The position numbers and the translations under genes were made by a program. Shown piece after piece: positions 1 through 53,901 of a stretch of 53,901 nucleotides of DNA. The stretch comes from a bacterium (GTDB lineage Bacteria; Electryoneota; RPQS01). The notes under the pieces were generated by a model. That model saw only the letters and a list, made by a program, of their open reading frames with translations. It did not search any database and had not been told where the DNA came from. Where the stretch lies: assembly GCA_018812265.1 (NCBI GenBank), contig JAHJDG010000164.1:1-53901 (forward strand), given 5' to 3'. Every line of letters starts with the position of its first letter. The first letter of the stretch is position 1.

Positions 1-2
1 CC

Positions 3-734
3 GCGTCGTGTTTTTCCGCACTTGTCGCCACGGCCGCACCGCTCGGTGGCGAAACGGCAACCCCCGGCCATTTGGAATGGAGCTACGGCAGCGAAGTGGA
101 CATGAATTCCCGCTACGTCTGGCGAGGGATCGTATACAACGACCGATCGGTCGCGCAGCCGTCGGCTTGGATTTCTGCGTCGGACCTCACGTTGTCGGTG
201 TGGGCCAATCGCGGGCTCGAAGAGAAATACGGCTCGGCCTTCGTGGATGAAGTGGACGGAACTCTGGAGTACGCTCGGGGATGGGGCGATTTTGCCGGGG
301 ATCTTTCCGTTTCCTATTTCCATTACCCCGGACAGGAGGAAGCGCCTGCAACGGGCGAAGTGGCGGTGGGTTGTGAATACTCGCTCGGGATCGTGTCGGT
401 GCGCACGTGGCACGCGATGGATTATCTCGAGTATACGGGAGCTTATTGGGGCGAAGCCGGCCTTTCCACGGGTGTCGAACTCGCGCCCAACGTCTCGCTG
501 GAAGGACGCACCGGTTTCGGTTGGGCGTCGTCCAAGTTCAACGAAGCCTATTGGGGAGTGACGCGCTCTTCTTTCAGTCTTTGGTCGTTTGACGTCGCTC
601 TGAATTACCGCATCGGAGACTATTTCTATCTTTCGCCGCACGGGGAGTTCGCAACGATTCTCGACCGTGACCTCACGGAGGACGCTCAGCGGAATCCCGT
701 GAACTTCGGACTCCGGATGGGAGTGGATTTCTGA
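3..734 (+). CDS. Outer-membrane beta-barrel-like protein, 5' end outside window
   Basis: The reading frame is open from the first bases, and the residues ahead of the first possible internal start (a TTG at 72) look like the end of a signal peptide (Ala/Leu-rich, then GGETATPG). The true start therefore lies upstream and the gene is partial. The visible part, about 243 codons, is rich in Tyr, Trp, Gly and Ser with alternating hydrophobic positions. It begins with an 'YGSEVDMNSRYVWRG' type segment and ends with Phe (GLRMGVDF), as expected of a small outer-membrane barrel. The '...SRYVWRG' opening is typical of barrel proteins annotated as hypothetical or TorF-type. No enzymatic motif is visible. 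The next gene begins 55 bp downstream on the same strand. The barrel assignment is an inference from composition and C-terminus only. Confidence 0.6.
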   Translation, partial: ASCFSALVATAAPLGGETATPGHLEWSYGSEVDMNSRYVWRGIVYNDRSVAQPSAWISASDLTLSVWANRGLEEKYGSAFVDEVDGTLEYARGWGDFAGDLSVSYFHYPGQEEAPATGEVAVGCEYSLGIVSVRTWHAMDYLEYTGAYWGEAGLSTGVELAPNVSLEGRTGFGWASSKFNEAYWGVTRSSFSLWSFDVALNYRIGDYFYLSPHGEFATILDRDLTEDAQRNPVNFGLRMGVDF

Positions 735-789
735 TGTTCATCTTATCCACAGGAACGGTGTTTGACCTTACGCTTTCGGTGACAATACG

Positions 790-3700
790 ATGACACTACG
801 CTACAAAACCCATACTGCCGTCGGCCTGACGATCGTCGCTCTCGTGATCGCCCTTTATGAAATCGCTCAGCACATCGTGATGGGCGGTTTTCTGGAACTC
901 GAAAAGCGGAATACCCAGCTTAACGTGGAACGGGCGCTGGCCGCGGTTTCCGAGGAACTGAGCAATCTGGAGTCCGACCTGGGCGACTGGGCTCCCTGGG
1001 ATGATTCCTACGAATTCATCACGAACGGAAATCAGGACTTCATTGACCGGAACTGTCCCGTTGCCACGTACGAGAATCTCGATCTCAGCTTGATGCTTTT
1101 CATCCATTCGTCGGGGCGGATCGTTTACAGTCAGGGCTACGACACTGAGAGTGATGAGCTGATTCACGTTCCGCAAGGTTCTCTCGATTATATCGCGGCC
1201 AACGACACGCTTCTTCGTCATGCGTCCACCGAGAGTCGAATCGCCGGTCTCGTGATGCTTCCAGAAGGACCGATGCTGGTGGCGTCGCAGCCGATCGTGA
1301 CGAGCGATTTCGAGGGTCCCATTCGCGGCACACTGATCATGGGCCGATTCCTGGACGCCGGTCTGCTGCGTGGCATGGCGACCCGAACGCACCTTCAGCT
1401 CGATCTGCACTCCTACAGCGAATCCCACCATTTGCCGGAATGCGAGACGACGCACGTCGCTCTGAGCGATGGGCGAGACCCGATTGTGAAAGTCCAGAGC
1501 GAGTACACGGTGGCCGGGTACGGGTTGATTCGCGACCTGTACGGCGAGCCGGTCCTGGTGCTGCGGGCGCAGTTGCCGCGCTCGATCTACGGGCAGGGCC
1601 GAGCCAGCCTGAACTACTTTTTTGCGCTGCTGCTGATTATGGGGATCACCTGCTGGGCCATGATCTCCATTCTTCTCGAAAAGCAGGTTATCCGCCGCGT
1701 TGCGCTGCTGGCGAACCACGTTCGCAACGTCGGCCGCAGCAACGACCTCGCGGCGCGCCTCCCGGTTCGTGGAAACGACGAAATTTCCACTCTAACCGGT
1801 GAGGTCAATCGGATGCTGGCGGCCATCGAGAGATACTGGGGCGCTCTGGAAGCCGGCAACACTGCCCTGCAAGAGGAAATCCGCGAGCGCGAGTACACGA
1901 ACAATGCCCTGCGGGGAAGCGAGACGAAATATCGCACCTACATCGAAAACGCGCCCATCGGAGTGTACGTGGTGGACTCGCGCGGTGTGTTTGTGGAGTC
2001 CAATGAGGTCGGTTGCCGTCTTGTGGGCTACACTCGTGTCGAACTTTTTGCCCGCTCCATGTGCGATATCCTGATGCCCGATGCCAAAGAGTGTGCCGAG
2101 CAGCACCTGGGCAAGCTCGTTGAAACGGGACGGTGTTCGGGGGAATTCGACACACAAAACAAAAACGGCGAGCAGGTGGTGCTGGCCATCAATGCGGCAC
2201 AGGTCGCTCCCGATCGCTATCTGGTTTTCGCGGTGGACGTCACCGAGCATCGGCGGATTCAGGAAGCTCTCCGGGAAAGCGAAGAGCGTTTCCGGCAAGT
2301 CGCCGAGAGTGCAGGCGAGTGGATTTGGGAAGTGGACGCTCAAGGTCTTTTCACGTTCTCCAATTCGATCGTGGAAAAGGTGCTCGGATACACGCCTCAG
2401 GAAGTCGTCGGAATCATGCACTTCTACGACCTCTTCGCTCCAGACGTGCGAGACGCGCTTAAAGAAGCGGCTTTTAGCGCCTTCGCGCGGAGGGAGACGA
2501 TTCGGCAGCTTGTGAATCCGAACATCCACAAGAGCGGAAGTATCGTTATCCTCGAGACTAACGGAGTGCCCATCCTCGACGAGAAGGGCTACCTGCTCGG
2601 CTACCGCGGCGCGGACATGGATATTACCCTTCGCCAGCGGATGGAAAACGAGCTGCGAAAGAGTCAGGAGCGATTGGAGGAAGCCCAGGCCATCGGCAAG
2701 ATCGGCAGTTGGGAACGGGACCTCGATTCCGGGCAGGTTTTCTGGTCCGCTCAGATGTATCGTCTATACGAGCTCGATCCTCGAAGCCTTCCCCCGCCGC
2801 TCGACGGAGAACTCTTGTCCTCGGGCCCCGCGGATGCAGACAAGCTGCGTGACGCCATTCTGCAAGCGGTAGAACGTGGCGAGAAAAGCGAAATGGACGT
2901 TCAGGTAACGCTCCCGAGTGGAGACTCGGCCTGGCATCATGGAGTCATCCTGCCGGTCAAGGATGAGAGTGGGCGTGTGGCAAGGCTCACGGGAACGGTT
3001 CAGGATATTACCGAGCAGAAGCGGGCCGAGGAAACCCTGCGCGTTTTCGCCGAGAGCCGCAAAGAACTGGAACGAATCGTCAGCCTAAGTCCCGCCATCG
3101 TCTTTCTCTGGAGAGCCGCTGAGGGCTGGCCGGTGGAATATGTCTCCGATAATATTCGACTAACGGGATACAGTCCCGAAGAATTGTACTCGGGGCGGGT
3201 TCCCTATGCCAGCATTATTTATCCGGATGATTTGGAGCGCGTTGCCGCAGAGGTCATGGAATACAGCAAGGACTCGAATCGCGACAGCTTCACCCAAGAA
3301 TACCGAATCGTGACACGAAGCGGCGAAGTCCTCTGGATAGACGATTGGACGTGGATTCGAAGGAACGAGAAGGGAGAAATCACGCACTATGAGGGTATTA
3401 TCTTAGATGTCAGCAATCGCAAGGGGGCGGAATCGGCCCTCCGTACGAGTCTGATTCATCTGTCGAATGCGATGCGGTTGGCCAAAATGGGGTATTGGGA
3501 ATACGATGTTCTCAAGAACTTTTTCACCTTCAGCGACGAATTCTATGCGCTTTTCCGAACTACGGCCGAAGAACAGGGCGGCTACACCATGTCGCCCGCC
3601 GACTATGCCGGGCGGTTCGTGTATCCCGAAGACTTGCCGGTGGTCGCCGACGAAACCCGGAAGGCTATCGAGACCACGGATCCCAACTTCTTCCGACAGC

Positions 3701-5016
3701 TCGAACACCGGATAATCTATGCCGACGGGAAGACGGGACATATTGCGGTGCGCTTTCAGATCGTAAAGGACCGTGAGGGCCGCACCATCCGGACGTACGG
3801 CATGAATCAGGATATTACCGAACGCAAACAGGCCGAGCAGGAAAAGGAGCGGCTGGAGAGTCAGTTGCGTCAGGCGCAGAAGATGGAAGCCATCGGCACT
3901 CTGGCCGGCGGAATCGCCCATGATTTCAACAACATCCTCGTACCAATCCTGATCTACACAGAGATGACTTGCCGAAGCCTGCCGGCGGAATCGCCCAATC
4001 GCGAGGATCTGGAGCACGTCATTCAGGCGGCTAATCGCGCCAAGGATCTCGTCCGACAGATCCTGACCTTCAGCCGTCAGGCCGAGCAGGAACGGATGCC
4101 GGTCGGCTTTCAGTTCGTCGTCAAGGAGGCACTCAAACTGATGCGCGCTTCCCTGCCGACCACGATTGGAATCGAAGAGCATATAGATGTAAACTGTCCT
4201 GAGGTTCTGGCTGATCCCTCCCAGCTCCATCAAGTCCTCATGAACTTGTGCACTAATGCCGCGCACGCCCTCCGGGACGAGGGGGGAATCCTTGAAGTGC
4301 GCCTTGAACCGGTGGAGGTGGACGAGACGCTGCGACAGAAACTTCCGCGTCTGCTGCCGGGTACTCACGTCTGCCTGACCATCCGTGACAGCGGGAAAGG
4401 GATGGACAGCCGGACTCTGGAACGAATCTTCGAGCCGTTTTTCACTACCAAGGCTCCCGGCGAGGGAACGGGGCTGGGACTCTCGATGGTTCACGGGATT
4501 ATCACCGGTCACGGTGGCGAGATCGCGGCCGAGAGCACGCCCTACAAGGGCAGCACTTTCCGCGTGTATTTGCCCATAGCCAAGGCGACCTCGCCGCGAC
4601 CGCCGGCCACCGCTTCGCAAACGAGTCAGGGTTCCGAGCGAATTCTGCTGGTGGACTACGATCCGGAGATTGCGCGGGCGGCGGAACGGGCGCTTCAGCA
4701 ATCCGGCTACCGCGTCACCACGTTCACCAGCAGTCCGGAAGCTCTCGATGCGTTTCGTGCGCAGCCGGCGGAGTTCGATCTGGTCATCACGGATCAGACG
4801 ATGCCACACTTGACCGGGGATCGGCTGGTGAAGGAGCTGCTGGCGATTCGTCCCGACCTTCCGATTGTCCTGACCACCGGATACAGCGAGACCGTCACGG
4901 TGGACAACTACCGGAAGCTGGGCGTCCGCGAGTTCGCCATGAAACCGCTCATCAGCAGCGAGTTGAACTCCGCCGTTCGCCGCGCTTTGGATGGTATTAT
5001 CGAAAGCGCTTCCTAA
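790..5016 (+). CDS. Hybrid sensor histidine kinase with CHASE4, HAMP, five PAS domains and receiver
   Basis: A 1408-aa membrane sensor. A TM helix lies near residues 10-28. It is followed by a periplasmic CHASE4-like region with the typical [10 protein letters not shown] segment (about 67-77), a second TM near 275-297, HAMP (about 298-350), and five PAS units starting near 378, 497, 625, 756 and 887. The HisKA domain has phospho-acceptor His1044 in IAHDFNN. The ATPase has an N box near 1152, DSGKGM near 1201 and GTGLGLS near 1227. A C-terminal receiver (about 1284-1400) has acceptor Asp1335 in ITDQTMP. In the receiver the usual acidic pair reads V-D-Y-D (1289-1291), so one of the two adjacent acids is replaced by Tyr, although an acid sits at the next position. 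No separate output regulator is adjacent. The ligand is unknown. The start precedes the first TM directly; no strong ribosome site is seen. Confidence 0.93.
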
Positions 5017-5054
5017 TCGGTTACCTATTTGAGAGGAACAGAAGGAGGGATCGA

Positions 5055-5420
5055 ATGAACTGGAACGTCGGAACGATCATTGCCATAGGTGCGATGATGA
5101 TCGGCAGCAGCTGGATCTGGTTGAGCCTTCACACCAAGACAATGGAAATTCAGAATAACCGGATCAATACCGTACTCGATGAGGTCGAAAGGGATTTCGG
5201 TACGTATGATCCCGATACTGCCCATAAGATTCCTACCATGCAACGAATCAACCGAGTCACCGACCACATGCGTCAACAGGCTGAAGGACACCGCCGCCTG
5301 CTCGACAGTCTCACTCGCATGGAACGGGAAGACCTGGGCGATTATACGTATCGAGATACCACCGAGAATCAGTTTGACAAGATTCGATACGATGGTCAGA
5401 TGGGATACACTACGCGTTGA
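5055..5420 (+). CDS. Small single-pass membrane protein of unknown function
   Basis: 121 aa. One N-terminal hydrophobic helix (about residues 6-26) is followed by a charged, probably helical tail rich in Arg, Asp, Glu and Gln. Its ATG is preceded by a strong AGGAGG site, which makes it a real gene despite the lack of a recognisable family. It starts 38 bp after the sensor kinase and is followed by a hairpin at 5458, so it is probably cotranscribed with the kinase. Any role with the kinase is a guess from position. Confidence 0.65.
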   Translation: MNWNVGTIIAIGAMMIGSSWIWLSLHTKTMEIQNNRINTVLDEVERDFGTYDPDTAHKIPTMQRINRVTDHMRQQAEGHRRLLDSLTRMEREDLGDYTYRDTTENQFDKIRYDGQMGYTTR

Positions 5421-5457
5421 CCGCTCGCTCCGGTTGCTGAGTTCCGGACAAATGAGG

Positions 5458-5490
5458 AAGCTCCCGCCGATTCCGAATCGGCGGGAGCTT
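5458..5490. terminator. Convergent hairpin terminator
   Basis: A perfect 15-bp inverted repeat (5458-5472 with 5476-5490) with a 3-nt loop lies between the convergent ends of the small membrane protein (+) and the sorted surface protein (-). The U-tract is weak on both sides, so termination in both directions is an inference from stem stability and position. Confidence 0.7.
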
Positions 5491-5556
5491 TGTCGTGGAC
5501 GGCGGGAAAGGAATCAAGGTTCCGTTTCCCGATTTGTCGGACGATAATTACAAACG

Positions 5557-7347
5557 CTACCTCAACAGCACCATCTTCCGAATATCGTTGTAATCGCCCG
5601 CGCGCATTCGGCAGAAATAGATGCCCGAGCCGAGTGTGCTTGCGTCGAAAACCACCGACTGCCTTCCCGCCGGAAACGTGCGTTCGGTCAAAGTGGCAAT
5701 ATGTCTCCCGAGCAGGTCGCATACGTCAATCGTTACGAGTCCGGATTTGGGTACATCAAAGCGAATATACGTTCGTGAGTTGAAGGGATTCGGATAATTC
5801 TGTTCCAGTCGGGCGGTGATCGGTATCGGCATTGCGTCATCAGATACGGGCAGACAGTCTATGATGACCGCTTGGATCTGATAGAAGTACGCCGATGGAG
5901 TTGGTGTACCGTCGCCGTTCCATACGTAATAGTGAATGTCCGGCCAGGGCTCTGCGTTTTCACCCAATATCTGCGGAAAATGCTCCGGTTCCGTGTCGTT
6001 CGTAACCTCAAGCCATACCCAGAAGTCCTCGTACCACCACGGGTACAAGTCCGCCGGAAAAGTGACTTCCCTTTGCGACTCAGGACCCGTCTCGTAGGAA
6101 TGAACCACGATCACCGTGTCCAAGATTTCTTCCCCTGGACTCCCTCCCGCGTCCCGATACACGTGCCAGCGCATTTCGCGATCTCCTGTTTGTTCCGCGG
6201 AGAATCGCGCTCGAATTCTGTCCAAACGATAACAGAGTCCCACCACGGAATCCCGCACCGGCGTAAAATGAACTAACGGACCCGAACCCGGAGAGTAGTC
6301 AAGACTCCGTGACATCGTGCGATTATCGTAACCAATCAGAATATCCGATCCCGCCGGCCACACGACCACCGACTCGACCGTCGTCGTGTCGTTGGCGGGA
6401 TTTTGGTCCCCGCCATATCCCGATCGTGCTTGTATCGCATAGGTGCCGGAAATGGACAGGGCGAGCGCCGTGTCGCGGGAAATCATCTCTCCCGGCGGCA
6501 GGGAGAATACTCCGAAAAACGGTCTCCACGGATTTCCGATCACCCGCCACCACGTCTGAACGTCATGCAGTGTACCCACGCTCTCGTTTCGGAAGTAAGC
6601 GGTAATGCGGAAGGGACGGTTGACAAGATTCGGATAGCGAACTTGCAGACTGTAGCAGGAAATGTCGTTGACGGCGGGCGGCCAATACTCCAGGATCACG
6701 TTGTCGAAGCGTAGACCGGAATCCACGAGAGTATCGAGATTGCTCTGAAAGTAGAGCCGCAATTGGATCACGTACCCCATCAAGGGAGTGAAAAAAAAGG
6801 GTTCGAAGAAATCCTGCCACTGAGAGGGACAATCGCTGAATACATAGTCCGTTCCCATTGAATCACAGGTCGGATTGAACGCATTGCACCAGGTAACGCC
6901 GGAGTCACGGGAGACCTCGATTTTCCACCAGTCGCAATCAGGGTAGGTTTGCTGGCGCGGCAGATATCCGCTAATCATGAGATTCGCCGCCAACCAACCA
7001 CCGGAGATCGAGCGGAGATCAATCAAGGGCGAGGTCAAGGTGGTGGTAACGCCCGGAGGGTACAAGCCGGTTGTGGAGTCATTGCAAACGATGACAAGGG
7101 TTCCGTTGGTCGAGCTCGTGTCCTGCTCGATTCTCCAAAGTCCGTCACTCGGTATCCAGTCGGATAGATCACCGTTCTCCCAACCTTCCCAGTAAACGAT
7201 TTCGTCCAGCGTATGAAGAATACGTTGCGCGCGCGCCTCCGTTTTTCGGACAATGGAGTTGCTGATGGAGACGGGATGAACTTCTGCCGTCGAAACTGCC
7301 GCCACAGAAACCGCTATGGCCGCCAGAAATGCTGCAAGTCCTTTCAT
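5557..7347 (-). CDS. Secreted surface protein with type IX secretion sorting domain
   Basis: 596 aa. A signal peptide (residues 1-21) is followed by a region with Asp/Trp-rich beta segments like a jelly-roll adhesin module, and a CARDB-like stretch around 220-330. The C-terminal domain from about residue 514 begins with the hallmark QNYPNPFN and ends in a KMVLLR tail. That is the Por/type A sorting signal, which directs export through the outer membrane by the type IX system and attachment to the surface in FCB bacteria. The start is supported by a GGGGAG site just upstream. No catalytic motif was recognised. The gene is monocistronic: it ends at the 5458 hairpin and starts 158 bp from the end of the AmmeMemoRadiSam operon. 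The ligand or role is unknown. Confidence 0.88.
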   Translation of the reverse strand: MKGLAAFLAAIAVSVAAVSTAEVHPVSISNSIVRKTEARAQRILHTLDEIVYWEGWENGDLSDWIPSDGLWRIEQDTSSTNGTLVIVCNDSTTGLYPPGVTTTLTSPLIDLRSISGGWLAANLMISGYLPRQQTYPDCDWWKIEVSRDSGVTWCNAFNPTCDSMGTDYVFSDCPSQWQDFFEPFFFTPLMGYVIQLRLYFQSNLDTLVDSGLRFDNVILEYWPPAVNDISCYSLQVRYPNLVNRPFRITAYFRNESVGTLHDVQTWWRVIGNPWRPFFGVFSLPPGEMISRDTALALSISGTYAIQARSGYGGDQNPANDTTTVESVVVWPAGSDILIGYDNRTMSRSLDYSPGSGPLVHFTPVRDSVVGLCYRLDRIRARFSAEQTGDREMRWHVYRDAGGSPGEEILDTVIVVHSYETGPESQREVTFPADLYPWWYEDFWVWLEVTNDTEPEHFPQILGENAEPWPDIHYYVWNGDGTPTPSAYFYQIQAVIIDCLPVSDDAMPIPITARLEQNYPNPFNSRTYIRFDVPKSGLVTIDVCDLLGRHIATLTERTFPAGRQSVVFDASTLGSGIYFCRMRAGDYNDIRKMVLLR

Positions 7348-7505
7348 GGAAGTCTCCCCTTAAGCGTAACTAAGCCGTTTTATCGAGACCAAAGTTCCCC
7401 GAGTGGGGCGAAAGTGGTTAGTGGTAGAGTTATCTGATGTAAGAAGGCAAGACAACCGGATTACCCGATGTGTGGACTACGGGAGATGGAAGGATTCGCA
7501 ATCCT

Positions 7506-9677
7506 CTACACGAGTAATCCTCCGAAAATACACACGATAACCGCCAGCCAAACGGTCGCCGGGAGTCCGGCCAGTGGGATCCACAGCAGAGTTCCGAGCA
7601 GCGAACCGATTCCTCCGCCGATCAAATCGGCGGCATAGAGTCGCGAAACGCTTCGCGCCGCATCCTGTCCCGTTCCCAACATCGTATATACGAACACGGC
7701 CGCCACCAGAAATCCGGTGAGCCCGAGGAAAACTCCCGTCATTTCCAGCGAAGTCAGACGATCGGCATTCATCAGCCACGCCGCCACACAAGATGTGAGC
7801 GCCAGCGCCGCGACCAGAGCCAATCCCGTCGCTCGAAATCCACGCTGGCGCTGTTTATGGAATGAATCCGTTCGTCGCGCGATTCGCGCCATCGCTGATG
7901 CCCCCAGAGTGAGTCCGAGCATGAAAAGCGTGAGCAGGAGGCCGATATTCTGATAGAGTACTCCTGTCTGTATCTGGTAGCGGAAGATCAGCACGGTCTC
8001 GAGCAGCATTCCGCAGAAACCGGCGATCCCCGCCAGCATGACTAAGCGAATGGACGGCTTGGCGCGCGCGATTAGTGCGATGGCCGCCAGAATCATGGCG
8101 ATCAACCCCACCGCAATCCACTGCTGCTGCGCAAACGTCTTCCCCGCAACAAAACGCATCGTTAGAAGTCGGGGAGCGAACTTCGAGAGCCAGATGGTTG
8201 TGGCATAGGAGAAGCACACCGGTCGCGCATCCGTGTTGGCGGGAGCCTGTTCCTCGGACAGCCGCTCCCGGATTTCCGTAAACCGGTCGTTGGTGAGCAA
8301 GTACCTCAGATATTCCGGCGTGACCAGCCGGGTGGAAAGTCCGCGCTCAAGAAAGCGTTCTCTGAACATTTCCGGATCGTGCGGTAGCCTCACCTTTCCC
8401 GCCAGAATAACGTTGGTCGCGCCCGGCAGCACTATCACGTCCGAGAACGATCCTTTTAAGGCTTCGATGATGCTGGTATTGCGCAACGCCAGCGGTGCCG
8501 CCCAGAAGTTTTCCGCCGAACGCAACCGAAACGCGAACACTCCTCCATCCCGCAGATGAGATTGCACCAGCTCGAAGAACTCTTCCGTGTAATAGCGATT
8601 CGACTGAGCCGATGTCGGATCGGGCATACCGTTCAGAATCACGTCGTATTGCCCCATACTCTGTAGCGCGCGCCGCGGATCAGCCACCTGCACGTGAACT
8701 CCCCGCCGAGTGTCCATCCCGTGATTCGGGAGAAGCGGCAACAGCTCCGAGAGCAACACGCCGTTGATCTCGATGTAGTCTATACGTTGAGGCGCGTGCT
8801 GGAGCGCTTCGCGGATCGTTCCTTCCAGTCCGCTCCCGAGAATCAGTACCGTCAGCGGCTGAGAGTGGGCAAGCATCGCCGGATGAACGAATTCCTCGGC
8901 CGACGTACCCTCGGTCTCGAAAGACAGAGCGTCGTTTTCATAGACCGACACTTGCCTATTCTGTCTCGTCACGCTCACGCGGCCATAAGGCGTATCTTTC
9001 GTGAGCAGGAGATGCGGGTGATTCCAGCCCGTCGTTTGCCGGTCGAGTTCCCCCGAACGCAGCAGCGCCAACACCAGCAGGACTGAGACAAACAAGGATG
9101 AAACGAACAGCCATCGTCGCGAACGATCACGCCACAACAGTAGTAGCGCGGTCAGAGCGGCGAGAAGCGCGCACAAAAAACCGACCGTCAGATTCGGCAT
9201 CCCGATTCGCAAAAGCCCCGTGGATGCAATCCCGCCGACCACCGCTCCCGCGCTTTCGATGGCGTAGGCGGACGCGATCGTTTTGCCCTCGCGAGCGGAA
9301 AAAGCGGCCGCCCACGGGAACAGCAAACCCATCGGGATCGTTGCCGGCAATAGCGACAGAGCGATTCCCAGAAGTTGCAGAGGGAAAGGAAGATAAGCTC
9401 CGCGAACGCCTCCGAACCACACGCGCAGGCCGCGAACGAACACCACGTCCAGCGGCAAGATCACGGCAATCAGAATCAGCAGCAAATAAATCGGCGCCGC
9501 TGAGGAAATCTCAGAGCGCCGCGCAAGCGAGCTCCCCACTCCGGTTCCGAACAACCAGAATCCCAGAGCCAGAAGGTAGACCAGTTCGATTCCATAGGAG
9601 GCCACACTGAGCTCGCGCAGCAACACCACTTGCCCGAGCATGGAAAGCAAGCCCAGAGTGAAGAGAGGGATTGCCAT
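7506..9677 (-). CDS. Integral membrane protein with spermidine-synthase-like methyltransferase fold
   Basis: 723 aa. There are about seven TM helices in residues 1-205, a soluble aminopropyltransferase-like Rossmann domain (about 220-480), and about seven more TM helices to the end. The soluble domain shows the nucleotide-binding loop as LILGSGLEGT (SpeE proteins usually have GGGDGG), an acid-binding YIEIN, and NGMPDP followed by NRYYTEEFF. The catalytic Asp of true spermidine synthases (D in DSTDP) is Asn here, so polyamine synthesis is unlikely. The fold could act as a methyltransferase or aminopropyltransferase on an unknown membrane or periplasmic substrate. It starts 5 bp after the MEMO-AMMECR1 lipoprotein gene and so belongs to that operon as its third gene. 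Confidence 0.82.
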   Translation of the reverse strand: MAIPLFTLGLLSMLGQVVLLRELSVASYGIELVYLLALGFWLFGTGVGSSLARRSEISSAAPIYLLLILIAVILPLDVVFVRGLRVWFGGVRGAYLPFPLQLLGIALSLLPATIPMGLLFPWAAAFSAREGKTIASAYAIESAGAVVGGIASTGLLRIGMPNLTVGFLCALLAALTALLLLWRDRSRRWLFVSSLFVSVLLVLALLRSGELDRQTTGWNHPHLLLTKDTPYGRVSVTRQNRQVSVYENDALSFETEGTSAEEFVHPAMLAHSQPLTVLILGSGLEGTIREALQHAPQRIDYIEINGVLLSELLPLLPNHGMDTRRGVHVQVADPRRALQSMGQYDVILNGMPDPTSAQSNRYYTEEFFELVQSHLRDGGVFAFRLRSAENFWAAPLALRNTSIIEALKGSFSDVIVLPGATNVILAGKVRLPHDPEMFRERFLERGLSTRLVTPEYLRYLLTNDRFTEIRERLSEEQAPANTDARPVCFSYATTIWLSKFAPRLLTMRFVAGKTFAQQQWIAVGLIAMILAAIALIARAKPSIRLVMLAGIAGFCGMLLETVLIFRYQIQTGVLYQNIGLLLTLFMLGLTLGASAMARIARRTDSFHKQRQRGFRATGLALVAALALTSCVAAWLMNADRLTSLEMTGVFLGLTGFLVAAVFVYTMLGTGQDAARSVSRLYAADLIGGGIGSLLGTLLWIPLAGLPATVWLAVIVCIFGGLLV

Positions 9678-9682
9678 TCCCG

Positions 9683-11254
9683 TCAGTGATCTCGCAGGGA
9701 GTCGTCTTCGGAAAACACCACGGCCTGAAATACGAGAAACTGCGCGTCCCGCTTCCAGGCGTCGCCCGGCAAACCGGCTTTCTCGCAGAGGTGGCCGAGC
9801 ATTTCCTCCCGCGACCAGTTTTGTTCGGTCGCCACCTGCGGCAGATAGACCGCCGAACGTCCTTCCTTGCGAATCACTACGCCGTCCGTGCCTATGCGAA
9901 TCTTCCCGGCATCCGTGATCGGCTGCATCGGTGTCAGGGCGGAAATCTCGACCGTGATCTCGCTCATTTCGCTTGCGGTCACCGGTCGGAAACGGCGGTC
10001 TTCAAACGCGGCCGACAGCGCCATGCGGCCGACCACGCGATCCAGCGGCGTGTCCTCGGCCATGTGGCCGATGCAGCCGCGCAGCTCGCCGCGCTTTTTC
10101 AGAGTGACAAACGCGCCCTCCTTGATTCTCGCTCCCGCTCCGAATCCCCGTGGGAGAGGCAACGTCTGGCTCGTCAATTGCCACTCGATGGACTTCCGGG
10201 CCAGCGCCAGCAGCGCGCTCTTGTCGCTTGCCGTGAGCACGCTTGTGCTGCCGGCTTCGGGTTGCAGCTGCAAAGCGGAAGTATCCGCTCCGGCTTCGTC
10301 TTTCGTGAAGACGACCGCGCCGTATCCCACCACGCGGTTATAGTCTCCGACCAGCGCGTCTCCCGAATTCGCATAGCTGATGACCGTCCCGCGATTGGCT
10401 CCCCATTTCTTGGCCGCGATCATTGCCGTCAGAATCGGCCCGTCTCCGCAAGCGCACGTGAACAGCCCTTGAACTCGCTGGCTCATTAAAACCGGAATGG
10501 TGGCAAGCACCGCTTCCGCGTCGAGCAAGGCCACGGTCTTCAACATCTCTTTGTCCACTCTGCGCGCATCTTCATATTGCGGATAATGCGACAAGTCCGA
10601 ACTGGCTACGATCAACACGCGACGGTCCTGCAGAATAGTGGTCAGCGCTTCTGCCAGCCGTGTGCAGAGCTCTAAATCGGGACTCCCGATTACGATCGGC
10701 AGGATCTTCGCATCCGGGAAGAGCGTCTGCACAAAAGGAATCTCGACTTCGATGGAGTGTTCCTTGGCGTGCACGCGCGGATCGAAGACGAAGTCCCGGT
10801 CGGCTTCCAGCAGACGATCCGCCGCCTTTTCGTCAATCGCCGCGTCCCCCAGTGGCGTGCGGAAACTTCCCCGCGTGTAAACCGACACGCCGTGGAATCC
10901 GGAGATCGTGTGATTGGTGCCGAGGATCACGATGAGATCGTACGATTCTCCTTCCGTCTGACGGAAGGCGTCGGCGATAATCTGCCCGCAGTACACATAA
11001 CCCGCATGAGGCACAATGATCGCTAAGGGCTTGTCCACGCGCTTGGGCAGCGCCTCGGCCATGAACCGGTCAATCGCCAACCGCAGCGCCGTCGCATCCG
11101 ACGGATAAAACTGTCCCGCGACGGCCGGTTCCCGCACCGTCGCGCTCGTCTGGCGCGCCGAGCACCCGCTGCTCAGAAGAATGAGAACCGATACGATACA
11201 AAGCAATGTGCTTCTGGTCGGAGCAAATCTCCTCTGTGAGAAATCCTGAATCAT
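9683..11254 (-). CDS. amrB-amrA: AmmeMemoRadiSam system proteins B and A fused (MEMO1-AMMECR1), predicted lipoprotein
   Basis: 523 aa. The N-terminus is a lipoprotein signal with lipobox LSSGC (Cys31). Residues about 38-315 are a MEMO1/AmrB domain: AGQFYP, PHAGYVYCG, LGTNH, HSIEVEIPF and ASSDLSHY are all recognisable. Residues about 340-515 are an AMMECR1/AmrA domain with GCIGH and AFEDRRF. MEMO and AMMECR1 usually work with the radical SAM enzyme AmrS; the reaction of the bacterial system is not firmly established. The start ATG overlaps the stop of the upstream radical SAM gene (ATGA), so translation is coupled. The lipid anchor is unusual for these normally cytosolic proteins and suggests the system acts outside the cytoplasm. 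Family assignment is firm; location is predicted. Confidence 0.93.
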   Translation of the reverse strand: MIQDFSQRRFAPTRSTLLCIVSVLILLSSGCSARQTSATVREPAVAGQFYPSDATALRLAIDRFMAEALPKRVDKPLAIIVPHAGYVYCGQIIADAFRQTEGESYDLIVILGTNHTISGFHGVSVYTRGSFRTPLGDAAIDEKAADRLLEADRDFVFDPRVHAKEHSIEVEIPFVQTLFPDAKILPIVIGSPDLELCTRLAEALTTILQDRRVLIVASSDLSHYPQYEDARRVDKEMLKTVALLDAEAVLATIPVLMSQRVQGLFTCACGDGPILTAMIAAKKWGANRGTVISYANSGDALVGDYNRVVGYGAVVFTKDEAGADTSALQLQPEAGSTSVLTASDKSALLALARKSIEWQLTSQTLPLPRGFGAGARIKEGAFVTLKKRGELRGCIGHMAEDTPLDRVVGRMALSAAFEDRRFRPVTASEMSEITVEISALTPMQPITDAGKIRIGTDGVVIRKEGRSAVYLPQVATEQNWSREEMLGHLCEKAGLPGDAWKRDAQFLVFQAVVFSEDDSLRDH

Positions 11255-12501
11255 TGCCAGACTCCGGCTATCGGTTCATCACAATATTCGCATTGTCCGT
11301 TCTTCATGTGCATGGCGGCGATGAAGAATCCGCTGCGTTCGATCACGATCTTTCCACATCGGGGGCAATACGTGTGATTCCCCGCGTGTCCGGGCACGTT
11401 TCCCACGTATGGATAGTGCATTCCCTTGGCCAAAGCTACGCTACGCGCCCGCTCCAGCGTCTCGACCGGTGTGGGCGAGAGGTTGAGCAATTGGTAGTCG
11501 GGATGGAAGCGCGTGAAGTGCACCGGCACGTCCGGTCCGAGTTCACCGATCACCCAGTCGCACAGTTCGCCGATCATCACGTCCGAATCGTTCAGCGTCG
11601 GCACCACCAGATTCACGATTTCGAGGTGAGTGCCGCTCTTCGCCACCTGCCGGATGCTGCGCAGCACGGGCTTCAGCTCCGCCGAACACACCTTGCGGTA
11701 GAAATCCTCGCTGAATCCCTTGAGATCAATCTTGATCGCATCGAGCACCGAGCACATTTCCGCGAGCGGAGCTTCGTTCATGAATCCGCAACTGATGAGC
11801 ACGCTGCGAACGTTCTCCTCGCGGGCGGCGCGGGCGATGTCGGTCAGATACTCGACGAACACCGTCGGTTCGTTGTAGGTGAACGCGATCACCGGAGCGC
11901 GACGATCCACGACGCTGCGGACGATGCTCGCCGGCGGCGTGTAGGCCACGTCATAGTCTTCGGGCCGAATCTGCGAAATCTCCCAGTTCTGACAGAAGCG
12001 GCAATGCAGCGGACAGCCCGAAGTCGCCAGTGAGTACGCCTGAGAACCGGGCAGAAAGTGATAGAACGGCTTCTTCTCGATGGGATCCACGTGAACCGAA
12101 ATCGGTCGGCCATAGACCAGGCTGCGCAGTTCTCCGTTCACGTTCATGCGCGAACGGCATTTGCCGCGCTCGCGGTTGGCGATCATGCAGCTCTGCGCGC
12201 AGAGCAGACATTTTACCGCGAGTTCGTCATGACGATGTCCGGGATCGCTCGCGATCTCCTCGGGCGTATGACACTCCCGACAATGCCCTTCGGCGTGCAG
12301 CGTGGAAACCCAGTACCGCGCGAGCGGCGCCGCCGCCGCCAGCTCGCCGAGCTTATCGCGCGCGTACAGCTCGGACGAACAGCGAAAAACGCTCCGCAGC
12401 CACGGAGAGCTTGAAAACAGGGCATACGCACCGCACGCGGCGATGCCGATTTTCCCGGCTGAGACCAGAAATTCACGTCGTGAAAACTGCTGGATAGTCA
12501 T
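11251..12501 (-). CDS. amrS: AmmeMemoRadiSam radical SAM enzyme with Tat signal
   Basis: 416 aa. It starts with a twin-arginine signal (SRREFL then a hydrophobic stretch to about residue 35). The radical SAM cluster motif is C163-x3-C167-x2-C170 in GCPLHCRFCQNW. Ahead of it are Cys98, Cys101, Cys105 and Cys115, usual for the family. The C-terminus has two CxxC pairs (CPRC, CEYC), a probable metal knuckle. Between the family's N-terminal helix and Cys98 lies an extra segment with C74-R-E-C-H78, a CxxCH motif of the kind that binds heme c in exported proteins. The start has an AAGGA site. It is the first gene of the three-gene operon and overlaps the next start by 4 bp. Substrate unknown; a radical SAM protein carried by Tat is unusual but plausible because Tat moves folded proteins. 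Confidence 0.92.
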   Translation of the reverse strand: MTIQQFSRREFLVSAGKIGIAACGAYALFSSSPWLRSVFRCSSELYARDKLGELAAAAPLARYWVSTLHAEGHCRECHTPEEIASDPGHRHDELAVKCLLCAQSCMIANRERGKCRSRMNVNGELRSLVYGRPISVHVDPIEKKPFYHFLPGSQAYSLATSGCPLHCRFCQNWEISQIRPEDYDVAYTPPASIVRSVVDRRAPVIAFTYNEPTVFVEYLTDIARAAREENVRSVLISCGFMNEAPLAEMCSVLDAIKIDLKGFSEDFYRKVCSAELKPVLRSIRQVAKSGTHLEIVNLVVPTLNDSDVMIGELCDWVIGELGPDVPVHFTRFHPDYQLLNLSPTPVETLERARSVALAKGMHYPYVGNVPGHAGNHTYCPRCGKIVIERSGFFIAAMHMKNGQCEYCDEPIAGVWQ

Positions 12502-12758
12502 GCGTCCTTCTTCCCGCGATCACGCGAACCATCCGTGCAAACGAATCGAGTGAAGAATTGTTTATCAAAAGGTTACTGCCGTGATAATCTCGGGGCTGAA
12601 GTCTTGTGTTTATAAGGTAGCAAAACAACCCTTCGGAGTCAATGATTCGAATCTTTTGTCCCGGTGGTGACTCTCCAGAGTCACCCCTAATTCCTGTACC
12701 TATATGCAATAATGAATCATCTCTGTATCCGAGAGATTCCCAAACCGCGAGACCATAG
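12502..12758. promoter_or_regulatory. Upstream region of the AmmeMemoRadiSam operon with palindromic operator candidate
   Basis: This is the upstream region for the minus-strand amrS operon. It holds a 20-bp near-palindrome at 12666-12685 (9-bp arms GGTGACTCT/AGAGTCACC around a 2-nt centre), about 165 bp before the amrS start. That is the size of a dimeric regulator site. No clear -35/-10 pair was found. The operator role is inferred from symmetry alone. Confidence 0.35.
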
Positions 12759-12787
12759 AAAAAGGCTGACGACGATGGTCAGCCTTT
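12759..12787 (-). terminator. Intrinsic terminator of the sigma-54 regulator operon
   Basis: A perfect 10-bp stem (12761-12770 with 12778-12787) with a 7-nt loop, followed on the minus strand by a run of five T. It lies about 200 bp after the stop of the NtrC-type regulator. A second 8-bp hairpin (12904-12911 with 12923-12930) sits between that stop and this terminator; nothing else is seen between them. Confidence 0.75.
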
Positions 12788-12983
12788 GTTTAAAAAATCC
12801 GGTTTTGATAAGACGTCGTATCAGGAACCGATCCGCGGAACAGTTCACCACCGAGGCACGCGTCCTCCGTTTTCGCGTGCCCGGCTAAGGCGTCTCTGGG
12901 CGGGGCAGGCGAAGGAAAAAGACGCCTGCCGCCGCGAACAACTTGCCCCGCTGGCGGAAAGCGGAGAATTCGGAAGGATCAGC

Positions 12984-14330
12984 CTAAGAAATGCCGAACT
13001 GTTTCATTTTCTCGCGCAGCGTTTTACGATCAATTCCGAGGATTTTGGCGGCCGCACTCTTGTTGCCTTTCTGACCGACGACCACTCGCCGGATGTGCTC
13101 GGCTTCGACGTCGGCCAAGGTGCGGTCGAGACTGTAGGTGCGCGCCGCCGAATAGCGCATCAGCGAAGGCAAGTCCGCCACGTCCACCGTGTCGCCGTCG
13201 CTCATGATGATGACCCGGTGGATGATATTCTCCAATTCACGAACGTTGCCCGGCCAGTCGTAGGCCTTGAGAGCCTGCACCGCCCGCTCGCTGAATTGCG
13301 GAACGCGCTTCTCGAATTCTTTGGCGAATTTCCGGGCAAAGTACTGCACGAGCAGAAGCACGTCGTCCCCCCGCTCGCGCAGCGGCGGAACCGCCAGAGT
13401 GATGATATTCAACCGGAAATAGAGGTCCTCGCGGAACGCGCCCTTTTGCACGAGCGCCGCCAGATCCTTGTTGGTGGCGGCCAGAATCTTCACGTCCACG
13501 GTGGTGGCCCGGTTGGCTCCCACCATGCACACCTCATTATCCTGCAGAACGCGCAATAGTTTCACTTGCAGCGCCAGACTCAACTCGCTGATCTCATCGA
13601 AAAAAATGGAACCGCCCTCCGCCGTCTGAAAAAAACCCGCTCGTGATTCGGTGGCGCCCGTAAACGCGCCTTTCACGTGTCCGAACAACTCGCTTTCCAA
13701 AAGTCCCTCGGGAATGCCGCCGCAGTTGATCGGCACAAACGGCCCGGCCGCCCGCGAACTGCAATAGTGAATCGCCCGCGCCACCAGCTCCTTGCCGGTT
13801 CCGCTCTCTCCCGCGATCAGCACCGTGCTCTTCGTGGAAGCGGCCTTCTTCAACGTGCGAATCACCCTCATCATCACGTCCGAGATACCGATCAGACCGA
13901 ACTGCGGCAAATCGGCGATCTCCGATATGCGGTAGCGGGCCCGTCGCTGCCGCAGCTTCCGGAGAACGCGGCCAATCGCTTCCAGCAGCTCGTCATCGGT
14001 GAACGGCTTGGCCAAATACTCTTCCGCGCCCGTCTTCACGGCCGCCACCGCGTTCTGAACCGAAGCGTAGCCGGTAATCATCATCACTTCGGTGTCCCGG
14101 AAGTTGTCGCGGACGTGTCGAATCAAATCCAGACCGCTGGTGCCCGGCATCTTATGATCGGTAATCACGAGGTCTATCGGCGTGGCGGTTAAAACGTCAA
14201 GCGCGGAAGCCGCACTCGCGGCGGTGAACACTTGGTACCCTTGCCGGCTGAGGTTGCGATCAAGCACTTCCACCGTGTCGGGATTGTCGTCCACCACCAG
14301 GATCACTTCACGTTGCGTTGGTTCCGGCAT
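12984..14330 (-). CDS. Sigma-54-dependent response regulator (NtrC family)
   Basis: 448 aa. The receiver domain (about 8-125) has acidic pair VDDN, acceptor Asp58 in ITDHKMPG and Lys in AKPF. The AAA+ domain (about 150-385) has Walker A GESGTGKE, the sigma-54 contact loop GAFTGA, and Walker B FFDE. A C-terminal Fis-type helix-turn-helix (about 405-448) reads AAAKILGIDRKTLREK. It activates sigma-54 promoters when phosphorylated. I place the start at 14330 rather than the in-frame ATG at 14360: the 14330 ATG has GGGAG nine bases upstream and lies 1 bp past the kinase stop, while 14360 lies inside the kinase gene without a ribosome site. The partner is the kinase directly upstream. Targets are unknown. 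Confidence 0.95.
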   Translation of the reverse strand: MPEPTQREVILVVDDNPDTVEVLDRNLSRQGYQVFTAASAASALDVLTATPIDLVITDHKMPGTSGLDLIRHVRDNFRDTEVMMITGYASVQNAVAAVKTGAEEYLAKPFTDDELLEAIGRVLRKLRQRRARYRISEIADLPQFGLIGISDVMMRVIRTLKKAASTKSTVLIAGESGTGKELVARAIHYCSSRAAGPFVPINCGGIPEGLLESELFGHVKGAFTGATESRAGFFQTAEGGSIFFDEISELSLALQVKLLRVLQDNEVCMVGANRATTVDVKILAATNKDLAALVQKGAFREDLYFRLNIITLAVPPLRERGDDVLLLVQYFARKFAKEFEKRVPQFSERAVQALKAYDWPGNVRELENIIHRVIIMSDGDTVDVADLPSLMRYSAARTYSLDRTLADVEAEHIRRVVVGQKGNKSAAAKILGIDRKTLREKMKQFGIS

Positions 14331-14331
14331 G

Positions 14332-16104
14332 TCAGGATTCTCCCGGTTCGAGTGTTCCATTGGCGATCGGCAGTCCCACCTCGAAACGCGTCCCTTTCCC
14401 GACGGCGCTCGTGACCGAAATGGAACCGCCGTGCGCAGTCACGATTCCGTGAACGATCGAGAGCCCCAGCCCCGTGCCCTGTCCCACGTCCTTGGTCGTG
14501 AAAAACGGATCGAAAATCTGCCGCTTGGTCTCCTCGCTCATCCCCGCCCCCGTATCTTCGATCCCCAACACCACCGATGTCTCCCGCCGGCTGATCTCCA
14601 CCGTCAGCGTGCCGCCCTGCGGCATGGCCTGCAACGCGTTCACCACCAGATTCATGATCAGCTCGCTGATCTGTCCGGGATCGGCTACGATTCCGGGAAG
14701 TTCCTCCCCCAACCGGCGGACGATAATGATTCCTTCCTTCTTGCAGCGCGCCTCGAAAAACGAAAGCACCTCGCTGGCGACGTGGGAAAGATCCACCCGG
14801 CCCTTGCTGGGCGGCATCTGCCGTGAGAAGATCAACAGCTTCTGAACGATGTCCCGCCCGTGAAGGGCCGTCTTGATAATCTTGTCCAGGTCCTTCTCGA
14901 GTTGTGGGGTGTCTCCCAGACTCTTCTTGGCGAGCTGCGCAAATCCCAGAACGCCTCCCAGTGGCTCGTTGAGCTCATGCGCGACACCGGCCGCCAATTG
15001 CCCCAGCGTAGCCAGGCGGTCGGCGCGACGAACCTGAAGTTCCAACCGGATTTTCGTCTCTTCCGCCTCTTCCCGCTCGATGATCCCCGCCACTTGCCGC
15101 GCCACCTCGGCGATGAGCGCCGCTTCCTCTTTCAGGAACGGCCCCTCCGCATGCTCGGGCTTGCCCTCGATGTAAATGATTTCCAGCGTGCCTCGTTTCC
15201 GACCTTTGACGATGATGCTGGTCTGCTCCCGGTAGCGACCCGCCCGATACATCGAAGTCAGATAGGTGGCATGATCGAGGTCAATCCGCGCCGCGGCCAC
15301 GTCGGGATGCTGCAAGGCGGGCGGCAGAAGATCAATGATTCGCTGGAGTTTCTCCGCTCGCGTCCACTCCGGCTTGTCAACGATTTGGGCAATCTCATAC
15401 AGACAGCTTAACTCCTTGACCCGTTCCCCGAGCGCCCATTGAGCTCGACGATGAGCGCTGGCCAACCCTAAAATCTGTACCACGCCTTCATGGAGCGCGA
15501 TCTGTTCCACGGCGACCAGGCGGGGTTGCCCGCTGGCGATCAGAACGATTCCCCGATTGCGCTCCGTATAGAGGAATGGAAAAATCGCCAGAGACCGGAT
15601 ACTCTTGCCCGACCGCAACGTCGGGAGGCTCTCGGGTAGCAGGGCCGGCGGCAGGTGCCGGACGTCGTCCGTCCATAGACTTCCCCCAGCCGTCAAAAAG
15701 CCGGATGCCTTGCTTTGCGCGGGAGCTAATACGATACGACAGAGCTTTTCGAGGCCGCCCGGGAATGCAGAAGCGATTCCCTCGGGATCATCGGAGCCGT
15801 GAAGAAGCGCGAAGTCGTATGGATGTCGTGATTCCCGTGTCGCCCGCCACAGATAGCGGATGTCACCATCGTAATGTCCGATTTCGAGTTCATCGGCTCC
15901 GCTGAACTCCAAGAGGAGTCGGGAAACTTCCCTGAGAAATTCGATCCTCGACGGGCTGCCACTGGCTGAGCGTAAAATCCCCTGGGACAGTTCCAGAAAC
16001 TCCTCCGGTGAGCGAACCGCCAGCGAGGATTTCATCGCCAGCGGTTCATTCTGCCTCAGTGCCGACGGCAATCTACTCTGAATGTCGCCTGATTCTTCTG
16101 GCAT
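14332..16104 (-). CDS. Cytoplasmic sensor histidine kinase with GAF-like regions, partner of the NtrC-type regulator
   Basis: 590 aa from the ATG at 16104; a TTG seven codons earlier (16122) is also possible, and neither has a clear ribosome site. No TM segment is seen. The N-terminal 350 residues resemble weak GAF domains. HisKA has His376 in GVAHELNEPLGG. The ATPase has NLVVNALQAM, DTGAGM and GTGLGLSIVHG. This is the NtrB/HydH-like kinase class that pairs with sigma-54 regulators. It is followed after 1 bp by the regulator gene, so the two form a two-component operon. The signal is probably cytoplasmic. Confidence 0.92.
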   Translation of the reverse strand: MPEESGDIQSRLPSALRQNEPLAMKSSLAVRSPEEFLELSQGILRSASGSPSRIEFLREVSRLLLEFSGADELEIGHYDGDIRYLWRATRESRHPYDFALLHGSDDPEGIASAFPGGLEKLCRIVLAPAQSKASGFLTAGGSLWTDDVRHLPPALLPESLPTLRSGKSIRSLAIFPFLYTERNRGIVLIASGQPRLVAVEQIALHEGVVQILGLASAHRRAQWALGERVKELSCLYEIAQIVDKPEWTRAEKLQRIIDLLPPALQHPDVAAARIDLDHATYLTSMYRAGRYREQTSIIVKGRKRGTLEIIYIEGKPEHAEGPFLKEEAALIAEVARQVAGIIEREEAEETKIRLELQVRRADRLATLGQLAAGVAHELNEPLGGVLGFAQLAKKSLGDTPQLEKDLDKIIKTALHGRDIVQKLLIFSRQMPPSKGRVDLSHVASEVLSFFEARCKKEGIIIVRRLGEELPGIVADPGQISELIMNLVVNALQAMPQGGTLTVEISRRETSVVLGIEDTGAGMSEETKRQIFDPFFTTKDVGQGTGLGLSIVHGIVTAHGGSISVTSAVGKGTRFEVGLPIANGTLEPGES

Positions 16105-16428
16105 TTTTTTCTTATTAATCAATTAGATAATAGCGTGATCCGAAGTCGGATCGGCTGATCAAACCAAGTGGATGTCTGGCAAAGAATATACGGGTCGCTG
16201 TCAGGGAAAGCAACCAAAACATGCGGTTTGGTGGCCCTTTTCGCCCCAGTTGAAATCGCATCGCAAGACACTGTCGCCGGCCATTTCAAGGTGGTGGATT
16301 CGACTTGTTCCACCTCGACCTTTTCTTATCAATCATTGTCTTATTAAATATTTACAGGGGTCGGCATAATTGTTGGAGCTTGTTTTTGGGTATCAGGCTA
16401 TGTTTTTTAACAATTGCACTTCAGATTA

Positions 16429-16457
16429 TTGACTCTTGACATATGTTTTAATAGATT
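16429..16457 (+). promoter_or_regulatory. Sigma-70-like promoter for the giant surface protein
   Basis: TTGACT at 16429-16434 and TAGATT at 16452-16457 with 17 bp between, in an AT-rich stretch. Expected transcription start is near 16464, giving a leader of about 209 nt before the ATG at 16673. An overlapping TTGACA at 16436 has no -10 at proper distance. The same hexamer pair occurs upstream of the gene at 53536. Confidence 0.5.
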
Positions 16458-16508
16458 AAAATAGGATAATTTCGGTAAGGGATTACACTCTGCCGTACAC
16501 TTTTTTGC

Positions 16509-16555
16509 GAGCGAATTCTCCGCTAAAGAACTCGAGAGGATTCGCTCTATCTTTT
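16509..16555 (+). promoter_or_regulatory. Terminator-like leader hairpin (possible attenuator)
   Basis: A 12-bp stem (16509-16520 with 16536-16547, one G-U pair) with a 15-nt loop is followed by TATCTTTTT. It looks like an intrinsic terminator but lies inside the predicted leader of the giant surface protein, about 45 nt after the predicted start of transcription. No plus-strand gene precedes it. It may be an attenuator, or the terminator of a very short transcript. Confidence 0.4.
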
Positions 16556-16672
16556 TCGGCAGGCGATCAATTTCCTGTCTGGCGATACCTGTCCGCACGC
16601 TACTTGGGCTGAGAGCACATCGGACTCGCGGAAAACGTGTTCTTTACTGTGCAAGGCAAAGGAGATGGGCAG

Positions 16673-19600
16673 ATGAAGAAGTGCATGTTGTGGTTCGTGT
16701 GTTTGGTGATGTTCTGCAATGTTCAGGGCATTCCAGCCGAAGCGCCTGAGATCAGCCAGGAGGAGTTGGCCCGACAGGCCGAGCTTGCAGAGCAGGCGGT
16801 TGTCGCCGCCAAGGATGCCGAGCAGGCCACGATTCGTGCTCTGTACGATCGCCTGTTGACGGGCGACGACCTGAATGAGGCCGAGAAGGACCTCGTGTAC
16901 GCCAACATGGGATGGCTGGAACCGCGTCGTCCCGGTGGCAGCGTTGACAACGCCGGTGGCCCCGATGCATTCGGCTACCGCTACGTGGACAACGTGGCCC
17001 CCGACACGGCCACCTACAACTGGATCGAGCTGAAGGGCGATCCGTCGGCCACCTGGCTGCCGTCTACCGCCTTCTCCAGCATGGATGCGGCGGTGAACAA
17101 TGCCGATCTGCCGATTGGCTTCACCTTCCCGTTCTACGGCGGCAGCTACACCATCTTCCGCGTCAGCGTAGACGGCAACATCCAGTTCGTTCCGACCTAC
17201 AGCACGGGCGGATACTCCACCTGTATCCCCAACGGATCGGTGGTTCGTCCGGCGATCATGCCGTTCATGGATGACCTCTACCTCACGCGGGGCGGGATCA
17301 CCACCGGCAACAACGTGATCGGCTATCGCAATTTCACCGGCTATACGGTGATTCAGTTCGACTCGATCGGCCGCTACAGCACCACCGATCGCGGATCGTT
17401 CAACTATCAGGCCATTTTGTTCCCCGACGGCAAGATCAAGGTTCAGGTTCGGCGGGCCTTCTTTCAGACGGCCAATGCCGACAGCGCCCATGCCATCGGG
17501 ATTCAGCAGGGTGGTTCGACCAATCCGGCTCTGCAGTACGTCTGTGACCGCACCGGATATTCGCTGGGCGGTTTCGGATTGGACTCGACGATCAACCGGG
17601 CCATCTGGTTCTTTCAGTTGTTCCTGACCAATGACTTCGGGACGACCAGTCTGGTGACTCCCAGCCCGACCGGCATTCACGAGCCCAGTTCGGTGGTCAC
17701 GGTCAGCGCGATGGTCAAGAATTTCGGCTCGACCACCGAGTCCTCGCCCGTGTACTACTCGTTCAACGGCGGTGCGGCGGTGGGTCCCGAGACCAGCCCC
17801 GTGCTGAGCACCAACCAGTCCGGGCAGGTGACCTTTGCGACGCAACTGACCTTGCCGGCCACGCCGGGGATTTATCCGCTCAAGGTCTATACCAATCTGG
17901 CGACCGATGGGGATCGCGGCAACGATACTCTGACGGTGAATCTCAACGTGAACTACTGCTACGACACCAATCTGGGCAGCGCGCTTCCCGTCAACCTGAC
18001 GGGTGAAACTACTTGCGGCATGGTGGACAACTACTTCAACACTTGCCTCGGATCATATGATGGGGGCGAAGACCAAGTCTACCGTTGGGAGGTCACCACT
18101 GCGGGTGAATACACGATCCGGTTGAATCCCGGCACGACCACCTATACGGGCATCGCCATTGACGACGAATGCCCACCGGCCGCAACCTGTATCGCCTATC
18201 ACACTCAGTCCACCGCCACACCCCACGGCATTACGTGTCTCGCCCTGAATCCCGGTGTGTACTATATCATGGTGGATACGTATCCATCGCCCTACTGCAT
18301 CCCCGACTACAGCCTGACCATCGAGGTGTGTCTCCCCTGCGACTCGATTCCGCTGTGCGGAACGCCCGCCGAGACCGAACCCAACAACACCTGCGCGACG
18401 TTCGATGCCTATGTGCTGAGTCATGACGATGTGATCTATGCCCGCCATTGCCCCGAAGCCGACAGTGACTGGTACCGGGTGATGATTCCACCGATGAACC
18501 AGCTCACCCTTGACTTGTTCGACGGCACGAACTGCACCGTCAGTCCGTCCACCACGGTACGATACAAGGTCGCCGACGCCGCCTGCAGCGGCATCACCGG
18601 TCCCTACACCGGTCCGCGCACGTATTTGAACTGCACCAATGATCCGTTGACGATCCATGTCATGGTCTACGAAACGACTACCCCGGCACGAACCGCCTAC
18701 AAGCTGACCACCACTTGCACCACCAACCTCTACTGTGGCACTCCGACCGAGACCGAGCCCAACAATACGTGCGCGACGTATGACGCCTACGAACTCGACT
18801 GCACGAATAACGTGGTCTATGGTCTGCACTGCCCGGCGAGCGACAGCGACTTCTTCAAGATCACCATTCCACCCGGAACCCATGCGGTGATCAAAGCCTA
18901 CGTGGGCACGGGCTGCAACGTCAATCCGCCGAACACCAACATCTACACCCAGCTCTACACCACAGATTGCACACCGGTGGGTTCAGCCGGAACGTCCAAC
19001 AAGACCGTCAACTACTGCCACGGGACGGTGGATACCACGGTGTATCTGTTGGTGAAAAATTACGGCACGACCACGCAGTACACGGGTCCCTATAAGATCG
19101 AGGTGGTCTGCGGCACGGCTCCCACCAATGACTTGTGCGAGAACGCTATTCCGGTGGCTATCGGTTCGAGCACGATCGGCAACACCTTCTGTACCACCGT
19201 AGATAACGCCCCGATCTGTGACAATTATAACCCGGCGACGTCCGGCCCTGGAGTGTGGTACACGTTCGTTGGCAACAACGACCTCATCCAAGTCGGAACG
19301 TGTAATCCCAACACGCCTCTTGACACAAAAGTGAACGTATATAGTGGTGACTGCGCCAATCTGGTGTGTGTGACCGGTGATGACGATGATTGCACGGCGC
19401 CGGGTCTGGCGTCCCTCGACACCGTTTGTGCGCTGGCCGGAGTTACCTATTACGTTCTGGTGTACAACTACTCGACCGGCACGGTGTCCAACGTCTTTCA
19501 GTTGGATCTGGTAGACCTCGGCGTTCCCTGTGACGTCGGCCGCTGCTGCTACGGCGACGTGACCAATCCGAGCTGTATGGACACGACCGCGGCCCGCTGT

Positions 19601-22189
19601 ACGGAACTGGGCGGCGCGTGGACGTTCGGTCTGAACTGCACGGCCAATCCGTGCCCGGTCTGCGTAGTGGACCAGAGCGTAACCGCTCCCGGCCAATGGA
19701 CCGGAACCACTGCCGGTGACGACTGCGATCTCCGCACCGGCGCGGACTATATGTTCGAGGTCACGATCCCCTACGCCAGCACCTGGACCTTCTCGCTGTG
19801 CAACACCAGCCTGGCCTGGGACACCTATCTGTATCTGTCCCAGTTCTGCTGCAACGGCTACCTCTACTTGAACGACGACTACTGCGGCGCGGTCTCGGAG
19901 ATCAATTGTGTCTCGCTGACTGCCGGCACCTACTACCTTGACGTCGAGCCTTACAGCACCTCGTATTCCGGCGCATTCGTGCTGGATGTGTACGACTGTG
20001 CCTGTCAAGACTTCGCATGCACATATACCATAGAAGAGGTGTACGCGAACCTCTCCAGTCTCGTGGGCAGGTGGATCTACGTGTTCTGTTATACCACACC
20101 CAGTGATTTGTTCGTGGGTGATTTCGCCGCCTACGAAGCCAACACCCCGCTGCCCGAGAACGTGATCATGACTCGCGCGGGAAGTGTCACTGTTCCCGAT
20201 TCCCTGAATTACGGAGCGGCTGTTTTGGCGGGAGGAATCGTGGGCTGCGATTCCACTCGGCTGCTCGGCTACTGTCTAACGATCCAAGTGGACACTCTCG
20301 TTTACCTGCTGCCGGCGATGACCACGTCCGTTCTGTCTCCCTGTCTTCTGCAGCCGCTCGAACCCTGTGACTCGTGCAAGTTCGCCATCTTCATTTCCGG
20401 TGGGGTAGATTCAGACAACAACCACGCGGACTACTACAACGATCTGAAGTACTGGTACCAGTACAAACGAAACATCGGCTACTGCAGCGAGAACATCAAG
20501 GTCTTCTACTACGAAGGTTCGAGGCCACCGGGGGATACGACGATTCCCGCCGCTAATGTGCAGGCGGCCACGACGGCAAACATCCAAACCGCCGTGAATG
20601 ACATCTCGCGGAAAGTGAAAGCCTGTGAGACGGCTAATCCGGGAAGTTCGGAAGTGGAAATCATGGTCACCAACCACGGAGATCCTTCGGGTATCTGCCT
20701 GCTTGGTGACAGCGTTTTCATTACCCCGGAGCAATTCACGGCCTTCAAGCAGACTCTGGTGGACTCCGGCCTGTCCAAACTGGATATCGAACAGGGACAG
20801 TGCTTCGGCGGAAACATGCTGGAGGAGCCGGGTTTTCGACCGGGAAAATGCAACGTGACGGAATCCTCCGCCGCTGACGACTCTCAATACTCGTATAGCG
20901 AGCGTGGCCAGAACGGCTACAACATCTGGCTCAACGCCAAGCGTGAAGCCCTCAGCTCCGGGCTCCCGCTTCCACAGGCGATTCAAAGGGCGGATTCCCT
21001 CTACAACCAATGGCTGAAAGCCCAGGCCGACAGTGCACGAGCCGAAGCACAACGATTGGGAGACATTGCGGCCGATACGACCAAACCGGACTCCGTCCGC
21101 GCTAAGGCCATTCTTGAACAATTGGAGTGGCTCATTGATGCCGGACAATATGAGATGGACGCCAACCGCCAGATGTACGTTCACTACAGATGGTTCTCCG
21201 GATACTGCAAAATGGACACCATCAAGGTCCCGCGTGGAGGAGCGGTCAAGCTGAAATTCAGCGGCGACAGCACCAGTTGCGGCAACTGCGAGGTCTGGGA
21301 ACTCGACGGTCAGGGGAAAATCGTGAAACGACTCAAGTGGAACTGGACCATCCCCGGCTCCCGTTACCATGTTGCTGGCGGGGACGAGCGCTGGCTACAT
21401 GCCGATTCGAACTCGACCGGCATCTTCATCGTCAAGAACAACGATTCCACCTGGAGCTACAAGGTAGAAACGTGGCCGGTGGATCACGAATCCAGCCCCA
21501 GCAACGAGGCGACTTTCTCCGGTTTCTCGGAAGGCGGTTGGAACGATAGTCCGGCCGAATTCGGCTATCCGGCGGGTCCGGTCGTCGTAGTGAATGAAGG
21601 GCCCGGCTTGAACCTCTACACATTGCCCGCCGAAATGTCACCGGGGGGAGTCAGCACTCTCCAAGTCAACTACGAAATCCTCGAACAGAATTATTGGTGG
21701 AGCGCGATGCAGTGGTACGCCCGCTTCCTCGAGGTGGAGCCCAATACCGGCATCCGTGTTCAGTGTGAAAATGCGTTGGTTCCGGACGACACTCTGTACG
21801 TTTCCGATCCCGGGGAATACGCCGTTAATCTGGGCGCGATTTCCGGCACGGGAACTCACGCTCTTACTCTAACGCTTCTTTCCGGTTCCGTAACCTTCGA
21901 CAACTGGGCGCTGCGCACCACGCTCTCCACCGGCTTCGAATGCGAACTGGCCGACAGTGTAGCCGTGTACGTCTGTCCGCAGTGGGGTCCCAACCCAACC
22001 CTCCATTTCTATGCCCCGCGGGACGGCAATTACTGGATCTTCAGCACCACCGACCGGAATTTGGTCTTCAGCCCGGTTACATGGCTGCTGGAAGCCGATC
22101 TCCCGGTGCTTGCCGGATGGAATCACTGGATGGATCCGGCTGCGCCCGTTTCCTACAAGCGGTATGTAGTGGTTCATCTCTGCGAGTAG
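16673..22189 (+). CDS. Giant secreted protein with PPC-like repeats and a clan-CD (legumain/caspase-like) peptidase domain
   Basis: 1838 aa. I start at 16673, where ATG follows AAAGGAG and opens a signal peptide (MKKCMLWF to about residue 22); the ATG at 16637 has no such site. Regions in order: a helical Ala/Glu-rich stretch (25-70); a nidogen-like beta domain (75-320, with GFTFPFYG); a CARDB-like Ig domain (325-425); Cys-rich PPC-like repeats near 429, 562 and 688, two opening with ETEPNNTC; a related NDLCENA domain near 816; a Cys knot near 956; and another beta domain near 997. At about 1232-1420 the order is FAIFISGG strand, TNHG with His1335, and GQCFGG with Cys1377, matching the His-Gly and Gln/Ala-Cys dyad of clan CD peptidases. 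The C-terminal 400 residues are beta-rich and of unknown type. There is no type IX sorting tail. It is probably a surface or released protease or adhesin. Confidence 0.82.
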   Translation: MKKCMLWFVCLVMFCNVQGIPAEAPEISQEELARQAELAEQAVVAAKDAEQATIRALYDRLLTGDDLNEAEKDLVYANMGWLEPRRPGGSVDNAGGPDAFGYRYVDNVAPDTATYNWIELKGDPSATWLPSTAFSSMDAAVNNADLPIGFTFPFYGGSYTIFRVSVDGNIQFVPTYSTGGYSTCIPNGSVVRPAIMPFMDDLYLTRGGITTGNNVIGYRNFTGYTVIQFDSIGRYSTTDRGSFNYQAILFPDGKIKVQVRRAFFQTANADSAHAIGIQQGGSTNPALQYVCDRTGYSLGGFGLDSTINRAIWFFQLFLTNDFGTTSLVTPSPTGIHEPSSVVTVSAMVKNFGSTTESSPVYYSFNGGAAVGPETSPVLSTNQSGQVTFATQLTLPATPGIYPLKVYTNLATDGDRGNDTLTVNLNVNYCYDTNLGSALPVNLTGETTCGMVDNYFNTCLGSYDGGEDQVYRWEVTTAGEYTIRLNPGTTTYTGIAIDDECPPAATCIAYHTQSTATPHGITCLALNPGVYYIMVDTYPSPYCIPDYSLTIEVCLPCDSIPLCGTPAETEPNNTCATFDAYVLSHDDVIYARHCPEADSDWYRVMIPPMNQLTLDLFDGTNCTVSPSTTVRYKVADAACSGITGPYTGPRTYLNCTNDPLTIHVMVYETTTPARTAYKLTTTCTTNLYCGTPTETEPNNTCATYDAYELDCTNNVVYGLHCPASDSDFFKITIPPGTHAVIKAYVGTGCNVNPPNTNIYTQLYTTDCTPVGSAGTSNKTVNYCHGTVDTTVYLLVKNYGTTTQYTGPYKIEVVCGTAPTNDLCENAIPVAIGSSTIGNTFCTTVDNAPICDNYNPATSGPGVWYTFVGNNDLIQVGTCNPNTPLDTKVNVYSGDCANLVCVTGDDDDCTAPGLASLDTVCALAGVTYYVLVYNYSTGTVSNVFQLDLVDLGVPCDVGRCCYGDVTNPSCMDTTAARCTELGGAWTFGLNCTANPCPVCVVDQSVTAPGQWTGTTAGDDCDLRTGADYMFEVTIPYASTWTFSLCNTSLAWDTYLYLSQFCCNGYLYLNDDYCGAVSEINCVSLTAGTYYLDVEPYSTSYSGAFVLDVYDCACQDFACTYTIEEVYANLSSLVGRWIYVFCYTTPSDLFVGDFAAYEANTPLPENVIMTRAGSVTVPDSLNYGAAVLAGGIVGCDSTRLLGYCLTIQVDTLVYLLPAMTTSVLSPCLLQPLEPCDSCKFAIFISGGVDSDNNHADYYNDLKYWYQYKRNIGYCSENIKVFYYEGSRPPGDTTIPAANVQAATTANIQTAVNDISRKVKACETANPGSSEVEIMVTNHGDPSGICLLGDSVFITPEQFTAFKQTLVDSGLSKLDIEQGQCFGGNMLEEPGFRPGKCNVTESSAADDSQYSYSERGQNGYNIWLNAKREALSSGLPLPQAIQRADSLYNQWLKAQADSARAEAQRLGDIAADTTKPDSVRAKAILEQLEWLIDAGQYEMDANRQMYVHYRWFSGYCKMDTIKVPRGGAVKLKFSGDSTSCGNCEVWELDGQGKIVKRLKWNWTIPGSRYHVAGGDERWLHADSNSTGIFIVKNNDSTWSYKVETWPVDHESSPSNEATFSGFSEGGWNDSPAEFGYPAGPVVVVNEGPGLNLYTLPAEMSPGGVSTLQVNYEILEQNYWWSAMQWYARFLEVEPNTGIRVQCENALVPDDTLYVSDPGEYAVNLGAISGTGTHALTLTLLSGSVTFDNWALRTTLSTGFECELADSVAVYVCPQWGPNPTLHFYAPRDGNYWIFSTTDRNLVFSPVTWLLEADLPVLAGWNHWMDPAAPVSYKRYVVVHLCE

Positions 22190-22214
22190 CTTCACGGCGC
22201 AGGTCTCTTAACCG

Positions 22215-22244
22215 GAACACCCAGTGCCATTGCACTGGGTGTTC
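22215..22244 (+). terminator. Terminator of the giant surface protein gene
   Basis: A perfect 13-bp stem (22215-22227 with 22232-22244) with a 4-nt loop lies 25 bp after the stop codon and is followed by TGATTT. The U-tract is short. It lies between convergent genes and may act both ways. Confidence 0.75.
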
Positions 22245-22295
22245 TGATTTCCTGCTGACAAATGGCGAGACTAAGAGCAAACGCCGACCGAATCC

Positions 22296-23249
22296 TTATT
22301 GCGTGTATTTCAAAATCGTCCCGGCTTTGCCGACAGCCCACAGCTTCTGCGGACTCTGAAACAGACGATGCAGGTCCGGGAATTCCTCAGCGGATCTATT
22401 CCATTTCTCCCCGCCGTCATCCGTCCACCACAGCGATCCCGGTTCCTTATTTTGATCCCCCACTATGAATCCGCGCTTCTCGTCAACAAAGCGGACACTC
22501 CGCAAGCGATTCGACGTGAATCGTTCGGATGTCCGCCACGTGCGGCCGCTGTCTGCAGTATGGAAGACGTCGCCGCCATGTCCCACGGCCCAGCCGTGAC
22601 TGAGACTTGCGAAATGGAGTCCGCGAATGACGGCTCCCTCCTCAAGATCATTCGCGATCCAGCTTTCCCCGCCGTCGGTCGTTCGCAACACGTACTTGCC
22701 ACCGGCCATGAAGCCCCGGTTCGCATCCAGGAATTGGATAGGCTCGAAACAAGCTCCCGGAAATTCCTGCTTGCGCTCGATCCACGTTTCTCCTCTATCC
22801 GTGGACTCATACATCACAGCTTTGCGGTTGGATACGTCCATACCCACCAAAAATCCTCTTCCCTGCTCCGGCACGTGGATCCCATAGAAGGCGTAGCTTT
22901 CGAGCGCCAACTCGATCCGCTGCCACGTCCATCCGCCGTCTTGTGTTTGAAGAAACGAGCCGTTCTCGCCACACACCCAGCCCGTGTTTCTGTCGGAGAA
23001 AAAGATGCACTCATAGAAGATGGAATCCAGTCGGGATGCGATTGTCCACGTATCCCCTCCGTCCACGGTGCGGAGTACCAGACCCGTTCCATAGGAAATA
23101 ATCCAGCCGTGGTCGTCGTCGAGAAAGAATCCATTATGCAAGGGATCCTCGGTGGGCGATGACACGCGAATCCACGATGACTCCTCTTCGGCCATACACA
23201 CAAGGCAAAATGCCAAACTCGCCGCGCAGAAACCAAGAAGTACTCTCAT
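22296..23249 (-). CDS. Secreted YCF48/BNR-like beta-propeller protein
   Basis: 317 aa. Repeated blades of the form 'GWxxG..G.ilrT.DGG.tW' (TVDGGDTWT, TQDGGWTWQ, STDRGETWI, TTDGGESWI, TADSGRTWR, TDDGGEKWN) identify a YCF48-like/BNR propeller, as in photosystem-II assembly factor HCF136 and many secreted proteins of non-photosynthetic bacteria. I place the start at 23249, where ATG follows GGGGAG and opens a signal peptide (MRVLLGFCAASL to about residue 21). The longer frame reaching 23534 would overlap the lipocalin gene and encode Arg/His-rich sequence with no protein-like character. The protein is probably periplasmic or surface-exposed; its target is unknown. It lies 86 bp after the lipocalin. 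Confidence 0.85.
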   Translation of the reverse strand: MRVLLGFCAASLAFCLVCMAEEESSWIRVSSPTEDPLHNGFFLDDDHGWIISYGTGLVLRTVDGGDTWTIASRLDSIFYECIFFSDRNTGWVCGENGSFLQTQDGGWTWQRIELALESYAFYGIHVPEQGRGFLVGMDVSNRKAVMYESTDRGETWIERKQEFPGACFEPIQFLDANRGFMAGGKYVLRTTDGGESWIANDLEEGAVIRGLHFASLSHGWAVGHGGDVFHTADSGRTWRTSERFTSNRLRSVRFVDEKRGFIVGDQNKEPGSLWWTDDGGEKWNRSAEEFPDLHRLFQSPQKLWAVGKAGTILKYTQ

Positions 23250-23335
23250 TGCTCTCCCCATTCTTGCGCAGGATGGATTGGTTGCGCAGTTCCTTGTAGG
23301 ATCAACGCCTTCATCAGAATTCGGGACACGAGCCG

Positions 23336-23893
23336 TTACCTCCCCGATTGCTGCGTGCGGATGAGGCCGGTCAGGTCGTAGCCTTTCCCTTTCACCTGAT
23401 CGAGAATTTTTTGTAGTGTGGTCTCGTCCATCGCGGGAGTGCGGGCGAGGATCCAGAGAAATTTCCGGGTCGGCTCGCCCACGGCGGCGTAGCTGTAGTC
23501 GGGCGCGAGCTCGATGATCCAATAGTCTCCCCATACGAACGGCAGAAACGAGAGAAAGGCCGGTGCGAAACGGACTTTGAGTTTCGTATTCGGACCATCC
23601 GCGCGGGCCTGCTTCGCCCGTCCCTCTGCTTCGTCCATCTGCCCGTTCTCAGTTCGGCAGCGGTTAACGATCCGGATGTCTCCATCGTCAAACAGACTGT
23701 ACGTCGCCGTCACGTCGCCCGCGCACTGGCTTTGAAACCGGTTCGGCAGCCGTGCGATCTCATACCACGTGCCCAGATAGCGATGGAGATCCATTTCCGA
23801 AACCGCTTCCAGCGGCGGTCTGGTTTCTCCCTGCGCACCGCCGACGACGGCGAACAGCAAAAGAAATGAAGTCGCAAGAGACAGGTTCATCAT
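23336..23893 (-). CDS. Bacterial lipocalin (Blc-like), signal peptide
   Basis: 185 aa from the first of two adjacent ATG codons (23893, 23890), which open a signal peptide ending near GGAQG; upstream in-frame residues look non-coding. The lipocalin signature is clear: RYLGTWYEIARLPNRFQ, then VTATYSL, then a Trp/Tyr-rich strand (GDYWIIELAPDYSYA) and FLWILARTP. Length fits the Blc/ApoD-like family. Blc proteins are envelope proteins that bind lysophospholipids or fatty acids. The mature N-terminus lacks a lipobox, so it is probably soluble in the periplasm. Confidence 0.92.
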   Translation of the reverse strand: MMNLSLATSFLLLFAVVGGAQGETRPPLEAVSEMDLHRYLGTWYEIARLPNRFQSQCAGDVTATYSLFDDGDIRIVNRCRTENGQMDEAEGRAKQARADGPNTKLKVRFAPAFLSFLPFVWGDYWIIELAPDYSYAAVGEPTRKFLWILARTPAMDETTLQKILDQVKGKGYDLTGLIRTQQSGR

Positions 23894-23996
23894 CGAATGT
23901 CCGATCGTCGGTCCGAAAAAGTATCGTGAATGAATGCCCGATTTCTTCCGCTGATGAACATCCCACGCGCGCAACCCGGCCGGAACTTAATCCGCA

Positions 23997-24066
23997 TGTC
24001 ATTCTGAGGGCCGCTCTTCCTCCAACGTAACTCTGTCACGATGACAAAGCGGCCCGAAGAATCTCA
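23997..24066. repeat. Dispersed palindromic intergenic element (GTCATTCTGAG type)
   Basis: Begins TGTCATTCTGAGGG, contains GGGCCGCT paired with AGCGGCCC, has an inverted end GATGACA at 24040-24046, and ends with CGAAGAATCTCAG. This pattern recalls short repetitive palindromic elements scattered between genes in many bacteria. A weaker relative lies at 53076-53138. Only two copies are visible here, so the repeat status is inferred. Confidence 0.4.
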
Positions 24067-24084
24067 GCCCGTTCGCTCGAAACC

Positions 24085-24171
24085 TCACCGCATCAGCACC
24101 ACCTTCCTCGTCTCCACTCTCCCCGCCGCTTCCACCCGCGCCAGATACACTCCCGAAGATACTCGGCCGCC
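24085..24171 (-). pseudogene. Orphan tail of a type IX sorting domain
   Basis: On the minus strand, in a frame different from the lpxB remnant, about 28 codons read GRVSSGVYLARVEA, then a short linker, then TRKVVLMR and a stop. This is the last quarter of a Por/type A sorting domain; compare GSGIYFCRMRA and KMVLLR at the end of the 5557-7347 protein. The rest of the gene is missing: the sequence directly upstream is the head of lpxB. It is a fragment left by a deletion or rearrangement, or an assembly join. Confidence 0.7.
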
Positions 24172-24302
24172 TGCATGTGGTCATCGCCGATGCCGAACAG
24201 CTCGGCTTCGGGAAACCGCTTCCGCAGCTCGGCCACCACGCCCGCGCCATGCGCATCGCCCGAGGCTTCCCCGGCGGATATGAAGATGAAAGGAGAGGTC
24301 AC
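24172..24302 (-). pseudogene. lpxB: Truncated lipid-A-disaccharide synthase, N-terminal fragment
   Basis: From a GTG at 24302 the frame reads FIFISAGEASGDAHGAG, then LRKRFPEAELFGIGDD and HMQAA. This is the conserved start of LpxB, the glycosyltransferase that joins UDP-diacylglucosamine and lipid X. After about 43 codons the similarity stops and the frame runs into the sorting-domain tail out of frame, ending at 24093. Over 300 residues of LpxB are missing, so the product cannot work. It lies 6 bp after the restriction-modification gene and in the same direction as the Gfo/Idh gene, a common neighbour of lpxB, which suggests the original order was gfo/idh-lpxB. Confidence 0.75.
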
Positions 24303-24308
24303 TGGATT

Positions 24309-26864
24309 CTATTCCTGTTCCTCTTCCTCGAATTCAGTTTCCCCCGTGCCCTCCAAATCTGCCAGAGCTTCCTGAATAGCCGTCAACTCGGAATCCGTAA
24401 TCCCCCAGAGCTTGGCGGCGAGCCGGTCAATTTCATCCTCCAGCTTGCGAACGGCGACTTTGTCGCCTGCTGCAACAGAATGGCATCGTCGCGACAAATC
24501 GGACAAACTGACTGAGGTGCTCTTGTCATTGTCAAATCTTGGAATATTCAGAAGTTCTAAGACATGAGGAGATGGGTGTAATGCAATGTATCCTCTCAGT
24601 AGAGCTTGCGCTGGACATGAATTAAGAAGTCCACAGACATAATAGGCTTCACGAGCACTTTTGAGCGACACGAATACCAATGTGTGAGCCGGGAGAATAG
24701 GAGTATTCCCGTCATCCCGTTGCGGTCCACAGACGGCAGCTCGGACAGAATAACCAACCTCAGGCCACATCACCTTCCATTTCGCCAGGGTGTAAGATCC
24801 TACATTGTACATTGAATAGAAAGGATCCGTGTCTTTGAAATACTTCCTATACAGCGCTCGGCCTCTCAGTGTGCCGCGTTGCGGATTCTTCTTGTTTCCC
24901 TCGAATCGCTTCAGATAAGCATAGGTCTTGGGAAGCTCGACTCTCATCTTCGACTCGGCAATTCCCTTTCCTTTGTCAGGATCCTGTGCGAGTATAATAT
25001 GCGCAGAAGGTTCGGCAATCCATCGATGGACGTCTCGACCTCGCAGTAGCGGATAGACCAGATCAGGCTCGATCACCGCTTCCACTTCCTCGACTTTGAT
25101 CTTGCCAACGTTGTGAAGATTGCGGATATGGATATCCTTATTCAGCAAACGGCGTAGAATCTCGATCCAGTAGCATCCATTCAATCCTCCAGTGTTCACT
25201 CCCTCATAGGCAACATAATCGCTTTTCCCAATGATCTTGCGGATTCCGGGAATTGCCTCGCGCGGCACCGTCAACCACGGCGAACCTTTCTTGGTTTTTT
25301 GAATCGGTTCCGCTGCCATTTCCGTCACATAGACGGCTTGAAGCACATCTTCCAGAGGAGCTTCCGGGTTTATTCGCGATGGTCCTCGCCAGACGTCATA
25401 CTGGACTGGGTAGCTGAAGTTCTCGCTCTGTTTCTCGCAGAGAAAGACCGCCGTTCGATTCGTCGCTCCCTCGAACACCTGCATAGCGCTGAGGTCATGT
25501 ACGGATAACGGCTTGAGCACAACCGGCCGGTTATCCCGGAAGTATTTCAATCCCCGAAATCCCTCTCCGGCTCCCTTCGTCTTGAAAACGGTTTGCGTGA
25601 TCACAAAACCGAGTTTTCCCCCGTAATCCAAATAGTGATCCACGCAACAGTGCGTGAAGAGCATGGAAAGATCCTTCTTGCCTCCGCCCAGTCGCGCCTG
25701 CGTTCCCGATAGCGTGAACAGCCGGTAACGTTCCCACAGAGATTTCGACGCCGCGCGATATTCGTCAGGTAAGCTTTCCCAATTCACCCACGGCGGATTG
25801 CCCACCACCAGATCTACCTTGCCGAGAAAGAGCGGTGCGAAGTTGTTCTTGATGAGCCGCGCCCAGATGCCGTTTTTGTTCTCCTTTTTCAAACGATGCA
25901 GTTTGTCGTAGAGATCAACATGGATCTCTCGATTCACCGTCGGGAGCCTAAGACTGGCGCATCGTTTCAGGAATTCATCCGCTGTGTGATCGTTCAGTAC
26001 GCAGTCTTCAATAACCTCCGTGTATCGGGCAAGCTCAGAGCGATCAGCGGCGATCTCCGTGGGCATCTGAAACCAACCCTCGGCCGTCTTCACCGAGCGT
26101 GAATCGTCCTTGTCCTTGAAAAATCCCCCATACTCAGACGGAATGACGACGGAATCGCAAAGATATACGGGAATCTCCACCTCGCGGACATAGCGAAAGA
26201 GGTCGAGGACGCTCAAGAGATAGTTCGCGCGAGCGGCCATGACCGCCAGAGGATTCAGATCAAACCCAACCACGTTTCGCTGTAATTTGAAAAGCAACTC
26301 GCCCTGACCGTATCCGCATTCAAACCGGTGGTGGTCGTACCAAGATTTTGCCCGTTTGATGGCTGCCACCAAGAATGTGCCCGATCCACACGCCGGATCA
26401 AGCACGCGAACATCGGGATTCCCATCGTATCCCAGTTCGTCCAATACGAACTCTGCAAGCCAATCAGGTGTGTAATACTCGCCCAAATCATGTCGGACCG
26501 AACGCGGGAACAACCGATGGTACAGTTGCTTCAGCAAGTCGCGGGACTGCTCCGGATCTACACTTAGTGAAGTGGGTTCATAGGCGTCGAGCCGATGAAC
26601 GATATTCCAAAGAGCTTCCGCCAATCGGTCATCCCAAGCGTCAATGTACCAAGTGAACAAATCACCTTCCAGGAAATTCGTAAGCCCATATTGACGCCAA
26701 ATTCCCCCTTGTTCCAAGTCGCTGAGATGAGTCCGAAGTGCGGCGGGGGACTCCGCCCCGATAAGTCTCTGCAGAATCGAAGTGCCTAACGGCGAAAGTT
26801 GCGAGGCAATCTCCGCCACCAGCAACTTCATGAACATCGCGTAGTAGGTGTGCACGCTGAACAA
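24309..26864 (-). CDS. Type IIG-like restriction-modification protein, methylase and specificity part
   Basis: 851 aa from a TTG; in-frame coding similarity continues 14 codons further upstream to an in-frame TAG at 26907-26909. N6-adenine methylase motif I is DPACGSGTFL, preceded by GEYYTPDWLAE, and motif IV is NPPWVNW. The C-terminal 450 residues resemble the target-recognition region of Eco57I-like enzymes. Upstream of the TAG, in the same frame, is the nuclease part (26907-27596), so the two pieces are one gene split by one stop codon. The gene is visibly less GC-rich than the Gfo/Idh gene beside it, a sign of transfer. Its insertion between Gfo/Idh and lpxB remnant supports that. It is active only if the stop is read through, if the parts work as separate subunits, or if the stop is a sequencing error. 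Confidence 0.88.
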   Translation of the reverse strand: MFSVHTYYAMFMKLLVAEIASQLSPLGTSILQRLIGAESPAALRTHLSDLEQGGIWRQYGLTNFLEGDLFTWYIDAWDDRLAEALWNIVHRLDAYEPTSLSVDPEQSRDLLKQLYHRLFPRSVRHDLGEYYTPDWLAEFVLDELGYDGNPDVRVLDPACGSGTFLVAAIKRAKSWYDHHRFECGYGQGELLFKLQRNVVGFDLNPLAVMAARANYLLSVLDLFRYVREVEIPVYLCDSVVIPSEYGGFFKDKDDSRSVKTAEGWFQMPTEIAADRSELARYTEVIEDCVLNDHTADEFLKRCASLRLPTVNREIHVDLYDKLHRLKKENKNGIWARLIKNNFAPLFLGKVDLVVGNPPWVNWESLPDEYRAASKSLWERYRLFTLSGTQARLGGGKKDLSMLFTHCCVDHYLDYGGKLGFVITQTVFKTKGAGEGFRGLKYFRDNRPVVLKPLSVHDLSAMQVFEGATNRTAVFLCEKQSENFSYPVQYDVWRGPSRINPEAPLEDVLQAVYVTEMAAEPIQKTKKGSPWLTVPREAIPGIRKIIGKSDYVAYEGVNTGGLNGCYWIEILRRLLNKDIHIRNLHNVGKIKVEEVEAVIEPDLVYPLLRGRDVHRWIAEPSAHIILAQDPDKGKGIAESKMRVELPKTYAYLKRFEGNKKNPQRGTLRGRALYRKYFKDTDPFYSMYNVGSYTLAKWKVMWPEVGYSVRAAVCGPQRDDGNTPILPAHTLVFVSLKSAREAYYVCGLLNSCPAQALLRGYIALHPSPHVLELLNIPRFDNDKSTSVSLSDLSRRCHSVAAGDKVAVRKLEDEIDRLAAKLWGITDSELTAIQEALADLEGTGETEFEEEEQE

Positions 26865-26906
26865 TAAAGCCGCGGTTTGTGCGTCACCTATTCCGTAGTG
26901 CTCTCC

Positions 26907-27596
26907 CTATTTGCGGACTTTGTCATTCCGCCCTTCTACGTCATACCCACAAACTTCTCCAAATAGGATCTTCCATTGGCGAAAGAGGCTTTCGGTCTTC
27001 GGACTTTGAGTTTTAATCAGGACATCATAGATGTGCCTAACGACCAACTGCGTATCGGGACTATCTGCTCCAAACTGTGCTCCCAATTTCTCAGGAGTGA
27101 AGGCCATACCCTGCGAACCGACCGATACGAGAGCCCGTAATAACCTTTCTATGCTATAGGCAGTGAGGTTCCTGGGACCTTCGATTTCCAATTGTCCCCG
27201 CCGATGGCGAACGAACACCACAGACCGTCCATCTGTACCAACTCCGAAAAGCCGATCGGGTTCAGTTCGCTCATGAACATGAAAGTCACGGAACCTTTTT
27301 CTAATTTGCTCAACGACAGACTTGGTTCCCGGCGAATCAGCATCTCCAAGCTGGCCTGCACCTTTCGGATACTTGTATTCAACAATAACACCGCCGAATT
27401 TGGAATCCCCTCTTCCGCCTGCGAGTCCGTACTCATGCCTCCCGGTAATCTCCAATCCTGCCTTATCAATGAAGGCATCTATGTGTTTGTTCACTTCATG
27501 GCGTATGTCTTCCTCTGATTGCGCTCGCGCAACCAACTGTGGCATACTAACCACCATTCGATTGGCGTGTTCACGAATAAGACTCTCAATATCCAT
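26907..27596 (-). CDS. Type IIG-like restriction-modification protein, N-terminal nuclease part (cut off by in-frame TAG)
   Basis: 229 aa. A PD-(D/E)xK-like nuclease motif is visible near residues 60-75: GGRGDSKFGG then IVEYKYP (Asp, then E-x-K). This is the expected DNA-cleavage domain of single-chain type IIG enzymes, which continue into a helical linker and an adenine methylase. The frame ends in TAG at 26907, and the downstream methylase frame is in phase with it across 14 codons (GEHYGIGDAQTAAL), so this is the front part of one enzyme of about 1095 residues. The start has GGAG seven bases upstream and lies 15 bp after the Gfo/Idh stop. Confidence 0.82.
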   Translation of the reverse strand: MDIESLIREHANRMVVSMPQLVARAQSEEDIRHEVNKHIDAFIDKAGLEITGRHEYGLAGGRGDSKFGGVIVEYKYPKGAGQLGDADSPGTKSVVEQIRKRFRDFHVHERTEPDRLFGVGTDGRSVVFVRHRRGQLEIEGPRNLTAYSIERLLRALVSVGSQGMAFTPEKLGAQFGADSPDTQLVVRHIYDVLIKTQSPKTESLFRQWKILFGEVCGYDVEGRNDKVRK

Positions 27597-27611
27597 CGTC
27601 AGTCTCCAAGT

Positions 27612-28610
27612 CTACTCCCTTCCCGTCGCTACTTCGGTCGTGCCCATCTTCTCGAGGATTTCCGTCGCGAGTTGCAACGCCCGCAGGCCGTCCTCCCCCG
27701 TCACCGGCGGCGGCGTGCCCTCGGTGATCGCGCGGAAAAACGCCTGCTGCTCCATCTCGATGGCGTTGCCCTCGGGAGCGGAGGGCTGGGCGAACAGAAT
27801 GTGCCGCTTGACCGCCGCCTTCTCGATCTCGCCCAAACTGGTCGTGCCCGGAATGTGTTCCTCGCCCACGCGCGCGAGCCGGAACACCTGCGCGCTGCCC
27901 GCCGCGAAATCGAGCGCGATGTAGCTGTCCTCGGCGAACATCCGCAGCTTGCGCATCGGATTGGCTGAGATGCGGCTGGCCGTCACGTTGGCCACCCCGC
28001 CCGAGGGAAACGTCAGCCGCGCGTTGGCGATGTCCACCCCTTCGGAAATCACCGCCACTCCCGCCGCCTCCACGCCCGACGGATACTCGCCCATGAGCGC
28101 GAGAATCAGATCGAGATCGTGGATCATCAGATCGAGCACCACCGCCACGTCCGTCCCGCGCGGACGGAACTGCGTCAGGCGATGGGCCTCGATGAACTTG
28201 GGCCGCGGATGACCGTTCCCCAACGCCCGAAACGCTCGATTGAAGCGCTCGACGTGCCCGACCTGCAGCACAAGCTTCTTCGCCCGCGCGAGGTCCACGA
28301 GTTCGCGCCCTTCCTCCGGCGTGACGGTCATGGGCTTTTCGAGGAAGACGTGCCGGCCCGCCGAAAGCGCCCGCTTGCCGATGGCGTGGTGAGCCGTGGT
28401 CGCCGCCGCCACCACCAGCGCGTCGCTCTCCGAAATCAATGCCCCCAGCGAATCAGCCGCTTTGCCCCCGAATTCCTCGGCCACCTGCGCGCTACGCCGG
28501 GGGTCAGCATCATAAATGCCGGACCACGTAATCTCCTGATTGGAAAGAATTTTGGCATGAATCCGGCCCAAATAGCCGGCCCCCACCAGTCCAACTTTCA
28601 GCTTACTCAC
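27612..28610 (-). CDS. Gfo/Idh/MocA family NAD(P)-dependent oxidoreductase
   Basis: 332 aa. N-terminal Rossmann fold with GLVGAGYLGRIHA; the catalytic-region motif EKPMT; a C-terminal alpha/beta domain with QVGHVERFNRA and LMIHDLDL. Family members oxidise or reduce sugar nucleotides; one known case, GnnA, converts UDP-GlcNAc to its 3-keto form for lipid A with amide-linked chains and lies beside lpxA/lpxB. The position next to an lpxB remnant, a flippase and a glycosyltransferase fits a role in lipid A or surface glycan synthesis, but no GnnB aminotransferase is present, so the substrate is undecided. Its start overlaps the preceding small gene by 8 bp. Confidence 0.9.
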   Translation of the reverse strand: MSKLKVGLVGAGYLGRIHAKILSNQEITWSGIYDADPRRSAQVAEEFGGKAADSLGALISESDALVVAAATTAHHAIGKRALSAGRHVFLEKPMTVTPEEGRELVDLARAKKLVLQVGHVERFNRAFRALGNGHPRPKFIEAHRLTQFRPRGTDVAVVLDLMIHDLDLILALMGEYPSGVEAAGVAVISEGVDIANARLTFPSGGVANVTASRISANPMRKLRMFAEDSYIALDFAAGSAQVFRLARVGEEHIPGTTSLGEIEKAAVKRHILFAQPSAPEGNAIEMEQQAFFRAITEGTPPPVTGEDGLRALQLATEILEKMGTTEVATGRE

Positions 28611-28836
28611 GGGTCAGGAACCTCATGTGAAAGTACAAGGCTGCCGCTGCGAAGATCAGGAACAGAGCCACGAAACCCAAAGCCCAGCCGTCATTGGGCG
28701 CAGAACCGCTGACCATCGGATCGAGCCAGAGGATGACCGCCAGCATGAAGCAGCCTCCAGCAACACCCGCACAGATGTTGCGAAGGCGACGATTGCGGCG
28801 CAAACCGGCCAGCCGGTCGAAATGGGAATTGCTCAC
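28603..28836 (-). CDS. Small membrane protein with two predicted helices
   Basis: 77 aa from GTG. A charged Arg-rich N-terminus (about 20 residues) is followed by two hydrophobic helices (about 24-40 and 52-70) and a basic end. It overlaps the Gfo/Idh start by 8 bp and lies 102 bp after the flippase gene, so it sits in the envelope operon. No family was recognised. The helical pattern and the overlap support it as a gene, though the small size leaves doubt. Confidence 0.5.
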   Translation of the reverse strand: MSNSHFDRLAGLRRNRRLRNICAGVAGGCFMLAVILWLDPMVSGSAPNDGWALGFVALFLIFAAAALYFHMRFLTRE

Positions 28837-28938
28837 AGCGACACGTAGGAAATAATGTTAGGGAAAGGTAGCCACGGCCTGCCAGAAAATCAAGCACGGC
28901 GGGCTATGAACCAATTCGAGGGAATGAATCCTGAACGG

Positions 28939-30393
28939 CTATCTGACCGAACCGCCGGAGTCTTTTTTGAACAGCGCGATCATTGTCCGCACGCGATCCC
29001 GGCGGATCTCTCCCGAGAGTCCGAGGCCCGCGAGAATCACCAGTGAGGATAGACCCAGTGCCGCCGCTTCCGGCATCCAACTCACGGCCGTGATTCCGAA
29101 GAAGGCAATGCAGCCTGCAATGGAAGATGCAGCGATGCGAGAGAGACGACCCGCCACGCGGGGTCTCGAGATTCGCAGGAATTTCGGGATGGCATACACG
29201 ACCGAAACGACTTCGCCCACGCAGGCGGCCACCGCTGCTCCCACGGCACCGAAACGTGGAATAAGTAATGCACTCACCAACAGACTAAAAACACAGCCGA
29301 CGGTCAGACCCACCGTTGGAGTGCGCGCATCCCCTGAGGCCAGCAGCGCTCCGCCGAACGTAGATCCCATACCGGTGAGCAGCATGTGGCCGAGGATAAT
29401 CTGAAACGGAAGCACCGCACCCGCGTACTCGACGCCGAACAGCGGAACAATCAACACCTGTGCCGCCGGAATACCCAGCCCGACCGCGGGCATAAAAATT
29501 AGCGACAAGGCCGGAAAGATGTGCTCAAGGCGGGTCGTCAGCGCCTCGCGATCGCGGCCGACCTCCGAAACCAACGGCAACAGAACCCGGTACAAAACCC
29601 CCTTGAATATCAGGATCGGCGTGAAAAGACGGATGGCCAGCGCATAGAATCCCGTCTGCAAGGCCGTGGAGAGCCATTTCACCAACACCGTCTGTCCCTG
29701 CGAATAGGCAAGCGTCAGCACATTGGACCAGACGATGGGAACCGAGAGACGTGTCAGCTTCCAGGCTTCGCGTGTGACGGCCAGCGGTCGCAGACCAAAA
29801 TCCAGTCGGAAGGCAATTCCCCACGCGATCACGACATTCACCACCATCAAGAGAGAAGAGCAGAGAGCCACATCCACGACGGACAGACGCCCCCGCTGCC
29901 ACCAGAGTAGAACAAGAACCGCGACCGAAACCAGACGACCGACGATCCGGCCGGGCACGTCCCAGCGCGACATCTTTCGCGCGTCGAAAAGAAAAGCAAG
30001 ATCAAATGGAAGGCAGAGCAGGTAGGCGAACATCAGCCACATCGTCCACCGATGGGCAACGTCGCGGGAAGTGAAACCGCCGATCAGTACGGCCCCCACG
30101 AAAAAAGCCACGGCCAGGATCGAACGAATGCGAAACGTGGCTGCAAATATCTCCTTTTCCTCGAACGGGCGTTGGGTGATCTCGCGGACGGCCATCACCG
30201 GAAGACCGAAATGTGCAATTGCCGACGCGATCATCACCAACGACAGCACGTACCCGTAGAATCCGAACTCTTCAGGCCCCAGTTCGCGACCTGCAATGAG
30301 CAGAAAGAAGACCTGAAGGACCATCTCGGCGGCCGCGCCGAGCGTCAGGATCGTCGCATTTCCGACGGTTTTCTTCGACAGCGTGGAATCCAC
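28939..30393 (-). CDS. Wzx-type polysaccharide/oligosaccharide flippase
   Basis: 484 aa, about 12-14 TM helices throughout. The N-terminal SKKTVGNATILTLGAA and AGRELGPEEFGFYGY regions are typical of the MOP/MATE-like polysaccharide biosynthesis family, which flips lipid-linked glycans across the inner membrane. I choose GTG at 30393, which has GAGGA just upstream and starts 7 bp after the glycosyltransferase stop; the TTG at 30420 would overlap that gene. It is cotranscribed with the glycosyltransferase upstream. It probably exports an O-antigen or similar repeat unit. Confidence 0.88.
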   Translation of the reverse strand: MDSTLSKKTVGNATILTLGAAAEMVLQVFFLLIAGRELGPEEFGFYGYVLSLVMIASAIAHFGLPVMAVREITQRPFEEKEIFAATFRIRSILAVAFFVGAVLIGGFTSRDVAHRWTMWLMFAYLLCLPFDLAFLFDARKMSRWDVPGRIVGRLVSVAVLVLLWWQRGRLSVVDVALCSSLLMVVNVVIAWGIAFRLDFGLRPLAVTREAWKLTRLSVPIVWSNVLTLAYSQGQTVLVKWLSTALQTGFYALAIRLFTPILIFKGVLYRVLLPLVSEVGRDREALTTRLEHIFPALSLIFMPAVGLGIPAAQVLIVPLFGVEYAGAVLPFQIILGHMLLTGMGSTFGGALLASGDARTPTVGLTVGCVFSLLVSALLIPRFGAVGAAVAACVGEVVSVVYAIPKFLRISRPRVAGRLSRIAASSIAGCIAFFGITAVSWMPEAAALGLSSLVILAGLGLSGEIRRDRVRTMIALFKKDSGGSVR

Positions 30394-30400
30394 GGTTCCT

Positions 30401-31195
30401 CTATCGCTTCCCGCGTGCAAGACGGCGGAGTTTTTTCATGATGCGGCGATGGAGGGGCGCACCCAGTTCGTATTCGGGAGCATCGTCACCCCAGATCAAC
30501 GGGCCGTATTTGGCATAGGCCCGATTCGTCATTCGGAATGTTTCCTCACGTCGCCGCTCCATGAGTTGGCCACGAGAAATCCGATAGTGCAAAAGGACTT
30601 CGGGGAGGTTGGCGAAACGGTATCCGGCCGCCAGGCATTGCAGCGACAACGTCAGGTCATCCGCATACGGCATTTCCGCCGCGTAGCCCCCGATGGCACG
30701 AATCGGCTCCACTCGCATGCACATCGTGGGACCTCCGATCACATTGTAGCGACGAAACGCCCGCTTGATCTCATCATGATCGGTGGGAAACGGAAAGGAT
30801 TTCTTGACAATCGAACCGCTCTCGTTGATCGTATCGAACCACGTTCCAAGCATCGCCACTTCGGGATAAGCGGTCATGAATTCAACCTGCTTCTTCAGCC
30901 GCTCGGGCAGCATGATATCATCGGCATCCATACGGGCGATCAGGGGAGCGCGAGCGAGGGCTATCGCCTCGTTCAGTGCCGTGACGACTCCCAGATTCGT
31001 TTCGTGCTTGATGACATGAAAGCGCTCGTCCTTGAGATCCATGAGAATCTCTTCAGATCGGTCGCTGCAGCCGTCGAGCACGGCGATGACCTCGAAGTCA
31101 CCGAACGTCTGCCCTTGAATCGAGCGAATGCACTCGGCCAGGAATCGCTCGGCATTGTAGATGGGGAGTTTGACGGAAAGAGGCTGGACAGCCAT
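30401..31195 (-). CDS. Family 2 glycosyltransferase
   Basis: 264 aa. GT-A fold: LSVKLPIYNAERFLAECI, VLDGCSDRS, the metal-binding DxD as ARMDADD near residue 90, and a later GGYAAEMPYADDLTLSLQ acidic segment. It is soluble or peripheral at the inner membrane and adds a sugar from a nucleotide donor to a lipid-linked glycan. The next gene downstream is the flippase, 7 bp away. It appears to be the first gene of the envelope operon. Donor and acceptor unknown. Confidence 0.92.
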   Translation of the reverse strand: MAVQPLSVKLPIYNAERFLAECIRSIQGQTFGDFEVIAVLDGCSDRSEEILMDLKDERFHVIKHETNLGVVTALNEAIALARAPLIARMDADDIMLPERLKKQVEFMTAYPEVAMLGTWFDTINESGSIVKKSFPFPTDHDEIKRAFRRYNVIGGPTMCMRVEPIRAIGGYAAEMPYADDLTLSLQCLAAGYRFANLPEVLLHYRISRGQLMERRREETFRMTNRAYAKYGPLIWGDDAPEYELGAPLHRRIMKKLRRLARGKR

Positions 31196-31300
31196 GCGCG
31201 CGCTCGTGCGGTGTGAAGGGTCAAAGGGCTAATTTAGCAAGAATTGACAAAAATCCAAACGGGAAAGGCGCTGGCACATCGAAAGACCGAGAGAAAGCAA

Positions 31301-31324
31301 GCCTGCGTTCTCTTGAACGCAGGC
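31301..31324 (-). terminator. Terminator of the CheY-CheX operon
   Basis: A perfect 10-bp stem (31301-31310 with 31315-31324) with a TCTT loop lies 27 bp past the stop of the CheX-like gene. On the minus strand it is followed by a T-rich TTGCTTTCTC. Just before it, two near-identical copies of GCCCGTA(A/G)GCTAT lie 18 bp apart. Confidence 0.7.
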
Positions 31325-31351
31325 CCGTAAGCTATCGGACTTGCCCGTAGG

Positions 31352-32212
31352 CTATTTTTTGTCTTTTCGGGGGACCAGACAGACCAGAATCTCGAAGGGC
31401 AGTCCCTCGGTGGTGAATTGGATGCTGATGACCGGCATCCCCCGGGGTTGACCGAGGGAGTGCGGCCCGAGGATGACCTGCGGCAGCGAGAGTTGGAAGG
31501 CGTGCTCGGTATTCGCCAGCTCCGCCTTGGCCGCGCCCGCCACCATGTTCATGAACTCACCGACGCCGTCGCGGATGTCGTCTTCGCTCTCCTCACCCGT
31601 TTCGATCTGCAACATCCGGCAGACGATAGTACGGGCCAGATCCGTACTGAAGGTCACCGAAACGAAACCCTCAGCCACGCCCGACAGCCCCATGGTTCCT
31701 GAGATATGGCCGTGAGCGACGGCATTCGTGCTGGCATCGAGGCCGGTGCGTTCGCACTCCATCCCCGCCATCTGTGTGAGAGTATTGACGGTGGCTTCAA
31801 CGAAGGGATTGATATAACCTACGTCAAGCCGCACCTTATCTTCCCGGTTGCCCAAACCGAGCAGATCGGCAAGTTTACGGGATACGATGTGCGGCTGAAG
31901 GGGAGTGATCAATACGTCTACCGCCCCCTCGGCACCCAAAACGGCTTGGGCTCCAACACGACCCATTTCGCTGGTCACCAGCACCACCGGAACGGATCCC
32001 GTTGGATCATTCTTTTTCAGTGCACTCAGACGTTCTGCCGCCAGATCGGCCTTGTCCGGCCAGAAGAACAGAGCAAGATTGAACATGGTCAACCGGTCCG
32101 CCGCTTCTTTGTGTCCCAGCCGATGGGTGTTTACGTCATACTGCGCGAGAAGGCGCGTTGCGATCTGCTCTTGCAGCCGGGGAAAGTCAATCAGGGCTAC
32201 TTCGATACTCAT
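31352..32212 (-). CDS. Degenerate receiver fused to CheX-like phosphatase domain
   Basis: 286 aa. Residues about 1-120 have a CheY-like fold pattern (VALIDFP, VPVVLVTSE) but lack the acidic pair and acceptor Asp, so they form a pseudo-receiver. Residues about 125-280 are a CheC/CheX-type domain: YINPFVEATVNTL, and the active-site E-x-x-N in GEFMNMVAG. CheX removes phosphate from CheY-P. The start has GGAG upstream and lies 33 bp after the CheY gene, its likely partner. No chemotaxis receptor or CheA is present in the window, so the pathway may be motility or another CheY-based switch. Confidence 0.85.
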   Translation of the reverse strand: MSIEVALIDFPRLQEQIATRLLAQYDVNTHRLGHKEAADRLTMFNLALFFWPDKADLAAERLSALKKNDPTGSVPVVLVTSEMGRVGAQAVLGAEGAVDVLITPLQPHIVSRKLADLLGLGNREDKVRLDVGYINPFVEATVNTLTQMAGMECERTGLDASTNAVAHGHISGTMGLSGVAEGFVSVTFSTDLARTIVCRMLQIETGEESEDDIRDGVGEFMNMVAGAAKAELANTEHAFQLSLPQVILGPHSLGQPRGMPVISIQFTTEGLPFEILVCLVPRKDKK

Positions 32213-32245
32213 TCGGGTGCTCTCCGTATTCTTCGCGGTGGCGGA

Positions 32246-32626
32246 TCAGGCCTTGGCGCCCAAGCCGAGGCTCTCTTGGATTTTCAGGGCAAGCATCTTG
32301 CCGTCAAACGGCTTGGTCAAGTAGTTCTGGGCACCGGCTTTCAGTGCCTCGACGACACAATTCTGGTCGGCTTCGGAGGTCAGCATCATAACCACAATAT
32401 TCTTGTAGCGGGGATCGGCCTTGATCGTCTTCAGCACGTCAAGTCCGGTCATGCCCGGCATATTCCAGTCTAAAATTACCAGTTGAATATCGGCCGTTTT
32501 TTCCTCGAGCAACTTGAGGGCTTGAGCGCCATCGGCAGCTTCCAGCACCTCCATGCCCATCTCGTCCACACTGCGTTTGACGATCCGGCGGATGGTCGTC
32601 GAGTCGTCTACCGAGAGAATCGCCAT
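32246..32626 (-). CDS. cheY: CheY-type single-domain response regulator
   Basis: 126 aa, a complete receiver: acidic pair in SVDDSTT, acceptor Asp in LDWNMPGM (about residue 53), Thr in MLTSE and Lys in TKPF. It has no output domain, so it acts by protein contact, as CheY does at the flagellar motor or in phosphorelays. It is paired with a CheX-like phosphatase 33 bp downstream. The start has a GAGG site. The symbol is given for the family; chemotaxis itself is not shown. Confidence 0.9.
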   Translation of the reverse strand: MAILSVDDSTTIRRIVKRSVDEMGMEVLEAADGAQALKLLEEKTADIQLVILDWNMPGMTGLDVLKTIKADPRYKNIVVMMLTSEADQNCVVEALKAGAQNYLTKPFDGKMLALKIQESLGLGAKA

Positions 32627-32938
32627 GGTCTGCCTCAGGCTAAGTCACAATCGGGGGTAGGTACCTTATGCCCGAACTTTTCGTGCAAACCACAGACCAC
32701 CCTAAGCCGACATTCCAAAATGAACCCGAAGTTATTCTAATATCATCACGATCTTTTGATAATACGAAATTTACGGTCAATCTCTTAACCTGCATCTCGC
32801 CCGCGATGAAGTCGAGTGACCGCTATTCACGGCAACCATGGAGTGACAACTTCGCCGCGTTGCCAATCCGCAGCCGACGTAAATCACCGAAATACGGGAT
32901 GAACAGGGGGAGAAAAGGATGGAGGGAGGGACGGTGGG
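32627..32938. other. Intergenic region upstream of cheY
   Basis: 312 bp between the cheY start and the stop of the cystathionine-synthase-family gene, both on the minus strand. The part near 32730-32790 is AT-rich and probably holds the cheY promoter, but I see no convincing -35/-10 pair and no hairpin terminator. Confidence 0.3.
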
Positions 32939-34084
32939 TCAACGCAATTTGGAGAGCGCTCGCTCGAGGTCGGCCAGCAGATCGGCGGAGTCCTCAATAC
33001 CCACCGATAACCGGATAAGGCCATCGCTGATACCCAGTTTTTCGCGCTCTGCTTGCGGTACGGAAGCGTGGGTCATAATCGCCGGGTGATCACAAAGTGA
33101 CTCCACTCCCCCGAGCGATTCCGCCAGCGCGAACAGCCGCAGGCCGGAAATGAATTTCTTGGCCGCTTCCAGTCCGTCCGCCAGCTCAAAGCTGACCATG
33201 CCGCCGAAGCCGGTGGTTTGCTTCTTTCCGAGTTCATGCTGGGGATGCGAGCGCAGTCCGGGATAGCGAACCCAGTTCACTTCCCGGCGGCCCTCGATAA
33301 CGCCGGCCACGTCGAAAGCGTTCTCCTGATGACGCTGCATGCGGACGGCGAGGGTTTTCAGTCCGCGCAGGACGAGAAAGCAATCGAACGGCGCGGGCAC
33401 GCCGCCGACCGCGTTCTGCACGAACTGGAGTTCTTCGCAGAGCGCGTCGTCATTCACGATCAGGCAGCCCATCACCAGATCACTGTGGCCGTTCAGATAC
33501 TTGGTCAGACTGTGCATAACGAGGTCCGCGCCAAGCTCGAGCGGTTTCTGAAAGTACGGCGTCATGAACGTGTTGTCCACCGCCAGTCGAACGCCGCGGT
33601 TGCGCGCGAGTTCAGCCACGCCGCGAATGTCAATGATTTTCAGTAATGGATTGGTGGGCGATTCGATCCAGATCCATTTCGTTTCCGGGCGGATTTGTTT
33701 TTCGACCCGCGTCAGATCGGAAAAATCCACGAAGTCGGAACGAATGCCCTGCTTTTCGCGAACGTTCTTGAGCACGCGGTAGGTTCCGCCGTATACGTCA
33801 TCGCAGACGAGCACGTGATCGCCGGACTTCAGCGTGGAAAACAGCGCATCGGCGGCGGCCATTCCGCTCGCAAAGCAAAGCCCGTAGCGGCCACCTTCGA
33901 GAGCGGCCAGCGCGTTTTGGAGAGCCGCGCGGGTGGGGTTGCCGGTGCGCGAGTATTCGTAGCCTTTGTGGACTCCGAGTTCGGGTTGCACGTAGGTAGA
34001 CGTCTGAAAGATTGGAGTCATGATCGCGCCAGTCACCGGTTCCGGCTCGACTCCGGCGTGAATGCAGGCGGTGTTGAAATGCAT
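32939..34084 (-). CDS. Cystathionine gamma-synthase/lyase family PLP enzyme
   Basis: 381 aa from ATG at 34084, where the sequence aligns with the family start (HFNTACIHAG, then PIFQTSTYVQ); the frame continues upstream to 34141 without family character, and no start has a clear ribosome site. Motifs: YSRTGNPTR, FASGMAA, DDVYGGTYR, ESPTNPLL, AVDNTF, and the PLP lysine in SLTKYLNGHSD. These enzymes make cystathionine from activated homoserine and cysteine, or split it; the sequence does not tell synthase (MetB) from lyase (MetC/CGL). It is cytoplasmic and appears monocistronic. Confidence 0.92.
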   Translation of the reverse strand: MHFNTACIHAGVEPEPVTGAIMTPIFQTSTYVQPELGVHKGYEYSRTGNPTRAALQNALAALEGGRYGLCFASGMAAADALFSTLKSGDHVLVCDDVYGGTYRVLKNVREKQGIRSDFVDFSDLTRVEKQIRPETKWIWIESPTNPLLKIIDIRGVAELARNRGVRLAVDNTFMTPYFQKPLELGADLVMHSLTKYLNGHSDLVMGCLIVNDDALCEELQFVQNAVGGVPAPFDCFLVLRGLKTLAVRMQRHQENAFDVAGVIEGRREVNWVRYPGLRSHPQHELGKKQTTGFGGMVSFELADGLEAAKKFISGLRLFALAESLGGVESLCDHPAIMTHASVPQAEREKLGISDGLIRLSVGIEDSADLLADLERALSKLR

Positions 34085-34581
34085 TTTTTCGCGGTTGTGA
34101 TTCATGGGAGGAGAGAGAAAACTACAAACTACAAACTTCAAACTTTGAATGAACAGTCAATAGGAATTTTTCGTAGAGAAGGCGGAAATTTTTTGACCAA
34201 ACGAACTGTCTTATTCCTTGATATTCATTCGTTTGTGGGGGAAAAGATGGCGCGAAAAGGGCGTGTTCTGTTCTTCCGGCAGATGATAATTCTATCCATT
34301 GGGGAGGGAAGTCGGTGGGAATCATCGGTGTGCGGGATTTGAACGCGGGGAGCCGGCGATTCGTTCCCCTATGGGAATTGGAGAGTTAGGGATTTCTCAC
34401 CGTGCATGAGCAAGCCCAAAAGAAGGTCTGCCGGTTTCCCGATTCCGGGCACACTGGATTGGGGCGTACGCAACTCGTGGCGGGTCCATATCATGTTCCA
34501 GTGAATGGCGTTCGATCTCAAATCCATACCATATTCATTTCTGACGGAACCGGGTATTGAAGGAAGCCGTATAATCGGGTG
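34085..34581. other. Divergent intergenic region before the metal efflux operon
   Basis: 497 bp between divergent genes. It should hold both promoters. TATAAT at 34570-34575 ends 6 bp before the ATG at 34582, so the first efflux-operon transcript could be nearly leaderless, but no good -35 is found 15-20 bp upstream. The small frames here have no protein character. Confidence 0.3.
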
Positions 34582-34875
34582 ATGTCGAAGTGGATCCTTT
34601 TATCACTTGGTCTTCTGGCCATTCTCAGCCTGGCAGCTTACCCGATATACTGCCTGCCCGAGCATGCGCACGACCACGAACACGCAAGCACTGGCCCCGA
34701 CTGTGATTGCGGATGTCTCTGCCATGCTTCGGTTCAGGCGATTCCCAGTGATCCCTTTGTATTGCAGGTTCATCCGGGCCTTCCCGCCGCCCTTTCCTCT
34801 CCTAACCAAACGATCCCCCTTCCTCCGCTTTTTCTGATCGAACGACCTCCTCTTTCGACTCCCGAACACGTATAG
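34582..34875 (+). CDS. Small exported His/Cys-rich protein heading the metal efflux operon
   Basis: 97 aa. N-terminal signal-like helix (about residues 4-22) followed by a metal-ligand cluster: EHAHDHEHA, then DCDCGCLCH, i.e. five His, five Cys and several Asp/Glu within about 25 residues. The C-terminus is Pro/Leu-rich. Such small His/Cys-rich proteins often precede CzcCBA/CusCBA genes and may bind the metal in the periplasm; this is inferred from ligands and position. GTG directly before the ATG (34579) is an alternative start. It lies 58 bp before the outer-membrane component. Confidence 0.65.
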   Translation: MSKWILLSLGLLAILSLAAYPIYCLPEHAHDHEHASTGPDCDCGCLCHASVQAIPSDPFVLQVHPGLPAALSSPNQTIPLPPLFLIERPPLSTPEHV

Positions 34876-34933
34876 CTTGTGTTTGATCTGCCGTTGCGCA
34901 GATGTTCACATGTAAACCGTTCGAGGAGTCCAT

Positions 34934-36175
34934 ATGCTCACGTCTTTTCTGAGCAGGCTGCTCCTTTGCGGGGTGGCCTGCCTTCTATTATCCCCCGCCA
35001 TTCTCCGCGCCGATTCCCCACCCCTTGCGCGACTTCTGGCCTTGGCTGATAGCGCTTCCCCCGCTCTGTTGGAGGCGCGCCTCGCCGTGGCGGAAGCCCG
35101 TGCAAACCATACGTCCGCCCGCGGGTTTCCCAATCCCGCCGTGTTTTTTGAAAGCGAAGACCTTTCCCAAGACGGAATCGGCAGCCGCGAGTCCACGGTT
35201 GGTGTGCGGCAGAATCTGGGTTTCCTCTGGGCGCAAACGCCGCGCGCATCCGCCGCACGACTGGCCTATGAGGCGGCGCTGGCGCAGTATGAAGAGCAGC
35301 GGAGGCGGTTGAATGCCGATCTTGTGCTGGCCTTGACCCGGCTGCGTCAGTTGGAGATTGAGTGCCGGTTTCTTGATTCGCTGCTGGCAGTCACCGATGA
35401 GCTGCTGAGGCACGCGAATGCCCGACAACAAGCGGGAGATCTTTCGGATTATGACACGGAGAGAATCCGTCTCGAAGCGATTGAATTGAACAGCCGTTAC
35501 GCAGCCGCTCTCGAAGCGGAACAGGAGGTCAAGGCGGACTTGACGCGACGGAGCGGACTTTCCTTCGCGCTCTTCGAACCGGCGGTTCTATCGGAGATTC
35601 CCGCTCCGGAATTTTCTGACGCCGGGGCCGCCGTCCATCATGCCTATTCCCACAGGCCACTCTTGCGGGAACAGGAAATTCGGCGAACGGCGGCGGAGCG
35701 CAATCGAACGGCGGCTTCGCGAAACAGACTGCCCGATCTCAGCGTGGCTCTGGGACAGAAGAAAGTGGTTGACGGCCCGGAGGGCTTCGTCTGGGAAGTC
35801 GCGCTGGAGCTTCCGCTTTTCCATCAGCGGCGGAGCGCGACGACTCTGGCCCGCGATCAGGCCGGAAACGCGGCTACCCTCTACGAGTCCAGCAAGCGTA
35901 CCGTCGAGCAGGACGTCCGATCGGCCTACGCACAATGGCAAGCACTGACACGCTTCGGTAGCGAACATTTGCACGGCGTCGGACAGCGGGCGCAGGCGAA
36001 TCTGAAACTGGCCGTGTCCCTGTATCTGAACGGCGAAAGCGGCAGCCTGGATCTGGTGGATGCGTTGCGCACCGGTATTGACGCATTGACCGCTGCGCAC
36101 GAACTGGAACTCGGCCGGACACGGGCCGCACTCCATCTGCGTCTGGCAACCGGTTTACCTCTTCTGGAGAACTAA
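34934..36175 (+). CDS. TolC-family outer-membrane efflux protein (CzcC/CusC-like)
   Basis: 413 aa. Signal peptide (about 1-26, ending near ILRADS). Two long alpha-helical repeats typical of outer-membrane efflux proteins: ARLAVAEARANH near the start, SVALGQKK and FVWEVALELPLFHQRR in the middle. It forms the outer-membrane channel of a tripartite RND pump. The start has GAGGAG upstream. The order channel-adaptor-pump (4 bp to the adaptor, 10 bp from the adaptor to the pump) is that of czcCBA operons. Confidence 0.9.
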   Translation: MLTSFLSRLLLCGVACLLLSPAILRADSPPLARLLALADSASPALLEARLAVAEARANHTSARGFPNPAVFFESEDLSQDGIGSRESTVGVRQNLGFLWAQTPRASAARLAYEAALAQYEEQRRRLNADLVLALTRLRQLEIECRFLDSLLAVTDELLRHANARQQAGDLSDYDTERIRLEAIELNSRYAAALEAEQEVKADLTRRSGLSFALFEPAVLSEIPAPEFSDAGAAVHHAYSHRPLLREQEIRRTAAERNRTAASRNRLPDLSVALGQKKVVDGPEGFVWEVALELPLFHQRRSATTLARDQAGNAATLYESSKRTVEQDVRSAYAQWQALTRFGSEHLHGVGQRAQANLKLAVSLYLNGESGSLDLVDALRTGIDALTAAHELELGRTRAALHLRLATGLPLLEN

Positions 36176-36179
36176 TCCG

Positions 36180-36620
36180 ATGAAACACATTTTTTCAATT
36201 CTTTCCTTGCTGATCGGTCTGGCGATGCTTATCGGTTGCGGTCACAAGGATCCATCACACGCCGAAGCCGAGCAGGGCCATGATCATGTTTGCGGAATGG
36301 CGGTTACGGAGTGGCAGGACAGTCTGGAGCTGTTCGCCGAGTGGCCGCACTTCGTTGCGGGAGAGTCGTCCGAGGCCGTTTTGCATTTCACCGATCTGCG
36401 CACGTTTGAACCGGCCACCGACGGGCCGCTGACGGTAAACTGGAAGCGGAACAATCAAGTCATCAAGAGCGACCGAGCAGACAGGGTAGCGCGCACGGGG
36501 ATTTTCCTGATGTCGCTGACTCCGCCGCCATCAGGTTCCTATGATCTGGAGTTCGTTTTGGCGGGCCGGGACATGGCAGGGACAGTGGTGGTTTTCGACG
36601 TGACGGTGTATCCCAATTAA
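36180..36620 (+). CDS. RND periplasmic adaptor, N-terminal part (cut off by in-frame TAA)
   Basis: 146 aa. Lipoprotein-like signal with lipobox LIGC (Cys20), a His-rich patch HDHVCGM, then an Ig-like domain (LELFAEWPHFVAGE to VVVFDVTVYPN). This is the N-terminal extension known from long CzcB/CusB-type adaptors. The TAA at 36618-36620 is followed, in the same frame and with no other stop, by acidic linker codons (AAVPHEEEAEHPDE) and ISFLKEQQWK, the usual entry to the adaptor core. This piece and 36693-37709 are thus one gene broken by one stop codon. Confidence 0.8.
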   Translation: MKHIFSILSLLIGLAMLIGCGHKDPSHAEAEQGHDHVCGMAVTEWQDSLELFAEWPHFVAGESSEAVLHFTDLRTFEPATDGPLTVNWKRNNQVIKSDRADRVARTGIFLMSLTPPPSGSYDLEFVLAGRDMAGTVVVFDVTVYPN

Positions 36621-36692
36621 GCTGCCGTACCGCACGAAGAGGAAGCGGAGCACCCGGACGAAATTTCTTTTCTCAAGGAACAGCAGTGGAAG

Positions 36693-37709
36693 TTGAAAAC
36701 GAAAACGGTCGTGGTCGAGCGGCGGATGCTGCACGACAATTTGCGCGCTCCCGGTGAATTGAAACCGGCGGGAGATCGCGCATCCGAAGTGTTCGCGCCG
36801 TTTGCCGGAGTGTTGATGCCGGATCCAAGCTCGGGAGCCGTGCGGCACGGGCAGCAAGTCACGAAGGACCAGCCGCTGGCGATGATCGCGCCCTCGCCCA
36901 GTGCGGAGAACAGTTGGTATGAGCTGGTCTCCCAATATCGTCTGGCTAAGCTGGAGCAGGAACGGGTGACGAAACTTGCCGCCGAAGGAGCGGTGTCGAA
37001 CCGACGATTGGAGGAAGCCCGGCAGAGTCTTCTCGCGCGGCAGGCGCAGCTTCAGGCCGCGCTGGGCGGCGGGGAACTCTCCGATCTTGATCTGGAGAAT
37101 TCTCGTTTCATCGTGCGCGCTCCGCGAACGGGAGTAATTGCCCATCATCTGATCACGTACAGCTCATTTGTTCCCGCCGGAGAAGCGCTTTTTCGAGTAG
37201 TGGATCCGAGCGTAGTGTGGTTGGAGATATACGTTGCGGCGGCCGATGCCCCCAAGGTTCGGAACGTGAGCCAAGCGTATTTCACGGTGAGCGGATCGGA
37301 GAGACTCTACTCCACGGCAGAGCTGGGTGGAAAGGTGGTGGCGGCAGGAAGCGTGCTTGATCCGGAAACGCGACGTCTGCCGGTGATTTTCGAACTACCG
37401 AATCCGGATTTGCAGTTGAGTCCCGGAACCGTCGTGCAGGTGCACTTGCGAACGCAGAGCGGACGCGAGGCAATGGCGATTCCGCGCAGCGCAATCGTGG
37501 ACGATGACGGCACACCCGCCGCGTTTGTGCAGGTGTCGGGCGAGACGTTTGCGCGGCGTCTCCTGAAGACGGGGATTGTGGACGGGGATTACGTGGAAGT
37601 GCTTTCGGGCCTTACGGAAGGCGAGCGGGTGGTGAGTGAAGGTGCATACAAGGTCAAGCTTGCGTCACTGGGCGCGAGTGACGCGATCGGTCACGGACAC
37701 GCCCATTAA
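36693..37709 (+). CDS. RND efflux periplasmic adaptor (CzcB/CusB-like), main part
   Basis: 338 aa from a TTG that lies inside the conserved SFLKEQQWK segment, so this is not a natural start; coding continues upstream in frame to the TAA at 36618. Features: a barrel-sandwich hybrid half (LRAPGELKPAG, VFAPFAGVL), a coiled-coil hairpin (YRLAKLEQERV to LLARQAQLQAAL), the second half (FIVRAPRTGVI), a beta-barrel and a membrane-proximal domain (VPRSAIVDDDG-like, GDYVEVLSGLTEGERVV). It links the RND pump to the outer-membrane channel and may hand over metal ions. The C-terminal GHGHAH adds His ligands. With the N-terminal piece the protein would have about 509 residues. Confidence 0.88.
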   Translation: MKTKTVVVERRMLHDNLRAPGELKPAGDRASEVFAPFAGVLMPDPSSGAVRHGQQVTKDQPLAMIAPSPSAENSWYELVSQYRLAKLEQERVTKLAAEGAVSNRRLEEARQSLLARQAQLQAALGGGELSDLDLENSRFIVRAPRTGVIAHHLITYSSFVPAGEALFRVVDPSVVWLEIYVAAADAPKVRNVSQAYFTVSGSERLYSTAELGGKVVAAGSVLDPETRRLPVIFELPNPDLQLSPGTVVQVHLRTQSGREAMAIPRSAIVDDDGTPAAFVQVSGETFARRLLKTGIVDGDYVEVLSGLTEGERVVSEGAYKVKLASLGASDAIGHGHAH

Positions 37710-37718
37710 GGAGAAGCC

Positions 37719-40700
37719 ATGTTCAACTGGATGATACAGAAATCGCTGGAAAAGCGATTCCACGTCGTGCTGGCTTCGTTCGTGATTCTGGCGGCCGGCA
37801 TCTATGTAGCCTATCAAGCTCCGATTGACATTTTTCCGGAGCTGACGACTCCGATGGTTACGATCATGGCCGACGTGCATGGTCTGGCTCCCGAAGAGAT
37901 CGAGAGTCTGGTGGCCTTTCCCATTGAATCGGCGATGAATGGAGCAACGGACGTACGGCGCGTTCGCTCTTCGATTACGATGGGAATGGCCTTCATCTGG
38001 GTGGAATTCGACTGGGGAACGGACATTCTCGAAGCCCGGCAGGTGGTGACGGAGCGTCTGCAATCGGTCTCGGGTTCATTGCCGCCGCACATGGATCCGC
38101 CGGTGCTGGCGCCGATCGCCTCGCTGATGGGCGAGATTCTGCTAGTCACCGTGACCAGCGATTCGCTTTCGCCCATTGACCTGCGATCCTACACGGACAA
38201 CGTGCTGCGGCGTCGTCTGCTGGCGATTCCCGGCGTGGCGCAGGTGGTGCCGGTGGGGATGCAGGTCAAACAGTATCAGGTCATCGCGCGACCGGAACTG
38301 CTGCTGGCCTATCGGGTTTCGCTCGAGGAATTGCAGCAGACTCTGGCGCTGGCCAGCGAAAACACAACCGGTGGTCTGGTTGTATCGGGCGGGAACGAAT
38401 ACCTGATACGCGGGATCGGGCGGGCAACGACGACTGACGAACTGAAGCGAACGGTGGTGGCGGTGCGCGACGGGAGTCCGATTCTGGTCGAGCATCTGGC
38501 GGACGTGCAGATCGGCGGCAGCATTCCGCTGGGAACGGCCTCCGTCAACCGCAAGGACGCCGTCATCCTGTCGGTGCAGAAGCAGCCGCAGGCCAACACT
38601 ATGGAACTGACAGAGAGAATTGACCGCGCGCTGACCGAACTCGGGGAGCTGGCTCCCGCCGACGTGAGAATTCGATCGGACATATTCCGTCAGTCGGCGT
38701 TCATTGAGGTGGCGATCGGCAACGTCCTGCAAGCGTTGCGGGACGGAGCGGCACTGGTCATCATCATTCTGCTGCTGTTTCTGGCGAATCTGCGCGCGAC
38801 CTTCATCAGCCTGCTGGCGATTCCGCTGTCGCTGGTGATCGCGATTTTCGTGCTCAGTTTCATGGGCAGCACCATCAATACCATGACGCTGGGCGGTCTT
38901 GCCATCGCCATCGGGCTGCTGGTGGATGACGCGATCATTGACGTGGAGAACGTCTACCGGAGACTTCGGGAATCGCTACGGAAGCCGGCGGGAGAGCGGC
39001 GCGGACTCGCGCGCATCATCTACGACGCATCGGTAGAGGTGAGAAAGCCGATTGTGATGGCGACGTTCATCATCATCGCCGTATTCGTTCCGCTATTCTT
39101 TCTATCGGGAATCGAGGGCCGGTTGTTGCGGCCGCTGGGCGTAGCGTTCGTGGTCTCGATTCTCGCTTCGCTGTTGGTGGCGGTGACGGTGGTGCCCGCG
39201 CTGAGTTACTACCTGCTGGCCAAGATCAGTCCGAAACAAATCGAGCATGATTCGTGGCTGGTGCGGCGGCTCAAGACCGGGTATTTGCCCGCTCTTCAGT
39301 TTGCGTTGCAGCGCAACCGGGTGATTCCCGTTGTGGCATTACTGCTGCTGCTTTTAGCGCTGGGTACATATGCCGGTTTCGGACACGCGTTTCTTCCCGA
39401 ATTCAACGAGGGATCGCTCACCGTCATCGCCGCCACTCCGCCGGGAACGTCGCTGAGCGAATCCTCAGAGATCGGACGGATGATCGAGGAGATCGTTTTG
39501 GAACACCCGGCCGTGGTGGGTGTGGCTCGAAGAACGGGCCGGGGGGAGATAGACGAACATGCGCTCAGTTCAAACGGAACGGAGATGGAAGCGAAGCTGC
39601 GACTGGACGGCTTTCGCAAGGAGGAAGTGCTGCGCGATCTGCGGGAACGATTGGCGCTGGTGCCGGGAACGTTCATCAGCGTCGGTCAGCCGATCTCGCA
39701 CCGCATTGACCATATGCTGAGCGGGACGCAGGCGGCGCTGGCGGTGAAGATCTTCGGAGAGAATTTATCCGAACTGCGGCGGGTTGCGCAAGAGGTGAAG
39801 GCACAGATGGAGACGGTGGAAGGTGTCGTGGATCTCTCGGTGGAACCACAGACGGAGGTTCCGCAGATTCACATCAAGATGAACCGGGAAGCGATGGCGC
39901 AATACGGCGTGCGAGCGGCGGAGCTGGCGGAAGGCATCGAAACCGCCTTCGGCGGCCAGACGGTCGGGCAGATTCTGGAAGGACAGTTCGCTTATGATCT
40001 GGTTCTCCGTTTGTCGGATGAAGCGCGTGCGGACACGGTGAGTCTGGCCCGCACTCCCTTCCACACGCCGACCGGACACTTCGTGCCGCTTGGTGAGCTG
40101 GCTTCCGTCTATCGCGCGACCGGGCCGAACATGATCAGCCGGGAGAACGTGAACCGGAAAATCGTGGTGCAGGCCAACATCGCGGGGCGGGACATCGGGA
40201 GCGTGGTGGAAGACGTTCGCGAACGAGTGAAGAACAACGTCGTGCTGCCGCAGGGCTACTATGTGTCATACGGCGGTCAATTCGAAAGCGCTCGCTCGGC
40301 CGGTCGGACGATTGTTTTTCTTTCGGCGCTGGCGATTCTGGCCATACTCATTCTGCTGTTCTCCGAATTCGGGAACTTCCGGGACGCGCTCTTGGTGATG
40401 GTGAATCTGCCGCTGGCACTGATCGGCGGGGTGTTTGCCATTGCGTTGACGGGCGGCGTGGTCTCGATTGCCTCGCTGGTCGGCTTCGTCACGTTGTTCG
40501 GCATCGCGGCCCGCAACGGCATCCTGTTGATCGCGCACTACCATCAACTGATGGAAGTGGACGGACTCCCTCTGCGGGACGCCATCGTGCGGGGTAGTAT
40601 GGAGCGGATGAGTCCGATCCTGATGACCGCGTTATGTGCCGGTCTGGCGCTGATTCCGCTGGCGTTTGGCGGCGGTCAGCCGGGAAAAGAAATCGAGACG

Positions 40701-40817
40701 CCGATGGCGATTGTGATCCTGGGCGGGCTGCTCAGTTCGACCGCGCTGAACATGGTGGTGCTGCCCGCTTTGTACTTGCGTTTCGGTCGCCTGAGACCGC
40801 CCAACCCAGACAACTGA
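37719..40817 (+). CDS. Heavy-metal RND efflux pump (CzcA/CusA family)
   Basis: 1032 aa, about 12 TM helices and two large periplasmic loops. Clear marks: an N-terminal TM followed by QAPIDIFPELTTP, PPHMDPPVL, the TM4 proton-relay segment GLLVDDAIIDVEN near residues 400-413, GFGHAFLPEFNEGS at the start of the second loop, and a C-terminal GGGQPGKEIETPMA. It exchanges protons for metal ions across the inner membrane in a complex with the adaptor and channel encoded upstream. The VDDAIIDVEN form differs from the classical CzcA DFG-x3-DGA pattern and the CusA pattern, so the metal cannot be named. The start has AAGGAG upstream. A strong terminator follows. Confidence 0.94.
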   Translation: MFNWMIQKSLEKRFHVVLASFVILAAGIYVAYQAPIDIFPELTTPMVTIMADVHGLAPEEIESLVAFPIESAMNGATDVRRVRSSITMGMAFIWVEFDWGTDILEARQVVTERLQSVSGSLPPHMDPPVLAPIASLMGEILLVTVTSDSLSPIDLRSYTDNVLRRRLLAIPGVAQVVPVGMQVKQYQVIARPELLLAYRVSLEELQQTLALASENTTGGLVVSGGNEYLIRGIGRATTTDELKRTVVAVRDGSPILVEHLADVQIGGSIPLGTASVNRKDAVILSVQKQPQANTMELTERIDRALTELGELAPADVRIRSDIFRQSAFIEVAIGNVLQALRDGAALVIIILLLFLANLRATFISLLAIPLSLVIAIFVLSFMGSTINTMTLGGLAIAIGLLVDDAIIDVENVYRRLRESLRKPAGERRGLARIIYDASVEVRKPIVMATFIIIAVFVPLFFLSGIEGRLLRPLGVAFVVSILASLLVAVTVVPALSYYLLAKISPKQIEHDSWLVRRLKTGYLPALQFALQRNRVIPVVALLLLLLALGTYAGFGHAFLPEFNEGSLTVIAATPPGTSLSESSEIGRMIEEIVLEHPAVVGVARRTGRGEIDEHALSSNGTEMEAKLRLDGFRKEEVLRDLRERLALVPGTFISVGQPISHRIDHMLSGTQAALAVKIFGENLSELRRVAQEVKAQMETVEGVVDLSVEPQTEVPQIHIKMNREAMAQYGVRAAELAEGIETAFGGQTVGQILEGQFAYDLVLRLSDEARADTVSLARTPFHTPTGHFVPLGELASVYRATGPNMISRENVNRKIVVQANIAGRDIGSVVEDVRERVKNNVVLPQGYYVSYGGQFESARSAGRTIVFLSALAILAILILLFSEFGNFRDALLVMVNLPLALIGGVFAIALTGGVVSIASLVGFVTLFGIAARNGILLIAHYHQLMEVDGLPLRDAIVRGSMERMSPILMTALCAGLALIPLAFGGGQPGKEIETPMAIVILGGLLSSTALNMVVLPALYLRFGRLRPPNPDN

Positions 40818-40826
40818 TCAGACACG

Positions 40827-40860
40827 CGAGCCGGTCAAGTTAATCGGCTCGCTTCTTTTG
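40827..40860 (+). terminator. Intrinsic terminator of the metal efflux operon
   Basis: A perfect 8-bp GC-rich stem (40827-40834 with 40846-40853) with an 11-nt loop, followed by TTCTTTT, 9 bp after the stop of the RND pump gene. Confidence 0.85.
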
Positions 40861-41149
40861 AATTGGCGGCCAGAGTTGGCCGGGAAACTCGCACGCTATC
40901 CGCCGTGCGGCCCGAGTTGAAATGGAATCGTTCCGGCAGTCAAGTCGTTCACGAAGAGGCGGTTACGGATGTCGCGGGATCGGCTCGCCATTTTTTCGGC
41001 GGCAGCAGCTTGCCCACCGGTTTCCACTTCCTGCACGTAGAAGCGGAGGCGGTTCAACATACGCACAAGCTGCTGGTCATGCGGTAGATTTGTTGTTGCG
41101 GATTTCGTAGATTGGGGAAGGTGGTGCTGCTGAGATGATTGTGGATCGC

Positions 41150-41169
41150 GGGCGCATCGCCATGCGCCC
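41150..41169. repeat. Short palindromic intergenic repeat (GGGCGCAT type)
   Basis: A perfect 8-bp inverted repeat GGGCGCAT/ATGCGCCC around CGCC, followed by CTACGGG. It resembles short REP-like palindromes spread between genes in many bacteria. A related imperfect palindrome lies 58 bp further on. Confidence 0.45.
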
Positions 41170-41226
41170 CTACGGGTCCGGGTGGGTTGCGCTTCCCTTA
41201 ATCCGCCCCCGTGGTTTGGGTGTTTC

Positions 41227-41253
41227 GTAGGCGCGCACGGCAGTGCGGCGCTA
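41227..41253. repeat. Imperfect palindrome related to the 41150 repeat
   Basis: Reads GTAGGCGCGCAC, GGCA, then GTGCGGCGCTAC: inverted arms with two mismatched positions. The flanking GTAG/CTAC and GCGC core recall the element at 41150, on the opposite orientation. Confidence 0.35.
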
Positions 41254-41348
41254 CCGTGATCGTGGACCCGATGAATCGTGTCACTACCGTTTTCGGATTT
41301 TTGATATGACCCCCCTTGATCCCCTCGCAAGCGGAGGGAGAACAAACT

Positions 41349-44084
41349 ATGAAACGACTTTTTTTGATTGACGGGTCGGCGCAGATGTACCGGGCGCATT
41401 TCGCGTTTATTCGCAGTCCGCTGCGGACGAGCAAGGGCGAGATCACGTCGGCCGTGTATGGATTCCTGACCATGCTGTGGAACCTCCTTGAAAAGGAGAA
41501 TCCCAGCCATCTGGCCATCGTGTTCGACACGCCCGAGCCGACCTTCCGGCACAAAGCTTTTCCCGAGTACAAAGCCACGCGGCAAAAAATGCCGGATGAG
41601 CTGGTGGATCAGATCGGAAGACTCCATCAGGTTCTCGAAGCGACCGGACTCTCGATTCTGGCGAGACCGGGTTGGGAAGCCGACGACGTCATCGGAACCC
41701 TTGCCTCGCGAGCCGAGGCCGAGGGATACGAAGTGGCAATGGTCACGGGAGACAAGGATTTTCAGCAGCTCGTGACCGACAAGGTGCGGATGTACAATCC
41801 GAAGTCCGATGGCTTGATCGTGCTCGGACCCCAGGAAGTGGAAGAGAGCTTTGGCGTCCCCCCCAACAAAGTTGTGGACGTGCTGGCATTGACCGGCGAC
41901 ACATCGGACAACGTGCCGGGGGCAGAGGGGATCGGACCCAAGACCGCGGTCAAACTCATCGGCGAGTATGGATCACTTGAAAAAGTCCTGGAAGCCGCGC
42001 CCACGATGAAGAAATCGCGGATGCAGGAAGCCTTGATTCGCGACCGCGAACAGGTGCTATTATCGCGCGAGCTGGTGACGATTGACCGGAACGCTCCGGT
42101 GGAATTCGAGCCGGACAAGCTGCGCGTGCCGCCGATCTATAATCCCGAACTGGACCGGCTGCTGGTGGACCTGGAACTTTTCGGCCTCCTCGAAAAGATT
42201 CGCGCGAAGTACGGCCAGCCGACCCGGAAGGCGGAGAAGAAGGCCGAGCGGGACTATCGAACGATCACCGAGGCGGCGGAACTGCGGAAGCTGGCCGGGA
42301 AATGGAAACGCGAAAAACCACTTCTCTCGATAGATACCGAAACGACCTCGAGGGATCCGATGCTGGCGGAACTGGTGGGAGCCAGCTTCAGCGAGACGGA
42401 GGGCGAGGCCTTCTACGTTTCTCTGGAACATCTGGAGGGCGAAGCGGAGCCGGGCCGCGAGTTCGTGAGGTTCGGGGAAAGAATCACGGACGGTGTGACG
42501 GTCTTTCTTTCCATCATGGCCGAGGTGTATGAGAATCCCGACATCCCCAAAACCGGCCAGAACGTCAAATATGATATGGTGGTATTGCGGACGTATGGTG
42601 TGGAAGTAAGAGGCATCGAATTCGACACGATCATCGCGGCCTACCTGCTCAATCCGGGGGACCGCTCGCTGAGCATTGACAACCTCTCGCGCGAATACCT
42701 GAAGCTGCCGAAGATTCCGACCAGTGATCTGATTGGGAGCGGCAAGAGTCAGCTTTCCATGCGCGAGGTGGACTTCGAGCGGGTCAGCGAATATGCCTGC
42801 GAGGACGCCGATTATGCACTTCGATTGACCGCCGTACTGAAGCCGCTCGTGGCCGATCAGAAGGACGTGTTCGAGGAGATCGAGATACCGCTCATTCCGG
42901 TTCTGGCGGATATGGAGCGGGCGGGCATCCGGCTCGATACGGATCTATTGGCTCAAATGAGCAAAGAGCTCGACCGCGATTTGGGCAGAATCGAGGAGGC
43001 ATGTTACCGATTGGCCGGAGAGAATTTCAATCTGAACTCGCCCAAGCAACTGGCGGTGATCCTGTTCGATAAGCTCAAGCTGCCCGTCCAGAAGAAAACC
43101 AAGACCGGTCCGTCCACCGACGTAGACACTTTGACGGCTCTCGCTCCAATGCACGAATTGCCCACCAAACTGCTCGAATATCGCATGCTGGCCAAGCTCA
43201 AGGGTACTTACGTGGATGCCCTGCCCGTCCTCGTGCATCCGCAGACGGGCCGCGTTCACACCACGTTCAGCCAAACGACGGCCGCCACCGGACGCCTCTC
43301 TTCGGCCAATCCGAACCTGCAAAACATCACGATTCGCACCGAGGTCGGGCGGCGGATCCGCGAGGCGTTCGTGGCCGGAGATCCCGATGGACTCATCGTG
43401 TCGGCCGATTACAGCCAGATCGAGCTTCGCATTATGGCCCATCTGTCCGGTGATGAACGGCTCGTGAACGCGTTTGCGCGGGGGGGGGACATTCATACGG
43501 AAACGGCGGCGCTGATCTTCAATGTTGCGGTGGAGGACGTGCTTCCCGACATGCGACGGGCGGCCAAGACGGTCAATTTCGGGATCATCTACGGTCAAAC
43601 CGACTTCGGCCTGGCGCAGGAGCTGGGCATTCCCCGCCACGAAGCCCACACGTTCCGCGAGAACTATTTCAAGCTCTATCCGGGAGTGGCCAAGTTCATG
43701 AAGACCACTATCGAAGAATGCCGTGAGCGAGGATACGTCGAGACCCTGCTCGGCCGCCGCCGCAACATCCCGGACATCCAAGCCGGCAACCGGCAGATAC
43801 GCGAATTCGCCGAGCGAACCGCCATCAACACACCGGTTCAAGGCAGCGCCGCCGACATGATTAAGCTGGCCATGATCGCGGTTCATCGCCGTTTGAGAAC
43901 GGAAGACTTTGCCGCCCGCATGGTACTTCAGGTTCATGACGAGCTGTTGTTCGAAGCTCCGGCCGGTGAGATCGAACGGTTGCAGGCCATGGTGGCGGAA
44001 GAAATGCAGAATTCGTTGCCGATCGGTGTCCCGATTGTGGTCGAAGTTGGATCGGGGAGCAACTGGCTTTTGGCTCATGCATGA
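41349..44084 (+). CDS. polA: DNA polymerase I
   Basis: 911 aa. The start at 41349 has GGAGGGAG nine bases upstream and gives the family opening KRLFLIDGSA; the frame's earlier ATG at 41316 lacks this. Residues 1-290 are the 5'-3' exonuclease (GWEADDVIGT, VTGDKDFQQL, GDTSDNVPG, GIGPKTA). Residues about 310-500 are the 3'-5' proofreading domain with its acidic residues intact: SIDTETT, NVKYD and YACEDADYA. Residues about 510-911 are the polymerase: motif A DYSQIELR, motif B RRAAKTVNFGIIYG, motif C VHDEL. It fills gaps and removes RNA primers during replication and repair. Appears monocistronic. Confidence 0.97.
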   Translation: MKRLFLIDGSAQMYRAHFAFIRSPLRTSKGEITSAVYGFLTMLWNLLEKENPSHLAIVFDTPEPTFRHKAFPEYKATRQKMPDELVDQIGRLHQVLEATGLSILARPGWEADDVIGTLASRAEAEGYEVAMVTGDKDFQQLVTDKVRMYNPKSDGLIVLGPQEVEESFGVPPNKVVDVLALTGDTSDNVPGAEGIGPKTAVKLIGEYGSLEKVLEAAPTMKKSRMQEALIRDREQVLLSRELVTIDRNAPVEFEPDKLRVPPIYNPELDRLLVDLELFGLLEKIRAKYGQPTRKAEKKAERDYRTITEAAELRKLAGKWKREKPLLSIDTETTSRDPMLAELVGASFSETEGEAFYVSLEHLEGEAEPGREFVRFGERITDGVTVFLSIMAEVYENPDIPKTGQNVKYDMVVLRTYGVEVRGIEFDTIIAAYLLNPGDRSLSIDNLSREYLKLPKIPTSDLIGSGKSQLSMREVDFERVSEYACEDADYALRLTAVLKPLVADQKDVFEEIEIPLIPVLADMERAGIRLDTDLLAQMSKELDRDLGRIEEACYRLAGENFNLNSPKQLAVILFDKLKLPVQKKTKTGPSTDVDTLTALAPMHELPTKLLEYRMLAKLKGTYVDALPVLVHPQTGRVHTTFSQTTAATGRLSSANPNLQNITIRTEVGRRIREAFVAGDPDGLIVSADYSQIELRIMAHLSGDERLVNAFARGGDIHTETAALIFNVAVEDVLPDMRRAAKTVNFGIIYGQTDFGLAQELGIPRHEAHTFRENYFKLYPGVAKFMKTTIEECRERGYVETLLGRRRNIPDIQAGNRQIREFAERTAINTPVQGSAADMIKLAMIAVHRRLRTEDFAARMVLQVHDELLFEAPAGEIERLQAMVAEEMQNSLPIGVPIVVEVGSGSNWLLAHA

Positions 44085-44890
44085 CTTTTTTGTGAAAAGC
44101 ACTTGCATTTTTATAATCAGTGTTATATATTTCCAGCGTTTGCTTGGATCGTGTCCAATGCGAACACATGAACCGATCTTTGACGATGCAGCGACTTTGG
44201 TTTGCCGAATCACGTTCATGCGGTGAAACCGATCACCAGACAACCGCCGGATAGTCATCGCGAACCGTCGGGCGCTTGCCGATGCGCGAGCCACCACGAA
44301 CGGAAATGAGATGAGAATCTCGCTCGCATTGCGAGTTTGAGTTCTCGAGCGAGCGTGGTGATCGGAAAAAAGTAGCCGATGGCGGATCGTGCAAGTGCGG
44401 TTGGAGAGATGATCTCACGCGCACTGAGCGGTGCTGAAGCGAATGCGAAAGCCGCTTGCTCCGCAGCACTGGGAATCCGCCGGGCGACCCGTCGAACTCG
44501 CCTTATTTCGGGGAGTTAGGTTGAGATGCGGAATACGGTGTGGCGTAGATCGGCAGGCTGCTTCAGGGCGGTAAGCTGATAATTTTCTACTGTATTCGCG
44601 CTGAATCGGCCCGAAAGTTGCTGCACGATTGTTCCGTGAATTGATCATCGGCAGTGAGCCGCATGATCGGCTGTTCGAGAACGTGAGCTTGAGCCTTCGG
44701 TGGAAGGCTTGCCGATAGAGATGAAGGTCGTCGGACATGATCCGGCGGCCACCGGATTCCGACTTCGCCGCACGAACTCGGTTCCCGGCAGGTGCAGCGG
44801 TTCGCGCCGAGGGTAGCGCAAACCAGGCGCCCATCACCCAGAACGTTCCCGAACAGAATCCTGCCCTCAGTTCAGTTACAGGAGAATGAC
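44085..44890. other. Long intergenic region with several hairpins between polA and the histone-like gene
   Basis: 806 bp with no coding-like frame on either strand (a 201-codon minus frame here runs into the mirror image of the Lys-rich gene and is spurious). It contains a two-tier stem at 44292-44360, a hairpin at 44643-44668 (GATCAT-CGGC with GCCG-C-ATGATC) and one at 44692-44709 (AGCCTT/AAGGCT). None of the standard RNAs (tmRNA, RNase P RNA, 6S, SRP RNA) was recognised. It may be a long structured leader of the histone-like gene or an unknown RNA. Confidence 0.4.
44292..44360 (+). ncRNA. Candidate structured RNA element
   Basis: The outer stem CACCACG (44292-44298) pairs with CGTGGTG (44354-44360). 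Directly inside on the 3' side, CGAGCGAG (44346-44353) pairs with CTCGCTCG (44319-44326), leaving a 20-nt bulge on the 5' side and a 19-nt apical part that can fold further (CTCGC/GCGAG, competing). Fifteen paired bases in a compact 69-nt unit in a gene-free region is suggestive only; the strand is assigned from the downstream gene. Confidence 0.3.
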
Positions 44891-45358
44891 ATGAAGAAAG
44901 CGACCGCGAAGAAGGCCACGAAGAAGAAGGCCACCGCGAAGAAAGCGACCGCCAAGAAGGCCACGAAGAAGAAAGCCACCGCCAAGAAGGCGGCTCCGAA
45001 GCGTCGCAAGAAGAAAGCAACCGTCAAGAAGGCGGCCCCGAAGCGTCGCAAGAAGAAAGCGACCGTCAAGAAGGCCGCCCCGAAGCGTCGCAAGAAGGCC
45101 ACCAAGAAGAAAGCGACCGTCAAGAAGGCCGCCCCGAAGCGTCGCAAGAAGGCCACCAAGAAGAAAGCGACCGTCAAGAAGGCCGCTCCGAAGCGTCGTA
45201 AGAAGGCCACCAAGAAGAAAGCGACCGTCAGGAAGGCCGCTCCGAAGCGTCGTAAGAAAGTGGCGAAGAAGGCAACCGTCAAGAAAGCAACCGTCAGGAA
45301 GGCCGCTCCGAAGCGCCGCAAGAGGGTTGTGAAGAAGGCCGCGCCGGTGGCGATGTAA
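44891..45358 (+). CDS. Lys/Ala-rich histone H1-like DNA-binding protein
   Basis: 155 aa, almost wholly Lys, Ala, Thr, Val, Arg and Pro, extremely basic. It contains seven copies of AAPKRRK set in units such as KKATVKKAAPKRRK, some extended by KATK, after an N-terminal block of KKATAKKATKK units. This matches the C-terminal-domain-only, H1-like proteins of bacteria (Hc1/HctB, AlgP types) that compact DNA or bind nucleic acids without fixed structure. The start at 44891 has CAGGAG upstream; the ATG at 44792 begins in unrelated sequence. The tandem DNA repeats behind it make copy number likely to vary among strains. A terminator follows. Confidence 0.88.
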   Translation: MKKATAKKATKKKATAKKATAKKATKKKATAKKAAPKRRKKKATVKKAAPKRRKKKATVKKAAPKRRKKATKKKATVKKAAPKRRKKATKKKATVKKAAPKRRKKATKKKATVRKAAPKRRKKVAKKATVKKATVRKAAPKRRKRVVKKAAPVAM

Positions 45359-45391
45359 GATTCGTCGCTCGCTTTATTCGGCTAATCGCCT

Positions 45392-45424
45392 GCCGGCCCG
45401 TGTGTCAACGCGAGCCGGCTTTTG
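45392..45424 (+). terminator. Intrinsic terminator of the histone-like gene
   Basis: Stem GCCGGC (45392-45397) with GCCGGC (45414-45419), a 16-nt loop region with partial pairing, followed by TTTTGTTT. It lies 34 bp after the stop codon. Confidence 0.75.
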
Positions 45425-45525
45425 TTTATGGCGGCGATTGTGGGGCTTTGCGCCCGTCGGGGCTTGCAACCGACGATTCTGTTTCTCATATTTAAGGACG
45501 TTCATTCACTACTCCAAGGTTTACC

Positions 45526-47214
45526 ATGCCGTCCTGTCGTACCCTCTTTCGCGAGTTGAATTCCCGGCCCGACGCCGACCGCACGCTGGCACTTCTCAAG
45601 GATCTGGCCCTGCAGTCCCTTGCGCCGGAAGAACTCGGTGAGTTCCACGAGCAAGTTCTCTTTTCCAAGGCCTACCCGCGCTCACCCGAGATCCATAATT
45701 TTTGTACTCGGGAACTGCGCTGGTTCGCCGCGCGGATGGCCGGACTGGAGGACGAAGACCAGTGCGAGTTTGATCAGACCGGGATCGTCGGCACGCGTAT
45801 CTTCTATCCCTACGATTTCGAGACCGCCCGCTGGCTGCAGGCGCGGCTCAAAGAGCGGATTGACGTGGACTGGGAGGCCTACGGCGAACGCGACCATGAC
45901 CCGCTGGGCGGACTTCTCCCCCATCTGACCACACGCGCCGAGGCCGACGCGCTGGACGATGAGTCGGCCTCAACGCCGGAGTTCATACGGGCCGCTTGTG
46001 CGGGCAATGGGACGTCTCTGGCCTGGATTCTGGATGGTTTTGCGCGGGCCTATCCGGCCGGAATTCGCGAACATTTGTACAACTCGATGCAGCTCTCGCT
46101 GACGGTCGAACTGGATCGGCGGGGTCCGTCGCGGACGCTGCTCGATGACGGACGACCGGATGAGCTGTTCATTTGGGACCCGCTGGCCGCACGACAAAAA
46201 TTCGATTTGGTTGCCGAAGTCAAGCGTCCGCTGCATATCCCGCCGCCCGTCGGGAGCAAACGGGGACGGGAGCTTCTGAATCTCGCTTTCGGTACTCTCC
46301 TGCCACGGCTGCGCGAGCTCTATCCGCTGACTCATGCGAACGACGCCGAGGTGTATGACATTCGACTGGAAAGGGGGATTCGCGCGGTCGTCTGGTTCAT
46401 GCGGCCCGAGTTCCGGCTTCCGCTGGAAGTGGGTTGGGGCCTCTTGTTGCTCAAGAACAACGTACCCATCGGCTACGGAGCGGGCGGCATGCTGGCCGAG
46501 CGTTCCGAGATCGCCATCAACGTGTTCGACACCTTTCGCGGTGGGGAAGCGGCGTGGCTGTATTCGCAGTACGCGCGGGTGTTTCATGCGTTTTGCCGCG
46601 CGCCGTGGCTGGTAACGAGGCGCTATCAGATCGGCCATGAAAACGAGGAAGGCATCGCTTCCGGAGCCTACTGGTTCTGGGACAAGTTGGGATTTCGCTC
46701 AACCGATCCGGAAATCCGCCGGCTGGCCGATGCGGAACGGAAGAAGATTGCGCGCGGGAATGGCTATCGCACGCCGCGAAGACTGCTCAGGAAACTTGCG
46801 CAGGCCGACGTGGCGCTCTCACTTGAGGGCCGGCCGCCCGAGAAGTACGAGGAGTATCCGCTCGGCAAGGTGGGACAACTGGCCACGCGAGTCATTGCCG
46901 AGACGCTCGACGGGAACCGGCGCGGGCTGGAAGGGCGGGTCTTGCGCCTGTTACGGGAAAAGGTGGGTTTGCCTTTGGACGGATTGACCGGACCTGAACG
47001 AGTGTCGGTCGCGCAGATGGGTCTTCTTCTGCTGTCCATACCCGGTCTGGACAAGTGGCCCAAGTCCGAGCGGGAACGTGCCATGGAACTCTTCCGTTTG
47101 AAAGGCTCTTTGCAGGAGGCGGATTACGCTCGTGCGCTGGGCGGAAATTCACGCTTCTTCGATGCGCTCGCGCGACAGGCGAGATCATTGGATGAGTCTA
47201 CGAGGCGGGGATAA
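45526..47214 (+). CDS. Unknown protein with GNAT-like C-terminal half
   Basis: 562 aa, no signal peptide or TM helix. Not recognised as a whole. Residues about 290-410 resemble an acyl-CoA N-acyltransferase fold: LLLLKNNVPIGYGAGG (core strand), EIAINVFDTFRGGEAAWLY, and QIGHENEEGIASGAYWFWDKLGFR, like the 'NxxAIxxYxKLGF' end of GNAT enzymes but with an inserted loop. The N-terminal half and the helical C-terminal 150 residues show no known motif. The start has AAGG at 6 bp. It precedes an MFS gene by 24 bp and a DarT-like gene beyond, so the three may form one operon. Acyltransferase activity is a hypothesis. Confidence 0.72.
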   Translation: MPSCRTLFRELNSRPDADRTLALLKDLALQSLAPEELGEFHEQVLFSKAYPRSPEIHNFCTRELRWFAARMAGLEDEDQCEFDQTGIVGTRIFYPYDFETARWLQARLKERIDVDWEAYGERDHDPLGGLLPHLTTRAEADALDDESASTPEFIRAACAGNGTSLAWILDGFARAYPAGIREHLYNSMQLSLTVELDRRGPSRTLLDDGRPDELFIWDPLAARQKFDLVAEVKRPLHIPPPVGSKRGRELLNLAFGTLLPRLRELYPLTHANDAEVYDIRLERGIRAVVWFMRPEFRLPLEVGWGLLLLKNNVPIGYGAGGMLAERSEIAINVFDTFRGGEAAWLYSQYARVFHAFCRAPWLVTRRYQIGHENEEGIASGAYWFWDKLGFRSTDPEIRRLADAERKKIARGNGYRTPRRLLRKLAQADVALSLEGRPPEKYEEYPLGKVGQLATRVIAETLDGNRRGLEGRVLRLLREKVGLPLDGLTGPERVSVAQMGLLLLSIPGLDKWPKSERERAMELFRLKGSLQEADYARALGGNSRFFDALARQARSLDESTRRG

Positions 47215-47238
47215 TCCCCCCGCGAAAACCAGCCGATC

Positions 47239-48444
47239 ATGCATCCCATCTTCCGCGCATTCGCCCTTCGCAACTACCGCATCTACTGGACGGGTTTTTC
47301 GCTGTCCCTGATCGGTACGTGGATGCAGCACCTTGCCCAGGGGTGGCTGGTATGGGAGCTCACGCGTTCGGCGTTCTGGCTGGGAATCGTGGGCGCGATG
47401 CCGCAGCTTCCGTCGCTGCTGCTCGGTTCGATCGGCGGCGTAATCGTGGATCGCACGGTAAAGCGCACGCTGCTCATCGTCACCCAGACCGGCCTTGCGC
47501 TTTCCGCTCTGGCTCTGGCCGTGGTGACGCTCACCGGTATCGTGCAGGTCGAGCACGTGGTCATCATCGCCGCTTTCACCGGCATCTTCACGGCGGTGGA
47601 CACACCGGCCCGGCTTTCGTTTGTCACCGAGATCGTGGGCAAGGACAACGTCGGCAACGCCATTGCGTTGAACTCGACCACCTTCAATGCCGCGCGTCTG
47701 ATCGGACCGTCCATCGCCGGACTGCTGATCCCCATCATCGGTGTGGGCGGTTGTTTCCTCATGAATGCGATCTCCTTTATTGCGATGATCGTGGCTCTGG
47801 CGCTCATGCGCGATCTGCCGCCGCCCGTCTATGACCGTGGCAGCTCGGTGGTTGCGCAGTGGCAGGAAGCGTTCCGCTACGTTCGCCGCACGCGGATTCC
47901 ACGCGCGCTGATCGTGAACGTGGTGGTTTTCGCGGCGTTCGCCTTCCCCTATGTGATTCTCATGCCGCTGTATGCCGATGAGATTCTCGAATCGGGAGTG
48001 CGCGGTTTGGGCGCGCTGATGGCGGCGATCGGAGTGGGCGCGCTGGCGGGCGGAATCTGGCAGGCGACGCTCCCCGCAAACTTCCGGCGGGGGCGCATCG
48101 TGATTTTCGGAGCCTACGGTTTGTGCGTGGGAATCCTGCTGTTCTCGCTTTCCAAGAGCTTCATTCTCTCGCTCTTGATTTTGCCGATGGTGGGCGCGTC
48201 GGCGATCAGCATGTTGGCTTCCACCAATACCCTCCTGCAGACGCTGTCTCCCGATCATCTGCGGGGCCGCGTACTTGGGTTCTACACGACGGGCTTCCTC
48301 GGTTTCCTTCCCATCGGCAGCCTGATAATGGGTTCGATTGCGGCGGAGGTCGGCGCTCCCATCACTCTGGCCGGCGGATCGCTCATCTGTCTCATCGTGG
48401 CGCTCCTGACTCTGGGCCGCAACAAACGGTTGCTGGTCGTGTGA
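47239..48444 (+). CDS. MFS exporter (EntS/MFS_3 type)
   Basis: 401 aa, 12 predicted TM helices. The opening FRAFALRNYRIYWTGFSLSLIGTWMQ, then VDRTVKRTLLI, is characteristic of the MFS_3/EntS-like exporters, which include enterobactin and drug exporters. The substrate is unknown. Its stop codon overlaps the start of the DarT-like gene (TGATG), so the two are translationally coupled. No ribosome site stands before its own ATG; a short GCGGGG/CCCCCGC hairpin spans 47205-47223 between the preceding stop and this start. Confidence 0.9.
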   Translation: MHPIFRAFALRNYRIYWTGFSLSLIGTWMQHLAQGWLVWELTRSAFWLGIVGAMPQLPSLLLGSIGGVIVDRTVKRTLLIVTQTGLALSALALAVVTLTGIVQVEHVVIIAAFTGIFTAVDTPARLSFVTEIVGKDNVGNAIALNSTTFNAARLIGPSIAGLLIPIIGVGGCFLMNAISFIAMIVALALMRDLPPPVYDRGSSVVAQWQEAFRYVRRTRIPRALIVNVVVFAAFAFPYVILMPLYADEILESGVRGLGALMAAIGVGALAGGIWQATLPANFRRGRIVIFGAYGLCVGILLFSLSKSFILSLLILPMVGASAISMLASTNTLLQTLSPDHLRGRVLGFYTTGFLGFLPIGSLIMGSIAAEVGAPITLAGGSLICLIVALLTLGRNKRLLVV

Positions 48445-49100
48445 TGGGTCTCTTCGGCAAGCCCACGATCGGCCGCGAAATCCGCCGCCGCGATGTTACG
48501 CTGCTCCTGCATTCCACTCACCTCTACAAGAACCTCCCCTCGATTCTCGAAGATGGCACGCTGCACACGGTGCGGACGCTACGAGTACGGCACGGAGTCG
48601 AGAAAGCCGTGCGCTTCCTGCATGATCCTCGCCGCTACGAGCAATTCGCGGTGGGGCTTGACTATCTGAACGCGTCGCTGTCCTTCCCCAACACGCAGCT
48701 TCTCTACGGACGATCCAAAACTGACTGGAAGGCCGAGTGGGTTCATCTCGCGCTCGATCTCGAGCTATTGGATCATCCCGACACGCTCTTCTGTCCGGTT
48801 TCGGCGGCGGCGGAGTTCGGGAAATATGTCACGCGGGGATTGGATGGTTTTCGTGCGCTGTTTGCCGACGAGGTTCACGGACAGATGCGCGAGGGGCTGC
48901 CGAAAAACGTTCCCACGCATCCACAGGCCGAGGTCCTGTTGCGCGGGCCGTTGCCGATTACGTCCGTGCCGGCCATCTTCGTCCCGACCGCTGATGTAGC
49001 CCGCGAGATCGAGCGGCTCGGTTCCCGTCACTCCCTCTCTATAAGGATAGAGACCACCCCCCAGCTCTTCGTCTGGCCGAAGTGGCTGGTGGGGAAGTAG
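48444..49100 (+). CDS. DarT-like ssDNA ADP-ribosyltransferase (DUF4433-type)
   Basis: 218 aa, the usual length of DarT. The start at 48444 overlaps the MFS stop; the open frame extends upstream into the MFS gene but is not coding there. Family marks in order: LHSTHLYKNLPSILEDG (NAD-binding N-terminal part, His23), DYLNASLSFPN then WVHLALD, TLFCPVSAAAEFGKY, FRALF, and PTHPQAEVLL with Glu163 where DarT has its catalytic Glu, then ITSVPAIFVPT. DarT enzymes add ADP-ribose to thymidine in single-stranded DNA and act as toxins or anti-phage effectors, countered by the macrodomain protein DarG. No macrodomain gene is next to it here. Activity and target are inferred from the family. Confidence 0.75.
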   Translation: MGLFGKPTIGREIRRRDVTLLLHSTHLYKNLPSILEDGTLHTVRTLRVRHGVEKAVRFLHDPRRYEQFAVGLDYLNASLSFPNTQLLYGRSKTDWKAEWVHLALDLELLDHPDTLFCPVSAAAEFGKYVTRGLDGFRALFADEVHGQMREGLPKNVPTHPQAEVLLRGPLPITSVPAIFVPTADVAREIERLGSRHSLSIRIETTPQLFVWPKWLVGK

Positions 49101-49120
49101 GACTTGATGGTCCAGATTTG

Positions 49121-49152
49121 AAAGGCCCTGTCATTGTATTGACAGGGCCTTT
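49121..49152 (+). terminator. Terminator of the MFS-DarT-like operon
   Basis: A perfect 13-bp stem (49121-49133 with 49140-49152) with a 6-nt loop, starting 20 bp after the DarT-like stop. The 3' arm ends in TTT, and the next bases are ATCTG. It separates this operon from the secreted protein gene downstream. Confidence 0.75.
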
Positions 49153-49201
49153 ATCTGAGGGTATATTGAAATCAGCGGGTAAAAAGACAAGGGTTGGAAT
49201 C

Positions 49202-52117
49202 ATGTGGCGTACATTACTGATTATAATTGCTTGTGTTATGCCGCTGTGGGTGGGTGCGCAGCCGATGCTGGACACGGCGTGGGTGAGGCAATACACGATA
49301 CCCGGATGGAGGGCTGTTCAAGCAGGCTTCCGTCAAACCTCCGACAATGGCTACATCATTGCCATGGGGAGGGACTCTTATGACGAAGAATACGGTATGG
49401 CGGCGCTCAAGTTGGACTCCCTTGGCAATCAGGTATGGTTCAACACATTTGGAGATTCAGGCGGTTACATTACAACATGGGCAGTTGTACCGACAGCAGA
49501 TGGAGGATGCACTCTGGTCGGCTGGAAATGGATGCTTTCTTTGGCGGATAGATTGTTATTGGTACGTGTTGATGTCAACGGAGATTCCTTGTGGCGTCGA
49601 GAGATTCCTTTTTCTTACACAGGCGATAGTTTTGACATACATGCATTTGAGCTTGGCAACGGGAACCTTGGTGTGATTTACTCATTTATTGATATTTGGA
49701 GTGAAGTGGCCTCAACGATACTGTATATCTTCAATGATACGGGGAACAATGTAGGTACTCATGGATTGAATGGGTACATTCAATGTATTTATCCTCTCGA
49801 TGGAGGTGGGTGTCTGTATGGTGGTACCAATACTCAGTTTCATCATGAATATTCGAGCGAAAGTGCCATTGCTGGGAGGATCAGTCCGGAGGGGGAATTG
49901 GTTCAATTCTGGGATTCTGGCAACTACGTTGTTTGGTCATCGGAGGGATTCTATGCAGTAGCACCAACGGCTGATCAAGGACTTGTTTTTTGCCGACTGG
50001 GACGCCGATTAGAAAGGCTTACGGCCGACTGGACGTCCATCGAATGGTCTCGATTTCTACCATCAGACCCGACAGAGTATTGGATAGGTCAATACTCGGA
50101 TGGTGGGTATCTTGTGTTCTCTCCCGAGAGTCAGGGAGAATCTCTGCTATTACGTAGAACAGACCCCTGGGGTTTTGTCTCGTGGACTCATGCATATCCC
50201 GTGGGTGGTTTCAGCCATTTGCTGGGGGGAGTCAAAGACGATCGTGGCTGCACACTTCTCGGTACAAGCACTAACACGATCAAGGTAGTGAGGCTCGAAG
50301 AAATCGCTGACATGCGCACAGTCCAGGTCACGTATCCGAATGGCGGTGAAGTATGGGATGTCTGGCTGTCGCAGCCCTTCCGCTGGTGGTCATGGAACGC
50401 ACTTGACGCTGTTCGCATCGAACTCAACCGAAACTACCCGACGGGTGAGTGGGAGGTAATGCGGGACAGTACGGAGAATGACGGACTGGATTCGGTTTAC
50501 ATTAGTCCACTGTTCTCCGACTCATGCCGGATTCGGGTGCAGGTGCTGGGAGATACGCTGGTTGATGAATCGGACGGGTGCTTTGCCATCCAGTACCAAC
50601 CGCGGATTGTCGTGAGTACAAGGGGTTGGCTGTGGGTTGAGCGAATGAATTCGATTCAATGGGTGGGTCGTGAGCCTACTGGACCAGCCGTACGGATCGA
50701 GCTGAATCGGCACTACCCAAGCGAACAATGGGAAATCCTCGCCGACAGCACTGCCAATGACGGCGAGGAAGAGTGCTGGATTACCTTTCCAATGTCCGAC
50801 AGTTGCCGATTGCGGATTAGCTCCGTCAGTGACACCTTTCAAGCTTTGTCACAAGAGTGTTTCATCGGCTATTACGGGAGAGTCACGCTCGTTGCACCCA
50901 ATTCCGGCAGCGTTTGGCAGACTCTTACTTACGGTGATATACGATGGGAGTCGCGGGGAATAAGCAGAATCGCTCTTGATCTCAACCGAGATTATCCTAA
51001 CGGCGAGTGGGAACTGATCGCCAACAATCTGATTGCGAGCGATCAAACCTATCGCTATCTGGTAAGGGAGCCGTCATCCGACCACTGCCGGTTCCGAGTG
51101 CGAGCTCTCGATGACACGGTCAAAGACGTGATGGATGGTGACTTCTCAATCGAGCTAATCCCCAATATTGTTGTAACATATCCCAATCGCTTCCGCAGCT
51201 GGTATCAGGGAGACACCGCTCGAGTGCAATGGTTATCGTCCGACATCCATCTGCCACTCCGAATCAGGATTGAATGGCACGATGGCACCCATGAAATACT
51301 CGTCCCCAGGACTGAGGATGATGGCAGCGAGGATTTTGTGTTAGCCACCACGCGTGTATCGGCATTTGCGAATTTGATCGTTGAGACATTGGATCGCAGA
51401 GTCTTCGGAAGGTCCACGACAATTTATGTTTCCAATCCTTTACCGCTTGCCATCGCCAATTCTGACGGACGCTGTCAGGGCTGGGATGCGGGGAAGATCG
51501 AGGCCGGAGAGTCCATTGTAGATACTTTCCGATACGCCAATATTAGAAACGACCAACTGGAGATAAACAGACCACTCTGGGTACAACATGACTCCCACCG
51601 TCAGTGCTTTCATTTTAACACAGATTGCCCTGATTTCTTTTTCGTCGATCACTATGAATTGAGTAGTTGCGCATTCACGCTTGTTTATGCACCGCTTGTT
51701 GTTGACGTGCATACCGACACCTTGCTAATCCCCTACCGCGCAGGTTACTTCTCCGACCAATACGACACGCTGCGGTTTCCGCTTGTCGGGCGTGCCGTTG
51801 CCACCCCTGCCGCTCCTGAGGTGACGATTCATGTTATAGGGAATGACGTCGAACTGCGATGGCAACCCGTTACGACCAACCGTCATAGCGTCCCCGTCCA
51901 TGTCACCGGCTATCTAGTTTTTCGATCTGAATATCCCAACGGCATGTTCCACTACACAGCCAACGTGTTCAATCCTTACTACCGGGACACAGGCGTGGTT
52001 AGCAGCGACTCCGTGATGTTCTATCATGTCATTGCATATGACGGCACGGAAGATCGCCTTGACGAATTGACTCCGGGAATGACGGAAGAGGAAGTGCGGG
52101 CGCGGTTGCGGGAATAG
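49202..52117 (+). CDS. Secreted protein with propeller-like N-terminus and four tandem Ig-like repeats
   Basis: 971 aa. Started at 49202, where a signal peptide opens (MWRTLLIIIACVMPLWVGAQ); the earlier in-frame start at 49082 would read through the terminator region. The N-terminal 360 residues have 'GNQVWFNTFGDSGGY...ADGGC' type repeats, common in secreted beta-propeller-like proteins. Four repeats begin near residues 374, 468, 560 and 655 (period about 93) with TYPNGGEVW, STRGWLWVE, APNSGSVW and TYPNRFRSW, each followed by I/V-x-W and ELNRxYPxxxWE; they resemble the Ser/Thr-rich GPI-anchored (Kre9/Knh-like) Ig domain. The C-terminal 250 residues are Ig/FN3-like. No sorting tail. The gene is less GC-rich than its neighbours. 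Confidence 0.82.
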   Translation: MWRTLLIIIACVMPLWVGAQPMLDTAWVRQYTIPGWRAVQAGFRQTSDNGYIIAMGRDSYDEEYGMAALKLDSLGNQVWFNTFGDSGGYITTWAVVPTADGGCTLVGWKWMLSLADRLLLVRVDVNGDSLWRREIPFSYTGDSFDIHAFELGNGNLGVIYSFIDIWSEVASTILYIFNDTGNNVGTHGLNGYIQCIYPLDGGGCLYGGTNTQFHHEYSSESAIAGRISPEGELVQFWDSGNYVVWSSEGFYAVAPTADQGLVFCRLGRRLERLTADWTSIEWSRFLPSDPTEYWIGQYSDGGYLVFSPESQGESLLLRRTDPWGFVSWTHAYPVGGFSHLLGGVKDDRGCTLLGTSTNTIKVVRLEEIADMRTVQVTYPNGGEVWDVWLSQPFRWWSWNALDAVRIELNRNYPTGEWEVMRDSTENDGLDSVYISPLFSDSCRIRVQVLGDTLVDESDGCFAIQYQPRIVVSTRGWLWVERMNSIQWVGREPTGPAVRIELNRHYPSEQWEILADSTANDGEEECWITFPMSDSCRLRISSVSDTFQALSQECFIGYYGRVTLVAPNSGSVWQTLTYGDIRWESRGISRIALDLNRDYPNGEWELIANNLIASDQTYRYLVREPSSDHCRFRVRALDDTVKDVMDGDFSIELIPNIVVTYPNRFRSWYQGDTARVQWLSSDIHLPLRIRIEWHDGTHEILVPRTEDDGSEDFVLATTRVSAFANLIVETLDRRVFGRSTTIYVSNPLPLAIANSDGRCQGWDAGKIEAGESIVDTFRYANIRNDQLEINRPLWVQHDSHRQCFHFNTDCPDFFFVDHYELSSCAFTLVYAPLVVDVHTDTLLIPYRAGYFSDQYDTLRFPLVGRAVATPAAPEVTIHVIGNDVELRWQPVTTNRHSVPVHVTGYLVFRSEYPNGMFHYTANVFNPYYRDTGVVSSDSVMFYHVIAYDGTEDRLDELTPGMTEEEVRARLRE

Positions 52118-52143
52118 CGACGGTTTTCTATCTACAGATGAAG

Positions 52144-52169
52144 AAGCGGCGACCTTCGGGCCGCCGCTT
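52144..52169. terminator. Convergent terminator with UUCG tetraloop
   Basis: Stem AAGCGGCG (52144-52151) with CGCCGCTT (52162-52169); inside it CC-TTCG-GG forms a C(UUCG)G tetraloop. It stands between the convergent 49202-52117 (+) and 52194-52835 (-) genes and can serve both. Confidence 0.7.
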
Positions 52170-52193
52170 TGTTTCATGCAGAAAGTCTGCTCG

Positions 52194-52835
52194 CTATCCG
52201 GTCGCCTGCTTGAGGCGGGCGCGCTTGACGAAGTTGCGAATGTTCTGTTCGTGGGCGGTGACGGTCTTCTCGGGGCCGACCACCTTCACGAACCAGTTGC
52301 CGGCCGGAGTTTCGATCACCGAGGCGATCATCCGCGAGTGGGGAATATCTTCAGCGGGGCCGGTGCCCATCATCGCGCCGCCACCGATCTGAGTTCCGGT
52401 GACGTCGGTGGTGATGACGGTGAGCAGCCCCACCATCATCGTATCGGTCTTGGCCACTTGCCCGCCCGGTTCACCGTGCGGACCTTTGAGCTGGCCGTGC
52501 CACCGCTGTATATTTGATTTGGCGCTGCCACCGGTTCCGGGAAAATGAAAGACCGCCAATTCCGCCGGAATGGTGTCCCCCTTGACGGGACCGATATTGA
52601 TCTGGGCCATGCGCATCGCTCCGGTGGGTTCGGTGCGAGTCCAGCCCTCGGGCAGAACGGCCAGCATGGTGTCGAGATCGAGAACTCCCGCCGCTGTTCC
52701 TTCCATAGGAGCGATTCTCATGCTCTTGACCCGCGCTGAGTGCGGGTCTTCCGTTTCCTTGACGGGTTCGACCTTCTTAGAACATCCGGCGATGAGAAAA
52801 AGGGTCAGCACAACAATGAAAAAATTGATTTTCAT
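52194..52835 (-). CDS. Lipoprotein of unknown function
   Basis: 213 aa. I place the start at 52835, where ATG opens a lipoprotein signal (MKINFFIVVLTLFLIAGC, lipobox IAGC at Cys18); the in-frame extension to 53015 is not protein-like. After a Lys/Glu linker come two short domains: DTMLAVLPEGWTRTEPTG and AELAVFHFPGTGGS, then KTDTMMVGLLTVITTDVTGT and AGNWFVKVVGP. Similar small lipoproteins with 'P.GW....P....R.A.y.......ELAVF.F' patterns are common in planctomycete and FCB genomes without known role. It is probably anchored in the periplasm or outer membrane. Confidence 0.75.
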   Translation of the reverse strand: MKINFFIVVLTLFLIAGCSKKVEPVKETEDPHSARVKSMRIAPMEGTAAGVLDLDTMLAVLPEGWTRTEPTGAMRMAQINIGPVKGDTIPAELAVFHFPGTGGSAKSNIQRWHGQLKGPHGEPGGQVAKTDTMMVGLLTVITTDVTGTQIGGGAMMGTGPAEDIPHSRMIASVIETPAGNWFVKVVGPEKTVTAHEQNIRNFVKRARLKQATG

Positions 52836-53075
52836 GAGATTGCAGTTGTCTTGATAATTGCGAGTCGGGCTTTCTGTACCTGTAAGGTAAGATTCCTCGA
52901 GGAGAGAATCAAGAGCCATGACGAATGGCACAGGAAATCGTCGAGTAGTAGCTACGTTTCGTTGACGCCCAATCCGTAAAAGTCCAATTATGAGGACACC
53001 ATCACATGGCTTCACCGAGCTTCACGGCTTTGCGGAAAATGGTGCTGTTGAAGTAAAGAGAAGATAGAATAGGCA

Positions 53076-53138
53076 TGTGTCGTTGCGAGCGGACAATCTC
53101 ATCACGATGGCTGTCTTCAGAATGTGCTCGGATGAGTT
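53076..53138. repeat. Possible second copy of the GTCATT-type element
   Basis: Begins TGTGTCGTTGCGAGCGGACAAT(CTC) and ends GAAATGACG, with the end being an inverted form of the beginning (GTCGTT/AATGAC). It shares the layout of the element at 23997 (GTCATT end, an AATCTC block, inverted GATGACA), but the interior differs. Confidence 0.3.
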
Positions 53139-53411
53139 AGAAATGACGAATAGCTCGAACGTCACACTCCATTTTACATAACGCTTATCCGCTTCGTTCC
53201 TGCGAAGAAAAGGCTGCTCTGTTGGGCAGTCTTAATTCGCATCTCCCATGCTGAACCCTTCCCGGATTATAGAGGAGTGAAAGCTGTCCGTTCGAGGATT
53301 TCGAGGAGGCCGTTTGCCAAATTGACTCGCGTTAATTAATTTCCTCACTTTTTCTCTTGGAAAATCTGCTTTAGTTTTTTTCTGATATTCTTTAGAATCA
53401 TCGAACACATC

Positions 53412-53441
53412 TTGACTTGAGTAATTTAGCTTGTGTAGATT
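53412..53441 (+). promoter_or_regulatory. Sigma-70-like promoter for the parallel beta-helix protein
   Basis: TTGACT (53412-53417) and TAGATT (53436-53441) with 18 bp between, in an AT-rich region. Expected transcription start is near 53448, giving a leader of about 88 nt. The same hexamers with 17-bp spacing precede the giant surface protein at 16429. Confidence 0.45.
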
Positions 53442-53483
53442 CTGTCAAGCGAGTCAGTAACGAGCAGAATACCAACCTAAGCG

Positions 53484-53523
53484 GGAATCGCTCCGGGAGT
53501 CTCGCAGCTTCCGGAGCGATTCC
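53484..53523 (+). promoter_or_regulatory. Strong leader hairpin directly before the ribosome site
   Basis: A 13-bp perfect stem (53484-53496 with 53511-53523), extendable by an A-U and a G-U pair. It ends 4 nt before the GAGG ribosome site (53527-53530) and 12 nt before the ATG at 53536. There is no U-run, so it is not a terminator. It may stabilise the message or control translation. Confidence 0.45.
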
Positions 53524-53535
53524 GTCGAGGCTATT

Positions 53536-53901
53536 ATGAGAAGTCTTTTCTTCGTCGTTCTGCTGCCCGCGCTGTCTTACGGAGCCGTGATAAACGTGTT
53601 TCCTCCCTCTGGTATTCAATCGGCCGTTCATCAGGCGTCTCCCCACGACACGATTCTCGTTCACGACGGCGAATACACCGAGACGGTTGTCCTATACGGG
53701 AAAGATCTGGTGATTGCCAGCTTGTACCTGATGGACGGCGACATCTCGCACGTATCGGCCACGATCATCTGTCCCGATTCGCTTCATCCCGACACCGGGA
53801 GCTGTCTGGTATATGCCTACGGCGAAACGCTGGCGGGTGCATTGGTTGGTGTGACTCTGCGCAATGGCAGAGGAACGTATTGGAACTATGCCGGTGGTCC
53901 G
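53536..53901 (+). CDS. Secreted parallel beta-helix protein, 3' end outside window
   Basis: The frame is open from ATG at 53536 to the window end (122 codons). Signal peptide MRSLFFVVLLPALSYGA, then INVFPPSGIQSAVHQASPHD and ILVHDGEYTE, then DLVIASLYLMDGD. This is the opening coil of pectate-lyase-like right-handed beta-helix proteins (the 'IQ.AI..A..GDTI.V..G.Y.E.....K...I.S' pattern). Such proteins in this group often end in type IX sorting tails, which cannot be checked here. GAGG stands 5 bases before the ATG. Confidence 0.8.
   Translation, partial: MRSLFFVVLLPALSYGAVINVFPPSGIQSAVHQASPHDTILVHDGEYTETVVLYGKDLVIASLYLMDGDISHVSATIICPDSLHPDTGSCLVYAYGETLAGALVGVTLRNGRGTYWNYAGGP

Follow-up and report, generated by a model that had tools for sequence, protein, structure and literature searches.

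Radical SAM enzymes, which depend on SAM and a strong reductant, are treated as cytoplasmic. For AmrS, MEMO and AMMECR1 of the AmmeMemoRadiSam system the chemistry and the substrate are unsolved, the cytosolic system included, and the MEMO and AMMECR1 families have human members. Three adjacent genes of an Electryoneota bacterium (assembly GCA_018812265.1, contig JAHJDG010000164.1, positions 1 to 53,901; this whole stretch of analysed DNA is called the window) raise the question of whether such a system can work on the far side of the inner membrane, and what a membrane protein with a spermidine-synthase-like domain, here named SPD, does in it. A literature search found no paper describing a periplasmic radical SAM enzyme, nothing on AMMECR1 with spermidine synthase and no paper on an exported AmmeMemoRadiSam variant; it did not cover Burroughs et al. 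2019, the work likeliest to note such contexts, which PMC7159879 cites for 'Memo-Ammecr1 systems'. Here, we describe the three genes as a variant of the known AmmeMemoRadiSam system in which a CxxCH motif on AmrS is newly noticed, and we lean, with some reserve, towards an extracytoplasmic form of that system.

Results

The three genes are minus-strand open reading frames, at the positions given by an earlier sequence-only reading of the locus:

11251..12501, minus strand: amrS, AmmeMemoRadiSam radical SAM enzyme of the exported type, 416 aa (TIGR04337 363.6 bits, cut-off 220)
9683..11254, minus strand: MEMO-AMMECR1 fusion, 523 aa (TIGR04336 255.4 bits, cut-off 26; TIGR04335 167.2 bits, cut-off 99)
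7506..9677, minus strand: SPD, 723 aa, predicted 14-TM protein with a spermidine-synthase-like domain (PF01564 46.7 bits, cut-off 22.9; topology)

An ATGA overlap joins amrS and MEMO-AMMECR1, and SPD starts 5 bp past the MEMO-AMMECR1 stop, which confirms the compact layout of that reading. AmrS, MEMO and AMMECR1 each exceed the curated NCBIfam cut-off and are encoded by adjacent genes, which sets the locus among AmmeMemoRadiSam systems (TIGR04335/TIGR04336/TIGR04337). The radical-SAM cysteines and the MEMO and AMMECR1 motifs are kept, whereas a Tat signal, a lipoprotein signal, a CxxCH insert and the SPD partner gene set the window's cassette apart. The window's genome has a single copy of amrS. 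A search for a sigma-54 site before amrS found none, and a scan of the locus for sigma-70 promoters and terminators gave nothing exceeding chance. Just upstream of amrS and on the same strand lie an NtrC-type response regulator and a sensor kinase (window 12984-16122, minus strand). Just downstream of SPD (window 5557-7347, minus strand) is a gene whose product is secreted and bears a type IX secretion sorting tail (PF18962), and T9SS-type proteins adjoin SPD in two other loci (L057 and L059) as well.

AmrS-like genes were gathered from two sources, the window's phylum and a set of named genomes. The order amrS, MEMO-AMMECR1, SPD is shared by about 30 loci of several phyla, with representatives in KSB1, Deltaproteobacteria (Syntrophaceae, Smithella), Acidobacteria and Ignavibacteria, and in the closest clade it is found in nearly every locus on a sufficiently long contig; no fourth conserved neighbour gene was found around the cassette in that clade. 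Of 39 genomes from the window's phylum, 12 have an AmrS of the window's type, and the same 12 and no others have a close SPD (hypergeometric p 2.6e-10, kinship ignored), and in most of them the two genes are adjacent or separated by a contig end. An evenly drawn sample of 149 Acidobacteriota genomes contained 26 SPD genes at E 1e-60 or better. Twenty-two of these are near a Tat-type AmrS (21 have it within 4 kb by coordinates, and for G111 it was seen on inspection of the locus), three are on contigs separate from AmrS and one has no AmrS match, while signal-less ordinary AmrS copies are located elsewhere in the same genomes. AmrS and SPD distances are correlated (Mantel r 0.79, 0/5000 permutations). 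The earlier reading would have been refuted by homologues that are rarely adjacent, a test that it passes. Adjacency could still reflect nothing more than chance or phylogenetic inertia, a reading favoured by the shared ancestry of the cassette members and their occasional dispersal (G020 and G037 in the window's phylum), but the patchy co-occurrence in 12 of 12 genomes and the adjacency in 22 of 26 leave it scarcely tenable, even with counts that rest on draft genomes of two sampled phyla. Chance neighbourhood in particular is ruled out by these counts. We regard SPD as very probably a functional partner of AmrS and MEMO-AMMECR1.

Other arrangements occur around these genes. In a second Acidobacteriota class a Tat-type AmrS is followed directly by SPD, and several of the loci have an exported MEMO-AMMECR1 and DUF362 nearby. 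DUF362 proteins, of which some have a Tat-like N-terminus, adjoin Tat-type AmrS of Acidobacteriota at L194:8236-9348, L195:3795-4883, L202:3124-4119 and L187:4000-4890. Directly downstream of SPD, L187:8330-9665 and L188:8350-9696 (the latter by position and sequence similarity) encode 4Fe-4S dicluster and CCG domains (HdrC/HdrB-like), and a mannosylglycerate synthase gene lies between SPD and MEMO-AMMECR1 at L156:11946-13154.

The putative export signals and the functional motifs of the first two proteins are as follows:

12352..12501, minus strand: Tat signal region of AmrS (MTIQQFSRREFLVSAGKIGIAACGAYALF...), about residues 1-50 (RR invariant in 30/30 relatives)
12268..12282, minus strand: CxxCH c-heme attachment motif C74-R-E-C77-H78 (present in 27/36 of the clade, absent in 24 other AmrS)
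12229..12231, minus strand: His91, a conserved His after CxxCH that may be a second heme ligand (alignment)
11992..12015, minus strand: radical SAM [4Fe-4S] motif C163xxxC167xxC170 (invariant in 60/60 AmrS, exported and cytosolic)
11162..11254, minus strand: lipoprotein signal with lipobox LSSGC, Cys31 (sequence; the Cys31 column is Cys in 26/26 chosen relatives)
10313..11131, minus strand: MEMO domain, residues 42-314 (PF01875; MEMO1 metal-ligand positions kept in an alignment to human MEMO1)
9713..10207, minus strand: AMMECR1 domain, residues 350-514, LRGCIG motif kept (PF01871)

The AmrS N-terminus (MTIQQFSRREFLVSAGK...) has a twin-arginine motif, with SRREFL near the N-terminus, followed by a hydrophobic region, and TatC is encoded in the window's genome; these are the features of a Tat substrate. 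The Tat models TIGR01409 and PF10518 match 19 and 12 of 30 relatives, respectively, and neither matches the window's AmrS. In a tree of the radical-SAM core, 36 AmrS form one clade (SH-aLRT 100) and all carry the twin-arginine pair, 16 signal-less AmrS cluster apart, and eight further Tat-type AmrS make up a second clade. The fusion protein starts with a hydrophobic stretch that terminates in LSSGC, and a lipobox is seen by eye in about 27 of 39 readable MEMO partners, the rest having mostly other signal-like or anchor-like N-termini. Hence the Tat signal and the lipobox claimed by the sequence-only reading both hold up, the first by the pair in all 36 clade members (30/30 N-termini) rather than by a model match to the window protein itself, and its own proposed refutation, that the signals would be missing in relatives, failed. 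In the second Tat-type clade (L004, L005, L006, L009, L010 and L012) AmrS has no CxxCH at the insert position and is followed by a lipoprotein MEMO-AMMECR1, with a distant SPD homologue elsewhere in the genome.

SPD is predicted by hydropathy to have seven helices, a soluble domain and seven more helices:

9060..9671, minus strand: TM helices 1-7 (hydropathy and positive-inside analysis)
8178..9035, minus strand: soluble SpdSyn-like domain, about residues 215-500 (208-520 by hydropathy), predicted periplasmic
8616..8630, minus strand: GMPDP, residues 350-354, replacing the catalytic DxxDP (alignment)
7509..8117, minus strand: TM helices 8-14, which weakly repeat the N-terminal half (hhalign E 2e-4)

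The charged loops of the two halves independently put the soluble domain outside. A simple dynamic-programming topology predictor preferred 'out' in 29 of 32 homologues when TM helices were barred from the domain and was undecided when they were allowed inside it; the predictor was written for this analysis and calls too many TM helices in a TatC control. The proposal that the whole system sits at or outside the inner membrane is supported by the twin arginines, the lipobox and both SPD halves, and we consider this location likely, inferred as it is from signals recognized by motif and profile and from a predicted topology.

The CxxCH of AmrS was overlooked in the sequence-only reading. CxxCH is the signature of c-type heme attachment, and in the window's AmrS it is present as CRECH (residues 74-78) between the Tat signal and the radical-SAM core, with HRH shortly after. 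Within the clade, 27 of 36 members have CxxCH and a later conserved His, with freely variable X positions, and the other nine lack the entire insert; in the tree the motif is present early and was lost three times as a whole insert. It is absent at that position from all 24 aligned AmrS outside the clade. The window's genome encodes CcsA-type and ResB proteins, and AmrS meets the sequence criterion for a c-type cytochrome, namely CxxCH, an export signal and a genome that encodes heme-attachment proteins. It resembles c-type cytochromes in the motif and the downstream His but differs in being a radical SAM enzyme with a single inserted motif, no cytochrome domain and no heme shown. Of 31 named genomes, L082, L084, L102 and L105 have no clear Ccs/Ccm system, and none of these four has CxxCH. 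This agrees with heme attachment but is weak evidence, because nine other genomes without CxxCH have the system; that of L079 is not clearly typed. On balance we infer that AmrS rather likely carries a covalent c-type heme.

PF01564 matches SPD at residues 261-383, and solved spermidine synthases align to residues 243-462. Both the multi-TM character and the spermidine-synthase fold given by the earlier reading are borne out, as is the lack of the catalytic Asp: where solved spermidine synthases have the first Asp of a DxxD-type motif, the window's SPD has Gly350 and 23 of 25 linked homologues have G/A/S/V; the second Asp is Glu in 22/25, and the Asp of GGGDG is replaced in all 25. The residues that we take to be adenosine-binding acids, with roles for these and for the catalytic Asp assumed from spermidine synthase structures, are retained (Glu303 in 24/25, Asp333 in 25/25). 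In fold, judged by sequence, and in Glu303 and Asp333 SPD is like spermidine synthases and the TM-fused 'polyamine aminopropyltransferase' proteins (PF01564, NF002956, NF037959), but it lacks the GGGDG Asp and the first catalytic Asp and has its domain between two 7-TM halves. It falls far short of the spermidine synthase cut-offs (TIGR00417 59.6/249.55 bits, NF002956 122/472 bits) and below that of NF037959 (23.6/40 bits), and the window's genome has a separate ordinary spermidine synthase. Given that the transfer Asp is lost and the adenosine acids are kept, SPD is, judged from sequence, probably not an aminopropyltransferase and likely still binds SAM or a relative. The earlier suggestion of a synthase-like partner that modifies an envelope substrate therefore stands as to the partner; the modification is unproven, with residues that speak against aminopropyl transfer and for SAM or adenosine binding.

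SPD homologues are fused to electron-transfer domains of the NapH/NosR/RnfG type in two loci. On a Magnetococcales contig (L111) the homologue lies just upstream of AmrS and is fused to FMN_bind and a NapH/NosR-like Fer4_5, and in an Acidobacteriota locus (L196) it lies beside AmrS and is fused to Fer4_5. The adjoining AmrS lacks CxxCH in both; the window's SPD has no such domains and its AmrS has CxxCH instead. The AmrS heme and the SPD-fused NapH-like domains may be alternative electron routes, an inference from these arrangements.

Discussion

At the level of sequence, the analysis shows a conserved cassette, the putative signals, the heme motif, intact radical-SAM and MEMO site residues, and the loss of the aminopropyl-transfer Asp residues with retention of adenosine-site acids in SPD. 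The mechanism that we propose goes further. AmrS would fold and acquire its Fe-S cluster in the cytoplasm before Tat export, and would then receive a c-type heme on the CxxCH between signal and core. MEMO-AMMECR1 would be a lipoprotein on the same side, and the 14-TM SPD would present its SpdSyn-like domain to both. The radical-SAM cluster is inferred to get its electrons from the heme or, in other lineages, from the SPD-fused NapH/NosR-like domains. Least certain is a role of SPD in providing or retaining SAM in the periplasm, where SAM is normally absent; we hold this hypothesis only tentatively, and the complete picture of a radical SAM enzyme outside the cytoplasm, with covalent heme as the electron entry and SPD bringing or holding periplasmic SAM, is rather improbable as a whole.

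Outside the cytoplasm, neither a pool of SAM nor a low-potential reductant is known, which counts against an extracytoplasmic reading, as does the absence of a signal from the Magnetococcales AmrS beside SPD. Both would fit proteins held at the membrane with AmrS working on the cytoplasmic face, where SAM and reductant are found, if the Tat-like N-terminus were only an anchor and the orientation of SPD were reversed, which the crude topology prediction leaves room for. Yet the RR pair is kept throughout the clade, most MEMO partners are lipoproteins and, as a c-heme site, CxxCH would have no use in the cytoplasm, and we think this arrangement quite unlikely. The loss of CxxCH in Smithella-type relatives counts against a heme-bearing extracytoplasmic system, and the motif could instead be a zinc or structural site, together with the His, in a system that is exported and heme-free. 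It lies just before the CxxCxxxC...C cysteines common to all AmrS, and a single motif so small is easily misread. A structural site is harder to reconcile with C, C and H being fixed while the two X positions vary freely, with an insert that is present or absent as a whole, and with the lack of CxxCH in all four genomes without clear Ccs/Ccm; we keep it as a possible but weaker reading.

The extracytoplasmic reading also has to be weighed against a different role for SPD, that of an active enzyme which modifies an envelope lipid, a cofactor or the AmrS/MEMO product with the help of SAM or decarboxylated SAM, with the cassette acting as a membrane biosynthetic pathway. SpdSyn-fold proteins include methyltransferases, and the pocket of SPD is conserved though different (GMPEP, then S-G-Q-x-N-R-F-Y-T) and not decayed. 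On the other hand, the Asp positions for aminopropyl transfer are lost, the family cut-offs are far from met and a domain predicted to be periplasmic would itself still need SAM, which makes an active SPD doubtful in our view.

If the extracytoplasmic reading is true, AmrS is exported, bears a heme motif and has a constant partner in the membrane, which poses the question of how SAM and electrons reach that side of the membrane. The cassette is a compact genetic unit for the unsolved MEMO and AMMECR1 families, and it predicts a heme on AmrS, binding of SAM or 5'-deoxyadenosine by SPD and a membrane complex of the three proteins.

What the first reader, a model, noticed from the sequence alone, without database searches (positions are those of the whole stretch)
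20365..20930. Hidden legumain/caspase-like peptidase domain in a giant surface protein
Seen: after more than 1200 residues of beta and Cys-rich repeats comes FAIFISGG, then TNHG (His1335), then 42 residues later GQCFGG (Cys1377). Known: clan CD peptidases (legumain C13, caspase C14, gingipain C25, clostripain C11) share a hydrophobic strand, His-Gly, and a [A/Q/S]-Cys motif at about this spacing. Inference: the protein is a self-processing or toxin-like surface protease, similar in idea to the RTX/TcdB cysteine protease domains.
Basis: partly seen in the sequence, partly recalled or inferred. Interest (0 to 1): 0.72.

Follow-up and report, generated by a model that had tools for sequence, protein, structure and literature searches.

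The report
Legumain-like protease in secreted mosaic protein
A very large exported protein of an uncultured bacterium carries a real but highly diverged legumain-type cysteine protease domain, a new bacterial branch of a known enzyme group rather than a new kind of system or a toxin.

Summary
An ATG (16673) with a good ribosome-binding site and signal peptide starts an 1838-residue protein; its residues ~1226-1453 contain FAIFISGG, TNHG (H1335) and GQCFGG (C1377). The caspase/legumain reading also holds and can be narrowed to family C13. Three orthologues (45-47% identity) and 13 distant secreted relatives keep the His, the Cys and an upstream Asn without exception. The distant set matches Pfam Peptidase_C13 (13 of 13, best 3.8e-13); the window protein itself does not. 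A two-sequence AlphaFold model (pTM 0.65, patchy confidence) puts His at the end of one core strand and Cys at the end of the next; its best PDB matches are plant legumains/asparaginyl ligases, with the GPI transamidase also among the top ten. C25, C80 and C11 do not appear. The 'self-processing' and 'toxin-like' parts are unsupported: most relatives carry type IX secretion tails, and nothing toxin-like was found. The window branch has Gly where relatives and legumains have Glu two residues before the Cys, so legumain's Asn specificity should not be assumed. Best explanation: an exported legumain-like cysteine endopeptidase on a surface mosaic protein, of unknown substrate. New variant of a known kind; moderate interest.

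The parts
16673..22189 (+). Whole gene from the likely ATG; 1838 aa, N-terminal signal peptide (MKKCMLWFVCLVMFCNVQG...)
   Evidence: ORF; Shine-Dalgarno-like AAAGGAGA upstream of ATG; signal peptide read by eye, not predicted by a program
16946..17896 (+). Beta domain shared with the distant C13 peptidases, where it lies C-terminal instead of N-terminal of the protease
   Evidence: phmmer domain i-E down to 2.5e-12
18074..18277 (+). PPC-like (bacterial pre-peptidase C-terminal) module
   Evidence: PF04151, E 7.7e-5, 23.9 bits, just below the 25.9-bit cut-off
19094..19540 (+). Module shared with the three orthologues (40-43% identity)
20021..20347 (+). Conserved module directly before the protease domain
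   Evidence: orthologue alignment runs unbroken from about residue 1129 to 1770
20348..21030 (+). C13-like (legumain-type) cysteine peptidase domain
20420..20422 (+). Invariant Asn (N1262 from GTG, N1250 from ATG), probable equivalent of the legumain catalytic Asn
   Evidence: 17 of 17; equivalence inferred, the profile alignment is one residue off
20669..20680 (+). TNHG with catalytic His (nt 20675-20677)
   Evidence: 17 of 17; aligned to the legumain catalytic His
20795..20812 (+). GQCFGG with catalytic Cys (nt 20801-20803); Gly at Cys-2
   Evidence: Cys 17 of 17; -2 is Gly in 4 of 4 close and Glu in 13 of 13 distant relatives
21031..21175 (+). Helical linker after the protease domain
   Evidence: helices in the low-confidence model; linker also present in orthologues
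21176..21946 (+). Conserved C-terminal beta domain with CxxC (CGNC)
   Evidence: 34-36% identity in the three orthologues
21929..22186 (+). About 85-residue C-terminal module, recurrent at the end of many other large proteins of this lineage

Best explanation
The region is a divergent legumain-type (family C13-like, clan CD) cysteine peptidase domain embedded in an exported mosaic protein. The chain is probably exported by Sec, then held on the surface or released. Its beta and PPC-like modules probably bind substrate or the cell surface, and the Cys/His pair, oriented by the Asn, cuts peptide bonds in an outside protein. Shown here: homology, conserved catalytic residues, predicted fold, shared modules with T9SS-tailed C13 peptidases. 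Inferred: export, activity, role of the other modules. Substrate and P1 preference are open; Gly at Cys-2 argues against assuming Asn.
For: Asn, His, Gly and Cys invariant in 17 sequences. The 13 distant relatives match PF01650, best 3.8e-13, and up to 47 bits in a genome search. Window group versus that set by hhalign: probability 94.9, E 4.2e-8. Profile of all 17 finds plant and human legumains and metacaspase-4 in the PDB at E 1e-9 to 1e-5, with the catalytic His and Cys aligned to VPE-gamma. AlphaFold model made only from the window and one orthologue: pTM 0.65, beta-alpha order of a caspase-like fold, His and Cys at the ends of strands 102-110 and 144-152. Foldseek of that model: top five hits are plant legumain/asparaginyl ligase chains, probability 0.99-1.00, and the GPI transamidase complex (chain 7wld_K) ranks seventh. 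Most full-length relatives carry T9SS tails, above cut-off in the four scanned.
Against: No Pfam or NCBIfam match for the protease domain of the window sequence itself, and the profile of the four close sequences alone finds no legumain. Identity to the PF01650-matching set is only about 20%. Model confidence is low after the Cys (residues 150-195, pLDDT below 50), and TM-scores to legumain are only about 0.4-0.45. No activity data. The window protein has no T9SS type A tail.
Confidence: 0.75

Rival explanations
1. Self-processing: the domain cuts its own chain, for example at the helical linker or in the preceding modules, to mature or release the surface protein.
For: The protease lies inside the chain, and the module before it and the domain after it are conserved with it in orthologues. 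Autocleavage is common in clan CD (legumain and gingipain need cleavage for activation, PMC4357240).
Against: No cleavage site can be identified. Distant relatives carry the same domain in a different module order, so there is no fixed intramolecular target. The domain is absent from most large exported proteins of the lineage that share its C-terminal module.
Confidence: 0.2
2. Transpeptidase or ligase: like plant asparaginyl ligases or the GPI transamidase, both C13, it joins or anchors proteins rather than degrading them.
For: Top Foldseek hits include peptide asparaginyl ligases and the human GPI transamidase complex.
Against: Those hits reflect family fold, not chemistry. No paired anchor substrate or sorting signal was identified. 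The gene stands alone, with no shared neighbours around the orthologues.
Confidence: 0.1
3. Chance motif or non-peptidase alpha/beta domain.
For: Loose motif is common by chance; no direct Pfam hit; weak absolute TM-scores.
Against: Invariant N/H/C over 17 sequences, PF01650 matches in relatives, legumains on top of the fold search.
Confidence: 0.03

Closest known systems
Family C13 peptidases (legumain / vacuolar processing enzyme / asparaginyl ligase)
   Same: Predicted fold, His after one core strand and Cys after the next, His-Cys spacing of about 42, the hydrophobic strand and SA-type motif downstream of the Cys
   Different: About 20% identity even to its PF01650-matching bacterial relatives; Gly instead of Glu at Cys-2; embedded in an 1838-residue mosaic protein; no legumain-type C-terminal prodomain recognised
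T9SS-tailed bacterial C13 peptidases of the same phylum (L005-L011, L020-L024, L028)
   Same: Homologous protease domain and a shared second beta domain
   Different: Smaller (about 990-1050 aa), protease near the N-terminus, EPC instead of GQC, classical T9SS type A tail
Metacaspases (C14)
   Same: Clan CD fold; metacaspase-4 matched by the 17-sequence profile
   Different: Not among the leading fold matches; acidic S1 residue preceding the metacaspase Cys (own knowledge) absent here
Gingipains (C25) and MARTX/TcdB cysteine protease domains (C80)
   Same: Clan CD; gingipains are likewise exported bacterial surface proteases
   Different: No sequence match and no leading fold match to either; no toxin modules seen

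Membership tests
Peptidase family C13 (legumain) | Match to the PF01650 model over its cut-off | tested here: not met
   Window: none. Distant relatives: 13 of 13 match at E <= 1, many over cut-off
Peptidase family C13 (legumain) | Catalytic His-Gly and Cys at equivalent positions, conserved | tested here: met
   Invariant in 17 of 17 and aligned to legumain His and Cys
Peptidase family C13 (legumain) | Catalytic Asn upstream | tested here: inconclusive
   Invariant Asn present, profile alignment to legumain off by one
Peptidase family C13 (legumain) | Caspase-type sheet with His and Cys at ends of neighbouring strands | tested here: met
   AlphaFold pTM 0.65 and Foldseek to legumains, probability 1.00; confidence low after the Cys
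Peptidase family C13 (legumain) | Glu two residues before the Cys (S1 pocket of legumain) | tested here: not met
   Gly in 4 of 4 of the window group, Glu in 13 of 13 distant relatives
Peptidase family C13 (legumain) | Cleavage after Asn or Asp | not testable with these tools
   Needs enzyme assay
Clan CD families C25, C80, C11 | Sequence or fold similarity to solved members | tested here: not met
   None among profile hits. Among the 50 listed fold hits no C25, C11 or isolated C80 domain; two whole large clostridial toxin chains appear at ranks 34 and 38 with probability about 0.2, no better than unrelated Rossmann-type folds
T9SS type A cargo | TIGR04183 C-terminal tail | tested here: not met
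   No NCBIfam match in the window protein; relatives and at least 150 places in the same genome have it

The most novel reading that the evidence does not exclude
The branch is a C13-type transpeptidase with changed P1 specificity that anchors or ligates proteins on the surface of a T9SS-bearing bacterium, with the recurrent 85-residue C-terminal module as an alternative sorting or attachment signal.
Probability: 0.05. Interest if true: 0.7.

Novelty: new variant of a known kind. Interest (0 to 1): 0.36.

Why it matters
It shows that automatic annotation with Pfam and NCBIfam misses a legumain-type protease branch in large exported proteins of uncultured bacteria. Bacterial C13 enzymes are recorded but little studied. 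If active, this branch and its T9SS-tailed relatives would be exported bacterial counterparts of legumain, parallel to the gingipains (C25), and their changed S1 position makes a testable case of specificity change; ligase activity would be of practical use.

Tried and rejected
Single-sequence AlphaFold of a longer piece gave pLDDT 55.6 and meaningless fold matches. A profile of the four closest sequences alone found no legumain in the PDB, only repeat proteins and chance hits. Scans of viral contigs with three queries found no relatives; the two genome-contig scans found none and one, the latter an orthologue already known. No gene neighbourhood is shared with the orthologues beyond the T9SS tails of neighbours. 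Relatives found by the genome search were not put in the folding alignment, because that tool's text names only loci from other tools. C80/MARTX-like, C25 and chance readings were rejected for lack of any convincing match. Paper searches gave nothing on T9SS-exported C13 enzymes. The lineage could not be named: an orthologue lies in a record titled only 'bacterium isolate SJ276'.

Full report
Observation. The ORF at 16637-22189 (+) reads 1850 aa from GTG. FAIFISGG, TNHG and GQCFGG are present at nt 20381, 20669 and 20795. A loose version of the motif occurs about 0.5 times per shuffled copy of this protein, so the motif alone proves little.

Relatives. The domain is single-copy in its genome. 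Among 60 related genomes, three members of the same family carry orthologues of about 1110-1130 aa, 45-47% identical in the domain, and other families of the phylum carry more distant copies, often two or three per genome. In an alignment of 17 sequences an Asn, the His-Gly and the Cys are invariant. Thirteen members, the number of distant sequences, match Peptidase_C13 (best 3.8e-13); the window does not, and its orthologues' genomes give no match over the cut-off at these places. The two groups are homologous: hhalign probability 94.9, E 4.2e-8, and an HMM of the distant group scores the window 27.5 bits against 11.5 for the best of 200 shuffles. The 17-sequence profile finds legumains, asparaginyl ligases and metacaspase-4 in the PDB (E 1e-9 to 1e-5), and its printed alignment to VPE-gamma places the catalytic His and Cys on ours.

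Fold. A model built from the window and one orthologue only, and so independent of the distant group, reached pTM 0.65 and mean pLDDT 64.5. Strand 102-110 ends in the His (residue 110 of the model) and strand 144-152 in the Cys (152), the order of the caspase-type fold. Foldseek against the PDB lists plant legumain and asparaginyl ligase chains at ranks 1-5 (probability 0.99-1.00) and the GPI transamidase complex (chain 7wld_K) at rank 7; TM-scores are modest (about 0.4-0.45) and the part after the Cys is poorly predicted. Legumain, caspases and paracaspases share one topology (PMC4357240), so it is the sequence signal and the hit list, rather than topology, that point to C13.

Architecture. 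Before the protease lie a beta domain (residues ~104-420), a PPC-like module, Cys-rich modules, and a module conserved in orthologues; after it come a helical linker and a conserved beta domain. The residue 104-420 domain also occurs in the distant C13 peptidases, but after the protease. Those relatives mostly end in T9SS type A tails: seven of the eight distant ORFs read have the tail by eye (the eighth runs off the stretch read), and it is above cut-off in the four scanned. The window protein has no such tail, although its genome holds at least 150 matches. Instead it ends in an 85-residue module seen at or near the end of many other large proteins of the lineage.

Active-site difference. 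Two residues before the Cys the window group has Gly and the distant group Glu; legumains have Glu there (EAC, visible in the alignment), part of the S1 pocket by my own knowledge. Asparaginyl specificity is therefore not assumed for the window group.

Judgement. Domain identity as a clan CD, C13-like cysteine peptidase is well supported (about 0.95); an exported endopeptidase acting on outside proteins is the most likely function (about 0.75 for the statement as a whole, with export and activity inferred). Self-processing is possible but untested; toxin-like function has no support. I file it as C13-like rather than as a full C13 member, because the PF01650 match and the S1 Glu were tested and not met.

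Noticed in passing
window 21929-22186; L080-L099: An ~85-residue FN3-like module ending in K/R-x-Y/F-V-V-x-x-x-C-P/N/Q closes many large exported proteins in this and related genomes, and is internal in a few; it could be an alternative C-terminal sorting module beside the T9SS tail.
   Followed up: partly
G000 whole genome; window 5557-7347 (-): At least 150 matches to the T9SS type A sorting tail (TIGR04183), one of them in window ORF 5557-7347 (-), so the organism probably has a type IX secretion system.
   Followed up: partly
L031, L032 (G000:C220): Two neighbouring ORFs with WD40-like repeats followed by caspase-like domains (S/AGHGAP ... DACFSG), separate from the C13-like protein.
   Followed up: no
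window 9683-12501 (-): A Memo-AMMECR1 fusion next to a radical SAM protein, the AmmeMemoRadiSam set of unknown function.
   Followed up: no
window 12984-16122 (-): An NtrC-type regulator and a histidine kinase lie divergently upstream of the protease gene; a regulatory link is possible but untested.
   Followed up: no
window 24309-26864 (-): Large Eco57I/N6-type DNA methylase ORF, possibly part of a restriction system.
   Followed up: no
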